Assembly: GCA_903830285.1 (NCBI GenBank)
Contig: CAIKTE010000112.1
Location: forward strand, 1 to 43,743
Reading direction: 5' to 3'
From: an uncultured Chitinophagaceae bacterium
GTDB lineage: Bacteria; Bacteroidota; Bacteroidia; Chitinophagales; Chitinophagaceae
DNA length: 43,743 nucleotides
Shown: positions 1-43,743 of the stretch, piece by piece
Position numbering within the stretch: the first letter of the stretch is position 1
Layout: each line of letters starts with the position of its first letter
Translations under genes and position numbers: made by a program
Notes under the pieces: generated by a model
Database searches by the model: none
What the model saw: the letters and a program-made list of their open reading frames with translations, nothing else
What the model was told of the DNA's origin: nothing

Positions 1-86
1 GAATCTGGCAGCCTTCAGGTAAAAGGAAAACAGCTTGAAAGGATGCTTCAGGACCGATTTTTTTCGGGTCTCTTGGGGGCAAAACA

Positions 87-133
87 AACCCTTTGCACAA
101 ATGATCTGAATGGATCATTTACAGCAAAGGGTT
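87..133 (-). terminator. Long interrupted hairpin after the metal-binding gene
   Basis: Arms AACCCTTTGC and GCAAAGGGTT (87-96 and 124-133) enclose a second perfect pair, AAATGATC and GATCATTT (99-106 and 113-120). On the minus strand the hairpin is followed by TGTTTTG, so it plausibly ends the transcript of the minus-strand gene at 183-575. The tail is not a pure T run, so it could instead be an mRNA-stabilising 3' structure. Nothing else is supported in 1-182. Confidence 0.5.
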
Positions 134-182
134 GGTTCGGTCAGTTTTGAACAACTCTAACTGTAAATAACAGGCAGATTTA

Positions 183-575
183 TTATTTCTTTTCAACCAG
201 AGCCATTCCGCATTTGGGGCATTTACCGGGTTTATCACTGATCATATCGGCATGCATGGGGCAACTGTATTTTACAACAGTGATCTTGTCATTTTTTTGT
301 GCTACCAATGCCATTCCGCAATTAGGGCATTTGCCCGGTTCCTTGCTGATCACATTGGAATGCATGGGACAAACATATTTTATTTGAGGGCTCATTGCAA
401 CCAGGTCCATTCCGCATTTAGGACATTTGCCCGCAGCATCGCGGATAACATCATGATGCATCGGACAGGTGAATTGTATGGTGGGTGGTGCTTTTTTTTC
501 ATTCTTTGTATTGGTTTGAGTAAATCCTGCAGTTGCAAATACAGTAACGATCAGGAAGAAGATCCATTTTTTCAT
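183..575 (-). CDS. Exported protein with three heavy-metal-binding modules
   Basis: A 130-residue protein with a signal peptide (residues 1-20, ending AGFTQ). After it come three copies of one module, each CPMH followed about 10 residues later by GKCP(K/N)CGM, starting near residues 37, 69 and 105. This is the heavy-metal-binding domain found at the N-terminus of some copper ATPases and on efflux adaptors, here standing alone. Nine Cys, all in the modules, plus the module His and Met residues give three likely sites for Cu, Zn or similar ions. The role is inferred to be periplasmic metal buffering or delivery. No transporter or metal regulator is adjacent, so the metal is unknown. The family assignment is strong from the repeated motif. 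Confidence 0.85.
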   Translation of the reverse strand: MKKWIFFLIVTVFATAGFTQTNTKNEKKAPPTIQFTCPMHHDVIRDAAGKCPKCGMDLVAMSPQIKYVCPMHSNVISKEPGKCPNCGMALVAQKNDKITVVKYSCPMHADMISDKPGKCPKCGMALVEKK

Positions 576-732
576 TGTTCTATGTTTTAAGGGTGAAAAG
601 CATATTGATATGCTAACAATATCAACATCTAATTTACAGCTAATTGAATGATTAAAAATATTTTGCTTTTTCTTTTATGAGAGCCTGACACAGAAATTTT
701 CTGCCCATATTCTACTGATATCAGAAACAAAA

Positions 733-757
733 AAGCCTTGCAGTATTTGCAAAGCTT
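733..757 (-). terminator. Intrinsic terminator
   Basis: Ten-bp stem (733-742 with 748-757) with a 5-nt loop, one G-U wobble on the minus strand, then a T-rich tail on the minus strand. It lies just after the stop of the minus-strand gene at 783-1367. Confidence 0.7.
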
Positions 758-782
758 AGTGTTCAAATTATTTTCTGATCGC

Positions 783-1367
783 TTATTCTATATAATCAGT
801 CGCATTTACTTTTCGCTGGTGACCATATATATAAATGGATCCGTTGCCTTTCAATTCATCAGGCAATACAACATTGATGCGTGCTGCATTTCCCTGTTTG
901 ATAAGTATCGTACAATTGCCCGGTGCTACGGGAAATTGTGCAGAAGGTGCATCTGCTGCGGCAACGGAAGGATGATTGTAGTATGATAAAAAAGCTTTTG
1001 TTGCCAATTGCAATTTGCCCGTTTGATCTACCCCTTCAAACCCGATATACTCGATCATAATTTCATAGCCTGCTTTAGGAACAAGTAACATAGAATTAGT
1101 GACGTTCTCCGTTCTTACAAAGCTGAATATTTTTTTAGTACTGTCAACCGACTCCATGATATGTACATTCAATATACTATCCGCAACATGCACATTTACG
1201 GGAACCGTATTATTAAAAACAACGACAGGTATTTTTTTATTGCTGATCTTTACATCGAGCGACTTATTTCTTACATCAATAGGAATAGGTTTTTGTTGCG
1301 ACTGGTCCTGCGAAAAAGCCGATACACACAATATCAATAATCCTACGATCCATACTGTTTTTTTCAT
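783..1367 (-). CDS. Exported protein of unknown function
   Basis: About 194 residues. The chosen start, MKKTVWIVGLL, opens directly into a signal peptide ending near CVSAFSQ; the open frame extends 25 codons further upstream, but that part is not signal-like. The mature part begins with a short polar stretch (DQSQQKPIPID), then beta-rich sequence with several I/V-rich strands and no Cys pairs or catalytic motif that I recognise. I cannot assign a family. A periplasmic or surface location is inferred from the signal peptide only. It has its own terminator and so is probably monocistronic; the next minus-strand gene (183-575) starts about 200 bp downstream. Confidence 0.7.
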   Translation of the reverse strand: MKKTVWIVGLLILCVSAFSQDQSQQKPIPIDVRNKSLDVKISNKKIPVVVFNNTVPVNVHVADSILNVHIMESVDSTKKIFSFVRTENVTNSMLLVPKAGYEIMIEYIGFEGVDQTGKLQLATKAFLSYYNHPSVAAADAPSAQFPVAPGNCTILIKQGNAARINVVLPDELKGNGSIYIYGHQRKVNATDYIE

Positions 1368-1586
1368 AGTAATCATATTCGCTTTTCTCATCAGGATAAA
1401 CAATAGATCTCTCGTTTCATTCAAAACTAAATATTTTTTCAATTCTCTTTTTTTATGAATTTAAATCGATGGAATGATAGCATTCAAATATAACTTTGAT
1501 TATTCATTTCATCGGTCATTCTTTTTATATTGCTGTGTAGTATGTGACAAATAAACTGATAATTACTTCAGCATTAAAATAATTTT

Positions 1587-2666
1587 ATGCGCAAATACCT
1601 TTTACTGTTTTTTATCTCCTGTTCTTATTTCAGCATTGCCCAGTCACCAGCTTTTATTTCCTCAGTGAATAGTAGGATCCGTTATGAAGGAAGGATCGGT
1701 CATACAGCAGATTCTGTTGCAGTTCTTTCCTGGCCCGGCAGTTCCATACTGGTTCATTTTAAAGGAACGGCCGTACAGGCACTATTGAAAGATGAAAAAG
1801 GAAGAAACAGCTATAATGTGATCATAGACAAAAAACAGGTGAGTAAATTAATGCTCGACACTTCTAAAAAATATTATAGTCTGGCAGCATCACTGCCTCT
1901 CGGAGAACATACTGTTGAATTATTTAAAAGATCCGAATCTGTGTGGGGTTCTACTAATTTTTACGGATTCAGCATTGATGGTAGCAAGGATCTGTTACAG
2001 CCCGCAGAAAAAAAATTAAAGATGGAATTCTTCGGTAACAGTATTACCTGCGGTTATGCCATTGAAGATTCAACTGGAGATTCCGGTGATGCGAAATTTG
2101 AAAACAATTATTTGTCATACGCTTCTCTGACAGCCAGACATTTCAATGCAGCCAATCATAATACTGCTGTCAGCGGTATCGGTATCATGGTAAGTTGGTT
2201 CCCTTTTACCATGCCCGATGTATTTGATAAATTGAATGCGAATACAAGAGATGTTTATTGGGATTTTGCTTCTTATACTCCTGATATTGTTGTGATCAAT
2301 CTTTTTCAAAATGATAGCTGGATCGTAAAGCTTCCCAATAACCCTGAATTCAAAAGAGTGTTCGGAACTACCGCACCCGATTCAAATTTTATTGTCAATG
2401 CCTATAAGAATTTCGCATACGGTATCAGGCAAAAATATCCCAACGCAAAGATCATTTGTGCATTAGGTGCCATGGATATTACCAGAGAGGGATCGCCCTG
2501 GCCGGGTTATGTGAAGAAAGCAGTTGCAGAACTGAATGATGCAAAAATGTACAGTTATTTTTTCCCTATGTGCAATTCGAAAGGTCATCCGAGGATCAAA
2601 CATCAGCAGGAGATGGCAGACCAGCTCATCCGTTTCATTGAAACAAATAATCTTCTATCAAAATAA
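1587..2666 (+). CDS. Exported SGNH-hydrolase esterase, CE2-like
   Basis: A 359-residue protein with a signal peptide (1-18). Residues 20-130 look like the beta-sandwich domain found at the N-terminus of carbohydrate esterase family 2; residues 145-355 form the SGNH-hydrolase domain. The nucleophile motif is GNSITCGYA, INLFQND supplies the block-III Asn region, and GHPRIKHQQ near the C-terminus carries the catalytic His. CE2 enzymes remove acetyl groups from xylan, glucomannan and related polymers; the substrate here is inferred. A polysaccharide role fits the GH3 enzyme elsewhere in the window, though the two genes are not linked. It ends 12 bp before the following dehydrogenase and could be co-transcribed with it. 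Confidence 0.82.
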   Translation: MRKYLLLFFISCSYFSIAQSPAFISSVNSRIRYEGRIGHTADSVAVLSWPGSSILVHFKGTAVQALLKDEKGRNSYNVIIDKKQVSKLMLDTSKKYYSLAASLPLGEHTVELFKRSESVWGSTNFYGFSIDGSKDLLQPAEKKLKMEFFGNSITCGYAIEDSTGDSGDAKFENNYLSYASLTARHFNAANHNTAVSGIGIMVSWFPFTMPDVFDKLNANTRDVYWDFASYTPDIVVINLFQNDSWIVKLPNNPEFKRVFGTTAPDSNFIVNAYKNFAYGIRQKYPNAKIICALGAMDITREGSPWPGYVKKAVAELNDAKMYSYFFPMCNSKGHPRIKHQQEMADQLIRFIETNNLLSK

Positions 2667-2678
2667 AAATTGCAGAGA

Positions 2679-3455
2679 ATGGATATTCAAATCAAGGGTC
2701 AGTTATTCATAGTAGGTGGTGCCACCAGCGGCTTAGGGAAAGCGGTAGCGGAAGCATTGCTGGGTGAGGGCGCGAACATCATCGCTGTAGCCAGAGGAGA
2801 AGAAAAATTAAAAACATTTCAATCAACTGCATCATCACAGATTGAAATTCTGGCAGCAGATATTTCTGATGAAAAAACAATTCCTCTATTAGAAAAAATA
2901 ATTGGCGATCGTCAATTGCATGGTATATTAATTAATGCAGGCGGGCCTCCTGCCAAAACTGTATTAGAGACCACATTGAGCGATTGGGATGATGCCTATA
3001 AAAATATCCTTCGATGGAAAGTGGCGCTTACACAAGCATTTGTTCCGAAGATGATGAATAAAAAATATGGCCGCATTTTATTCTTGGAAAGTTCTTCCGT
3101 TAAACAACCCATTGAAAATTTAGTACTCAGTAATTCTTTGCGACTGGCTGTGATTGGTTTTGCAAAAACATTCTCACAGGAAATTTCTAAGTCGGGTGTT
3201 ACATTTAATATCATTGCGCCGGGAGCTCATGATACACCGGCCATCACCAGACTGCATGTAAAGAAAAGTGAACAAACAGGTTTACCACTTGAACAAGTTA
3301 GAAAAGAAGGGATCGAACAAATACCAACGGGTGCATTGGGTGATGCCAAAGATTTTGCATCACTTGCTGTTTGGTTATTGAGTCCCATTTCAAAATTCAT
3401 TACCGGACAAACCATCACTGTTGACGGAGGTACTGTAAAGAGTATTTTTGGTTAA
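2679..3455 (+). CDS. Short-chain dehydrogenase-like protein with altered active site
   Basis: A Rossmann-fold SDR of 258 residues. The dinucleotide loop GGATSGLGKAVAEAL and the NAG-type segment INAGGP are present. The usual Ser and Tyr-x-x-x-Lys signature is not: after LESSSVKQP the expected position reads SNSLR, so Tyr is replaced by Ser and Lys by Arg. A subgroup of 3-oxoacyl-ACP-reductase-like SDRs shares this non-canonical tetrad and the (I/P)xNLxLSN segment. The substrate is unknown. The ATG at 2679 is chosen; an in-frame TTG three codons upstream is possible. The C-terminus (FITGQTITVDGG) is family-typical, so the gene is intact rather than decayed. Confidence 0.8.
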   Translation: MDIQIKGQLFIVGGATSGLGKAVAEALLGEGANIIAVARGEEKLKTFQSTASSQIEILAADISDEKTIPLLEKIIGDRQLHGILINAGGPPAKTVLETTLSDWDDAYKNILRWKVALTQAFVPKMMNKKYGRILFLESSSVKQPIENLVLSNSLRLAVIGFAKTFSQEISKSGVTFNIIAPGAHDTPAITRLHVKKSEQTGLPLEQVRKEGIEQIPTGALGDAKDFASLAVWLLSPISKFITGQTITVDGGTVKSIFG

Positions 3456-3495
3456 AGAAGATCAATCAAATATTCTGACAGCTTACTTTCTATAT

Positions 3496-3544
3496 TTCGA
3501 GAGCCTCAATATAGACAGAACGCTGTCAGCCTGAGGCTCTCGAA
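3496..3544. repeat. Inverted repeat with TTCGAGAGCCTCA arms
   Basis: Perfect 13-bp arms (3496-3508 and 3532-3544) around a 23-nt spacer, between two convergent genes. The arm differs by one base from the core TTCGAGTGCCTCA at 37301, 37647 and 43540-43600. It may act as a two-way transcription stop, but it has no T run. Confidence 0.75.
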
Positions 3545-3586
3545 GGCGAATTATATGTATAATATTCGCATAAGTGGAAAATGAAT

Positions 3587-5227
3587 CTATTTCTTCTCTA
3601 AAGTCGGATAAGCAATTCCCAATTGTTCTAAATACGTTTTATATTTAGAAGGATCGTAATAATATTTTTTCATTTGCTCACGATATTTTTCCATCGTTTC
3701 AGTATTCAGATAAGTAGCAGGAGGATCGTCTTTTGTAATGAAAGGTTTGTACTTGGTATCTTTTGTCTGCACATTCACAAAATAATCTTTTGCATCTGCA
3801 ACGATCTTCGGGTTAGTGAAAAGATCTATCAATGTTAATGCAGTTGCTTTTGCACCGGCCAGAGAACCTTTGTGTGCAATAGGAGTAGCCATCGCAATTG
3901 CATTGCCCCAATGATGTCCTTTCAATCCCGGAATATTAGCGGGATAATACAAGACGATCGTTGGCAGGTTCCAAGCGATATCTGCAATATCATCCGAACC
4001 ACCGCCCCAAGAAAAAGGAACAGATCCTTTTAATGTATCGATGGTAGTTCTTAAGCCATTGATCTCTTTTCCGTTTTGGTCCTTCTTGGGTGCATCCATT
4101 AATTTCTGTGTTGCTTTCGCTAATTGCTGATCGGCATCACTCCATTCGGGCATCCCCACTTTCATGATATTTGCATGCAATGCTTCTCCTAATGGTTTAT
4201 TAAAAAAGCCTGGCCATGCAGTACCTAAAACCTGATAAGTGAATTTGGTATCCGTCATCAAAGCTGCACCTTGAGCGATCTTAACGCCCGATTCATACAT
4301 GCTTTTAATATCATCATAGGTCCTTTCTCTGAAATAATACCAAACACTTGCTTTAGATGGAACCACATTGGGTTGATCGCCGCCATCTGTGATCACATAA
4401 TGTGAGCGCTGTGTTGGTTTCAAATGTTCTCTTTTAAAATTCCAGCCCACATCCATTAATTCTACTGCATCCAATGCACTCTTACCGCGCCATGGGGCTC
4501 CTGCAGCATGAGCAGCATCTCCTTCAAAAGAAAATTTAACTGATACCAATCCATTATTTCCTGCATCGCCATAATCGCAAGTGAAATCTCCATTCACATG
4601 TGTAAAGATGCAGGCATCCACATTTTTAAAATAACCATCCCTTATATACCATGCTTTGCTTCCCACCAATTCTTCTGCAACACCCGGCCAAATAATAAGG
4701 GTACCCGGTATCTTATTTTTCTCCATCAATTCTTTTACAGCGATGGCAGCAAAGATGATCACGGCTTGTCCGCTATTATGTCCTTCCCCATGTCCCGGAG
4801 CACCTTCCACGATGGGATCCTTATACGCTACTCCCGGTTTTTGTGATGCTTTGGGTATACAATCAATATCACTTCCTAATGCAATTACAGGACTACCACT
4901 TCCCCATTTTGCCATCCAGGCAGTGGGTATGTTTGCAATTCCTTTTTCAACAGTAAATCCATTTTTCTCTAAAACACCTGTTAAGTATTTGGAAGTTTCT
5001 GTTTCCTGAAAACCCAGTTCACCAAAACTGAAGATCATATCGATCATTTCCTGAACACCCTTTTCCTTTCCTGCAACAGAACTAAGTGCCTGCTTCTTTA
5101 AAGCTTCCACAAATTTCTCGTCATACTTTTTTTGTGCGATAAGATTTGATTGAATGATGATACAAAACAGCATCATCAAAAAAGAGAGCCACATTTTTTT
5201 TTGCTTAATGAGAGCGTTTGATTGCAT
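3587..5227 (-). CDS. Exported M20-family amidohydrolase, AbgB-like
   Basis: About 546 residues of the M20 dinuclear metallopeptidase family, closest in layout to AbgB (aminobenzoyl-glutamate utilisation). GEGHNSG carries a metal-ligand His, SDIDCIP resembles the GHADxD-type region in altered form, and FEGDAAHAAGAPWRG begins the lid domain. A hydrophobic signal peptide (MWLSFLMMLFC to NLIAQ) follows a short basic start, so the enzyme is exported, unlike cytoplasmic E. coli AbgB. An upstream ATG at 5315-5317 lies inside the preceding terminator stem and is rejected. The start at 5227 is preferred; 5194 is also possible. The natural substrate is probably an N-acyl or dipeptide amide and is unknown. 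Confidence 0.82.
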   Translation of the reverse strand: MQSNALIKQKKMWLSFLMMLFCIIIQSNLIAQKKYDEKFVEALKKQALSSVAGKEKGVQEMIDMIFSFGELGFQETETSKYLTGVLEKNGFTVEKGIANIPTAWMAKWGSGSPVIALGSDIDCIPKASQKPGVAYKDPIVEGAPGHGEGHNSGQAVIIFAAIAVKELMEKNKIPGTLIIWPGVAEELVGSKAWYIRDGYFKNVDACIFTHVNGDFTCDYGDAGNNGLVSVKFSFEGDAAHAAGAPWRGKSALDAVELMDVGWNFKREHLKPTQRSHYVITDGGDQPNVVPSKASVWYYFRERTYDDIKSMYESGVKIAQGAALMTDTKFTYQVLGTAWPGFFNKPLGEALHANIMKVGMPEWSDADQQLAKATQKLMDAPKKDQNGKEINGLRTTIDTLKGSVPFSWGGGSDDIADIAWNLPTIVLYYPANIPGLKGHHWGNAIAMATPIAHKGSLAGAKATALTLIDLFTNPKIVADAKDYFVNVQTKDTKYKPFITKDDPPATYLNTETMEKYREQMKKYYYDPSKYKTYLEQLGIAYPTLEKK

Positions 5228-5300
5228 GGTCTTGGTTTTTTTCAAATGTAATGATTCAGTTGAAGAAAAGAAAATAGCCAACCAATTAAAACATCGGAAT

Positions 5301-5338
5301 AAAATAAAAGGCTTCATGATTATGAAGCCTTTTATTTT
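5301..5338 (-). terminator. Perfect 17-bp two-way terminator
   Basis: Arms 5301-5317 and 5322-5338 are perfect reverse complements around a GATT loop, with A/T-rich outer ends that give a U tail on either strand. It follows the acyl-CoA synthetase stop at 5358 on the minus strand. Confidence 0.9.
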
Positions 5339-5357
5339 ATCTATTTGTCAATCTGTT

Positions 5358-7145
5358 TTAAGAATAGATCTTATCCAATGCCGCTTTATATTTTTCCATG
5401 ATCACTTTTCTTTTCAAACTCATCTTGGGTGTCATCTCTCCGGTATCTACACTCCACTCTTTAGGTAATAATTCAAATTTCTTTACCTGTTCCACATGAT
5501 TGAATGAAGGATTGATACTTTCTACCAACTCTTCAAACATCTGCAAAACTTCCGGATTCTTGATCACATCTTCATGGGAAGTGAATGGAATATTATTCGC
5601 TTTCAGCCAGATAGCCAGATGACTAAAAGAAGGAACGATCAAGGCACTTACAAATTTTTTATCATCACCGATCAATAAGATCTGTTCAACATAAGGGCTT
5701 TCTTTGAACTTGTTTTCAATGGGCTGGGGTGCCACATATTTACCACCACTTGTTTTGAAGAGTTCTTTTTTTCTGTCTGTGATCTTGAGATATTTTTTAT
5801 CCACCCATATCCCGATATCACCCGTATGCAACCAGCCATCAATGATCGTTTCGGTAGTAAGATCGGGACGTTTATAATATCCTTCCATTACGGTTGATCC
5901 TTTTACAATGATCTCTCCATCTTCCTGTAGTTTCACTTCGATGCCATTGATAGGAGGACCCACTGTTCCGAATTTCATCCCATCTTTTCCTTTTCTGTTA
6001 ATGCTGATCACGGGACTGTTCTCTGTAGGACCATACCCTTCATATACAGGGATCTGTGCTGCATTAAAAATGCGTAACAGCTTTACCGGGCAAGCGGCTC
6101 CGCCTGTTACCAAATATTCAATATTGCCTCCCAATGCATCTCTCCATCGCTGAAAGATCAATTTATTGGCCAATGCTAATTGAACATTGTACCACCATCC
6201 ACCGCTGATCTGGTTATCATATCTTTCACCTAATCCAACCGCCCAATAAAACAAAGCTTTTTTGATCCCCTTTAAATGAGTGCCTGCAAGCATGATCCTT
6301 TCGTATACTTTTTCTAATAATCGCGGCACAGTACTAAATCCGTTCGGCTTGATCTCTTTTAAATTATCGCCGATCGTTTCCAGACTTTCGGCATAATATA
6401 TTCCAATACCGCTGTAGAGATAAATATAGGTGATGATCTTTTCGAAGATATGATTCAACGGGAGAAAACTTAGTGCTTTATCATTAGGCGCATCTTCAAA
6501 TGGAAAACTCTTTTTGCTGTATGCCAGACATGAATACAAATTATTATGACTCAGCATCACTCCTTTCGGAACACCCGTTGTACCAGATGTATAAATGATG
6601 GTTGCCAGATGTGATGTAGGAACTTCTTTCTTTATTTTTTCAACCTGCTGTAATGAAGCCTCATCAGCCAATGCGGTTACTTTGCTCCAATGATCGGCCC
6701 CTTCGATCTCATTGAATGTATAAATGTTTTTTAGTGACGGAATGTTTTCCTGAATTGCTTTTACTTTTTCCAGCAGATCGATACTGCTTACAAAAATATA
6801 TTTAACTGCAGCATTATTAAAGATGAATTCCAATTCTCCTGAATTGGTAGTGGGATAGGCCGGCACTAAAATAGCGCCTATCTGTTGTGCAGCCAGATCG
6901 GTAAAAATCCATTCGGGTCTGTTATTACTGATGATGGCGATCTTATCGCTTCCTTCAGCGGTCATATCATTTGCACTTACCCCTAATTGCAGAAGGCCTG
7001 CACTAAAACGGTTCACGATATCTTTTACTTCCTGTGTACTATATGTTCTCCATTGACCATTTTCTTTAGCAGAAAGCATGTCTTGCTTTGGAAATTTTTC
7101 TAACTGATGATCAATAGCGTCAAATAATCTTTTGTTGGTTGTCAT
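5358..7145 (-). CDS. Long-chain acyl-CoA synthetase (AMP-binding)
   Basis: About 595 residues of the ANL superfamily. The AMP-binding P-loop TSGTTGVPKGVMLSH, the core YGPTENSP, the GWLHTGDIG hinge region and DRKKELFKTSGGKYV with the C-terminal Lys region are all present, so the enzyme should be active. It forms acyl-CoA from free fatty acid, ATP and CoA. The length and the KTSGGKYVAPQPIE signature match the FadD15 / long-chain type. It has its own strong terminator. ATGs lie at 7151 and 7145; the second (MTTNKRLFD) is preferred. The 2TM gene lies just upstream, 29 bp from the chosen start, and may be co-transcribed. A functional link to the desaturase at 32353-33114 is inferred only. Confidence 0.92.
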   Translation of the reverse strand: MTTNKRLFDAIDHQLEKFPKQDMLSAKENGQWRTYSTQEVKDIVNRFSAGLLQLGVSANDMTAEGSDKIAIISNNRPEWIFTDLAAQQIGAILVPAYPTTNSGELEFIFNNAAVKYIFVSSIDLLEKVKAIQENIPSLKNIYTFNEIEGADHWSKVTALADEASLQQVEKIKKEVPTSHLATIIYTSGTTGVPKGVMLSHNNLYSCLAYSKKSFPFEDAPNDKALSFLPLNHIFEKIITYIYLYSGIGIYYAESLETIGDNLKEIKPNGFSTVPRLLEKVYERIMLAGTHLKGIKKALFYWAVGLGERYDNQISGGWWYNVQLALANKLIFQRWRDALGGNIEYLVTGGAACPVKLLRIFNAAQIPVYEGYGPTENSPVISINRKGKDGMKFGTVGPPINGIEVKLQEDGEIIVKGSTVMEGYYKRPDLTTETIIDGWLHTGDIGIWVDKKYLKITDRKKELFKTSGGKYVAPQPIENKFKESPYVEQILLIGDDKKFVSALIVPSFSHLAIWLKANNIPFTSHEDVIKNPEVLQMFEELVESINPSFNHVEQVKKFELLPKEWSVDTGEMTPKMSLKRKVIMEKYKAALDKIYS

Positions 7146-7174
7146 ATGCAATCGTTAGGCAATTATATGCAAAC

Positions 7175-7462
7175 TCAAGATCGGGATTCTTTTTCTTTTT
7201 TCAATTTTTCATATTCCTGTTCTGTTAGATCCTCACCGCTTCCGGTATAAGCATTAAAATATTGAAAGCCCAAGCCAAGCCCCCATCCCAACATCGGCCA
7301 GATAGGCCAGGGATATGCAGCAGCGCCACCATACTGTCCTGTTGTAAACCACCAGATGCACCAGAGAAATCCATTCACGATCAAATAACTGTAGAAACTC
7401 TTTTTGAAATTAGCACGTAAACGTGCAATACGCCATAAGCGTTCGTCTTTTTGCTCTTCCAT
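7175..7462 (-). CDS. Small 2TM-domain membrane protein
   Basis: A 95-residue protein. A charged N-terminus (EEQKDERLWRIARLRANFKK) leads to two hydrophobic stretches, about residues 25-42 and 48-66 (LIVNGFLWCIWWF and YPWPIWPMLGWGLGLGF), then a charged, helical C-terminus. This is the pattern of the 2TM domain common in Bacteroidota, where it occurs alone or beside LytTR and histidine-kinase proteins. The function is unknown. It is on the same strand as the acyl-CoA synthetase and directly upstream of it. Confidence 0.8.
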   Translation of the reverse strand: MEEQKDERLWRIARLRANFKKSFYSYLIVNGFLWCIWWFTTGQYGGAAAYPWPIWPMLGWGLGLGFQYFNAYTGSGEDLTEQEYEKLKKEKESRS

Positions 7463-7513
7463 AATGGCAATTTTTTAATCTTGTACAAATTAATCAAACA
7501 TCCCTGAATAAAA

Positions 7514-7539
7514 AAGCCGTAATTTTTTATTTACGGCTT
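7514..7539 (-). terminator. Intrinsic terminator after the TPR gene
   Basis: Stem AAGCCGTAA / TTACGGCTT (7514-7522 and 7531-7539) followed on the minus strand by a T run. It separates the serC-DUF1015-TPR group from the 2TM / acyl-CoA synthetase group. Confidence 0.85.
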
Positions 7540-7565
7540 CAGTTCTTTTTTTATGAAAACGCTGT

Positions 7566-8582
7566 TTATCGGTAATACTGTCCTGTAGGAATTTTAAACA
7601 CCCGGCTATGTTGAAATTGTTTAAAATCTGCAGCTTGTTTTTCATGTGCCTGATTCCAGATCTGATAAGCTGATGGACTTGTTGCGGCGCCAAATATCCA
7701 TTGGTTATAGGCGTCAAACAATCCTTCGCCCAATAAATATTGCTGATGATCAAATAAACGGAATGGGAATTTATCCTGACTCTTTTCGTGATACCAGTCC
7801 AAGCTAAAGCGGGTTCGGATAGCAGTGAGACTTTCGGAGCTAATACCCTCTGCAGCAAGTGCTTTACTTTTTTCGATCGTTGTTAAAACTAGTTTTTCAA
7901 AAGAACCGGTCTTTTTATCATTGAGTAGTTTAGCAATATTGTCGCCGGTAAATAATTTTTTATATGCTTCTAATAACAATGCTTTTATATCAGCAGTTCT
8001 GGTGGAATAACTTTCAAGATTGATGAATAATTCGCCATAGATCAATACCGGGAAAATATTATCTGTTCTTGCATAAAAATTTGCTGCATTGAAATAATTT
8101 CCACTGTAATTGGGAGCAGTTTGAATGCCGAGTTCCCATTGTTCAATTGCACCGTTGAAATCCTTATCCATTGCCAACAGTTCACCAAAATCATTGTACA
8201 ACACTCCGCTATTAGGGAATTTCTTCAGCCCTTTTTTGTAAAGCTTATTACATTCCTTATGCTCTGCAATGGCTTTATAGGTCATGCCCAATACCTGAAA
8301 ACATTGTTCATCAGCATCTTCCCTTTCGATCAATGATTTTGATATCTCGATAGATTTTGCAAAATCCCTTTTTAAATAATTCAGGAATGCAAGGTCTTTG
8401 AGCATGTCTATATTGATAGGATCCTGTTTTAAAGCACTGGTCAAAACAAGTGTAGCATTGTCATAATCACCCTGCCTTATAAACTCTTTTGCAGTAGCAT
8501 ATAATTGTTTTGCATCCTGCTGCTGAGCAAAGCAGATAAAAAAATTAAAAACTAAAAAACTAAAAACTAAAAATCGTTTCAT
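7566..8582 (-). CDS. Exported tetratricopeptide-repeat protein
   Basis: A 338-residue protein with a signal peptide (MKRFLVFSFLVFNFFICFAQ). At least three or four TPR-like helical pairs span about residues 22-165, for example AKEFIRQGDYDNATLVLTSAL and GVLYNDFGELLAMDKDFNGA. The C-terminal half (about 200-338) is not recognisable as TPR and ends KIPTGQYYR. TPRs are protein-binding scaffolds, so the partner is unknown. The start lies 8 bp after the stop of the DUF1015 gene, which indicates translational coupling with DUF1015 and serC. The signal-peptide codons contain short A-rich near-repeats (8540-8575). Confidence 0.82.
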   Translation of the reverse strand: MKRFLVFSFLVFNFFICFAQQQDAKQLYATAKEFIRQGDYDNATLVLTSALKQDPINIDMLKDLAFLNYLKRDFAKSIEISKSLIEREDADEQCFQVLGMTYKAIAEHKECNKLYKKGLKKFPNSGVLYNDFGELLAMDKDFNGAIEQWELGIQTAPNYSGNYFNAANFYARTDNIFPVLIYGELFINLESYSTRTADIKALLLEAYKKLFTGDNIAKLLNDKKTGSFEKLVLTTIEKSKALAAEGISSESLTAIRTRFSLDWYHEKSQDKFPFRLFDHQQYLLGEGLFDAYNQWIFGAATSPSAYQIWNQAHEKQAADFKQFQHSRVFKIPTGQYYR

Positions 8583-8590
8583 AACATCAG

Positions 8591-9826
8591 TTATTCGTAG
8601 ATCAAATGTGTTAATAAACCATCGCGTAATTTTGGTTCGAACCAGGTACTTTTAGGCGGCATCACATTTCCGCTGTCGGCAATATCAAATAACTGGTCGA
8701 TCGTAACCGGATACAAGCTGAACGCCACTTTCATTTCTCCACTGTCCACTCTTTTTTCCAATTCAGATAAACCTCTGATACCACCTATAAAATCTATTCT
8801 TTTATCTGTTCGCTGATCTTTTATATTCAGAACAGGATCCAATAAATTTTCCTGAATAATGGTTACATCCAATATTCCAATAGGGTCATTTGTGAAAGTT
8901 CCTTCTTTGGAACTTAATTCGTACCATGTTTTATTCATGTACATACCAAACTGATGTAACTGTTTTGGCTGCACTGCTTTCTTACCAACGATCTTAATTT
9001 CGAATTTTTCCTGAATGGCAGTTATAAATTCTTTTTCGTCCAATCCGTTCAGGTCTTTCACCACGCGGTTATAATCCATAATGTATAACTGATTGGATGG
9101 AAATAAAGTGGTCAAAAAATAATTCGATGCTTCTGTTACTTTATTACCCAGGGCCTTTCGCACTTTCGCTGCTGATGCTGCACGATGATGTCCGTCTGCT
9201 ATATAAGTGAAAGGAATTTCTGTTTCGAACAAAGAAGAGATTTTTTGCACCGTGTCATTATCTGTAACGATCCAAACAGTATGTTGTATCTGATCATCAG
9301 CAACAAAATCATAAGCCGGCGATTTGGTGGTCTTCCATTTTTCGATCAGTGCATCTATTGTAACATTGTTCCGGTAAGCTAAAAAAACATTTCCTGTTTG
9401 TGCGCCCGATGTTTTGATATGATTGATCCTGTCCTGTTCTTTTTCAGGGCGGGTGAATTCATGTTTCTTAATGATGTCATTTTCATAATCATCCACACTG
9501 CTTACAGCAACTAAACCCGTTTGACTTTTGCCATTCATGATCAATTGATATATATAATAGCAGTCTTTACTTTCCTTGAATAGAATATCCCTTTTGATAA
9601 AAGCTTCTAAATTTTCTTTGGCTTGCTCGTAAACGGCTGATGAATGAATATCAACACTATTATTCAGATCGATCTCGCTTTTTGTGATATGTAAAAAAGA
9701 TTTTGAATTGCCTTCTGCTTCAATTTTAGCTTCTGCGCTGTTCAATACATCGTAGGGTCGGCTGGCTACCTGTTTTGCAAATTGTGCCTGTGGTCTTAAT
9801 GCTTTAAAGGGTCTTATGATCGACAT
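8591..9826 (-). CDS. DUF1015 family protein next to serC
   Basis: A 411-residue, apparently cytoplasmic protein of the DUF1015 family: it begins IRPFKALRP with ASRPYDVL at 21-28. Residues 211-219 read DGHHRAASA, which resembles the signature of the ParB/sulfiredoxin-like fold. The archaeal free-serine kinase SerK also belongs to the ParB-like group. The gene lies 39 bp downstream of serC on the same strand, so a role around serine or phosphoserine is a reasonable but unproven inference. The domain assignment is firm; the function is not known from this sequence. Confidence 0.88.
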   Translation of the reverse strand: MSIIRPFKALRPQAQFAKQVASRPYDVLNSAEAKIEAEGNSKSFLHITKSEIDLNNSVDIHSSAVYEQAKENLEAFIKRDILFKESKDCYYIYQLIMNGKSQTGLVAVSSVDDYENDIIKKHEFTRPEKEQDRINHIKTSGAQTGNVFLAYRNNVTIDALIEKWKTTKSPAYDFVADDQIQHTVWIVTDNDTVQKISSLFETEIPFTYIADGHHRAASAAKVRKALGNKVTEASNYFLTTLFPSNQLYIMDYNRVVKDLNGLDEKEFITAIQEKFEIKIVGKKAVQPKQLHQFGMYMNKTWYELSSKEGTFTNDPIGILDVTIIQENLLDPVLNIKDQRTDKRIDFIGGIRGLSELEKRVDSGEMKVAFSLYPVTIDQLFDIADSGNVMPPKSTWFEPKLRDGLLTHLIYE

Positions 9827-9865
9827 TGATCTTGTTTTGATTTAAAAATAGTATTCACCTGAAAT

Positions 9866-10936
9866 TTATCCCCGCTTTGCGGCAAACTGTTTGGCCAGAT
9901 CGCAAAAAGCCTGCACACTTTCCAATGGCAATGCATTGTACATGCTTACTCTAATGCCGCCAACGGTTCTGTACCCTTTCACTCCTATCATTCCTTCCTG
10001 CTTGCATAATTCTAAGAACGGAGCTTCCTGTTCGGGATGGGTCAAAAAGAAAACAGCATTCATATTGCTGCGATCTTCTTTCACAACATGAGAAGTAAAT
10101 ATGGGCAACGAATCAATGGTTGAATAGAGCAGATTGGCTTTTTCATTACTTCTTCTTTCCATCTCTTTCAAGCCCCCTTCTTTCTTTATCCAACGTAAAG
10201 TGAGCAATGCAACATAGACCGCAAATACCGGTGGTGTATTCATTAGAGAATTTGCATCGATATGCTTTTTATAATCCATGATCACTGGAATGGGACGTTT
10301 GATCTTTCCTAATACAGTTTTCTTTACTACGAGAAGATTTACGCCGGCAGCACCCATGTTTTTTTGCGCACCTGCATAAATAAGAGAGAATTGATTAAAG
10401 TTCATGGGCCTGCTGAATATATCGCTGCTCATGTCGGCCACCAATGGAATATCTGTTACAGGAAATCTGTGCCACTGTGTTCCTTCTACAGTATTATTGG
10501 TGGTAAGGTGCAAGTATTTACTATTTGCAGGGATTGCAAATCCTTTATTGATATAAGTATGATCCTTGTCTTTTGAAGATGCCACTACATTAACATTCCC
10601 GAACAGAGAGGCTTCTTTAGCAGCTTTACTTCCCCAAATTCCATTATCACAATAGGCTGCTGTTTCTCCGTCGTCCAATAAATTCATCGGCACCTGCATG
10701 AATTGTGTTGTTGCACCGCCATGCAAAAACAAAACTTCATATTCATCGCTTAGCTGCATTAATTCCTTCACAAGACTTCTGGCTTCTTCTATTACATCAA
10801 CAAACCAGCTGCTGCGGTGACCGATCTCTAAAATGGATAATCCTATCCCATTAAAGTCAAGTACAGCCCTTGCTGCTTTTGCCAATACTTCCTGTGGAAG
10901 GATGGAAGGACCTGAATTAAAATTATGTTTTTTCAT
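9866..10936 (-). CDS. serC: Phosphoserine aminotransferase SerC
   Basis: A 356-residue class-V PLP aminotransferase, full length. It starts NFNSGPSILP, carries GHRS near residue 40, HGGATTQF near 72, and the PLP-binding AGAQKNMG with Lys about residue 192. It converts 3-phosphohydroxypyruvate and glutamate to phosphoserine and 2-oxoglutarate (serine synthesis) and may act on the related intermediate of PLP synthesis. It lies 60 bp after the DUF502 gene and upstream of DUF1015. No serA or serB is in the window. Confidence 0.96.
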   Translation of the reverse strand: MKKHNFNSGPSILPQEVLAKAARAVLDFNGIGLSILEIGHRSSWFVDVIEEARSLVKELMQLSDEYEVLFLHGGATTQFMQVPMNLLDDGETAAYCDNGIWGSKAAKEASLFGNVNVVASSKDKDHTYINKGFAIPANSKYLHLTTNNTVEGTQWHRFPVTDIPLVADMSSDIFSRPMNFNQFSLIYAGAQKNMGAAGVNLLVVKKTVLGKIKRPIPVIMDYKKHIDANSLMNTPPVFAVYVALLTLRWIKKEGGLKEMERRSNEKANLLYSTIDSLPIFTSHVVKEDRSNMNAVFFLTHPEQEAPFLELCKQEGMIGVKGYRTVGGIRVSMYNALPLESVQAFCDLAKQFAAKRG

Positions 10937-10996
10937 ATTTTGTTATGAAACCGCAAGATAAATAAAATGGAAAGAATGCTGTTGTTAAGATGCTGT

Positions 10997-11641
10997 TTAT
11001 TCGCTTACATCAGTTACGCCGCCGCTGACAGCGAATTTCATGGCATCTGATGCGCTGATATTATTGAGAATGCGCACATTTTGTCTCGGTACAATATATG
11101 TAATGCCGCTGATCGCATAGGAATGTGGTACATATACAACTACATGATCGATGACCTCGAAATGATCTGCATTTTTTTGTGTGATGAATCCTACACGCCA
11201 AACATTGGTGGCATCTACATTTACCAAAACAGGCTTATCAAATTTCTTTTTATTACCGGCAAATGCTTCAAAGAAATCTTTTACGGAAGAATAGATGAAT
11301 TTAATGCCTGGCGTTTGTTCCAATACAGAATCAAAAGCGTTTACCAGTTTAGAGAAAATGAAGGAAGAAGAAATTCTTCCTACTAACAATACGATCAATA
11401 TAACAACTACGAAACCAAGTCCGGGGATCCTTTTCAAATTACCATCCGAGTCTTTCTGCATGAGATCGGGTAAAAAAATGTGCAGGATATTGGGCAATAT
11501 ATTGTCTACAAAATTAAAAAGTGCCAACACTACCCAGATCGTGATCCCGATGGGCGCCAATACCACCAAACCCTGTAAAAAGTATTGCAATACTTTTCTA
11601 AGCAGCATTCGAAAAGCAGGTTTTACAGGCAATTTTTCCAT
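10997..11641 (-). CDS. DUF502 family inner-membrane protein
   Basis: About 214 residues. After a short basic N-terminus, residues 20-42 (LQGLVVLAPIGITIWVVLALF) and about 70-95 (GLGFVVVILIVLLVGRISSS) form two membrane helices. Then follow TPGIKFIYSSVKDFFEAF and the conserved VYVPHSYAISGITYIVP region typical of DUF502. The annotated frame extends 30 codons upstream, but the internal ATG (MEKLPVKPAFRML) fits the family start. The function is unknown. It sits directly upstream of serC on the minus strand and may lie in the same transcript. Confidence 0.82.
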   Translation of the reverse strand: MEKLPVKPAFRMLLRKVLQYFLQGLVVLAPIGITIWVVLALFNFVDNILPNILHIFLPDLMQKDSDGNLKRIPGLGFVVVILIVLLVGRISSSFIFSKLVNAFDSVLEQTPGIKFIYSSVKDFFEAFAGNKKKFDKPVLVNVDATNVWRVGFITQKNADHFEVIDHVVVYVPHSYAISGITYIVPRQNVRILNNISASDAMKFAVSGGVTDVSE

Positions 11642-11775
11642 GCTGCAAAGTTTACGATAAACTAGGTGAGAAAGAGCAGCCAGGCAGTAGAAATTATGCC
11701 TAACGCCATTTATTCGTTCTTTTTCATTCATCCCTAAAAAAGACCTCTTAACAATAAATTAATAATAAATATGCT

Positions 11776-11812
11776 GGAAACTTTGGTTACATAAATAGTT
11801 TCCTTAGTTTTG
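11776..11812 (+). promoter_or_regulatory. Efflux-operon promoter with overlapping inverted repeat
   Basis: A Bacteroidota-type promoter is directly readable: TTTG at 11782-11785 (the -33 box), 19 bp, then TAGTTTTG at 11805-11812 (the -7 box), about 20 bp before the tetR start at 11833. An inverted repeat GGAAACT (11776-11782) / AGTTTCC (11797-11803) flanks the spacer between the boxes. TetR-family proteins commonly bind such sites, so autorepression is inferred. Confidence 0.75.
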
Positions 11813-11832
11813 CGCTCCTTTTAATTACAACT

Positions 11833-12450
11833 ATGGAGGAAAGAATATTACTTAAAAGCCACGAACTGTTCATGCGTTACGGCGTTAGAAGCGTCAGTAT
11901 GGATGAGATCGCGGCACATCTGGGCATTTCGAAAAAGACCATTTATCAATATTATTCAGATAAAGATGCACTGGTGGAAGGTGTAGTGGGTATTGAGATC
12001 AACAAGAACGAGAAAGAGTGCAGTGCACAGCATCTGCTATCCGAAAATGCTGTACATGAAATATTCATTGCGTTAGATATGGTGCAAGAAATGCTTACGC
12101 ATATGAACCCGTCACTGATCTTTGACCTGGAAAAATATCACCCCAAAGCCTTCAAAAAATATAATGATCACAAGAATAAGTTCCTCTACGATATCATCAA
12201 AGACAATTTGGAAAGAGGTATGCAGGATGGTTTATACAGGAAGGAGCTCAAGATCGATATCATGGCAAGATTCAGATTGGCCAGCATGTTCCTGATCTTT
12301 AATCCTGAATTGTTTCCGCATAACAAGCACACCCTGTCGGAGATCCTGGACGAAGTGACTGATAATTTTTTATATGGCCTCACTACTCCAAAAGGGCAAA
12401 AACTGATCCAGAAATATAAATTACAAAGACTAAAAAAGCTTAGTGTATGA
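11833..12450 (+). CDS. TetR-family repressor of the efflux operon
   Basis: A 205-residue regulator. The N-terminal helix-turn-helix is clear: VRSVSMDEIAAHLGISKKTIYQYYSDKDAL, residues about 18-47. The C-terminal ligand-binding domain is helical and divergent, so the inducer cannot be predicted. It is the first gene of an operon whose next start codon (tolC) overlaps its stop by 4 bp (ATGA), giving tight coupling. The inverted repeat in the promoter is the likely operator; drug or metabolite binding would release repression of the three transporter genes. Confidence 0.9.
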   Translation: MEERILLKSHELFMRYGVRSVSMDEIAAHLGISKKTIYQYYSDKDALVEGVVGIEINKNEKECSAQHLLSENAVHEIFIALDMVQEMLTHMNPSLIFDLEKYHPKAFKKYNDHKNKFLYDIIKDNLERGMQDGLYRKELKIDIMARFRLASMFLIFNPELFPHNKHTLSEILDEVTDNFLYGLTTPKGQKLIQKYKLQRLKKLSV

Positions 12451-13787
12451 TAAAAATATCAACCAGTACAATAGGATTTATTGTCCTACTATTTATGGGC
12501 ACCGCTACTGCACAAAAAGCCACGGCTAAATATGCATTCAGCATTCAGCAATGTGTAGAGTATGCGTCAAAAAATAATGCGCAGGTACAGAATGCCTTGG
12601 TAGGTGTACAGATCCAGCAACAGGTCAATCGCGGCATAACAGCCATGGCCTTGCCAACAGTATCGGCAAATACCGGCGTAACAAATTATATAGACATTCC
12701 TACTTCATTACTACCCGGGCAAATTTTCGGACAGCCTGCAGGCACATATATTCCTGTTCAGTTTGGAACGAAGTTCAATGCCAATGCGGGTTTACAACTA
12801 CAACAAGTACTTTTTGACGGGCAGGTATTTGTTGGTTTGCGGGCAAGAGGCACTGCTATTGAATATCAAAAAAAGAATGTTGAAGTAACAGAAGAAAATA
12901 TCAAAGTTAACATTTACAAGGTCTACTATCAGCTGGTAGTGAGCAAAACACAGGTTGAAATACTCGATGCCAATATTGCACGTATAGAAAAATTGTTGCA
13001 CGATACCAGGGAATTATATAAAAACGGTTTTGCAGAAAAATTAGATGTCGATAAACTTTCTGTACAGCAGTCAAATCAGGAAACAGAAAAAACAAAAACG
13101 CTCAACAATATCGAGATCGGTTATCTCGGTCTGAAAACTTTAATGGGAATGCCTGTAAAAGACGAGCTTATTTTAACCGACAAAATAACAGAAGATCAAA
13201 TTAAAAACGGTTTGGCCGATACTGCTTACGAATACAGCCAAAGAAAAGAATTCCAGTATCTGAATATTGTAAAAAAACTGGATGATTATAATATTAAAAG
13301 ATATCAGCTTTCTTATTTTCCAACACTGTCATTAAGCGGATCGTACAGTAAGAATGCCCAACGTAATACTTTCGATTTTTTTGGTCCCGGTGATTGGTTC
13401 ACCACTTCTTATCTCGCGGTGAATATCGCTATACCCATCTTTGATGGTTTTTTAAAAGATTCAAAGGTCAAGCAATCCAGGTATGAATTACAGCAAACGG
13501 TCAATAATATTGATAATCTGAAACTTTCGATTGATAGTGATGTGGAACAGGCAAAGATCCGCTTTAGGTCTGCCATACTTACCATGGATAATCAAAAGAA
13601 GAATATGATCTTGGCCGAATCGGTTTATAATCAAACCAAAAAGAAATTCGAAGCCGGAACAGGCTCCAATACAGAGATCAGCACAGCACAAACAGATCTG
13701 ATCAGTGCACAAACAAATTATATAAGTGCAACTTATGATGCAGTCGTTGCTAAAGTTGATTATTACAAATCCATAGGAAAATTATAA
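12447..13787 (+). CDS. TolC-family outer-membrane efflux channel
   Basis: A 446-residue protein with a signal peptide (about residues 1-23, ending TATAQ). The two OEP domains show the usual pattern: FSIQQCVEYASKNNAQVQNA at the N-terminus, long helical coiled-coil sections about 135-215 and 345-425, and beta-strand segments between. It forms the trimeric exit duct for the adaptor and RND pump encoded next. It overlaps tetR by 4 bp; the adaptor starts 30 bp downstream. Length is normal. Confidence 0.93.
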   Translation: MIKISTSTIGFIVLLFMGTATAQKATAKYAFSIQQCVEYASKNNAQVQNALVGVQIQQQVNRGITAMALPTVSANTGVTNYIDIPTSLLPGQIFGQPAGTYIPVQFGTKFNANAGLQLQQVLFDGQVFVGLRARGTAIEYQKKNVEVTEENIKVNIYKVYYQLVVSKTQVEILDANIARIEKLLHDTRELYKNGFAEKLDVDKLSVQQSNQETEKTKTLNNIEIGYLGLKTLMGMPVKDELILTDKITEDQIKNGLADTAYEYSQRKEFQYLNIVKKLDDYNIKRYQLSYFPTLSLSGSYSKNAQRNTFDFFGPGDWFTTSYLAVNIAIPIFDGFLKDSKVKQSRYELQQTVNNIDNLKLSIDSDVEQAKIRFRSAILTMDNQKKNMILAESVYNQTKKKFEAGTGSNTEISTAQTDLISAQTNYISATYDAVVAKVDYYKSIGKL

Positions 13788-13817
13788 TAAAAAAATACCA
13801 ACACTAAATCGAATTTT

Positions 13818-14978
13818 ATGCAAAAAATAGCACAGATATTATTGATAGCAATAATTGTTTCGCTTGCTTCCTGCGGCGGAAAAAATGATGGTGCCTTAAA
13901 AGAGAAAAAAGATAAGCTGGAAGAATTAAAAAAACAGCAAACCAAATTAAATGATGATATCATTAAACTCGAGGCCGATATCTATTTGGCTGATCCTTCT
14001 TCCAAAAAAGAAGAGAAAGCAAAACTCGTTATGTTAAGCGAAATTACCCAACAGGCATTTACCCATTATATAGACCTGCAAGGGAAGATCGATGCGGTAA
14101 ACATTGCTTATGTAGCACCGCGCAACGGTACCGGCGGATTGGTGAAAGAGTTGTACGTTAAAAAAGGTGATTATGTAAAGAAAGGCCAGATATTGTTGAA
14201 AATGGATGATGCTGTCATTAGACGACAATTGGACCAATTACAAACTCAATTGAGTTTTGCAAAAGATATCTATCAGCGCCAGCAGAATTTATGGAAAGAA
14301 AGTATTGGTACGGAAGTACAGTTAATTACTGCGAAAAATACGGTAGATAATATTGAAAGGCAAATGTCTATTATTAAAGAACAACAATCTTACAGCAATG
14401 TTACAGCAGATATTGAAGGTGTTTTGGATGATGTGAATATAAGGGTCGGTGAATTTTTTACAGGTGTAACTGCTGCAGGCCCGCAAATAAAGATCGTAAA
14501 TACACATGATCTGAAAGTAACCGCACAAATCCCTGAAAACTATCTCGAAAAGGTAAAAGTAGGCAGCCATATATTAATAACATTACCCGACGTAAATAAA
14601 ACTATTGATGCCGTGGTAAGCGTTTCGGGCAAATTAATTGATGCTAACAGCCGTAGTTTTTATGTTGAAGCAAAAGTGCCTGCCGATAAGGACCTGAGAC
14701 CTAATCAGATCGCATTGGTTAAGATTCAGGATTATTCTTCACCTAATGCAATTGCAATTCCGGTGAATACTTTACAAACTGATGATAAAGGAAAATTTGT
14801 AATGGTTGCCTCAAAGGAAAATGGCAAAACCATTGCACATAAAAAGATCGTGACCATCGGAGAATTGTATGGCGAGAAAATTGAAATAAAGAGCGGATTA
14901 CTGAAAGGTGATCAATTGATCATTGATGGTTTTCAGGGTTTGTATGAAGGGCAAGTAATAACAACGGACGTTAAATAA
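13818..14978 (+). CDS. Periplasmic adaptor lipoprotein of an RND pump
   Basis: A 386-residue HlyD/AcrA-type membrane-fusion protein. The lipobox SLASC puts the lipidated Cys at residue 19. A Lys/Glu-rich coiled coil follows (about 27-60), then the lipoyl half-motifs (VKELYVKKGDYVKKGQILLKMD), a helical hairpin (about 135-195), a second lipoyl half beginning near VTADIEGVLDDV, and a beta-barrel and membrane-proximal domain. It connects the inner-membrane pump to TolC. The short N-terminal coiled coil before the lipoyl domain is longer than in AcrA. It is followed by 73 bp with a small CCGATG/CATCGG hairpin before the pump gene. Confidence 0.93.
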   Translation: MQKIAQILLIAIIVSLASCGGKNDGALKEKKDKLEELKKQQTKLNDDIIKLEADIYLADPSSKKEEKAKLVMLSEITQQAFTHYIDLQGKIDAVNIAYVAPRNGTGGLVKELYVKKGDYVKKGQILLKMDDAVIRRQLDQLQTQLSFAKDIYQRQQNLWKESIGTEVQLITAKNTVDNIERQMSIIKEQQSYSNVTADIEGVLDDVNIRVGEFFTGVTAAGPQIKIVNTHDLKVTAQIPENYLEKVKVGSHILITLPDVNKTIDAVVSVSGKLIDANSRSFYVEAKVPADKDLRPNQIALVKIQDYSSPNAIAIPVNTLQTDDKGKFVMVASKENGKTIAHKKIVTIGELYGEKIEIKSGLLKGDQLIIDGFQGLYEGQVITTDVK

Positions 14979-15051
14979 TCAACAGCACAAAGAACAGAAA
15001 GTATAAGTCCCGATGAAACATCGGAATGCCGACCAAAAAAAACTATAAATT

Positions 15052-18000
15052 ATGAGTGCATTAGAAAACTTAACCGATACATTCAAACAGTTCAGGCCAA
15101 CCACCTGGAGTATCAAAAATAAAACATCCATTTATTTAATGATGTTGTTTGTTACGCTGGCCGGGGTGTTTCAGTTTGTCACATTGCCGAAAGAACAATT
15201 CCCTGATATTGTAATACCTACTATTTATGTGCAAACCATTTATGTAGGTAATTCTCCAAAAGATATAGAGAACCTGGTAACAAGACCCATTGAAAAACAG
15301 ATCAAGGGTATTACAGGTGCCAAGATCAAAAAAGTGACCAGCACATCTCAGCAGGATTATTCTGCCATCACTGTTGAATTTGAAACAGATGTTCAAACCG
15401 ATGTTGCAGTTCAAAAAGTAAAAGACGCGATCGATAAATCGAAGAAAGACCTGCCTACAGATCTTACACAGGAGCCGATAGCAGTGGAAGTAAGTTTTAG
15501 TGAACAGCCCATCATGTATGTGAATGTGAGCGGCGACTATGATAAAGTGCGATTGAAGAAATTTGCAGATGATCTGAAAGACAAATTAGAGGAGTTGCCA
15601 CAGATCAATCGTGTGGATCTGGTTGGTGCACCTGAAAGAGAATTCCAGGTGAATGTTGATAATAACAGAATGCAGGCAACCAATATCACATTCGACGATA
15701 TTTCCAATGCCATTGCCAGAGAGAACTTAGACATATCGGGCGGTTTACTGGATGTGGGAAATATGAAACGGAATATTCAATTGAAAGGCCAATTTAAAAC
15801 TGCCTATGATATTGAAAAAGTCATCATCCGTAACACTACCGGTGCTCCCATTTATTTAAAAGATATTGCAACGATCAAAGACACAATCAAAGAAACTGAA
15901 AGTTATGGGCGATTGGATGGCAAAGATGTTATTACACTCAACATCATTAAACGTGCAGGAGAAAATTTGATCGAGACCAGCGATGATGTAAAACGTATTA
16001 CTGCAGAATTACAGAAATCGCAATTCCCGAAAGACCTGAAAGTTGTGGTTACGGGAGATTCGAGTATCAAAACCAGAACATCCTTTAATGATCTGGTAAA
16101 TTCAATTGTTATTGGTTTTATTTTAGTCTTGGTCATTTTAATGTTCTTCATGGGTGTTACCAATGCATTCTTTGTGGCACTAAGTGTTCCGCTGAGTATG
16201 TTTGTTGCATTCATGTTCCTGCCGGCAGCAGATCTGATCGCCGGTTCTCATGTTACCCTCAACTTCATTGTATTATTTGCTTTATTATTCGGGCTGGGGA
16301 TCATTGTGGATGATGCGATCGTAGTTATTGAAAATACACACCGAATCTTTTTTGAAGGGAAAGGAAAGATCTCTTCTTCAAAATCGGCCATGATGGCTGC
16401 AGGTGAGGTTTTCATTCCGGTATTAGCAGGAACCTTAACTACGCTGGCTCCTTTCTTTCCATTATTATTTTGGCCCGGGATCATTGGTAAGTTCATGATC
16501 TATCTCCCTACCATGCTGATCTTTACTTTATCAGCATCCTTGATCGTAGCATTCATTATGAACCCTGTATTCGCTGTGGATTTCATGAATCATAAAGACG
16601 ATGAATACATAGAAAAAAAATCAGCCATCTTTAAAAATCCGGTATTATGGATCACATTGATCGCAGGAATTTTATTAGATCTGTTGCATGTTACATTCTT
16701 CGGCAACCTTTTCATTCTCTTCTTTTTCCTGATGTTGCTGAACAGATATCTGCTGGATGATGCTATTCACTATTTTCAGCATCATGGTTTACCATGGATC
16801 ATGAATCATTATGAAACATTATTACGCTGGGCATTGAAAGGATGGAGACCGGTGCAATTACTTCTTGCAACCTTTGCCTTATTGATCATTTCCTTTATAT
16901 TTTTTGGCATAAGAAAAGTTCCTGTGGTTTTCTTCCCACAAGGAGATCCGAATTTTATTTTTGTATATCTAAAATTACCCGTTGGTACTTCTGTTGATTA
17001 TACAGATTCTGTCACACATGTTCTGGAACATCGCGTTGACAAGGTTTTAAATATAGATAACGATAAAAACATAAAAAACCCGATCGTTGAAAGTGTGATC
17101 ACCAATATTGCAGTAGGTGCAGGTGATCCTATGAGCGGCGACAGAAGCACAAGAAGTGAATTGGGAAGGATCCAGATTTCATTCGTTGAATTTGAAAAAC
17201 GTCACGGTGTGGGAACAAAACCTTATCTGGATTCCATCCGTAAAGCCGTGAAAGGAATACCGGGCGCAGAGATCAGCGTGGATCAGGAAAAAGGCGGACC
17301 GCCAACCGATCCTCCTATCAATGTAGAAGTAGCCAGTGAAGAATTTGATGAATTGATAAAAACATCGGTCACTTTAAAAAATTATCTCGATTCCATTCAG
17401 ATACCCGGTGTGGAAGAATTGAAGATGGATATTGACCTCAACAATCCTGAGATCACTTTAACGGTAGACCGGCAACGTGCATTAATTGAAGGGGTTTCTT
17501 CTGCACAGATCGGCATGCAAATAAGAACTGCATTGTTTGGAAAAGAAGCAAGCAAAATAAAAGACGGTAAGGACGAATATAAAATTCAGATCCGTAATAA
17601 CAGTTTACAAAGAAAAAGTTTGATCGATCTGTTGAATATGAATATCGTTTTCCGCGATATGGCATCCGGTGGTGCAGTAAAACGCATACCGATCAGCAAT
17701 CTGGTAAAAGTAGATTATACCAGTACACTCGGAAGTGTGAAGAGAAAGAATCAAAAACGTTTGATCACGCTTCGTTCCAATGTATTGTCAGGCTATACAC
17801 CAACATCGGTCAACCTTGTTTTGAAAGAACACCTGGCCGATTTCAGAAAGAAGCCGGATAATGTAACCATCAAACAAACTGGTGAAGGAGAACAACAAGC
17901 CGAAACGGGAGCCTTTCTTGGAAAAGCGTTGGTGATCGCATTGGTATTGATCTTATTCATCCTCGTCTTGCAATTCAATTCCGTAAGTAAGGCCGTGATC

Positions 18001-18636
18001 ATATTAACTGAAATTGTTTTCAGTATCATCGGTGTGATGTTTGGATTTGCAATTACTAAAATGGAAGTGTCGGTAGTAATGACGGGTATCGGTATTGTTG
18101 GATTGGCGGGTATTGTGGTCAAGAATGGAATATTGGTCATTGAATTTGCGGATGAATTACGCGCAAGAGGAATGAAGACCCGGGAAGCTGTGATACAAGC
18201 CGGTAAAACACGTATCATACCTGTATTGTTGACTGCGATGGCGGCGATACTGGCATTGATCCCGCTGGCAGTAGCTTTTAATATCAACTTCGTTACATTA
18301 TTTTCTGAGTTGAATCCGCATATTTTCTTCGGCGGTGATAGTGCTAGATTCTGGAAACCTCTATCATGGACGATCATCTTCGGTTTATCATTTGCATTCT
18401 TCATGACATTGGTAATAGTACCAAGCATGTATCTGATCGCTGAAAGATTAAGAAGACCCATGCGCAGAATGTTTGGTGGCACTTGGATCAGTATGTTGGG
18501 CATTCCGCCATTTACCATTATATTTTTACCATTAATGGTAGCAACCCTGGTTCGTCACCGTATACACAGAAAACGCAGAGCCAAAAAATTAGAAGGACAG
18601 CGCGTTAATAATGCTTTTATTGGCAGCTGGTTTTAA
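15052..18636 (+). CDS. RND-family efflux pump (AcrB/HAE1 type)
   Basis: A 1194-residue inner-membrane proton antiporter. The TM4 proton-relay motif GLGIIVDDAIVVIEN has both Asp (residues 420 and 421). Two large periplasmic porter/docking regions (about 50-345 and 640-960) and two membrane bundles are present. Relative to AcrB (about 1050 residues) there is an insertion at about 513-580, between TM6 and TM7, containing one or two extra hydrophobic segments (NPVLWITLIAGIL and GNLFILFFFLMLL), plus a longer basic C-terminus. With its adaptor and TolC this is a complete tripartite exporter; the substrate is unknown. A terminator follows the gene. Confidence 0.94.
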   Translation: MSALENLTDTFKQFRPTTWSIKNKTSIYLMMLFVTLAGVFQFVTLPKEQFPDIVIPTIYVQTIYVGNSPKDIENLVTRPIEKQIKGITGAKIKKVTSTSQQDYSAITVEFETDVQTDVAVQKVKDAIDKSKKDLPTDLTQEPIAVEVSFSEQPIMYVNVSGDYDKVRLKKFADDLKDKLEELPQINRVDLVGAPEREFQVNVDNNRMQATNITFDDISNAIARENLDISGGLLDVGNMKRNIQLKGQFKTAYDIEKVIIRNTTGAPIYLKDIATIKDTIKETESYGRLDGKDVITLNIIKRAGENLIETSDDVKRITAELQKSQFPKDLKVVVTGDSSIKTRTSFNDLVNSIVIGFILVLVILMFFMGVTNAFFVALSVPLSMFVAFMFLPAADLIAGSHVTLNFIVLFALLFGLGIIVDDAIVVIENTHRIFFEGKGKISSSKSAMMAAGEVFIPVLAGTLTTLAPFFPLLFWPGIIGKFMIYLPTMLIFTLSASLIVAFIMNPVFAVDFMNHKDDEYIEKKSAIFKNPVLWITLIAGILLDLLHVTFFGNLFILFFFLMLLNRYLLDDAIHYFQHHGLPWIMNHYETLLRWALKGWRPVQLLLATFALLIISFIFFGIRKVPVVFFPQGDPNFIFVYLKLPVGTSVDYTDSVTHVLEHRVDKVLNIDNDKNIKNPIVESVITNIAVGAGDPMSGDRSTRSELGRIQISFVEFEKRHGVGTKPYLDSIRKAVKGIPGAEISVDQEKGGPPTDPPINVEVASEEFDELIKTSVTLKNYLDSIQIPGVEELKMDIDLNNPEITLTVDRQRALIEGVSSAQIGMQIRTALFGKEASKIKDGKDEYKIQIRNNSLQRKSLIDLLNMNIVFRDMASGGAVKRIPISNLVKVDYTSTLGSVKRKNQKRLITLRSNVLSGYTPTSVNLVLKEHLADFRKKPDNVTIKQTGEGEQQAETGAFLGKALVIALVLILFILVLQFNSVSKAVIILTEIVFSIIGVMFGFAITKMEVSVVMTGIGIVGLAGIVVKNGILVIEFADELRARGMKTREAVIQAGKTRIIPVLLTAMAAILALIPLAVAFNINFVTLFSELNPHIFFGGDSARFWKPLSWTIIFGLSFAFFMTLVIVPSMYLIAERLRRPMRRMFGGTWISMLGIPPFTIIFLPLMVATLVRHRIHRKRRAKKLEGQRVNNAFIGSWF

Positions 18637-18673
18637 ATAAAGTTGGTAGTTGGTTTTGGTTATAATGAAAACG

Positions 18674-18705
18674 AGCCGCTCTTCAAAAAGAGTGGCTTGT
18701 TTGTT
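18674..18705 (+). terminator. Intrinsic terminator of the efflux operon
   Basis: Ten-bp stem 18674-18683 / 18688-18697 with one G-U pair, loop CAAA, followed by a T-rich tail. Confidence 0.85.
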
Positions 18706-18724
18706 TTTACAAATAATATTTTTG
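18697..18724 (+). promoter_or_regulatory. Probable promoter of the AIM24-like gene
   Basis: TTG at 18697-18699, 17 bp, then TATTTTTG (TAnnTTTG) at 18717-18724, 19 bp before the start codon. It overlaps the tail of the preceding terminator. The spacer is slightly shorter than at the tRNA promoter. Confidence 0.5.
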
Positions 18725-18743
18725 TTATTCAAAAAATAAGATC

Positions 18744-19544
18744 ATGATACAAAATCACGAAATAGATTACCGCATCATCGGAGAAGAAATGCAGTATGTG
18801 GAAGTAGAACTCGATCCCAATGAAACAGCCATTGCAGAACCGGGTGCCTTCATGATGATGGATGATGGAATCAGCATGGAAACCATGTTTGGTGATGGAA
18901 GCAATCAATCCGGCAGCGGCGGGCTATTGGGGAAATTATTGAATGCCGGCAAGAGGGTTTTGGTAGGTGAGAATCTATTCATGACCGCATTCACCAATAT
19001 TGGTCAGGGTAAGAAACACGTAAGTTTTGCATCGCCCTATCCCGGGAAAATAATTCCTTTGAATTTGCAACAACTCGGTAACAGAATTATTTGTCAGAAA
19101 GATGCATTTCTGTGTGCAGCAAAAGGGGTGAGTATCGGCATTGAATTCCAGAAAAAATTAGGCACCGGTTTATTTGGCGGCGAAGGTTTTATCATGGAAA
19201 GATTAGAAGGCGATGGTATGGCATTCATGCATGCCAGTGGTTATGTACAGCAAAAGGAATTACAGGCCGGAGAAATATTAAAGATAGATACAGGCTGTAT
19301 CGTTGGCTTTACTGCAACCGTTAGTTATGATATTCAATTTGTAGGCGGTATTAAAAATACTTTGTTCGGCGGCGAAGGCGTATTCTTTGCAACGCTAAGC
19401 GGGCCTGGTATTGTATGGATCCAGAGTTTACCGATTAGTCGTTTGGCAGGAAGGATCTTACGATATGCAACTGTTTCAAAAAGAGAAGAAGGAAGTGTAT
19501 TGGGCGGCTTGGGAGATTTGATCGGCGGCGATAATCAATGGTAA
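18744..19544 (+). CDS. TIGR00266 / AIM24-family protein
   Basis: A 266-residue protein. The opening YRIIGEEMQYVEVELDPNE and the motif AEPGAFMMMDDGI are those of the TIGR00266 (AIM24-like) family; Gly-rich loops (GGEGFIMERLEGDG and FGGEGVFFATLSGPG) repeat through the beta-helix-like fold. Members are related to the yeast mitochondrial protein Aim24; no bacterial function is established. No signal peptide is present, so a cytoplasmic location is inferred. It has its own likely promoter and no obvious partner. Confidence 0.9.
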   Translation: MIQNHEIDYRIIGEEMQYVEVELDPNETAIAEPGAFMMMDDGISMETMFGDGSNQSGSGGLLGKLLNAGKRVLVGENLFMTAFTNIGQGKKHVSFASPYPGKIIPLNLQQLGNRIICQKDAFLCAAKGVSIGIEFQKKLGTGLFGGEGFIMERLEGDGMAFMHASGYVQQKELQAGEILKIDTGCIVGFTATVSYDIQFVGGIKNTLFGGEGVFFATLSGPGIVWIQSLPISRLAGRILRYATVSKREEGSVLGGLGDLIGGDNQW

Positions 19545-19640
19545 TAGTTGTTCATCTATTGCCACCTATACAGATATTGTATTCCTTTTTTATTCGGGTC
19601 TTTTGATTTATTGCTACCTTAACGTCCTAAGATTTGAACC

Positions 19641-20204
19641 TTGGAAATTTTTCATAAAAGAATAGATGGCATTAGTATACTTTCTCCTGAAAGCAAAACC
19701 GCTTTTTTACAGGCATGGGATGAATGGTCGGTACCCAAGGATCATTTCTTGGTTCGTGAAAATGCTATAGCCAATCATCTCTTCTATATTAAAAAAGGTG
19801 TTGCCCGCATTTATTATTTCAAGAACGGAAAAGAGATCACCGAATGGCTGGCTCTGGATAATGAATTCTTTTTTTCTATCATCAGTTTTTTTGAGCAAAA
19901 ACCCAGTAACCTTCTCATTCAAACCATCGAACCGGCTACTGTATTGGGTATTCACCACGATAAGCTAATGGCTTTGTGCGATCAAAATCACGAAATTGAA
20001 AGATGGTTCCGTAAAGCAATTACAGGTTCGCTGATCCTTTCTCAATACCGCATGGACAGCATTCAGTTCGAGGCAGCACAACAGCGCTATGAAAAACTAT
20101 TAGCCAATTATCCCTCCATCGTACAAAGAGTTCCTTTGTCTTATATCGCATCTTTTCTCGGCATTACGCAGGAAACATTGAGCCGTATCCGTTCTAATCA
20201 CTGA
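19641..20204 (+). CDS. Crp/Fnr-family transcriptional regulator
   Basis: A 187-residue regulator. Residues about 25-115 form a cyclic-nucleotide-binding-like beta barrel (HLFYIKKGVARIYYF), lacking a clear cAMP phosphate cassette. The C-terminus has a helix-turn-helix (LSYIASFLGITQETLSRIRS, about 166-185). The protein ends right after the recognition helix, which is usual for Bacteroidota members. An in-frame stop lies 6 bp upstream and no ATG occurs near, so TTG at 19641 is taken as the start. No FeS cysteines are seen. The target genes are unknown; the GH3 gene 117 bp downstream is a candidate by position only. Confidence 0.86.
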   Translation: MEIFHKRIDGISILSPESKTAFLQAWDEWSVPKDHFLVRENAIANHLFYIKKGVARIYYFKNGKEITEWLALDNEFFFSIISFFEQKPSNLLIQTIEPATVLGIHHDKLMALCDQNHEIERWFRKAITGSLILSQYRMDSIQFEAAQQRYEKLLANYPSIVQRVPLSYIASFLGITQETLSRIRSNH

Positions 20205-20321
20205 TCTTTTTTTGACAATAATCAAATTATTCGGTTCTCGAAAAACAGAACTTTACAGCCTAAACGATTCGCTGAAAGATCGTTTGATCCAACAGCTGCC
20301 ATCACTTAAAAAAATTGTCAA

Positions 20322-22727
20322 ATGAAAAATGTAATTCTTATTGTTTTCACTCTTGTAATGCCTGCAGTTATAATGGCTCAGGCGACTAAACAACCGCTTC
20401 CGCAATTAACCAAAGCAACGGTCAAACAAGTTGTTGCAGCCATGACGGTAGAACAAAAAGCAAAACTACTGACAGGCATGGGTATGATCATGCCTGGGCC
20501 TACTGCCAATAATGATAAAAAGAAAGCTGATACAGCAACTGCTGAATTAAACAAATTGCTTCCACCTCCGGATGCAGATGATAAAAACATTCCCGAAAAA
20601 GTTCCCGGTGCTGCAGGAAGAACACATGGCTTTGCTCAATTTGGAATTCCGATGACTACTGTTTCAGACGGACCGGCAGGTGTAAGGATCTCTCCCATCA
20701 GAAATAATGATGCATCAAAAACCTATTATGCAACAGCATGGCCGGTGGGTACTTTATTAGCATCAACATGGGATACTGCTTTGGTAAAAAAAGTAGGAGT
20801 TGCTTTTGGAACTGAAGTAAAAGAATATGGTATTGATGTACTGTTAGCCCCTGCCCTGAATATTCACCGTAATCCCTTGGGGGGAAGGAATTTTGAATAT
20901 TATTCTGAAGATCCTGTTGTGGCAGGAAATATAACTGCTGCCATTGTCAACGGTATCGAATCCAATGGTGTGGGTACTTCCATCAAACACTTTGCTGGAA
21001 ATAATCAGGAAACAAACAGAAACAGTGTAAACACTATTGTAAGTGAAAGAGCATTAAGAGAAATTTATCTGAAAGGATTTGAGATCGCTGTAAAAAAATC
21101 ACAGCCATGGACAGTGATGTCTTCTTACAATTATATCAACGGTACCTTTACTTCTGAAAGCTACGACCTGCTGACAAATATCTTAAGAAAAGAATGGGGA
21201 TTTAAAGGATTGGTGATGACGGATTGGTTTGGCGGCAAAGATCCTGTTGCACAAATGAAAGCAGGTAATGATCTTTTGATGCCGGGTACGACCTTACAAA
21301 CAAAAACTATTATTGATGCGGTAAAGAACGGGACGCTCGATGAAAAGATATTGAATGAAAATGCAGAACGCTTTTTACTGTACGTTCTTGAAACACCGGC
21401 ATACAAAGGATATAAGAACTCTGATAAACCTGATCTGAAAAAAGATGCACAGATATCACGCGCAGCTGCAACAGAAGGAATGATCTTGCTGAAAAATAAT
21501 GAAAAAGCTTTACCATTAAAAAGTGCTAAAACAGTTGCTGTATTTGGTAATACTTCCTATGATATCATTGCTGGCGGTACCGGAAGCGGTGACGTGAATA
21601 AAGCTTATTCTGTTTCATTGCTCGAAGGTTTAGCCAATGCAGGTTATACTGTTCAGAAAGATCTTAAGAATGTTTATGAAACATATATTGCCGATGCAAA
21701 AGCAAAAAGACCAAAACCAAAGTTCTTCTTTGAATTGGTTCCTCCGGTTCCTGAACAACATCTTGGTGCAGAGCTTTTAGAAAAAGAAGCAAACTCAACA
21801 GATGCTGCCATTATTACGATCGGAAGAAATGCAGGTGAAGGTGCCGACAGAAAAGTTGAGGATGATTTTACTTTAACTGCTGTTGAAAAAGAATTGATCA
21901 AAACAGTAAGTGAAGCATTTCATGCAAAAGGTAAAAAAGCGATCGTTGTTTTAAATATCGGCGGTGTGATCGAAGTGAGCAGCTGGAGAGATTTTCCTGA
22001 TGCTATATTATTAGCATGGCAACCCGGAATGGAAGCTGGCAACGCCATTGCTGATGTGCTGAGCGGAAAAGTAAATCCTTCCGGAAAATTAGCAACCACA
22101 TTCCCTGTTGTGTATACCGATGTTCCTTCTGCAAAAAACTTTCCAGGTAAAGAATTGAATCCTGATCCAAATAGAAAATCAAACTTCTTTGGAGGCGTTC
22201 CTTCTGAAGTAACTTATGAAGAAGGTATCTATGTGGGTTATCGTTATTACAATACGTTCAATGTAAAAACAGCGTATGAATTCGGTTATGGATTATCATA
22301 CACTCATTTCAAATACAGCGATCTTAAATTAAGCAGTGCTTCCTTTAATGATAAACTTACTGCATCAGTGACGATTAATAACAATGGAGCTGTTGCTGGT
22401 AAAGAAGTGGTACAATTATATATCAGTGCACCAGGTAAACTTGCAGACAAACCCAGTGAAGAGTTGAAAGGATTTGCTAAAACAAATCTGTTGCAGCCGG
22501 GTCAATCACAAACCATTAGTTTCAGAATAACTGCAGGTGATCTTGCTTCATTCGATACAAAGTCTGTATCATGGATCGCAGAAGGCGGAAAATATACAGT
22601 TAAGATCGGAGCATCCTCATTGGATATCAAACAATCTGCATCATTCGATCTGTCAAAAGAGATCGTAGTGGAGAAAGTAAGTCATCAATTAACACCAAAA
22701 GTTGAGATCAATGAATTGAAGAAATAA
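20322..22727 (+). CDS. Exported GH3 beta-glucosidase-like enzyme
   Basis: An 801-residue glycoside hydrolase family 3 enzyme with a signal peptide (1-20). Domains run in order: TIM barrel (about 35-365) with KHFAGNNQE and the nucleophile in VMTDWFGG (Asp about 301); alpha/beta sandwich (about 385-620), with EGADR near 505 as the loop often holding the acid/base; and a fibronectin-III-like domain (about 665-775, EVVQLYISAP). Activity is expected on beta-linked oligosaccharides, most likely beta-glucosides or xylosides. The N-terminal stretch about 55-95 is a Lys/Pro-rich insertion before the usual GAAGRTHG. It has its own terminator; no SusC/SusD pair is nearby. Confidence 0.93.
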   Translation: MKNVILIVFTLVMPAVIMAQATKQPLPQLTKATVKQVVAAMTVEQKAKLLTGMGMIMPGPTANNDKKKADTATAELNKLLPPPDADDKNIPEKVPGAAGRTHGFAQFGIPMTTVSDGPAGVRISPIRNNDASKTYYATAWPVGTLLASTWDTALVKKVGVAFGTEVKEYGIDVLLAPALNIHRNPLGGRNFEYYSEDPVVAGNITAAIVNGIESNGVGTSIKHFAGNNQETNRNSVNTIVSERALREIYLKGFEIAVKKSQPWTVMSSYNYINGTFTSESYDLLTNILRKEWGFKGLVMTDWFGGKDPVAQMKAGNDLLMPGTTLQTKTIIDAVKNGTLDEKILNENAERFLLYVLETPAYKGYKNSDKPDLKKDAQISRAAATEGMILLKNNEKALPLKSAKTVAVFGNTSYDIIAGGTGSGDVNKAYSVSLLEGLANAGYTVQKDLKNVYETYIADAKAKRPKPKFFFELVPPVPEQHLGAELLEKEANSTDAAIITIGRNAGEGADRKVEDDFTLTAVEKELIKTVSEAFHAKGKKAIVVLNIGGVIEVSSWRDFPDAILLAWQPGMEAGNAIADVLSGKVNPSGKLATTFPVVYTDVPSAKNFPGKELNPDPNRKSNFFGGVPSEVTYEEGIYVGYRYYNTFNVKTAYEFGYGLSYTHFKYSDLKLSSASFNDKLTASVTINNNGAVAGKEVVQLYISAPGKLADKPSEELKGFAKTNLLQPGQSQTISFRITAGDLASFDTKSVSWIAEGGKYTVKIGASSLDIKQSASFDLSKEIVVEKVSHQLTPKVEINELKK

Positions 22728-22792
22728 AATGTTTTGCGTTTAGTGTTAAGCAAAATCCCCAAGTTCAAGCAATCGGACGGATTTAAAATGCT

Positions 22793-22824
22793 CGGCGGCC
22801 TTTTCTAAGGCTGCCGTTTTTTTT
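22793..22824. terminator. Terminator between convergent genes
   Basis: Ten-bp stem (22793-22802 / 22807-22816, one G-U pair) followed on the plus strand by eight T. It ends the GH3 transcript and could also slow the opposing aminotransferase transcript. Confidence 0.85.
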
Positions 22825-22841
22825 AATTAAATCAGCAAAAA

Positions 22842-23987
22842 TTAGCGTAAGTGTATCAGCTTAGCAACGGCTTTCTCTAGGGTTTCTTCTTTCTTGGCAA
22901 AACAAAAACGCAGTACTTTATGATCTGTTGCATTTTTATAAAATGCAGAAACGGGAATGCTGGCAATGCCATATTCTTTGGTCAAGCGAATGGCTAGTGC
23001 TTTATCAGATTCATCTGTGAAATGGCCGTAACTGTAGCATTCAAAATAACTTCCGTGTGAAGGAATACCTTTAAATGGCGTGGCTTTCATCAGCTCCCGA
23101 AAAAAGTCCCTTTTTTCTTGCATGAATTTTCCCAGCGTTACATATTCTTCTTGATTTGTAATATATTCTGCCAATGCAACCTGCTTAGGGGTATCGCAAC
23201 TAAAGCAATTGAACTGATGTACTTTTCTATATTCCTTCATCATGGCTGCAGTAGAAATACAATAACCTAATTTCCATCCCGTGCAGTGATAGGTTTTACC
23301 GAAAGAGAAACAAACAAAACTTCTTTCCAACAGATCGGGATAGCGCAATATGCTTTGATGTTGTATTTCATCAAAGATCAAATGCTCATATACTTCATCA
23401 CTTAAGATGATGATCTTTGTTCCGGCAACAATGCTTCTTAATTGTTCAATATCATTTTCGCTGAGCACCGCACCTGTTGGGTTATGCGGCGAATTGATCA
23501 TGATCATTCTTGTTCTTGCGTTTACCTTTTGTCTCACTTCATCCCATGGTATAGAATAATCAGGATATTGCAGAGAGATCAAAACGGGTTTCGCACCATT
23601 GATCTCAATATTTGGAATATAACTATCGTATGCTGGTTCAAAAACAATCACTTCATCGCCCGGTTGTAGTACGGTCGTTAAAGCTGTAAAGATCGCATAC
23701 GTGCCCCCGGGTGTGATCGTTATTTGTGAATCGGGGTCAATTTTAGTATGATATGATCTTTCGACCTTTTCTGCTAATCTTTCACGCAGTAAAGGCAAAC
23801 CGCTCATATGTGCATACTGATTCGATCCCTTCTTCATCGCATCATTTACCAATGCGATCAATGCTTCATTCATCCTAAAATCGGGAAAGCCCTGTCCTAA
23901 ATTAACTGCGTTGTATTCAACAGCCAGTGAACTCATCACTGTAAAAATAGTAGTACCCACATCAGGCAATTTGGAATAGATCTGCAT
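22842..23987 (-). CDS. Class I PLP aminotransferase (methionine aminotransferase-like)
   Basis: A 381-residue fold-type I aminotransferase. Present are LGQGFPDFRMNE at the N-terminus, NSPHNPTGAVLSEND, DEVYEHLIFD, and the PLP lysine in SFGKTYHCTGWKLGY. These match the YbdL / kynurenine-oxoglutarate-transaminase-like group, which act on methionine and aromatic amino acids; substrate choice cannot be read from sequence. It is 44 bp downstream of a tolC-family gene on the same strand, with no obvious functional link. Confidence 0.9.
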   Translation of the reverse strand: MQIYSKLPDVGTTIFTVMSSLAVEYNAVNLGQGFPDFRMNEALIALVNDAMKKGSNQYAHMSGLPLLRERLAEKVERSYHTKIDPDSQITITPGGTYAIFTALTTVLQPGDEVIVFEPAYDSYIPNIEINGAKPVLISLQYPDYSIPWDEVRQKVNARTRMIMINSPHNPTGAVLSENDIEQLRSIVAGTKIIILSDEVYEHLIFDEIQHQSILRYPDLLERSFVCFSFGKTYHCTGWKLGYCISTAAMMKEYRKVHQFNCFSCDTPKQVALAEYITNQEEYVTLGKFMQEKRDFFRELMKATPFKGIPSHGSYFECYSYGHFTDESDKALAIRLTKEYGIASIPVSAFYKNATDHKVLRFCFAKKEETLEKAVAKLIHLR

Positions 23988-24031
23988 GAGATGAAGTTAA
24001 TATAATCTACTCTTAAAAAGTATCAGAAGAA

Positions 24032-25327
24032 TCAGAACACCAGTTTATTTGATAGTTTTCGCAGTTGAATTTCTGCTGCTTTGGAAGAATAACTGATGTT
24101 CACCAGAGCATTCGCTGCATTCTCAAATGTTTGCTGTGCCTGCTTTACATCAATGATCGTGGCTTGCCTTAATTGGAAACGCTGTATCACCAGATCCAAT
24201 AATTGAATAGAGAGATCATAATTCTTTTGCTGGGTTTCCAGTTGTTTCAGATTAGAAACATAAGATTGATAGGTCTTAATGGTCAATGAAATATAGCCCA
24301 ATACCAGTGTATCTTTTATCAGTTTTGCATTATTGGTATTGATGGATGAGACCTGATATTGTTTTTTATAGATCGATCCGTTATAAATAGGAAAGGCAAA
24401 ATTGAGACCGATATAGGGACCCAGATTCTGGTTGAACAATGTAGAGCCGGCAGAACTTTGTGTTCGGCTATAACTATAGCCTCCGATCATATTAACGGCT
24501 GGATAGCGCTGTGCATCCATCTCGGATTGCAATAATTCGTTGATCCGTATTTGTTTGTCTGCAGAAATAACATCGGGGTTAATATATAGATTAGAAAGAA
24601 CTGAATCCAGTTTCAATCCTTTATCAATGATGATCGTGTCTTCAATTAAAATGGTTGAATCTGCTTTTAGTGTTAGCATGGCAAGCAGGTCTGTTTTTGC
24701 CTGATCAATGATCAGTTGCTGCGATTCCAACGCTTGCAATTGTGCATTCAGATCTAATTGTGATTGAAACAGATCTGCATTATTGGACAGACCAACTTCT
24801 TTCTGTGTTTTTACAATTTTCAATTTTTGTTGAGAAACATCGATCGAATGCATTAGTGTCTTGGCATAACTCTGTTGTCTTACGATATCGTAATATTTCA
24901 ACATCACATTGGATGCAACAACCAACCCTCTCGATGTTAATTGCTGCTCGGATAATTGCTGAACCTGTTCCAGTCTTTTTTTCTCACTCACGATCCTTCC
25001 GCCTGCATAGACCGGCATGATTGCATCCACACTAGTGATAGCCGAATTGCTGTTGGCACCGTTTCTTTCGATCAACTGACCAGTATTCAATTCCTGCTTA
25101 ACATTTGTGCTTTGTTCTTTACCTGTTCCGGATAGGATAACAGAAGGTAATCCGCCTGCTATACCATAATCATTGTACAGTGTACTGATATTCACATTGT
25201 TTTTTGCGATCTGAATACCCGGACTATTTTTCAATGCAATATTCACTGCATCAGAAATTGTTAATCTGCTTTGAGCAAAACAAATGGTTTGAGAAAATAA
25301 GAAGAAAAAAATTACAACTCTTTTCAT
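24032..25327 (-). CDS. Second TolC-family outer-membrane protein
   Basis: A 431-residue protein with a signal peptide (1-18, ending CFAQS). The two-fold OEP repeat is visible: LTISDAVNIALKNSPGIQIAKNN at the N-terminus, helical arms about 115-215 and 325-420. Unlike the first TolC it has no adaptor or pump gene beside it; the partner must be elsewhere or supplied by a shared exporter. It starts 57 bp after the pyrH stop and may be transcribed by read-through. Confidence 0.9.
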   Translation of the reverse strand: MKRVVIFFFLFSQTICFAQSRLTISDAVNIALKNSPGIQIAKNNVNISTLYNDYGIAGGLPSVILSGTGKEQSTNVKQELNTGQLIERNGANSNSAITSVDAIMPVYAGGRIVSEKKRLEQVQQLSEQQLTSRGLVVASNVMLKYYDIVRQQSYAKTLMHSIDVSQQKLKIVKTQKEVGLSNNADLFQSQLDLNAQLQALESQQLIIDQAKTDLLAMLTLKADSTILIEDTIIIDKGLKLDSVLSNLYINPDVISADKQIRINELLQSEMDAQRYPAVNMIGGYSYSRTQSSAGSTLFNQNLGPYIGLNFAFPIYNGSIYKKQYQVSSINTNNAKLIKDTLVLGYISLTIKTYQSYVSNLKQLETQQKNYDLSIQLLDLVIQRFQLRQATIIDVKQAQQTFENAANALVNISYSSKAAEIQLRKLSNKLVF

Positions 25328-25384
25328 ATAAATGAAGTTACCAATGCGCCGGTTAGATTAAAAAAAATTATACGGGCGGGTGAA

Positions 25385-26101
25385 TCAGCTTACTAAAGTG
25401 CCCACATCCATCCCTTCCACCACTTTCAACAAATTTCCGGGTGTGTTCATGTTAAAGACAATGATCGGTAATTTATTTTCCCTGCACAAAGTAAAGGCCG
25501 TCATATCCATTACTTTTAAATTCTGGCTGATGCATTCTTCATAACTGATCTTCTGGAATCGTTTTGCATCAGGCACTTTTTCCGGATCTGCATTATATAC
25601 ACCATCCACTCTGGTTCCTTTTAAAATAACATCCGCTTTCATTTCAATGGCTCTTAAAGAACCTGCTGTATCTGTAGTGAAATAAGGATTTCCCGTACCT
25701 GCACCAAAGATCACCACCCTTCCCTTTTCTAAATGACGTAATGCTTTACGACGGATATACGGTTCTGCTACCTGTTCCATATGGATGGCGCTTTGCAATC
25801 GTGTGTATACACCAATCCTTTCCAGCATGGCCTGCATAGCCATTGCATTGATCACTGTTGCCAGCATTCCCATATAATCGCCATGAGCTCTTTCAATGCC
25901 GCTCTCTGCTTCATTCATACCGCGATAGATATTACCGCCGCCAATCACGATCGCAACCTGAACACCCAGATCGGTTACTAATTTAATATCCTGTGCGTAT
26001 TGTTCAATGATCTTTGGATTGAAGGGATCACCATTTCTCTGATCACCCAATAACGCTTCGCCGGATAATTTGAGGAGGACTCTTTTAAACTTAGGGAGCA
26101 T
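25385..26101 (-). CDS. pyrH: UMP kinase
   Basis: A 238-residue amino-acid-kinase-fold enzyme, full length. [12 protein letters not shown] at the N-terminus, [22 protein letters not shown] and [14 protein letters not shown] are the UMP-kinase signatures. It phosphorylates UMP to UDP with ATP in pyrimidine synthesis. It follows tsf on the same strand, as in many bacteria, but a terminator hairpin stands between them. Confidence 0.97.
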
Positions 26102-26159
26102 GGTTGTAAGATTAATTCAAGTGCAAATAACCTCAATTTTTGATGAGTTGCCAAAACGA

Positions 26160-26191
26160 AAAAAGAGGAATGAAAGATCATTCCTCTTTTT
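26160..26191 (-). terminator. Perfect 14-bp terminator between tsf and pyrH
   Basis: Arms 26160-26173 and 26178-26191 are perfect complements with A/T-rich outer ends, so they work on either strand. On the minus strand it follows tsf and precedes pyrH, and could attenuate pyrH expression relative to the ribosomal genes. Confidence 0.85.
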
Positions 26192-26212
26192 TTATATGTT
26201 TTAGTGCTGTAA

Positions 26213-27049
26213 TTATCCTAAAGCAACTCTTTTAAATTCAATCACTTTCAGATCAGCATTTACGCTCTTTAAATGATCGGCAACTGTTTTGCTGCCGTCT
26301 TTTACAAATGCTTGTGCCAATAAAGTTTGTTCTTTAAAGAAAGCATTCATCTTACCGTCGGCGATCTTTGCGATCATTTCAGCAGGCTTGCCCGCCATTT
26401 TAGGATCGGCAGAGATCTGTTCTGTAACGATGGCTCTTTCTCTGGTGATTACTTCTGCAGGTACTGCTGCGGCATCTACTGCAACGGGGTTCAATGCAGC
26501 AATCTGCATCGCAATATCTTTTCCTGCTTCTGCTGCTTCCTGGTTCAAGGCAACCAATACACCCAAACGGTGTGCACCATGAATATAAGAAGCGATATAG
26601 GGTGCTTCGATCCTTTCAAAACGGCTGATACCGATCTTCTCACCGATAGCTGCTAATTTATCATTGATCAGGTCGGCAACTTTAGCGCCATTCACTGATA
26701 CTTCATTTAATTCTTCAACAGACTTCACATTGTTGGCAACGGCAGCATCAGCGATGCTTTGTGCAAAAGCAACAAAGTCGGCATTCTTTGAAACGAAATC
26801 AGTTTCGCAACTGATAGTAACAATAAAACCTGTTGTATGATCTGCTGTTGTTTGTGCAATGATCACACCTTCTTTTGCATCACGGTCGCTACGTTTAGCA
26901 GCAACTTTCTGACCTTGTTTACGCAACCAATCGATCGCTGCTTCAAAATCACCATTGGTTTCTGTTAATGCTTTACGGCAATCCATCATTCCTGCACCTG
27001 TAGCCTGACGTAATTTATTGATGTCGGCTGCTGTAATTGTTGTACTCAT
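26213..27049 (-). CDS. tsf: Translation elongation factor Ts
   Basis: A 278-residue EF-Ts, full length. The N-terminal UBA-like domain reads LRQATGAGMMDCRKALTE; the core motif region ISCETDFVSKNADF follows, then the dimer/coiled-coil domain. It exchanges GDP for GTP on EF-Tu. It lies after rpsB with about 130 bp between. Confidence 0.97.
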   Translation of the reverse strand: MSTTITAADINKLRQATGAGMMDCRKALTETNGDFEAAIDWLRKQGQKVAAKRSDRDAKEGVIIAQTTADHTTGFIVTISCETDFVSKNADFVAFAQSIADAAVANNVKSVEELNEVSVNGAKVADLINDKLAAIGEKIGISRFERIEAPYIASYIHGAHRLGVLVALNQEAAEAGKDIAMQIAALNPVAVDAAAVPAEVITRERAIVTEQISADPKMAGKPAEMIAKIADGKMNAFFKEQTLLAQAFVKDGSKTVADHLKSVNADLKVIEFKRVALG

Positions 27050-27180
27050 ATAAAAATTTTAATTGAATTTATTTAATGTTCCCATTGCTCCGAAGGAATC
27101 CCTTTGGGGCAAAATAAAAGATGGGTCAATAATCATACAGTTCACTGAATGACTAATGACCCAATGACTTTTTATATTAA

Positions 27181-28083
27181 TTATCTTCCACCACCGCCAC
27201 CAGCTGGTCTGCGGTTATTTGGAACACGACGCTTTGGTTGTCCGCCAGGCCCGCCAGCAGCAGGAGCATCATTGCTTCCGCGACCTCTGCGACCACGACC
27301 ACCTTCAGCTTGCGCTTCGGCTTCGAGACGACGTGCTTTTGCTTCTAATTCGTTTGCATCTTCGTGTGATTCTTCTTCTTCCTTGTTTGCTTGACGTTCT
27401 ACTAAACCTTCAGCGATCGCAGCAACAATAAAGTTGGTGATGATCGCGATAGATTTTGTTGCATCATCATTTGCAGGAATAGCGAAATCAACTTTGTTAG
27501 GATCGCAATTGGTATCTACCATACCAAATGTGGTGATGCCTAAACGTTTTGCTTCTGCCAATGCAATATGTTCCACTCCGATATCCACCAGGAATAATGC
27601 GGTTGGGAGACGGCCCATCTGGGAAATACCGCCCAATACTTTTTCCATTTTGTCTTTATCGCGACTTAATGTTAAACGTTCTTTTTTGGTAAGGCTTTCA
27701 GCACTACCGTCGTTCAGCATTTTTTCGATGCTCTGCATTTTCTTAACGCTCTTACGAACGGTGTTGAAATTGGTCAACATACCACCCAACCAACGTTCGG
27801 TTGCATAAGGCATGTTTACACGCTTTGCACATTCGCTAACGATCTCTTTCGCCTGTTTTTTTGTAGCCACGAACATGATCTTCTTGCCGCTCTTTGCAAT
27901 TTGTTTCATAGCAGCAGAAGCTTCCTGTAAATGATCAACGGTCTTATTCAGATCGATGATGTGAATACCTTTCTTTTCAGCAAAGATGTAAGGCAACATC
28001 TTTGGATTCCACTTCTTTTTCAGATGGCCAAAGTGAACACCGGCTTCTAAAAGTTGCTGTTGTAATGAAGTGTTATTTTCCAT
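27181..28083 (-). CDS. rpsB: Ribosomal protein S2 with a long Gly/Arg tail
   Basis: A 300-residue S2. The core (1-230) is standard: LLEAGVHFGHLKKKWNPKM, RWLGGMLTNF, VDTNCDPNKVDFAIPANDDA. After residue 231 there is an extension absent from E. coli S2 (241 residues): an acidic/helical stretch about 234-260, then a Gly/Arg/Pro-rich tail about 261-300 (GGRGRRGRG and ending AGGGGGR). The tail may bind rRNA or other nucleic acid; this is inferred from composition. Confidence 0.97.
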   Translation of the reverse strand: MENNTSLQQQLLEAGVHFGHLKKKWNPKMLPYIFAEKKGIHIIDLNKTVDHLQEASAAMKQIAKSGKKIMFVATKKQAKEIVSECAKRVNMPYATERWLGGMLTNFNTVRKSVKKMQSIEKMLNDGSAESLTKKERLTLSRDKDKMEKVLGGISQMGRLPTALFLVDIGVEHIALAEAKRLGITTFGMVDTNCDPNKVDFAIPANDDATKSIAIITNFIVAAIAEGLVERQANKEEEESHEDANELEAKARRLEAEAQAEGGRGRRGRGSNDAPAAGGPGGQPKRRVPNNRRPAGGGGGR

Positions 28084-28121
28084 TGTATTTATTTGATATT
28101 TTTTTTCAAAAAAGATTGTTC

Positions 28122-28170
28122 ATAGTTCATAGGCCCTAGTTCATAACAACGGGAGATGGCTATGAACTAT
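28122..28170 (-). promoter_or_regulatory. Inverted repeat in the rpsI-rpsB spacer
   Basis: Perfect 11-bp arms ATAGTTCATAG (28122-28132) and CTATGAACTAT (28160-28170) in the 109-bp gap before rpsB. It could be an mRNA structure controlling rpsB or a processing site; no T run follows. Confidence 0.5.
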
Positions 28171-28192
28171 TAGCCATGACCCATCAACAGTA

Positions 28193-28582
28193 TTAACGTT
28201 TGCTGAACTGGAAGCTTCTTCTTGCTTTCTTATGACCGAATTTCTTGCGTTCAACACCACGTGGATCACGTTTTAACTGACCGGCTGCTTTTAATGCAGG
28301 ACGGAATTCAGGATTCACCTCAAGCAACGCACGGGCAATACCCAGTTTAGCTGCTTCAGCCTGACCTTTTAATCCGCCACCCTGTGCATTGATAACGATA
28401 TCAAACTTACCGATCACATCAGCAGATTTCAAAGGAGATTCTACCTGATTTTGTAAATACACTAATGGGAAATAAGCTTTGTAATCTTTGTCGTTCACGG
28501 TAATCTTTCCTTCACCCTTGCTTAAGAACACACGGGTTACGGCTTCTTTACGGCGACCAACTGCATTTTTTTGTTTTTCCAT
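28193..28582 (-). CDS. rpsI: Ribosomal protein S9
   Basis: A 129-residue S9, full length: AVGRRKEAVTRVFL at the N-terminus, GGGLKGQAEAAKLGIARAL in the middle, and the basic C-terminal tail ERKKFGHKKARRSFQFSKR that reaches the ribosomal P site. It follows rplM after 42 bp, the usual L13-S9 pair. Confidence 0.98.
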   Translation of the reverse strand: MEKQKNAVGRRKEAVTRVFLSKGEGKITVNDKDYKAYFPLVYLQNQVESPLKSADVIGKFDIVINAQGGGLKGQAEAAKLGIARALLEVNPEFRPALKAAGQLKRDPRGVERKKFGHKKARRSFQFSKR

Positions 28583-28624
28583 TTTTTTATGCTTGATGCT
28601 TCAGCGTTAAGCTAAAGCAATGGT

Positions 28625-29068
28625 TTAAAATTTGAATTCTTTTGGCTGTTGTGCACCGTGCGGATGTTCGGCACCTGCATACACAAATAATTTCTTGACC
28701 ATTTTACGGCCCAGACGGTTTTTAGGAAGCATGCCTTTTACAGCTCTTTCCATAATTACTTCAGGACGTCTTTTCAAGAGGTCCTGTGCAGCTTCTTCTT
28801 TTTTACCACCCGGATAACCAGAGTAGTTGATGTATTGTTTTTGCTCGCCTTTGTTGCCTGTAAAAACAACTTTGTCGGCATTAACTACAATTACAAAATC
28901 ACCGCAGTCTACGTGTGGTGTGTAATAAGCTTTGTTCTTACCGCGAAGAACAGAAGCGATCTTAGAAGCAATACGTCCCACGGTTTGATTAGTACCGTCT
29001 ACAACATACCAGTTGTGCTTAACGGTAGCCGCATTTGCATGCTTGGTGGTGAAATGAAGTTTACTCAT
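28625..29068 (-). CDS. rplM: Ribosomal protein L13
   Basis: A 147-residue L13, full length, with [16 protein letters not shown], the segment [17 protein letters not shown] and [13 protein letters not shown]. It is the first gene of the ribosomal block. The 5' leader (29069-29137) contains a TCCCGA/TCGGGA hairpin at 29118-29134 and a second, TGAGG/CCTCA, nearer the start codon, which could serve translational feedback. Confidence 0.97.
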
Positions 29069-29137
29069 GATAATTTTGTTTAAATGATGCTGAGGCTATC
29101 CCCTCAACTTAAATATATCCCGATTTTTTCGGGACGG

Positions 29138-29168
29138 CAAAGGTGCTGCTGTACAGTTTATTTTCCAA
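29138..29168 (-). promoter_or_regulatory. Probable promoter of the rplM-rpsI-rpsB-tsf block
   Basis: On the minus strand: TTGG (29168-29165), 19 bp, then CACCTTTG (29145-29138), one base from TAnnTTTG. It lies about 70 bp upstream of rplM, leaving a structured leader. Assigned by pattern only. Confidence 0.45.
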
Positions 29169-29355
29169 GGATTTGAGGAAGTATTTTTGATCGCACCTTT
29201 GTAATCGATTGGTTATCAATAAAAAATTTGTCTGTTTTTTATTATTATAGTTGAAAAAGGCCTGTTTTGTTGCAATATAGCAGCGGTTCTGCCCTCTCTA
29301 AGCAACTCTTTTTTAACAGCATTAACCCTTTTCAATTTTTTTAAGAAGAAATGAC

Positions 29356-29376
29356 AAGTTGGCAAATTGCCAACTT
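29356..29376 (+). promoter_or_regulatory. 21-bp palindrome, likely higBA operator
   Basis: A perfect 10-1-10 palindrome with arms AAGTTGGCAA / TTGCCAACTT, 73 bp upstream of the higB start and just before TATACT/TATACC-like boxes. HigA-type antitoxins usually repress their own promoter through such sites. Confidence 0.7.
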
Positions 29377-29449
29377 TGCTATACTTTTACTATACCATAT
29401 CGAAATTGGCAGCTCATTTAGAAGAAGATTTTTTTACAAAGAGCGTTTT

Positions 29450-29743
29450 ATGATCATTATTAATCTAAGGTTATTGGATGTCTTTGCAAAAAAGCATGCC
29501 GACTCTAGAAAAAGTTTGTCGACATGGAAAAAAGTCACCGAAGAATCCGTTTGGAGAAAGAAACAAGAAGTATTGTCCTCTTTTCCTAATGCTAAAATGA
29601 TCCAAAATAACCGTGCAAGATTTGAAATAGTACATAATAAATACAGATTGATCGCTGAAGTGTTTTATGATGATATTTATGTAGAAATAAGGTTTATTGG
29701 CACTCATAGCGAATATGATAAAATTGATCCCTCAACCGTTTAA
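29450..29743 (+). CDS. higB: HigB-type mRNA-interferase toxin
   Basis: A 97-residue protein of the HigB branch of the RelE/ParE fold: INLRLLDVFAKKHADSRKSLSTWKKVTE, FPNAKMIQNNRARFEIVHNKYRLIAEVFY, and the C-terminal IRFIGTHSEYDKID. HigB toxins cut mRNA on the ribosome. The open frame extends 33 codons upstream, but the ATG at 29450 gives the family start (MIIINLRLLD) and leaves room for the operator. The toxin-first order is characteristic of hig loci. All conserved sections are present, so it is probably functional. Confidence 0.9.
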   Translation: MIIINLRLLDVFAKKHADSRKSLSTWKKVTEESVWRKKQEVLSSFPNAKMIQNNRARFEIVHNKYRLIAEVFYDDIYVEIRFIGTHSEYDKIDPSTV

Positions 29744-29752
29744 TTAAGAAAT

Positions 29753-30121
29753 ATGAATACTTGGTTCATCATAGAAAACGAAGCAGAATATAAAAAGGCC
29801 ATGAACAGGTATGAGCAGATCAGAACTGCAAAAAAAGGCGAAACCGATCATCGTGAAAAAATGCTACTAGTTCATTTAATAAGTGATTATGAAAGCAAAA
29901 CCTCTTCCCTTCCTGAGTTAGACCCAATCGAATTCATTAAAATAAGAATGGAGGATTTTGGTTACAAAGCTTCTGACCTTGCCAAAGAATACGGCGATAA
30001 AGGAACAGTAAGCAAAGTGCTGAATTATAAACAACCTTTGTCTCTTACCATGATCCGGAAATTCAGTAAAATATTACATATCCCCGGTGATGCATTAATT
30101 AAAGAATACGAATTAAAATAA
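29753..30121 (+). CDS. higA: HigA-type antitoxin
   Basis: A 122-residue protein starting 9 bp after higB. The N-terminal half (YKKAMNRYEQIRTAKKG) is the toxin-binding region of the larger HigA group; the C-terminal half holds a helix-turn-helix (YKASDLAKEYGDKGTVSKVLNYKQPLSLTMIRKFSKIL, about 68-107). It should neutralise HigB and repress the operon at the palindrome at 29356-29376. The next gene starts 3 bp after its stop, an unusual continuation for a toxin-antitoxin operon. Confidence 0.88.
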   Translation: MNTWFIIENEAEYKKAMNRYEQIRTAKKGETDHREKMLLVHLISDYESKTSSLPELDPIEFIKIRMEDFGYKASDLAKEYGDKGTVSKVLNYKQPLSLTMIRKFSKILHIPGDALIKEYELK

Positions 30122-30124
30122 ATT

Positions 30125-31315
30125 TTGCCCTACCACAAATTCAAAGCAGACCATCTTTTCACAGGAACCGAAATTCTTGATCATGATCATGTGCTTATAA
30201 CAGATGAAAAAGGGATCGTTCAGGACATTATTCATACAATAGATGCCGGAGAAGATATTCAAACATTCAAAGGTTTATTAAGCCCGGGATTTATCAATTG
30301 TCATTGTCATCTGGAACTAAGCCATATGAAAGGATTGATCCCCGAAAGAACGGGATTGGTGGATTTTGTTTTTAATGTAGTTACACAGCGTCATTTTCCC
30401 GAAGAGGAAATATTGGATGCCATTGCAAGAGCCGAAGATGAAATGATCGCAAACGGCATTGTTGCAGTAGGAGATATTTGTAATAATACTTTGACCATCC
30501 CGCAAAAATCAAAACAACGTTTAGCCTATTATAATTTTATTGAGGTAAGTGGATGGTTGCCGCAAATAGCCGAATTGCGTTTTGCAAAAAGCAAAGAATA
30601 TTACGATGCTTTCTCTCGACTCTCGACTCCCGACTCCCGACTCTCCCTCGCTCCCCACGCCCCATATTCCGTTAGCAACGAATTATGGGAATTGATCGCG
30701 CCTTATTTTAAAAACAAAACTACCACCATCCATAATCAGGAAACAGATTTTGAAGATGCCTTGTTCATCAATGGAAGCGGCGATTTTATAAGGATGTATG
30801 AAATGATGAAGATCGATAACGGCTTTTTTAAACCAACCGGCAAAAGCAGTCTTCGTTCTTATCTGCAAAAATTCAAGGCTGCGGCGAATGTTTTATTGGT
30901 ACATGATACTTTTATAAAAGAAGGGGATCTGCAATACATAAATTTCTTATCCGAGCAGGATCGTCAACAATTTTTTTGCTGTTTATGCGTTAATGCTAAT
31001 ACCTACATCGAGAATGCTTTGCCCCCTGTTGAGATGATGCGCAAGCAACAAGTCAACATCACGATCGGAACTGACAGCCTAGCAAGCAATTGGGGACTCA
31101 GTATTTTAGATGAGTTAAAAAGAATAAGGCAGCATTTTTCATCCGTACCAATTTCAGAACTGCTTCAATGGGCAACAATAAACGGCGCAAAAGCCCTGCA
31201 GTTGCAGCAAAGTCTGGGGAGTTTTGAAAAAGGAAAAAGACCCGGTGTGGTTTTAATAGAAGGATTGAAAGATGGGAATATTGCCGAAGCATCAACAGCA
31301 AAACCCGTTTTATGA
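30125..31315 (+). CDS. Amidohydrolase-superfamily deaminase-like enzyme
   Basis: A 396-residue metal-dependent hydrolase of the cytosine-deaminase/chlorohydrolase type. LSPGFINCHCHLELSHMKG holds the metal-binding HxH, APHAPYSVS follows at about 176, then the HNQE region near 200 and the metal Asp in GTDSLASN about 318. Related enzymes deaminate S-adenosylhomocysteine, guanine or aminodeoxyfutalosine; the substrate here is not determined. The start is TTG at 30125, 3 bp after higA, with no nearby in-frame ATG. A tandem heptanucleotide repeat adds the residues LSTPDSRL just before the active-site motif APHAP. Confidence 0.83.
   Translation: MPYHKFKADHLFTGTEILDHDHVLITDEKGIVQDIIHTIDAGEDIQTFKGLLSPGFINCHCHLELSHMKGLIPERTGLVDFVFNVVTQRHFPEEEILDAIARAEDEMIANGIVAVGDICNNTLTIPQKSKQRLAYYNFIEVSGWLPQIAELRFAKSKEYYDAFSRLSTPDSRLSLAPHAPYSVSNELWELIAPYFKNKTTTIHNQETDFEDALFINGSGDFIRMYEMMKIDNGFFKPTGKSSLRSYLQKFKAAANVLLVHDTFIKEGDLQYINFLSEQDRQQFFCCLCVNANTYIENALPPVEMMRKQQVNITIGTDSLASNWGLSILDELKRIRQHFSSVPISELLQWATINGAKALQLQQSLGSFEKGKRPGVVLIEGLKDGNIAEASTAKPVL
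30614..30641 (+). repeat. Four tandem heptanucleotides inside the amidohydrolase gene
   Basis: TCTCGAC twice, then TCCCGAC twice, in tandem with no gaps, followed by C-rich DNA to about 30664. It is in frame and encodes about RLSTPDSRL. The same repeat, on the opposite strand, is in pheS at 33994-34021. Confidence 0.85.
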
Positions 31316-31587
31316 TCAAGAATCTATCCCTCTCATCGCTTGTTTCAGTAGTTTTTTTTACTGCGTATACTTTTACTGTTTCTAAATTTCAACCATCTTA
31401 TCTGGTAGGCGCAAAATTTGGCTGGCCCCTGGTGTTCTTTAGTACCGAGCCCGATAAACAGATCATGGCGGGCAGATATTTTTCTTTTGTGAATCTCTCT
31501 ATAGATTTTTTGATCTGCTTTGTCTTTAGCTTTTTATTGGTACAACTCTTATCATTCGGCAAACGCGATAAACGCCATTTAGCTTAA
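31312..31587 (+). CDS. Small two-helix membrane protein
   Basis: A 91-residue protein that overlaps the amidohydrolase stop by 4 bp (ATGA). Two hydrophobic stretches, about residues 7-24 (LSSLVSVVFFTAYTFTV) and 62-82 (LSIDFLICFVFSFLLVQLL), flank a polar, probably non-cytoplasmic segment; the C-terminus is basic (GKRDKRHLA). I do not recognise a family. Coupling suggests it is made with the amidohydrolase. Its 3' end overlaps the convergent recO by 9 bp. Confidence 0.75.
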   Translation: MIKNLSLSSLVSVVFFTAYTFTVSKFQPSYLVGAKFGWPLVFFSTEPDKQIMAGRYFSFVNLSIDFLICFVFSFLLVQLLSFGKRDKRHLA

Positions 31588-32316
31588 TACTTCCTGCAAT
31601 ACCATAAGACTTCTCAGTTCACCAAAATCTGCAATATGCAAGGAGATATATTGCTGATAAGAAATCAATAATTGGCGACGTATATTTCTGTTAAGTGGAA
31701 TATTTTCCAGGTCCTTATATTTTTTGATGGTCAGGATCTGAGAAGTGATCCTAGCATCATCATTGGACAGATAATAGGGATGCAAAGGAATATTATCAAT
31801 AAAAAATCCCTGCTGCAGGTCCAATATAGGCGTGCTTTCTGAGTAGGTTCCTTGAATTTGAAAGCCCAGCTCACTTCCCAAATGCAATGTGAAATACAAG
31901 GGCAGATTGGCTACAAATGTTTCGCTTCCTTTATCTATTTCTTTCAATGTGTCTTCGATCAGATAAAACAGATCGGGATTGGCTTCGGGTTGTTTCAAAC
32001 TATGTTGCAACATTTCTATCACATACATGGCAACGGCATTACGCACCACATCATACAATATTTTTTCGTAGAGATAACAGCATTCATATTCCTTAATGAA
32101 CTGCAATTGTTTCTGATCGTTATGATACACTTCCATTTCAAGTATCATAGCAGGCTGAAAATAATTGGCCTTACCCTGTGATGTTTTGGATGATTGACGA
32201 ACACCTTTTACGATATAACTCTGCACACCAAACAATTCTGTATACACAGTGCTGATGATACTGGTCTCCCCGTATTTCACGGTGCGTAAAATGATGCCTT
32301 TTGTTTTATGTAGCAT
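31579..32316 (-). CDS. recO: DNA repair protein RecO
   Basis: A 245-residue RecO. The N-terminal OB fold reads KTKGIILRTVKYGETSIISTVYTELFG, followed by YIVKGVRQSSKTSQGKANYFQP; the rest is the helical domain. The Cys zinc motif of many RecO proteins is missing, as is common in Bacteroidota. It helps load RecA onto gapped DNA with RecR. It overlaps the convergent small membrane gene tail-to-tail. Confidence 0.92.
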   Translation of the reverse strand: MLHKTKGIILRTVKYGETSIISTVYTELFGVQSYIVKGVRQSSKTSQGKANYFQPAMILEMEVYHNDQKQLQFIKEYECCYLYEKILYDVVRNAVAMYVIEMLQHSLKQPEANPDLFYLIEDTLKEIDKGSETFVANLPLYFTLHLGSELGFQIQGTYSESTPILDLQQGFFIDNIPLHPYYLSNDDARITSQILTIKKYKDLENIPLNRNIRRQLLISYQQYISLHIADFGELRSLMVLQEVLS

Positions 32317-32352
32317 TCAATGATTGAAATGAACCATACAAATGTAGAGAAG

Positions 32353-33114
32353 CTATGCTATAGTTGCCGGGGTCGGTATAACCAATGGTTTTAATTTAAT
32401 GATCCCAATAAAATTCAATCCCTTCATGATCTGATAGGTCATATCAAATTCATACCACTTCTTTGCAAAATTGGCATCGTCTTTTGCAAAATGATGATTG
32501 TTCTGAAACAATTCACCCATCAGTATCACACCGAAAGGCGTTGTGTTCTTCGAATGATCGCCATTATTGTAATTGCTGTAACCGTATTTATGTCCGCACC
32601 AATTCACTACAGCGCCCTGTATCGGTCCCATCAGGAAATGGATCGGCAATAAAAGGAACCACCAATAATTGGGAGCGAAATAAAAATAGAAGGCAGTATA
32701 TAATACACCGAAAAATATCCTTGTTGCCACATGATGCCCCAGCTTATCCAGTTTATCCCAAACAGGTAAATACTCTTTCGTGAATTGTGCTTCGGGTAAA
32801 TTTTCTCCCGTTAAGAATCCGCGGAATATTACAATGGTATGATGCATCATCTGATACACATCTTTAAAGAAATGCGGTGAGTGCGGATCTTTTTCTGTAT
32901 CGCTGTATACATGATGCATGCGATGCATTACGCCATAAGCGCGCGGTACAAGATATGAAGAGCCTTGTACCAACCAGGTGCTGAAATAAAAAGTGAGTTC
33001 CCAATTCTTGCTGGTCGTATACATCTGATGAGAGGCATAACGATGCAGAAAGAAAGAATGAAAGAACAATGACAGGAACCAATGACATAAAAAGAATGTG
33101 ATGATGACAAGCAT
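32353..33114 (-). CDS. Membrane fatty-acid desaturase
   Basis: A 253-residue acyl-CoA desaturase-type protein. The three His boxes that bind the di-iron centre are visible: HRYASH (about 24), HRMHH (about 63) and NNHH near 210. Hydrophobic segments cover about 1-20, 35-60 and 130-160. It introduces a cis double bond into acyl chains, adjusting membrane fluidity. It is shorter than animal stearoyl-CoA desaturases, typical for bacterial forms. It is transcribed in the same direction as pheS and recO with wide gaps. Confidence 0.88.
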   Translation of the reverse strand: MLVIITFFLCHWFLSLFFHSFFLHRYASHQMYTTSKNWELTFYFSTWLVQGSSYLVPRAYGVMHRMHHVYSDTEKDPHSPHFFKDVYQMMHHTIVIFRGFLTGENLPEAQFTKEYLPVWDKLDKLGHHVATRIFFGVLYTAFYFYFAPNYWWFLLLPIHFLMGPIQGAVVNWCGHKYGYSNYNNGDHSKNTTPFGVILMGELFQNNHHFAKDDANFAKKWYEFDMTYQIMKGLNFIGIIKLKPLVIPTPATIA

Positions 33115-33174
33115 GCTTAGGTTTTATGGGGGTGATGAAGCCGAGTAAGATAAGCGAATAAGGATAGAAACAAC

Positions 33175-33207
33175 AATTCCTGTTGAACTATTCATTCAAC
33201 AGGAATT
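33175..33207 (-). terminator. 13-bp hairpin after pheS
   Basis: Perfect arms AATTCCTGTTGAA (33175-33187) and its complement (33195-33207) around a 7-nt loop, 19 bp after the pheS stop. There is no strong T run. Confidence 0.65.
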
Positions 33208-33225
33208 ATGATATAAGTTCAATTA

Positions 33226-34257
33226 TTATAATGCTCCCGTAAATTGTTTGAGAAAGCGAACATCGTTTTGTGAGTACAAACGCAGATCGTTGACACGATA
33301 TTTGAGTTGACAAATTCTTTCAACACCCATACCAAATGCAAAGCCTGTATACTTATTAGGATCGATGCCAAAATTCTCCAACACTTTTGGATGCACCATT
33401 CCGCTTCCCAATATTTCTACCCAGCCGGTATGTTTACAAACATTGCAGCCATCGCCCCCGCAGATCAAACAACTGATATCCATTTCAGCACTTGGTTCAG
33501 TGAATGGAAAATAAGAAGGACGAAAACGAACTTTTGTATCCTTGCCAAACATTTCCTGCACAAAGAAATACAGGGTTTGTTTGAGATCGGCGAAGCTTAC
33601 ATTCTCATCAATATATAATCCTTCCACCTGATGAAAGAAACAATGCGCTCTTGCGCTGATGGTCTCATTTCTATATACACGTCCCGGGCAAATTACACGA
33701 ATAGGTGGTTTTTGTTTTTCCATTACTCGGGCCTGCACACTGCTGGTATGTGTTCGCAATAACCACGCAGGATCCTGATTGATATAAAATGTATCCTGCA
33801 TATCGCGGGCAGGATGATCTTCGGGCAGATTCATCGCGCCGAAATTGTGCCAGTCGTCTTCTATCTCAGGACCTTCTGCCACTGCAAATCCTAATCTTTT
33901 AAATATGGAAACGATCTGATTGCGAACGATGCTTAAAGGATGACGGGTGCCAAGGGCAACGGGGTCGCCGGGTAAACTCCAATCGATGAATTCGGAGTCG
34001 GGAGTCGGGAGACCGGAGTTGTTCTCGGAAAGTGATTGGAATTTCGTTTCTGCAAATAATTTGAATTCATTCAATATTTGTCCGAATTCTTTTTTGCGAT
34101 CATTGGGTACATTTTTCATTTCACCCATGATGGCTTTTACCAAACCCTTTGTGCCCAACCATTTGATACGGAAATTTTCTACGGCATCGGCTGTGGATGC
34201 TTCAAATGCACTGATCTCTGTTTTGTAAGATTCTATCTGTTGTAACAACTGCTCCAT
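33226..34257 (-). CDS. pheS: Phenylalanyl-tRNA synthetase alpha subunit
   Basis: A 343-residue class-II synthetase alpha chain. The N-terminal coiled coil (1-75) is followed by the core: RHPLSIVRNQIVSIF, HTSSVQARVM (motif 2 area), FHQVEGLYID and GFAFGMGVERI (motif 3). The internal ATG at 34257 (MEQLLQQIES) is the family start. Residues about 79-89 (NNSGLPTPDSE) lie in the linker between coiled coil and catalytic core and are encoded by heptanucleotide repeats; family members usually read directly into the I-D-x-(S/T)-L-P-G segment, kept here as IDWSLPG. pheT is not in the window. Confidence 0.95.
   Translation of the reverse strand: MEQLLQQIESYKTEISAFEASTADAVENFRIKWLGTKGLVKAIMGEMKNVPNDRKKEFGQILNEFKLFAETKFQSLSENNSGLPTPDSEFIDWSLPGDPVALGTRHPLSIVRNQIVSIFKRLGFAVAEGPEIEDDWHNFGAMNLPEDHPARDMQDTFYINQDPAWLLRTHTSSVQARVMEKQKPPIRVICPGRVYRNETISARAHCFFHQVEGLYIDENVSFADLKQTLYFFVQEMFGKDTKVRFRPSYFPFTEPSAEMDISCLICGGDGCNVCKHTGWVEILGSGMVHPKVLENFGIDPNKYTGFAFGMGVERICQLKYRVNDLRLYSQNDVRFLKQFTGAL
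33994..34021 (-). repeat. Four heptanucleotides inside pheS
   Basis: On the plus strand: GGAGTCG twice, then the variants GGAGACC and GGAGTTG. Read on the coding strand it gives SGLPTPDS. It is the complement of the repeat at 30614-30641. Confidence 0.85.
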
Positions 34258-34413
34258 GCGGCAAAGATATATCACTGATCTTAAATGATTAATTTAGGAT
34301 GAATGATGATCGCTTTTTTTCATAACTACCTGAATAATATTCAGGCTGGTTATGGTAAAATACCGGCTGTTCTTAAAATCAATGCTTTGATCTCTACAGT
34401 TTCTAATTTGAGC

Positions 34414-34644
34414 ATCAGACACTCATCGATGAGCAAAAAATACTCTCCGACGAGTGTTTTACCTTCTCGATTGAGTATTGGAGACTCATGGTTGAGTATA
34501 AAACACTCAACTTTAAGTGTCTGAGACTCGTTTTTGAGTATGAAACACTTGACGTTGAGTGTTAGAGTTACAAATTTGTCAGTCTAACTCTCAACCTTGA
34601 GTATTGCTGTCTCATCGTTGAATATAAAACTGACAAGTTTGCGG
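34414..34644. repeat. Phased tandem array: eleven 21-bp units
   Basis: Eleven contiguous 21-bp units without indels, consensus close to (A/G)TNNNAN-ACTCANNNTTGAGT. Examples: 34477-34497, 34498-34518, 34519-34539, 34540-34560. A twelfth (34393-34413) is weaker. ACTC and GAGT words alternate about every 10.5 bp, so they sit on one face of the helix and can form many small hairpins. The plus strand also reads as a seven-residue repeat near I-K-H-S-x-L-S, but two in-frame stops (34522 and 34642-region excluded; TGA at 34522 and TAA at 34585) break it. It fills the spacer between divergent pheS and the DUF4290 gene. Confidence 0.9.
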
Positions 34645-34663
34645 TTTTTATTATTAAGCAAAA

Positions 34664-34746
34664 TTGAACCTCAAAGGCAGCAAAGCACGGAGAATCTCCA
34701 GGTATCCCTTTGTGCAGCTTTGTGCCTTAGAGTCTTCGTGGTTCAA
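34664..34746. repeat. Imperfect inverted intergenic element
   Basis: Begins TTGAACC and ends GGTTCAA, with imperfectly complementary GGCAGCAAAGCAC and CTTTGTGCC sections inside. The wording (TTTGTGCCTTAG and GTGGTTC) is of a kind commonly seen between genes in Bacteroidota; that comparison is from memory. Confidence 0.5.
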
Positions 34747-34856
34747 AAAAAATCTTCTTCCGGTTAGGGGCCTGTCCCCCAACTGTTGCCGCTTTCACAA
34801 AAATTACCTGAAACACGTGCTATTGCTTACATTTGCCACAGATGAAGTACGAAAAC

Positions 34857-35636
34857 ATGGAATACAATACAGCCAGAAATTATTTGAGTATGCGCGAATA
34901 TGGCCGCCACATTCAGAAAATGGTGGAGTATGTGATGACGATAGAAGACCGCGACAAGCGCAATCTGCAGGCCAGATCTATCATTGAATTAATGGGATTC
35001 TTAAATCCGCATTTGCGCAATGTGGAGGATTTCAGACATATGCTCTGGGACCATTTATTTTTTATCAGCGACTTTAAATTAGAGATCGATAGTCCCTACC
35101 CTATTCCTCAAAAAGAAACCTATAAAGGCAAACCCGATCCATTACCTTATCCTAGGCGTTATCCTAAATATTCTCATTTGGGTAAGAACCTGGAAGTCGT
35201 GATCGAGAAAGCATTGAAAGAAGAAGACCCTGAAAAGAAAGCAGGCTTTGCTCATTCCATTGCTTATTATATGAAGCTTGCATACAGCAACTGGCATAAA
35301 GAACTGGTGCATGATGATACGATCAGAACAGAGTTGAACAGCATCACAGGCGGGCAATTAGAATTCAGCAACACACCTTATATCAAACATCGTAATCAGA
35401 ATTTCGAAAGAGATGATTACGGCAGAAGTAATACCGGCCGCAGACAAAATTTTGGAAGTCGCGATAGCAGAACAGGCGGCAGCAGAGATAATCGCAGTGC
35501 CGGCGGACGCGATAACAGAACAGGCGGCAGTCGCGACAGCAGAACCGGTGGCAGCAGAGATAATCGCAGCAGCGGTGGAAGTTTTGATAACCGTAATAGT
35601 AATAACAGAAGCGGAGGGTTTAAGAAGAGGTATTAG
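34857..35636 (+). CDS. DUF4290 protein with a Ser/Arg/Asp/Gly tail
   Basis: About 259 residues. The N-terminal 185 residues are the Bacteroidota DUF4290 domain: MEYNTARNYLSMREYGRHIQKMV, then MGFLNPHLRNVEDFRHMLWDHLFFISDF. From about residue 187 there is a low-complexity tail of about 70 residues repeating SRD(N/S)R(T/S)GG and ending SGGFKKRY, encoded by tandem DNA repeats (about 35455-35590). The tail resembles RNA-binding RG-rich regions. The start at 34857 matches the family opening; 34842 is also possible. The function is unknown; its conservation across the phylum and position before murA are common. Confidence 0.85.
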   Translation: MEYNTARNYLSMREYGRHIQKMVEYVMTIEDRDKRNLQARSIIELMGFLNPHLRNVEDFRHMLWDHLFFISDFKLEIDSPYPIPQKETYKGKPDPLPYPRRYPKYSHLGKNLEVVIEKALKEEDPEKKAGFAHSIAYYMKLAYSNWHKELVHDDTIRTELNSITGGQLEFSNTPYIKHRNQNFERDDYGRSNTGRRQNFGSRDSRTGGSRDNRSAGGRDNRTGGSRDSRTGGSRDNRSSGGSFDNRNSNNRSGGFKKRY

Positions 35637-35675
35637 ACCCCCAACCCCCTAAAGGGTGAATAATTATATTCAAAG

Positions 35676-35702
35676 AGCATCGGATTTTTCGATGCTTTTT
35701 TT
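35676..35702 (+). terminator. Intrinsic terminator of the DUF4290 gene
   Basis: Stem AGCATCG / CGATGCT (35676-35682 and 35690-35696) followed by a run of seven or more T. Confidence 0.85.
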
Positions 35703-35740
35703 ATTGCCTATTAACCACTATTTAAATGAGGAATTAATTA

Positions 35741-35805
35741 TAGCCACGAATGCACGAATTAACAGAAGAGGATCTATAATGAATTTATTCGTGCATTCGT
35801 GGCTA
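35741..35805. repeat. Inverted repeat with 19-bp perfect arms
   Basis: Arms TAGCCACGAATGCACGAAT (35741-35759) and its exact complement (35787-35805), 27-nt spacer. It lies between the DUF4290 terminator and murA. It looks like a small non-coding mobile or REP-like repeat; no transposase is present. Confidence 0.8.
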
Positions 35806-35898
35806 AAAGAAATATAAAAGCGCTATTTTTTTATTAAGTACTTCAGCATTCAAATATTATTTTTACAAAACAAGTTTTCTCATTCATCAAATCACAGC

Positions 35899-37203
35899 AT
35901 GAGTTCATTCGAAGTAAGAGGCGGTAAAAAATTAAAGGGAGAGATCATCCCGCAGGGTGCAAAGAATGAAGCATTGCAAATTTTATCTGCAGTATTATTA
36001 ACTGCTGATAAAATAACTGTGTATAATATTCCTGATATCCTCGACGTGAATCTTTTGATCGAATTATTGCAGGAAATGAATGTGAGAACAGAAAGGGTAG
36101 ACCGACATACTTGCATATTTCAGGCCGATGATGTGAACATCGATTATCTGGCATCTGATTCTTTCCGTAAAAAAAGCGGTAAACTGCGTGGTGCTGTAAT
36201 GCTTGCCGGGCCTATGTTAGCTCGTTTTAAAAAAGCATATATCCCAAAACCGGGTGGTGATAAGATCGGCAGAAGAAGATTGGATACACATATCATCGGA
36301 TTCGAAAAGCTTGGTGCAAAATTCGAGTATGATGAAGAACATGGATATTTTCAATTAAGCTCTCCGCAATTAAAAGGAACCTATATGTTACTCGATGAAC
36401 CATCGGTAACAGGAACTGCAAACATAACCATGGCGGCTGTTCTCGCAGAAGGAACCACCACCATTTACAATGCCGCATGCGAACCCTATGTACAGCAATT
36501 ATGTAAGATGCTCATCAGCATGGGTGCAAAGATCGGCGGTGTAGGAAGTAATTTATTAGTAATTGAAGGAGTAGAAAAATTGCATGGCACATCGCATACC
36601 ATGTTGCCCGATATGATCGAAGTGGGAAGTTTTATCGGACTGGCAGCCATGACACAAAGTGAGATCACCATTAAGCATGCAGGTGTTGCACATTTAGGAT
36701 TGATACCTGAAAAATTTCAACAGCTCGGTATTGATTTTAAGATCATGGGTGATGATATTTTTATTCCTGCACAGGATTCTTATGAGATACAAAGTTTTTT
36801 AGATGGCGGCATTCTTACCATCTACGATAATCCATGGCCCGGTTTTACACCCGATCTCTTAAGCATTGTTTTAGTAATTGCCACACAGGCAAAAGGATCT
36901 GTACTTATTCATCAGAAAATGTTCGAGAGTAGATTGTTCTTCGTAGATAAATTAATTGATATGGGCGCACAGATCATTTTGTGCGACCCGCATCGTGCTA
37001 CTGTAATTGGATTAGGTAGAAAGAATAATTTACGCGGCATTACCATGAGCAGTCCTGATATACGTGCCGGACAAGCATTATTAATTGCTGCACTAAGCGC
37101 TGATGGAAAAAGCACGATCCAGAATATTGAACAGATCGACAGAGGTTATCAATACATTGATACGCGATTGAGAAATTTGGGAGCGGATATTAAGAGGATA
37201 TAG
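35899..37203 (+). CDS. murA: UDP-GlcNAc enolpyruvyl transferase MurA, Cys-to-Asp variant
   Basis: A 434-residue MurA, full length. GAKNEAL (catalytic Lys about 22) and the six-fold inside-out barrel pattern are present. The active-site loop reads KPGGDKIGRRRLDTH: Asp 121 stands where E. coli MurA has Cys115. It transfers enolpyruvate from PEP to UDP-GlcNAc, the first step of peptidoglycan synthesis. Cys-to-Asp enzymes are active and not alkylated by fosfomycin (known from Mycobacterium and Chlamydia), so intrinsic resistance of this target is inferred. Confidence 0.96.
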   Translation: MSSFEVRGGKKLKGEIIPQGAKNEALQILSAVLLTADKITVYNIPDILDVNLLIELLQEMNVRTERVDRHTCIFQADDVNIDYLASDSFRKKSGKLRGAVMLAGPMLARFKKAYIPKPGGDKIGRRRLDTHIIGFEKLGAKFEYDEEHGYFQLSSPQLKGTYMLLDEPSVTGTANITMAAVLAEGTTTIYNAACEPYVQQLCKMLISMGAKIGGVGSNLLVIEGVEKLHGTSHTMLPDMIEVGSFIGLAAMTQSEITIKHAGVAHLGLIPEKFQQLGIDFKIMGDDIFIPAQDSYEIQSFLDGGILTIYDNPWPGFTPDLLSIVLVIATQAKGSVLIHQKMFESRLFFVDKLIDMGAQIILCDPHRATVIGLGRKNNLRGITMSSPDIRAGQALLIAALSADGKSTIQNIEQIDRGYQYIDTRLRNLGADIKRI

Positions 37204-37293
37204 ATCGATCTACAATAAAAGAATACTTCGCCGTTTAATAGTAATGATTGTCACTCTGGCTCTAGAAGAGTGATATAAATATCGTTTAAGAAT

Positions 37294-37341
37294 TTCATGG
37301 TTCGAGTGCCTCACCATGACATCACAATTCTTAACTCAATC
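37294..37341. repeat. 48-bp direct repeat, copy A
   Basis: Starts TTCATGGTTCGAGTGCCTCA and ends TTAACTCAATC. Copy B at 37640-37687 differs by one base. The core TTCGAGTGCCTCA (37301-37313) is shared with 43540-43600 and, with one change, 3496-3544. Confidence 0.9.
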
Positions 37342-37401
37342 ATCAATAAAAGAAAAGCCCAGAGGGCTGAAATTTTGGTAGAAGTACAAAAGCATGAGTG
37401 G

Positions 37402-37513
37402 CCAAAGCCCCAAAGGGGCGAAATTATTGTCACATTAATTTTACAATAAAAATATTCGGAGGAAGATCTCTTCAATCGCAATAATAAATAATGCCGCCCC
37501 TCCGGGGCTTTGG
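37402..37513. repeat. Nested inverted repeat between the direct repeats
   Basis: CCAAAGCCCCAAAGGGGCG (37402-37420) pairs with 37495-37513 with two mismatches; further out, the sequence around 37357-37376 pairs imperfectly with TCTACCAAAATATCGCCCCT downstream. A separate perfect hairpin, AATGTTGCTG / CAGCAACATT, lies at 37579-37602. Together these fill the 478-bp gap between murA and the START gene; no coding region is seen. Confidence 0.8.
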
Positions 37514-37639
37514 TTTGCATTTAATGATTTAGTCTACCAAAATATCGCCCCTCCCGGGTCTGTAATTAATTTTTCGCCAATGTTGCTGTTTTCAGCAACA
37601 TTGTATAATGTAAGAGTGACAAAAAAGTCGTTTCATAAA

Positions 37640-37687
37640 TTCATGGTTCGAGTGCCTCACCTTGACATCACAATTCTTAACTCAATC
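37640..37687. repeat. 48-bp direct repeat, copy B
   Basis: Same as copy A but for one base. Its last 6 bp include the stop codon (37682-37684) of the minus-strand START gene, so the repeat junction supplies the end of that reading frame. Confidence 0.9.
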
Positions 37688-38329
37688 TGCAATAAACGCA
37701 AACTTCGCATTCAGGTATTGCGGCAGCTGAATTTGTTCTCTTAATTTCAGGAATGTATCATAAGGGCCATTAGCAATGAAGAGGTTCAGGATCCAGGCTG
37801 GCACGCCGTCTCCCGGATCGATCTGTACACGATATTCTATTTTGAATTTTTTATTCGTAAGCGGTGTGATGATCCAGTTGGCCCTGGAATATCTGACACG
37901 AACAATATGTTTTTTATCGGGTATAAAATCATTTACTCCGTTTGCTTCTACCGATATTATTTTATTGCTGCTGTTTTGCGTAAGTTTTAAATGTGCGATC
38001 AGATCACGGTTTTGAAATGGCCAGGGTGCCTGAATTTCGGTATAGAAAAAAAGATCTGTGTTGCTGTTCTTTTGTAAGAGTTGAGATTTAGTAGCCTTAT
38101 AGACCCATTCGTAATGTTTGTTTACATCCAGCAACACCGCCACCAGTTGAGAGATCCTTCCATCATATTCGCATTCCACTTTTATTTCATCCACTTTAAA
38201 GTTCTTCGTTTTACGGGTGAAGACCTTAATGTTGTTCTTGTCTTTTTTCAATGACCAGTCCTCCTGCGCTTTTCCCGAAAATTGAAAAAGCAGGCAAACG
38301 AATACTAATATGAAAGAGCCATATCTCAA
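37682..38329 (-). CDS. Exported START/SRPBCC-domain protein
   Basis: A 215-residue protein with a signal peptide (1-21, ending SGKAQ). The remainder is a START-like lipid-binding fold: DWSLKKDKNNIKVFTRKTKN, HYEWVYKATKSQLL, PWPFQNRDLIAHL and VPAWILNLFIANGPYDTFLKLRE are typical of this group. It is likely to bind a hydrophobic ligand in the periplasm; the ligand is unknown. Its stop codon falls inside repeat copy B, so the native C-terminus may have been trimmed or replaced. Confidence 0.85.
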   Translation of the reverse strand: MRYGSFILVFVCLLFQFSGKAQEDWSLKKDKNNIKVFTRKTKNFKVDEIKVECEYDGRISQLVAVLLDVNKHYEWVYKATKSQLLQKNSNTDLFFYTEIQAPWPFQNRDLIAHLKLTQNSSNKIISVEANGVNDFIPDKKHIVRVRYSRANWIITPLTNKKFKIEYRVQIDPGDGVPAWILNLFIANGPYDTFLKLREQIQLPQYLNAKFAFIAD

Positions 38330-38558
38330 TCTTCGCTGTTTACTTGTTTATTAAATATACATGGTTTTGAAAGATGGCTCCATCAAATCCTATACACCGG
38401 ATCTTCCTCATTATAGCCCGGTCGAACAGCAGCCGAATCTCAGCCGAACAAATGATGCTGGATTTTTTGGGGAATGGATTCCCGAAAAAAACGACCTTTT
38501 CTACCCTTCCAAAAAAGAATTTTTATTTTTCTTTTCCTAGTGCCACAAGGGTTTCATT

Positions 38559-38668
38559 GGGGTGCATGCACCCCCTGCACCCCAAACGCTTTTGTTTTTG
38601 CATTTGCTTTGTTCCTGCAAATGTTCAACTGCAGTGAAGGTTTGCAAACCTGCCCGGCGCCGGGCAGG
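38559..38668 (+). promoter_or_regulatory. Cluster of five short palindromes upstream of the orphan gene
   Basis: In 110 bp: GGGGTGCATGCACCCC (38559-38574), CATTTGC/GCAAATG (38601-38607 and 38617-38623), ACTGCAGT (38628-38635), GGTTTGCAAACC (38639-38650) and CCTGCCCGGCGCCGGGCAGG (38649-38668); the last two share 2 bp. All are perfect. They precede the gene at 38706 by 38-147 bp and may be operators or a structured leader. The rest of 38330-38705 shows nothing. Confidence 0.7.
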
Positions 38669-38705
38669 CGGAATTCAATTTTATCAATTTTTAAAACCAT
38701 TTATC

Positions 38706-39266
38706 ATGGCAAAAAATAAAAACAATGTTGTGATCAAGGGCATGAGCGGCAAATTCGCAGATATGCTCGTTTTTTCGCAACGCTTCGGACAAACCATCGT
38801 GGGCAAAGTGCCCCTGAGGTCCGGAACATCCACGGCCGGTCAGCTGGCTGTGCGGGAAAAATTCTCACAGGCCACCATTTATGCAGTATCGGCCATCAGC
38901 GATGCGGCCACTAAAAAGGATTATGAGGATATGGCCATTCCCAGCCAAAGCGCTTATAATCTGGCCATCGCCGATTTCTTCAATGCGCCGCAGATCTTAT
39001 CGACCGACACGGCAGCTTACAGCGGCAATATCGGAGGCCTGATCAAAGTGAAGGCCAAAGACGATTTCCGTGTGGCTAAAGTAACGGTGATTATCAGCAA
39101 GGCGAATGGAACAGTAGTAGAACAGGGTGATGCCGTAAGCACAAACGGTGTTGACTGGGTCTATACGGCCACTATTGCCAATAGTGCTTATTCCGGTAAC
39201 AAAGTGAAAGTACAGGTGAAAGATCTGCCGGGTAATTTGACCGAAGCAGAATCTACCCTTGCTTAG
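38706..39266 (+). CDS. Orphan protein of unknown function, GC-richer than neighbours
   Basis: A 186-residue protein without signal peptide. It starts MAKNKNNVVIKGMSGKFADMLVF, a form (short basic start, then a G-(M/L)-SGK-x-x-D/N-x-(L/I)-VF segment) I have seen in Bacteroidota hypothetical proteins. Residues 1-95 are helical and basic to mixed; about 100-186 look like a beta-sandwich (VKAKDDFRVAKVTVIISKANG to KVQVKDLPGNLTEAE), possibly Ig-like. The reading frame continues 48 codons upstream, but the ATG at 38706 after the palindromes is preferred. Codons are richer in G and C than flanking genes, hinting at transfer. No function is assigned. Confidence 0.75.
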   Translation: MAKNKNNVVIKGMSGKFADMLVFSQRFGQTIVGKVPLRSGTSTAGQLAVREKFSQATIYAVSAISDAATKKDYEDMAIPSQSAYNLAIADFFNAPQILSTDTAAYSGNIGGLIKVKAKDDFRVAKVTVIISKANGTVVEQGDAVSTNGVDWVYTATIANSAYSGNKVKVQVKDLPGNLTEAESTLA

Positions 39267-39300
39267 AACAATTGCCCTTTTTTGATTCTTCCCAAAATAG

Positions 39301-39328
39301 ACTGCTCCCGAAAGGGGGCAGTTTATTT
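39301..39328 (+). terminator. Terminator of the orphan gene
   Basis: Stem ACTGCTCCC / GGGGGCAGT (39301-39309 and 39314-39322, one G-U pair), GAAA tetraloop, then TTATTT. It lies 34 bp after the stop. Confidence 0.85.
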
Positions 39329-39390
39329 GACAATTCTAATCGATACTAAAATAAAGAGCATATTCAATGATCAAACTCGTTTATAAAACA

Positions 39391-39499
39391 AAAAAAGCCC
39401 CGCTGTTTAAGCGAGGCCTGGGTTTTTGCTTTTCAACCTACCCGATTATGAGATTATTTTGTTGTTCTTAATCATTACCCCCCGATATTTCATAAGAAC
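39391..39499 (-). ncRNA. Candidate small RNA of about 110 nt
   Basis: A promoter (39504-39534) and a terminator bracket a non-coding stretch on the minus strand. The 5' part folds through TGTTCTTA / TAAGAACA (plus-strand 39463-39470 and 39493-39500) with a G6-containing loop. The terminator stem (39397-39404 with 39410-39417) has a U-G pair on the minus strand but a C-A mismatch on the plus strand, and its T run is on the minus strand, which fixes the direction. A 15-codon ATG frame near the 5' end is possible. No known RNA family is recognised. Confidence 0.6.
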
Positions 39500-39503
39500 A
39501 GAA

Positions 39504-39534
39504 CAAAAATATAAGGCCCTGGTTTTCTGTGCAA
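39504..39534 (-). promoter_or_regulatory. Promoter of the candidate small RNA
   Basis: On the minus strand: TTG (39534-39532), 20 bp, TATTTTTG (39511-39504). Boxes and spacing are identical to the tRNA-Lys promoter at 39721-39751. Confidence 0.7.
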
Positions 39535-39593
39535 GGGGGAAAACACCCATTTTTATGTAAGGATTTCATCAAGAGTTGGCAACCTTAAAATAA

Positions 39594-39626
39594 AAAGCCG
39601 CTAATACAGAATGTAAAAGCGGCTTT
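39594..39626 (-). terminator. Terminator of tRNA-Lys
   Basis: Nine-bp stem AAAGCCGCT / AGCGGCTTT (39594-39602 and 39618-39626) followed by a T-rich tail on the minus strand, 4 bp after the tRNA. Confidence 0.9.
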
Positions 39627-39630
39627 ACTG

Positions 39631-39704
39631 TGACCCCTCAGGGACTCGAACCCTGGACCTACTGATTAAGAGTCAGTAGCTCTAACCAGCTGAGCTAAGG
39701 AGTC
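39631..39704 (-). tRNA. tRNA-Lys (anticodon CTT)
   Basis: Minus-strand cloverleaf of 74 nt without encoded CCA. Acceptor arm GACTCCT / AGGGGTC (one G-T), D arm with AGCTCAGCTGGTTAGAGCT, anticodon loop CTCTTAA giving CTT, and the T arm with GGTTCGAGTCC. It has a clean promoter and terminator. Confidence 0.96.
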
Positions 39705-39720
39705 GTAAAAATTTGGACGG

Positions 39721-39751
39721 CAAAAATACGGCAATAGAGCTTTCCACACAA
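39721..39751 (-). promoter_or_regulatory. tRNA-Lys promoter
   Basis: On the minus strand: TTG (39751-39749), 20 bp, TATTTTTG (39728-39721), about 17 bp before the tRNA 5' end. It matches the Bacteroidota -33/-7 consensus. Confidence 0.8.
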
Positions 39752-39813
39752 TTATTCATTTTAAAAATCTGTTTCCTGTATAAAAGGCAGGAAGATTATT
39801 GTAATTTGAGTAG

Positions 39814-40527
39814 GTGAAGTCCCCCCTTCCATATCATATCCTGCCTCTTGGCGATCATGCACTGACCATTGAATTGGGTAACAGCATTGATGCATCTGTC
39901 AATCAAAATTGTATTGCCGTCTTTCACCAATTGAAACAGGCAGGACTTGCATTTGTCAAAGACATTATTCCGGCCTATGCTTCCGTAACAGTCGTATATG
40001 ATGTGACTGCCATCAGGAAAGAAAAGCCATCGGCCTATTTATTCATGAAAGAAAAACTGGAAATATTGTTGGCAGGGATGGACCTTGATCAACCGGTCTC
40101 GCATCGAAAAATAGAGATCCCGGTTTGCTATGATCTTTCACTGGGCATCGATCTGCAGGAAATGTCGCAAGAAAAAAACATGTCCATCGAAGAGATCATA
40201 CAAATGCATACAAACAAATCATATCGTGTATTCATGATCGGTTTCCTTCCCGGATTTGCCTATATGGGTTCGGTGGATGAAAAGATCATTACAGCAAGAC
40301 GGATACAGCCCCGAACTAATGTGGCTGCAGGAAGCGTGGGTATTGCAGGAGAACAAACGGGCATCTATCCTTTGGATTCTCCCGGGGGATGGAATATTAT
40401 CGGACAAACACCATTGAAATTATTTGATGCAAAAAGAGAGAATCCGGTGCTGCTGGAAGCAGGTGATATGGTAAGTTTTACTGCTATTGACATAAATGAG
40501 TTTCATATTATAAAAGGGTCCATTTGA
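39814..40527 (+). CDS. pxpB: 5-oxoprolinase subunit PxpB
   Basis: A 237-residue KipI/PxpB-family protein: YHILPLGDHALTIELG at the N-terminus, MIGFLPGFAYMGSVDEKI with the conserved GFxPGFxYL-type motif, and TGIYPLDSPGGWNIIG. PxpABC hydrolyses 5-oxoproline (pyroglutamate) to glutamate with ATP, a damage-repair and salvage role in the cytoplasm. It starts at GTG; no ATG fits. Its last codons overlap pxpC by 4 bp. First gene of a four-gene coupled operon. Confidence 0.95.
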   Translation: MKSPLPYHILPLGDHALTIELGNSIDASVNQNCIAVFHQLKQAGLAFVKDIIPAYASVTVVYDVTAIRKEKPSAYLFMKEKLEILLAGMDLDQPVSHRKIEIPVCYDLSLGIDLQEMSQEKNMSIEEIIQMHTNKSYRVFMIGFLPGFAYMGSVDEKIITARRIQPRTNVAAGSVGIAGEQTGIYPLDSPGGWNIIGQTPLKLFDAKRENPVLLEAGDMVSFTAIDINEFHIIKGSI

Positions 40528-41528
40528 GTATACAGATCATCAAACAAGGCATGGCAGACAGTATCCAGGACAACGGAAGATATGGATACCAGCATCTCGG
40601 GATCAACCCCAATGGTGTAATGGATCCTATTGCCGCGACTGCAGCCAACCTGCTCGTGGGCAATGATCTGAATGATGCAGTACTCGAAATGCATTTTCCC
40701 GCTTCTGTTATCTTATTCAAACAACAATCACTGATCGCCATTTGCGGTGCCGATCTTTTGGCCATGATCAATGATGTTTTTGTTCCTGTTAATACACCCA
40801 TCATCATCGAAAAAAATTGTGTCCTGCATTTCAAGAAACCATTGAGTGGTGCTCGTACATATCTGGCCGTGAAAGGGGGATTCGATCTGCAACCATGGCT
40901 GGGCAGTTATAGTACGAACACAAAAGCTGTGGCAGGTGGCTTTGAAGGAAGGAATCTGAAGAAGCATGATGAGATCCGTTTCAGAGCAGCTGTTCAAAAA
41001 TATGATGCTGTCCTCAATGGCAAGGACTGCGAGATCTTGCAATGGAAAGCATCGGTAAAAAATTTCTATGCTGCCGGCAATATCTTGCGGATCACAACAG
41101 GTTCCGAATATGATTGGTTGAATGAAGATGCAAAAAAATTATTGCTATCCTCTTCCTTCACGATCAGTAATCAAAGCGACAGGATGGGTTATAGGATGAA
41201 GGGAGATAATTTGGCTATCGAAAATAAACAGCAATTAATTTCAACTGCTGTAACAAAAGGAACCCTTCAATTATTGCCCGATGGTCAGTTCATTATTCTT
41301 ATGGCCGATCACCAAACAACCGGGGGCTATCCGAAAATAGCACATGTGATCTCTGCCGATATTCCAACACTGGCACAATTGAATGCGGGTGAAAAAATTC
41401 AATTCAATATCATTGGTCAACAGGAAGCAGAAGGGATATTATTTGATCAACAGCAACAATTGCAGCAATTGCAAAATGCATGCAGTTTTCCTTTACTAAA
41501 ATTCAAACAGCAATATGCGATCAATTGA
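40524..41528 (+). CDS. pxpC: 5-oxoprolinase subunit PxpC
   Basis: A 334-residue KipA/PxpC (biotin-dependent carboxylase-related) protein: GMADSIQDNGRYGYQHLGINPNGVMDP, TGSEYDWLNE, SNQSDRMGYRM and ILMADHQTTGGYPKIAHV are all family sections. It starts at TTG within TTGA, overlapping the pxpB stop. Its 3' end overlaps pxpA by 14 bp. It pairs with PxpB in the ATP-dependent part of the reaction. Confidence 0.95.
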   Translation: MSIQIIKQGMADSIQDNGRYGYQHLGINPNGVMDPIAATAANLLVGNDLNDAVLEMHFPASVILFKQQSLIAICGADLLAMINDVFVPVNTPIIIEKNCVLHFKKPLSGARTYLAVKGGFDLQPWLGSYSTNTKAVAGGFEGRNLKKHDEIRFRAAVQKYDAVLNGKDCEILQWKASVKNFYAAGNILRITTGSEYDWLNEDAKKLLLSSSFTISNQSDRMGYRMKGDNLAIENKQQLISTAVTKGTLQLLPDGQFIILMADHQTTGGYPKIAHVISADIPTLAQLNAGEKIQFNIIGQQEAEGILFDQQQQLQQLQNACSFPLLKFKQQYAIN

Positions 41529-42255
41529 TCTGAATTGTGATATGGGTGAAGGCCTCAGCAATGATGCTGCACTGATGCCCTTTATCAGCAGTGCCAATAT
41601 TGCCTGTTGCTATCATGCCGGAACCTTGGAGACCATGCAGCAAACCGTTGAGTTGGCCGTCCAACATCATGTTGCAGTTGGTGCACATCCCGGTTTTGCG
41701 GACAAAGAAAATTTCGGGAGAACAGAAATGATGCTACCGCAAAAAGCTTTGTACAGTCTGGTGTCGGCACAGATCATTGCCTTGTATAAGATCTGCATTC
41801 AACAGGAGATAAGCCTGCATCATGTAAAACCGCATGGCGCTTTGTACAATATGGCAGCGAGAGATGCTGAAACCGCAAACACCATTGCACAAGCCATAAA
41901 AGATATTGATGAGAATATTATTCTCTACGGATTAAGCGGCAGTCATTTGATCAGCGAAGCCAATAAACTAAATTTAAAAACGGTGAGTGAGGTTTTTGCA
42001 GACCGAACCTATCAGGATGATGGCAGTTTAACTTCACGCAAAGAAAAGAATGCATTGATCGAAGATGAAAATGTATCAGTGCAACAAGTTTTACAAATGA
42101 TACTGCAACAAACAGTGACGAGCGTTTCGGGTAAACCCGTTAATATTGTTGCAGAAACGGTTTGCATTCACGGCGATGGAAAACATGCCGTTGCGTTTGC
42201 AAAAAAAATAGATCAAACCCTCAAACAATATCATATTGAGATCAAGGCTTTTTAA
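41515..42255 (+). CDS. pxpA: 5-oxoprolinase subunit PxpA (LamB/YcsF)
   Basis: A 246-residue LamB/YcsF protein: SIDLNCDMGEGLSNDAALMPFISSANIACCYHAG, VGAHPGFADKENFGR, HHVKPHGALYNMAA and VSEVFADRTYQDDGSL are intact. The Asp and His residues of these motifs form the likely active site. It starts at ATG inside pxpC and is overlapped by 20 bp by the transporter. Confidence 0.96.
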   Translation: MRSIDLNCDMGEGLSNDAALMPFISSANIACCYHAGTLETMQQTVELAVQHHVAVGAHPGFADKENFGRTEMMLPQKALYSLVSAQIIALYKICIQQEISLHHVKPHGALYNMAARDAETANTIAQAIKDIDENIILYGLSGSHLISEANKLNLKTVSEVFADRTYQDDGSLTSRKEKNALIEDENVSVQQVLQMILQQTVTSVSGKPVNIVAETVCIHGDGKHAVAFAKKIDQTLKQYHIEIKAF

Positions 42256-43438
42256 GAATTCCCATTTACGCGTTGGCGGTGCCGGCCTGGGTGCTGCATT
42301 TCTCATGGCTAATTCATCCATTGGTCCTGGCTTTCTTACACAAACCACTGTCTTCACTCAACAGCTACTCACCAGTTTTGGATTTGTGATCATTGTTTCA
42401 GTGCTCCTGGATATTGGCGCACAATTAAATACCTGGCGCATCTTAACGATGAGTGAAATGCGTGCACAGGATCTGTCCAATCAGTTATTACCGGGGCTTG
42501 GATATTTTTTATGTGCCATGGTAGTAATGGGTGGTTTTGCATTCAATATCGGAAATATCGCAGGATGCGGACTAGGTATCAATGTATTAACAGGGCTGAG
42601 TTTTGAGAAAGGGGCCATCATCAGTTGTGTGATCGCATTGATCTTATTCTGGGTAAGAGAGATCGGTAAAATGCTGGATGGTTTCACCAAGATCTTAGGC
42701 ACATTAAAGATCATGCTTACTCTGTTCATTGCGTATGCGGCGCATCCGCCATTACTCGATAGTATACATCATACATTCATTCCTGAAAAATTATCTACTG
42801 CAGCCATCGTTACTATTGTTGGTGGAACAGTAGGAGGGTATATCACATTCTCCGGCGCACATCGCTTGTTAGATGCAGGCATAAAAGGAAAAGGAAGTAT
42901 TCATGAGGTCAATAAAAGTGCGATCAGCGGCATCATCATTTCCACCATCATGCGATTCATTTTATTTCTGGCGGTGGTGGGTGTTGTGATCAAAGGAGTC
43001 GTATTGGATAATAATAATCCTGCTGCCACTGTTTTTCAAACTGCTGCAGGAAATTTTGGTCTGCGCATTTTTGGTGTAGTATTATGGAGTGCTGCTATCT
43101 CTTCGGTGGTAGGTGCGGCATATACCTCTGTTTCTTTCTTTAAAACATTTCATCCTTTATTCATCAAATACGAACGACTCTGCATTTCTATATTCATTAT
43201 TCTTTCTACTTGCATCTTTGTATTCATTGGAAAACCCAGACAATTATTATTATTCGCGGGTATTGCTAATGGTTTTATTTTACCGATCGCACTGGCCATC
43301 ATTTTAATTGCGGCAAACAACAGCAAATTAATGAAGGGTTATAAGCATCCTTTGTGGATGCGGCTTTCGGGCTGGCTTGTGGTAGCAGCCATGGGTTGGA
43401 TGAGTATACTCACCGTTTACGATTGGGCGAACAAATGA
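42236..43438 (+). CDS. NRAMP-related transporter without the metal-site motifs
   Basis: A 400-residue membrane protein with about ten or eleven helices and the NRAMP fold; it resembles B. subtilis YcsG, also encoded beside ycsF (pxpA). NRAMP metal transporters carry DPGN in TM1 and MPH in TM6. Here TM1 reads SSIGPGF (residues 27-33) and TM6 reads GGTVGGYITFSGAHR (196-210), so the metal ligands are absent. A non-metal substrate, such as 5-oxoproline or a small acid, is inferred from the operon. The TTG start overlaps pxpA by 20 bp; the next ATG is inside TM1. Confidence 0.9.
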   Translation: MRSRLFKNSHLRVGGAGLGAAFLMANSSIGPGFLTQTTVFTQQLLTSFGFVIIVSVLLDIGAQLNTWRILTMSEMRAQDLSNQLLPGLGYFLCAMVVMGGFAFNIGNIAGCGLGINVLTGLSFEKGAIISCVIALILFWVREIGKMLDGFTKILGTLKIMLTLFIAYAAHPPLLDSIHHTFIPEKLSTAAIVTIVGGTVGGYITFSGAHRLLDAGIKGKGSIHEVNKSAISGIIISTIMRFILFLAVVGVVIKGVVLDNNNPAATVFQTAAGNFGLRIFGVVLWSAAISSVVGAAYTSVSFFKTFHPLFIKYERLCISIFIILSTCIFVFIGKPRQLLLFAGIANGFILPIALAIILIAANNSKLMKGYKHPLWMRLSGWLVVAAMGWMSILTVYDWANK

Positions 43439-43539
43439 TTTTTTTACAAGCGGTAGATTTTCCATGCTGCAGTGCTTGCGTCGCACTCTTGTACTGCATA
43501 ACTTTATTGAACAATAATAATTGAAAGAGTACTGTCATG

Positions 43540-43600
43540 CTGAGGCACTCGAAGCATGATTTAATAACCGACAATTAACTTCACCCTTCGAGTGCCTCAG
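43540..43600. repeat. Inverted repeat with CTGAGGCACTCGAAG arms
   Basis: Perfect 15-bp arms (43540-43554 and 43586-43600) containing the TTCGAGTGCCTCA core in both orientations. The left arm also sits inside CATGC / GCATG. It lies between convergent genes, like the copies at 3496 and 37294. The rest of 43439-43612 shows nothing else. Confidence 0.85.
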
Positions 43601-43612
43601 GGTTGTAAGTGT

Positions 43613-43743
43613 TTAGTAATTCGGTAACACTTTTTTGTTTACCGCTTTATCCACTAAACGACTCTCTTCAATTTTTAAATGATTTACGCTCGTCGTTTGT
43701 GAATAAAGCTGATTGTCACGTTTTATGCTTTTCAGCCATCTCA
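43613..43743 (-). CDS. 3' end of a truncated minus-strand gene
   Basis: An open frame enters from the right edge and runs 42 codons to a TAA at 43613-43615. The protein tail is basic and polar (it includes NHLKIEESRLVDKAVNKK and ends VLPNY). The other two minus frames are closed near the edge. It is too short to identify; it could be a chance frame. Confidence 0.4.
   Translation of the reverse strand, partial: RWLKSIKRDNQLYSQTTSVNHLKIEESRLVDKAVNKKVLPNY

Follow-up and report, generated by a model that had tools for sequence, protein, structure and literature searches.

A candidate small RNA gene with its own predicted promoter and terminator downstream of tRNA-Lys in a Chitinophagaceae genome

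Introduction

A promoter that appears to serve no gene, followed after little more than one hundred nucleotides by a terminator, raises the question of what its product would be. Such an arrangement lies on the minus strand beside a tRNA-Lys gene in the stretch of 43,743 nucleotides analyzed here (the window), a contig of an uncultured Chitinophagaceae bacterium. A preliminary description of this DNA proposed that the promoter is arranged like that of tRNA-Lys and is of "tRNA grade", that a terminator whose stem pairs in full on the minus strand alone follows after about 110 nt, that a hairpin with a loop of six Gs lies between them, and that, since no gene is served, the transcript itself is the likely product. 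Our literature search found no paper on small RNAs or transcription start sites in Chitinophagaceae. The analysis below indicates that the unit is most likely an ordinary lineage-specific small RNA (sRNA) candidate of a known kind; the claim of a small RNA, read from sequence, is reasonable but unproven.

Results

The candidate unit and its promoter

The candidate unit occupies positions 39534–39388 of the minus strand, where a promoter of the form TTG-N20-TATTTTTG is followed first by a hairpin, then by an A-rich linker and finally by an intrinsic terminator. The features of the locus are, in the direction of transcription:

39630–39704, minus strand: tRNA-Lys (CTT), upstream of the unit
39594–39626, minus strand: hairpin and T run after tRNA-Lys (inverted repeat I8)
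39504–39534, minus strand: Bacteroidota sigma-A-type promoter TTG-N20-TATTTTTG, an exact pattern match
39388–39499, minus strand: predicted transcript of ~112 nt, placed by fold and promoter
39464–39499, minus strand: predicted 5' hairpin of 7 bp (GUUCUUA/UAAGAAC) with GGGGGG in its loop
39446–39493, minus strand: 15-codon ORF MKYRGVMIKNNKIIS, its ATG 10 nt past the −7 box
39395–39419, minus strand: intrinsic terminator of 10 pairs, from fold and terminator scan
38703–39266, plus strand: convergent gene of 187 aa, downstream of the unit
37682–38329, minus strand: START-domain gene, ~1.06 kb past the unit and behind the convergent gene

The predicted first base, a G at 39499, follows from setting the promoter box at −12 to −5, the convention given for Flavobacterium psychrophilum in the available text of PMC9723704. 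Measured from the −7 box, the terminator stem starts at 84 nt and the T run is over at 114 nt, in agreement with the ~110 nt proposed earlier, and a discrete RNA of about that length is thus predicted from these features.

TTG-N20-TATTTTTG has just two matches in the window, the unit promoter (39534–39504) and the tRNA-Lys promoter 217 bp upstream of it (39751–39721, both minus strand), so that the two arrangements are indeed the same; 0.21 matches are expected, and none of 100 shuffles reached two. When the pattern is relaxed to TANNTTTG the window holds four matches versus 1.38 expected, a number reached by 4 of 100 shuffles, and across the genome this looser form shows no enrichment over its reversed control (208 versus 259 matches), so the promoter pattern by itself proves little. 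To characterize tRNA promoters of this genome, 30 tRNA loci (of 32 tRNA matches) were reduced to 27 upstream regions by leaving out the window's tRNA-Lys, a locus at the end of its contig and a locus that follows another tRNA in tandem; TANNTTTG is present in 18 of these 27, and in 8 of the 18 it is TATTTTTG. A matrix built from the 18 promoters, with the TTG and spacing weight set by hand, ranked the unit promoter joint first with that of tRNA-Lys on both strands of the window, a tie that arises because the matrix scores only the 8-base box and the TTG, and both boxes are equal. The base that follows the TANNTTTG box is C in 17 of the 18 tRNA promoters (followed by A or G in 16 of those 17) and T in the unit, which thus lacks the typical start region of tRNA promoters. 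The comparison is probably with a real promoter, since both boxes of the tRNA-Lys promoter are kept in congeners G001, G002 and G004, and its −7 box is kept in G003, where the contig starts only a little way upstream. The unit therefore appears, by sequence, to have a housekeeping promoter of its own; the boxes match those of tRNA genes, but "tRNA grade" is too strong a term for it.

Terminator and predicted RNA fold

On the minus strand the terminator stem has 10 pairs, two of them G-T, at −15.4 kcal/mol, and it runs into seven Ts at 39396–39390, the first two of which are its own last two bases. Read on the plus strand the same site forms 3 + 4 pairs with a mismatch at −11.1 kcal/mol, which is better than 200 of 200 shuffles; full pairing is thus confined to the minus strand, as had been described, but the structure on the plus strand is by no means a weak one. 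The unit terminator was also called on the minus strand by a simpler, laxer scan of 38300–39900; that scan gave no excess of terminator-like sites over shuffles (2 versus 2.6), and the hairpin after tRNA-Lys was not among them. The unit would on this evidence carry its own intrinsic terminator, on the same strand and within 50–300 nt of the promoter.

The 112-nt RNA is predicted to fold at −31.3 kcal/mol versus −20.4 for shuffles (z −3.85, none of 200 as good). Much of this is the terminator, because the first 87 nt, which exclude most of it, give a z of just −1.09, with 20 of 200 shuffles folding as well. The 40-nt 5' hairpin is more unusual (−9.2 kcal/mol, z −3.30, 1 of 200 as good). Its 7-bp stem at 39499–39464 is as first described, but the six Gs are not a plain 6-nt loop, since two of them are predicted to pair in an inner UAUC-GGGG-GGUA stem. 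For 127 nt of the region the minus strand gives z −3.72 (0 of 200) and the plus strand z −2.39 (5 of 200).

Promoter–terminator pairs in the genome

Could such a layout arise by chance? Across 442 kb, made up of the window and a further 398 kb of this genome, the two strands together contain 33 strict promoters and 41 strong terminators. A strong terminator was defined by a minimum of 7 pairs, 5 being G-C; these limits were chosen after the unit's terminator had been seen. Three pairs lie 40–220 nt apart versus ~0.28 expected under independent placing, an expectation that is too low because promoters and terminators both gather between genes; one Markov-shuffled copy had no pair, though just 5 terminators. 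The window was sampled because of the unit, and outside it there are two pairs in 398 kb.

The first of these two sister units (locus L116, contig C265 of this genome, 11418–11574) has a TATTTTTG promoter, a leader peptide MIQTTHIHHHHLPIG and a strong terminator, and is followed by a gene at 11646–12542 that we take to be hisG-like. By its codons and position it looks like a his attenuator, although an Rfam search at gathering thresholds reported nothing at this his-type leader. The second (locus L097, contig C35, 16024–16285) has promoter, ORF and terminator flanked by larger ORFs; the ORF (MEETKKS..., 53 residues from the first ATG, 59 from a TTG) looks like a small membrane protein. As a calibration, then, a strict promoter with a strong terminator finds plausible short units in this genome, but both sister units look coding, so the layout marks short units and not necessarily non-coding ones.

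The 15-codon reading frame

The sister units lead directly to a competing explanation, that the candidate unit is a tiny mRNA or an orphaned leader whose 15-codon ORF is translated, the genes downstream of the former attenuator having been lost or replaced by rearrangement of the block. An ATG ORF of 10–40 codons begins 6–16 nt past the box at 2 of the 33 strict promoters, and these are the candidate unit and the his leader MIQTTHIHHHHLPIG; in both the ATG lies 10 nt past the box, the ORF has 15 codons and a terminator stands behind it. This shared spacing and codon number favors the leader reading a little. The coincidence is not a strong one, since among the 340 TANNTTTG sites in the 442 kb such an ORF is found at 31 (9%). 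It begins exactly 10 nt past the box at 3 (0.9%), of which the third (locus L105), by its residues similar in look to an aromatic leader, was rejected since it lies inside an 801-aa antisense ORF.

The peptide itself argues against an attenuator: MKYRGVMIKNNKIIS has no run of one regulatory amino acid, and codons for Lys, Asn and Ile, such as it has, are to be expected in AT-rich DNA. A competing fold reaches −6.4 kcal/mol, a level that shuffles attain readily (70 and 81 of 200 as good); the terminator stands at −15.4. The coding pattern of the ORF's first seven residues was found in none of 393 other family genomes, and no gene for it to control lies downstream (below). Phe, Trp and Thr leaders do occur among the sub-threshold Rfam matches to the unit, at chance level (E 0.6, 0.99 and 4.9). 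Altogether we regard a translated or orphaned leader as unlikely, though a serious contender. It does weigh on the earlier proposal that the transcript itself is the product: with two other units of the same layout looking coding, and an ORF at his-leader spacing, that proposal is not established.

Genomic context

Upstream, the hairpin at 39594–39626 is probably the terminator of tRNA-Lys itself and would separate that gene from the unit. Downstream, the convergent 187-aa product belongs to no Pfam, NCBIfam or PHROG family, and on the minus strand the first ORF past the unit to match a family is the START-domain gene, with only ORFs of 41–49 aa before it on that strand. No biosynthetic or tRNA-synthetase gene of the kind expected behind an attenuator is present downstream. 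By sequence the unit thus appears to serve no recognized gene, as the preliminary description had it, and its anatomy supports a stand-alone unit.

tRNA-Lys(CTT) is present in all four congeners (G001–G004), and in all four the DNA after it differs from that in the window and lacks the unit beside it. In G002 similarity runs through the tRNA-Lys terminator and then ends. In G004 the START-domain gene comes directly after tRNA-Lys, with 133 unmatched bases between the two, where the window has ~1.25 kb (38372–39620) that contain the 187-aa gene and the unit; this block may have been gained in the window or lost in G004. Compared with the congener loci (L015–L018), the stretch 38372–39620 is a variable site downstream of tRNA-Lys(CTT).

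The 187-aa gene was not found to travel with the unit: none of six full-length homologue loci (from 10 match rows, the gene itself and three partial matches left out) has TTG-N18-22-TANNTTTG on the strand opposite the gene and no more than 600 nt from its end. No relatives of the 187-aa gene in viral contigs were confirmed. Three homologue loci from two other genera (L051, L053, L054) have, by eye, a recurrent small gene, LVERAQAETPQFFKKLRTIGL..., within 600 nt after the 187-aa homologue, which was not seen beside the gene in the window. Separately, a 91-nt repeat, 87% identical between its copies at 37266–37356 and 37612–37702, includes a T-arm-like GGTTCGAGTGCC; its 20-base core recurs with 2 mismatches at 43539–43558, GC-rich inverted repeats sit between the two copies, and similar sequence comes after the START gene in G004.

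Searches for relatives

At gathering thresholds Rfam passed the window stretch for tRNA only and not for the unit. Eighteen matches at E up to 10 were listed (the leaders above, isrJ, AgvB and others), all far below their cut-offs (best 19.9 bits versus a cut-off of 55; lowest E 0.22), and were rejected as relatives, presumably being terminator look-alikes. In five genus genomes blastn returned the unit itself and 10 matches of 16–43 bases (E 0.02–0.8). In 394 family genomes, with at most two candidates scored in the genomes listed, it returned six others at E ≤ 0.001, each confined to the terminator (query bases 96–130); these were rejected and taken to be other genes' terminators because the DNA upstream of them is by eye unlike the unit (a coding end in some, a tRNA in one).

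A covariance model (R1) was built from the one sequence without its terminator, since terminators would otherwise dominate. It found the unit itself only in 396 order genomes (E ≤ 0.01) and in 287 phylum genomes (E ≤ 0.001). In the 394 family genomes there were eight others at E ≤ 0.1 (best 0.017) where plain arithmetic predicts ~39 by chance, a loose comparison given strict filters and at most 11 candidates scored per genome; none of the eight has TANNTTTG in the 60 nt upstream by eye, and they are at chance level. These three samples overlap, each covering part of a larger group; strict filters applied to any search of more than 40 genomes, and a single-sequence model could miss distant relatives. 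With filters off, 15 loci beside tRNA-Lys or 187-aa gene homologues gave four weak matches. The strongest, in locus L023 of another genus, scores 19.3 bits (E 0.028) and lies upstream of the tRNA; one in congener locus L017 (14.3 bits, E 0.32) lies ~1.4 kb past the tRNA.

An exact 18-mer of the unit has one match in 84,980 genomes, where it falls on the start codon of an ORF of 311 aa in a Bacteroidales MAG that is histidine kinase-like by eye and also begins MKYRGV; it was rejected as a homologue and taken as chance because the rest differs and ~7 random matches are expected. An exact 19-mer has no match in viral contigs and the unit matches no plasmid or phage; a longer stretch compared with phages gave 20 listed matches (of 477 records), all in the tRNA part or its edges. 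One copy of the unit was found in its own genome. Thus the covariance search that had been suggested returned no relative, and conservation of the stem pairs or promoter was found in none of the searched genomes, an outcome that the preliminary description had named as one half of what would speak against its small RNA. The unit is most likely lineage-specific, in one genome only among those searched. Recent or lineage-specific sRNAs can lack conserved structure; nonetheless, that no relative with conserved structure was found lowers our confidence in an sRNA gene.

The same observations are what a functionless or decaying unit would give, in which some transcript is made as a by-product of turnover of the DNA downstream of tRNA-Lys and is under no selection: it is found in a single genome, the DNA after tRNA-Lys differs in each of the four congeners, and the whole block is absent from G004. 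Against this, decay would blur the promoter, hairpin and terminator, yet all three are intact and stand in the right order and spacing, and a promoter–terminator pairing has a low probability of arising by chance. We judge a unit without function to be about as doubtful as a translated leader.

Discussion

The best explanation at present, which we put forward tentatively and as falling a little short of probable, is a stand-alone, lineage-specific sRNA gene of ~110 nt whose product most likely base-pairs with mRNAs in trans. RNA polymerase with the housekeeping sigma factor would start at ~39499 on the minus strand and make an RNA of ~110 nt, in which an A-rich linker, for the most part unpaired, joins a 5' stem-loop to the intrinsic terminator, where the RNA would be released; it could then pair with mRNAs through its loop or linker, in the manner of GibS and FopS. 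Promoter, hairpin and terminator are there as sequence features, and from them we infer that the unit may be transcribed into a stable, non-coding, base-pairing RNA. The pairing mechanism is suggested by what GibS and FopS, RNAs of the same kind, do, and not by evidence at this locus: target prediction against 288 start regions in the 442 kb (11% of the genome, with the first ATG as start and long bulges allowed) was no better than shuffles, 20 of 100 of which scored as low and 27 of 100 of which had as many duplexes below −18.

What supports an sRNA gene is that its promoter boxes equal those of tRNA-Lys, that its terminator is fully paired on this strand only, that promoter–terminator pairs outnumber the chance expectation, that tRNA-Lys has its own hairpin and T run, and that no gene downstream is served. 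It is weakened by the failure to find a relative and its absence beside tRNA-Lys in congeners, by a fold that is unexceptional without the terminator and a null target test, and by sister units that look coding, with one of which it shares ATG spacing and ORF length. A compromise, a leader or attenuator freed from its operon by rearrangement and kept as a trans-acting RNA or peptide-plus-RNA, and thus a newborn sRNA, present in one species and lacking in the four congeners compared, is in our view improbable, more so than either a translated leader or a functionless unit. That the unit acts as 5' leader or attenuator to the START-domain gene, which is on the same strand and adjoins tRNA-Lys in G004, is highly implausible, because ~1.06 kb and the convergent 187-aa gene lie between terminator and START gene and because G004 lacks the unit.

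Among known systems, the amino-acid leader attenuator, represented here by the his leader, shares with the unit a promoter, a 15-codon ORF, the 10-nt ATG spacing and a terminator; unlike it, the unit has no downstream operon and no regulatory codon run, and its alternative fold is weak. The Rfp "independent transcribed regions" of Flavobacterium psychrophilum are, like the unit, short independent Bacteroidota units, and strong structure was predicted for 18 of 45 non-antisense regions; as the available text has it, RNA data revealed them and homologues of many may exist within the genus (PMC9723704), whereas our unit is known from sequence and no relative was found. Precedent from Bacteroides also favors an sRNA gene: by the account available in PMC7366714, Northern blots validated 9 of the 11 sRNA candidates put to the test, and 8 of those 9 combined a start site with an intrinsic terminator. 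GibS and FopS of Bacteroides thetaiotaomicron differ from the unit in having a single-stranded 5' seed, where the unit has a hairpin from its predicted first base, and in having relatives (14 copies for FopS), where the unit has one copy and neither a relative found nor an Rfam match. They resemble it in being short (145 nt for GibS) and in having their own promoter (a canonical sigma-ABfr promoter for FopS) and intrinsic terminator, and they pair with translation start regions of mRNAs, as far as the available parts of PMC7366714 and PMC11697453 describe them. If it is transcribed, the unit would join them as one more lineage-specific intergenic sRNA in Bacteroidota, at a site that varies between congeners, and would be a modest example of small-RNA origin that changes no concept.
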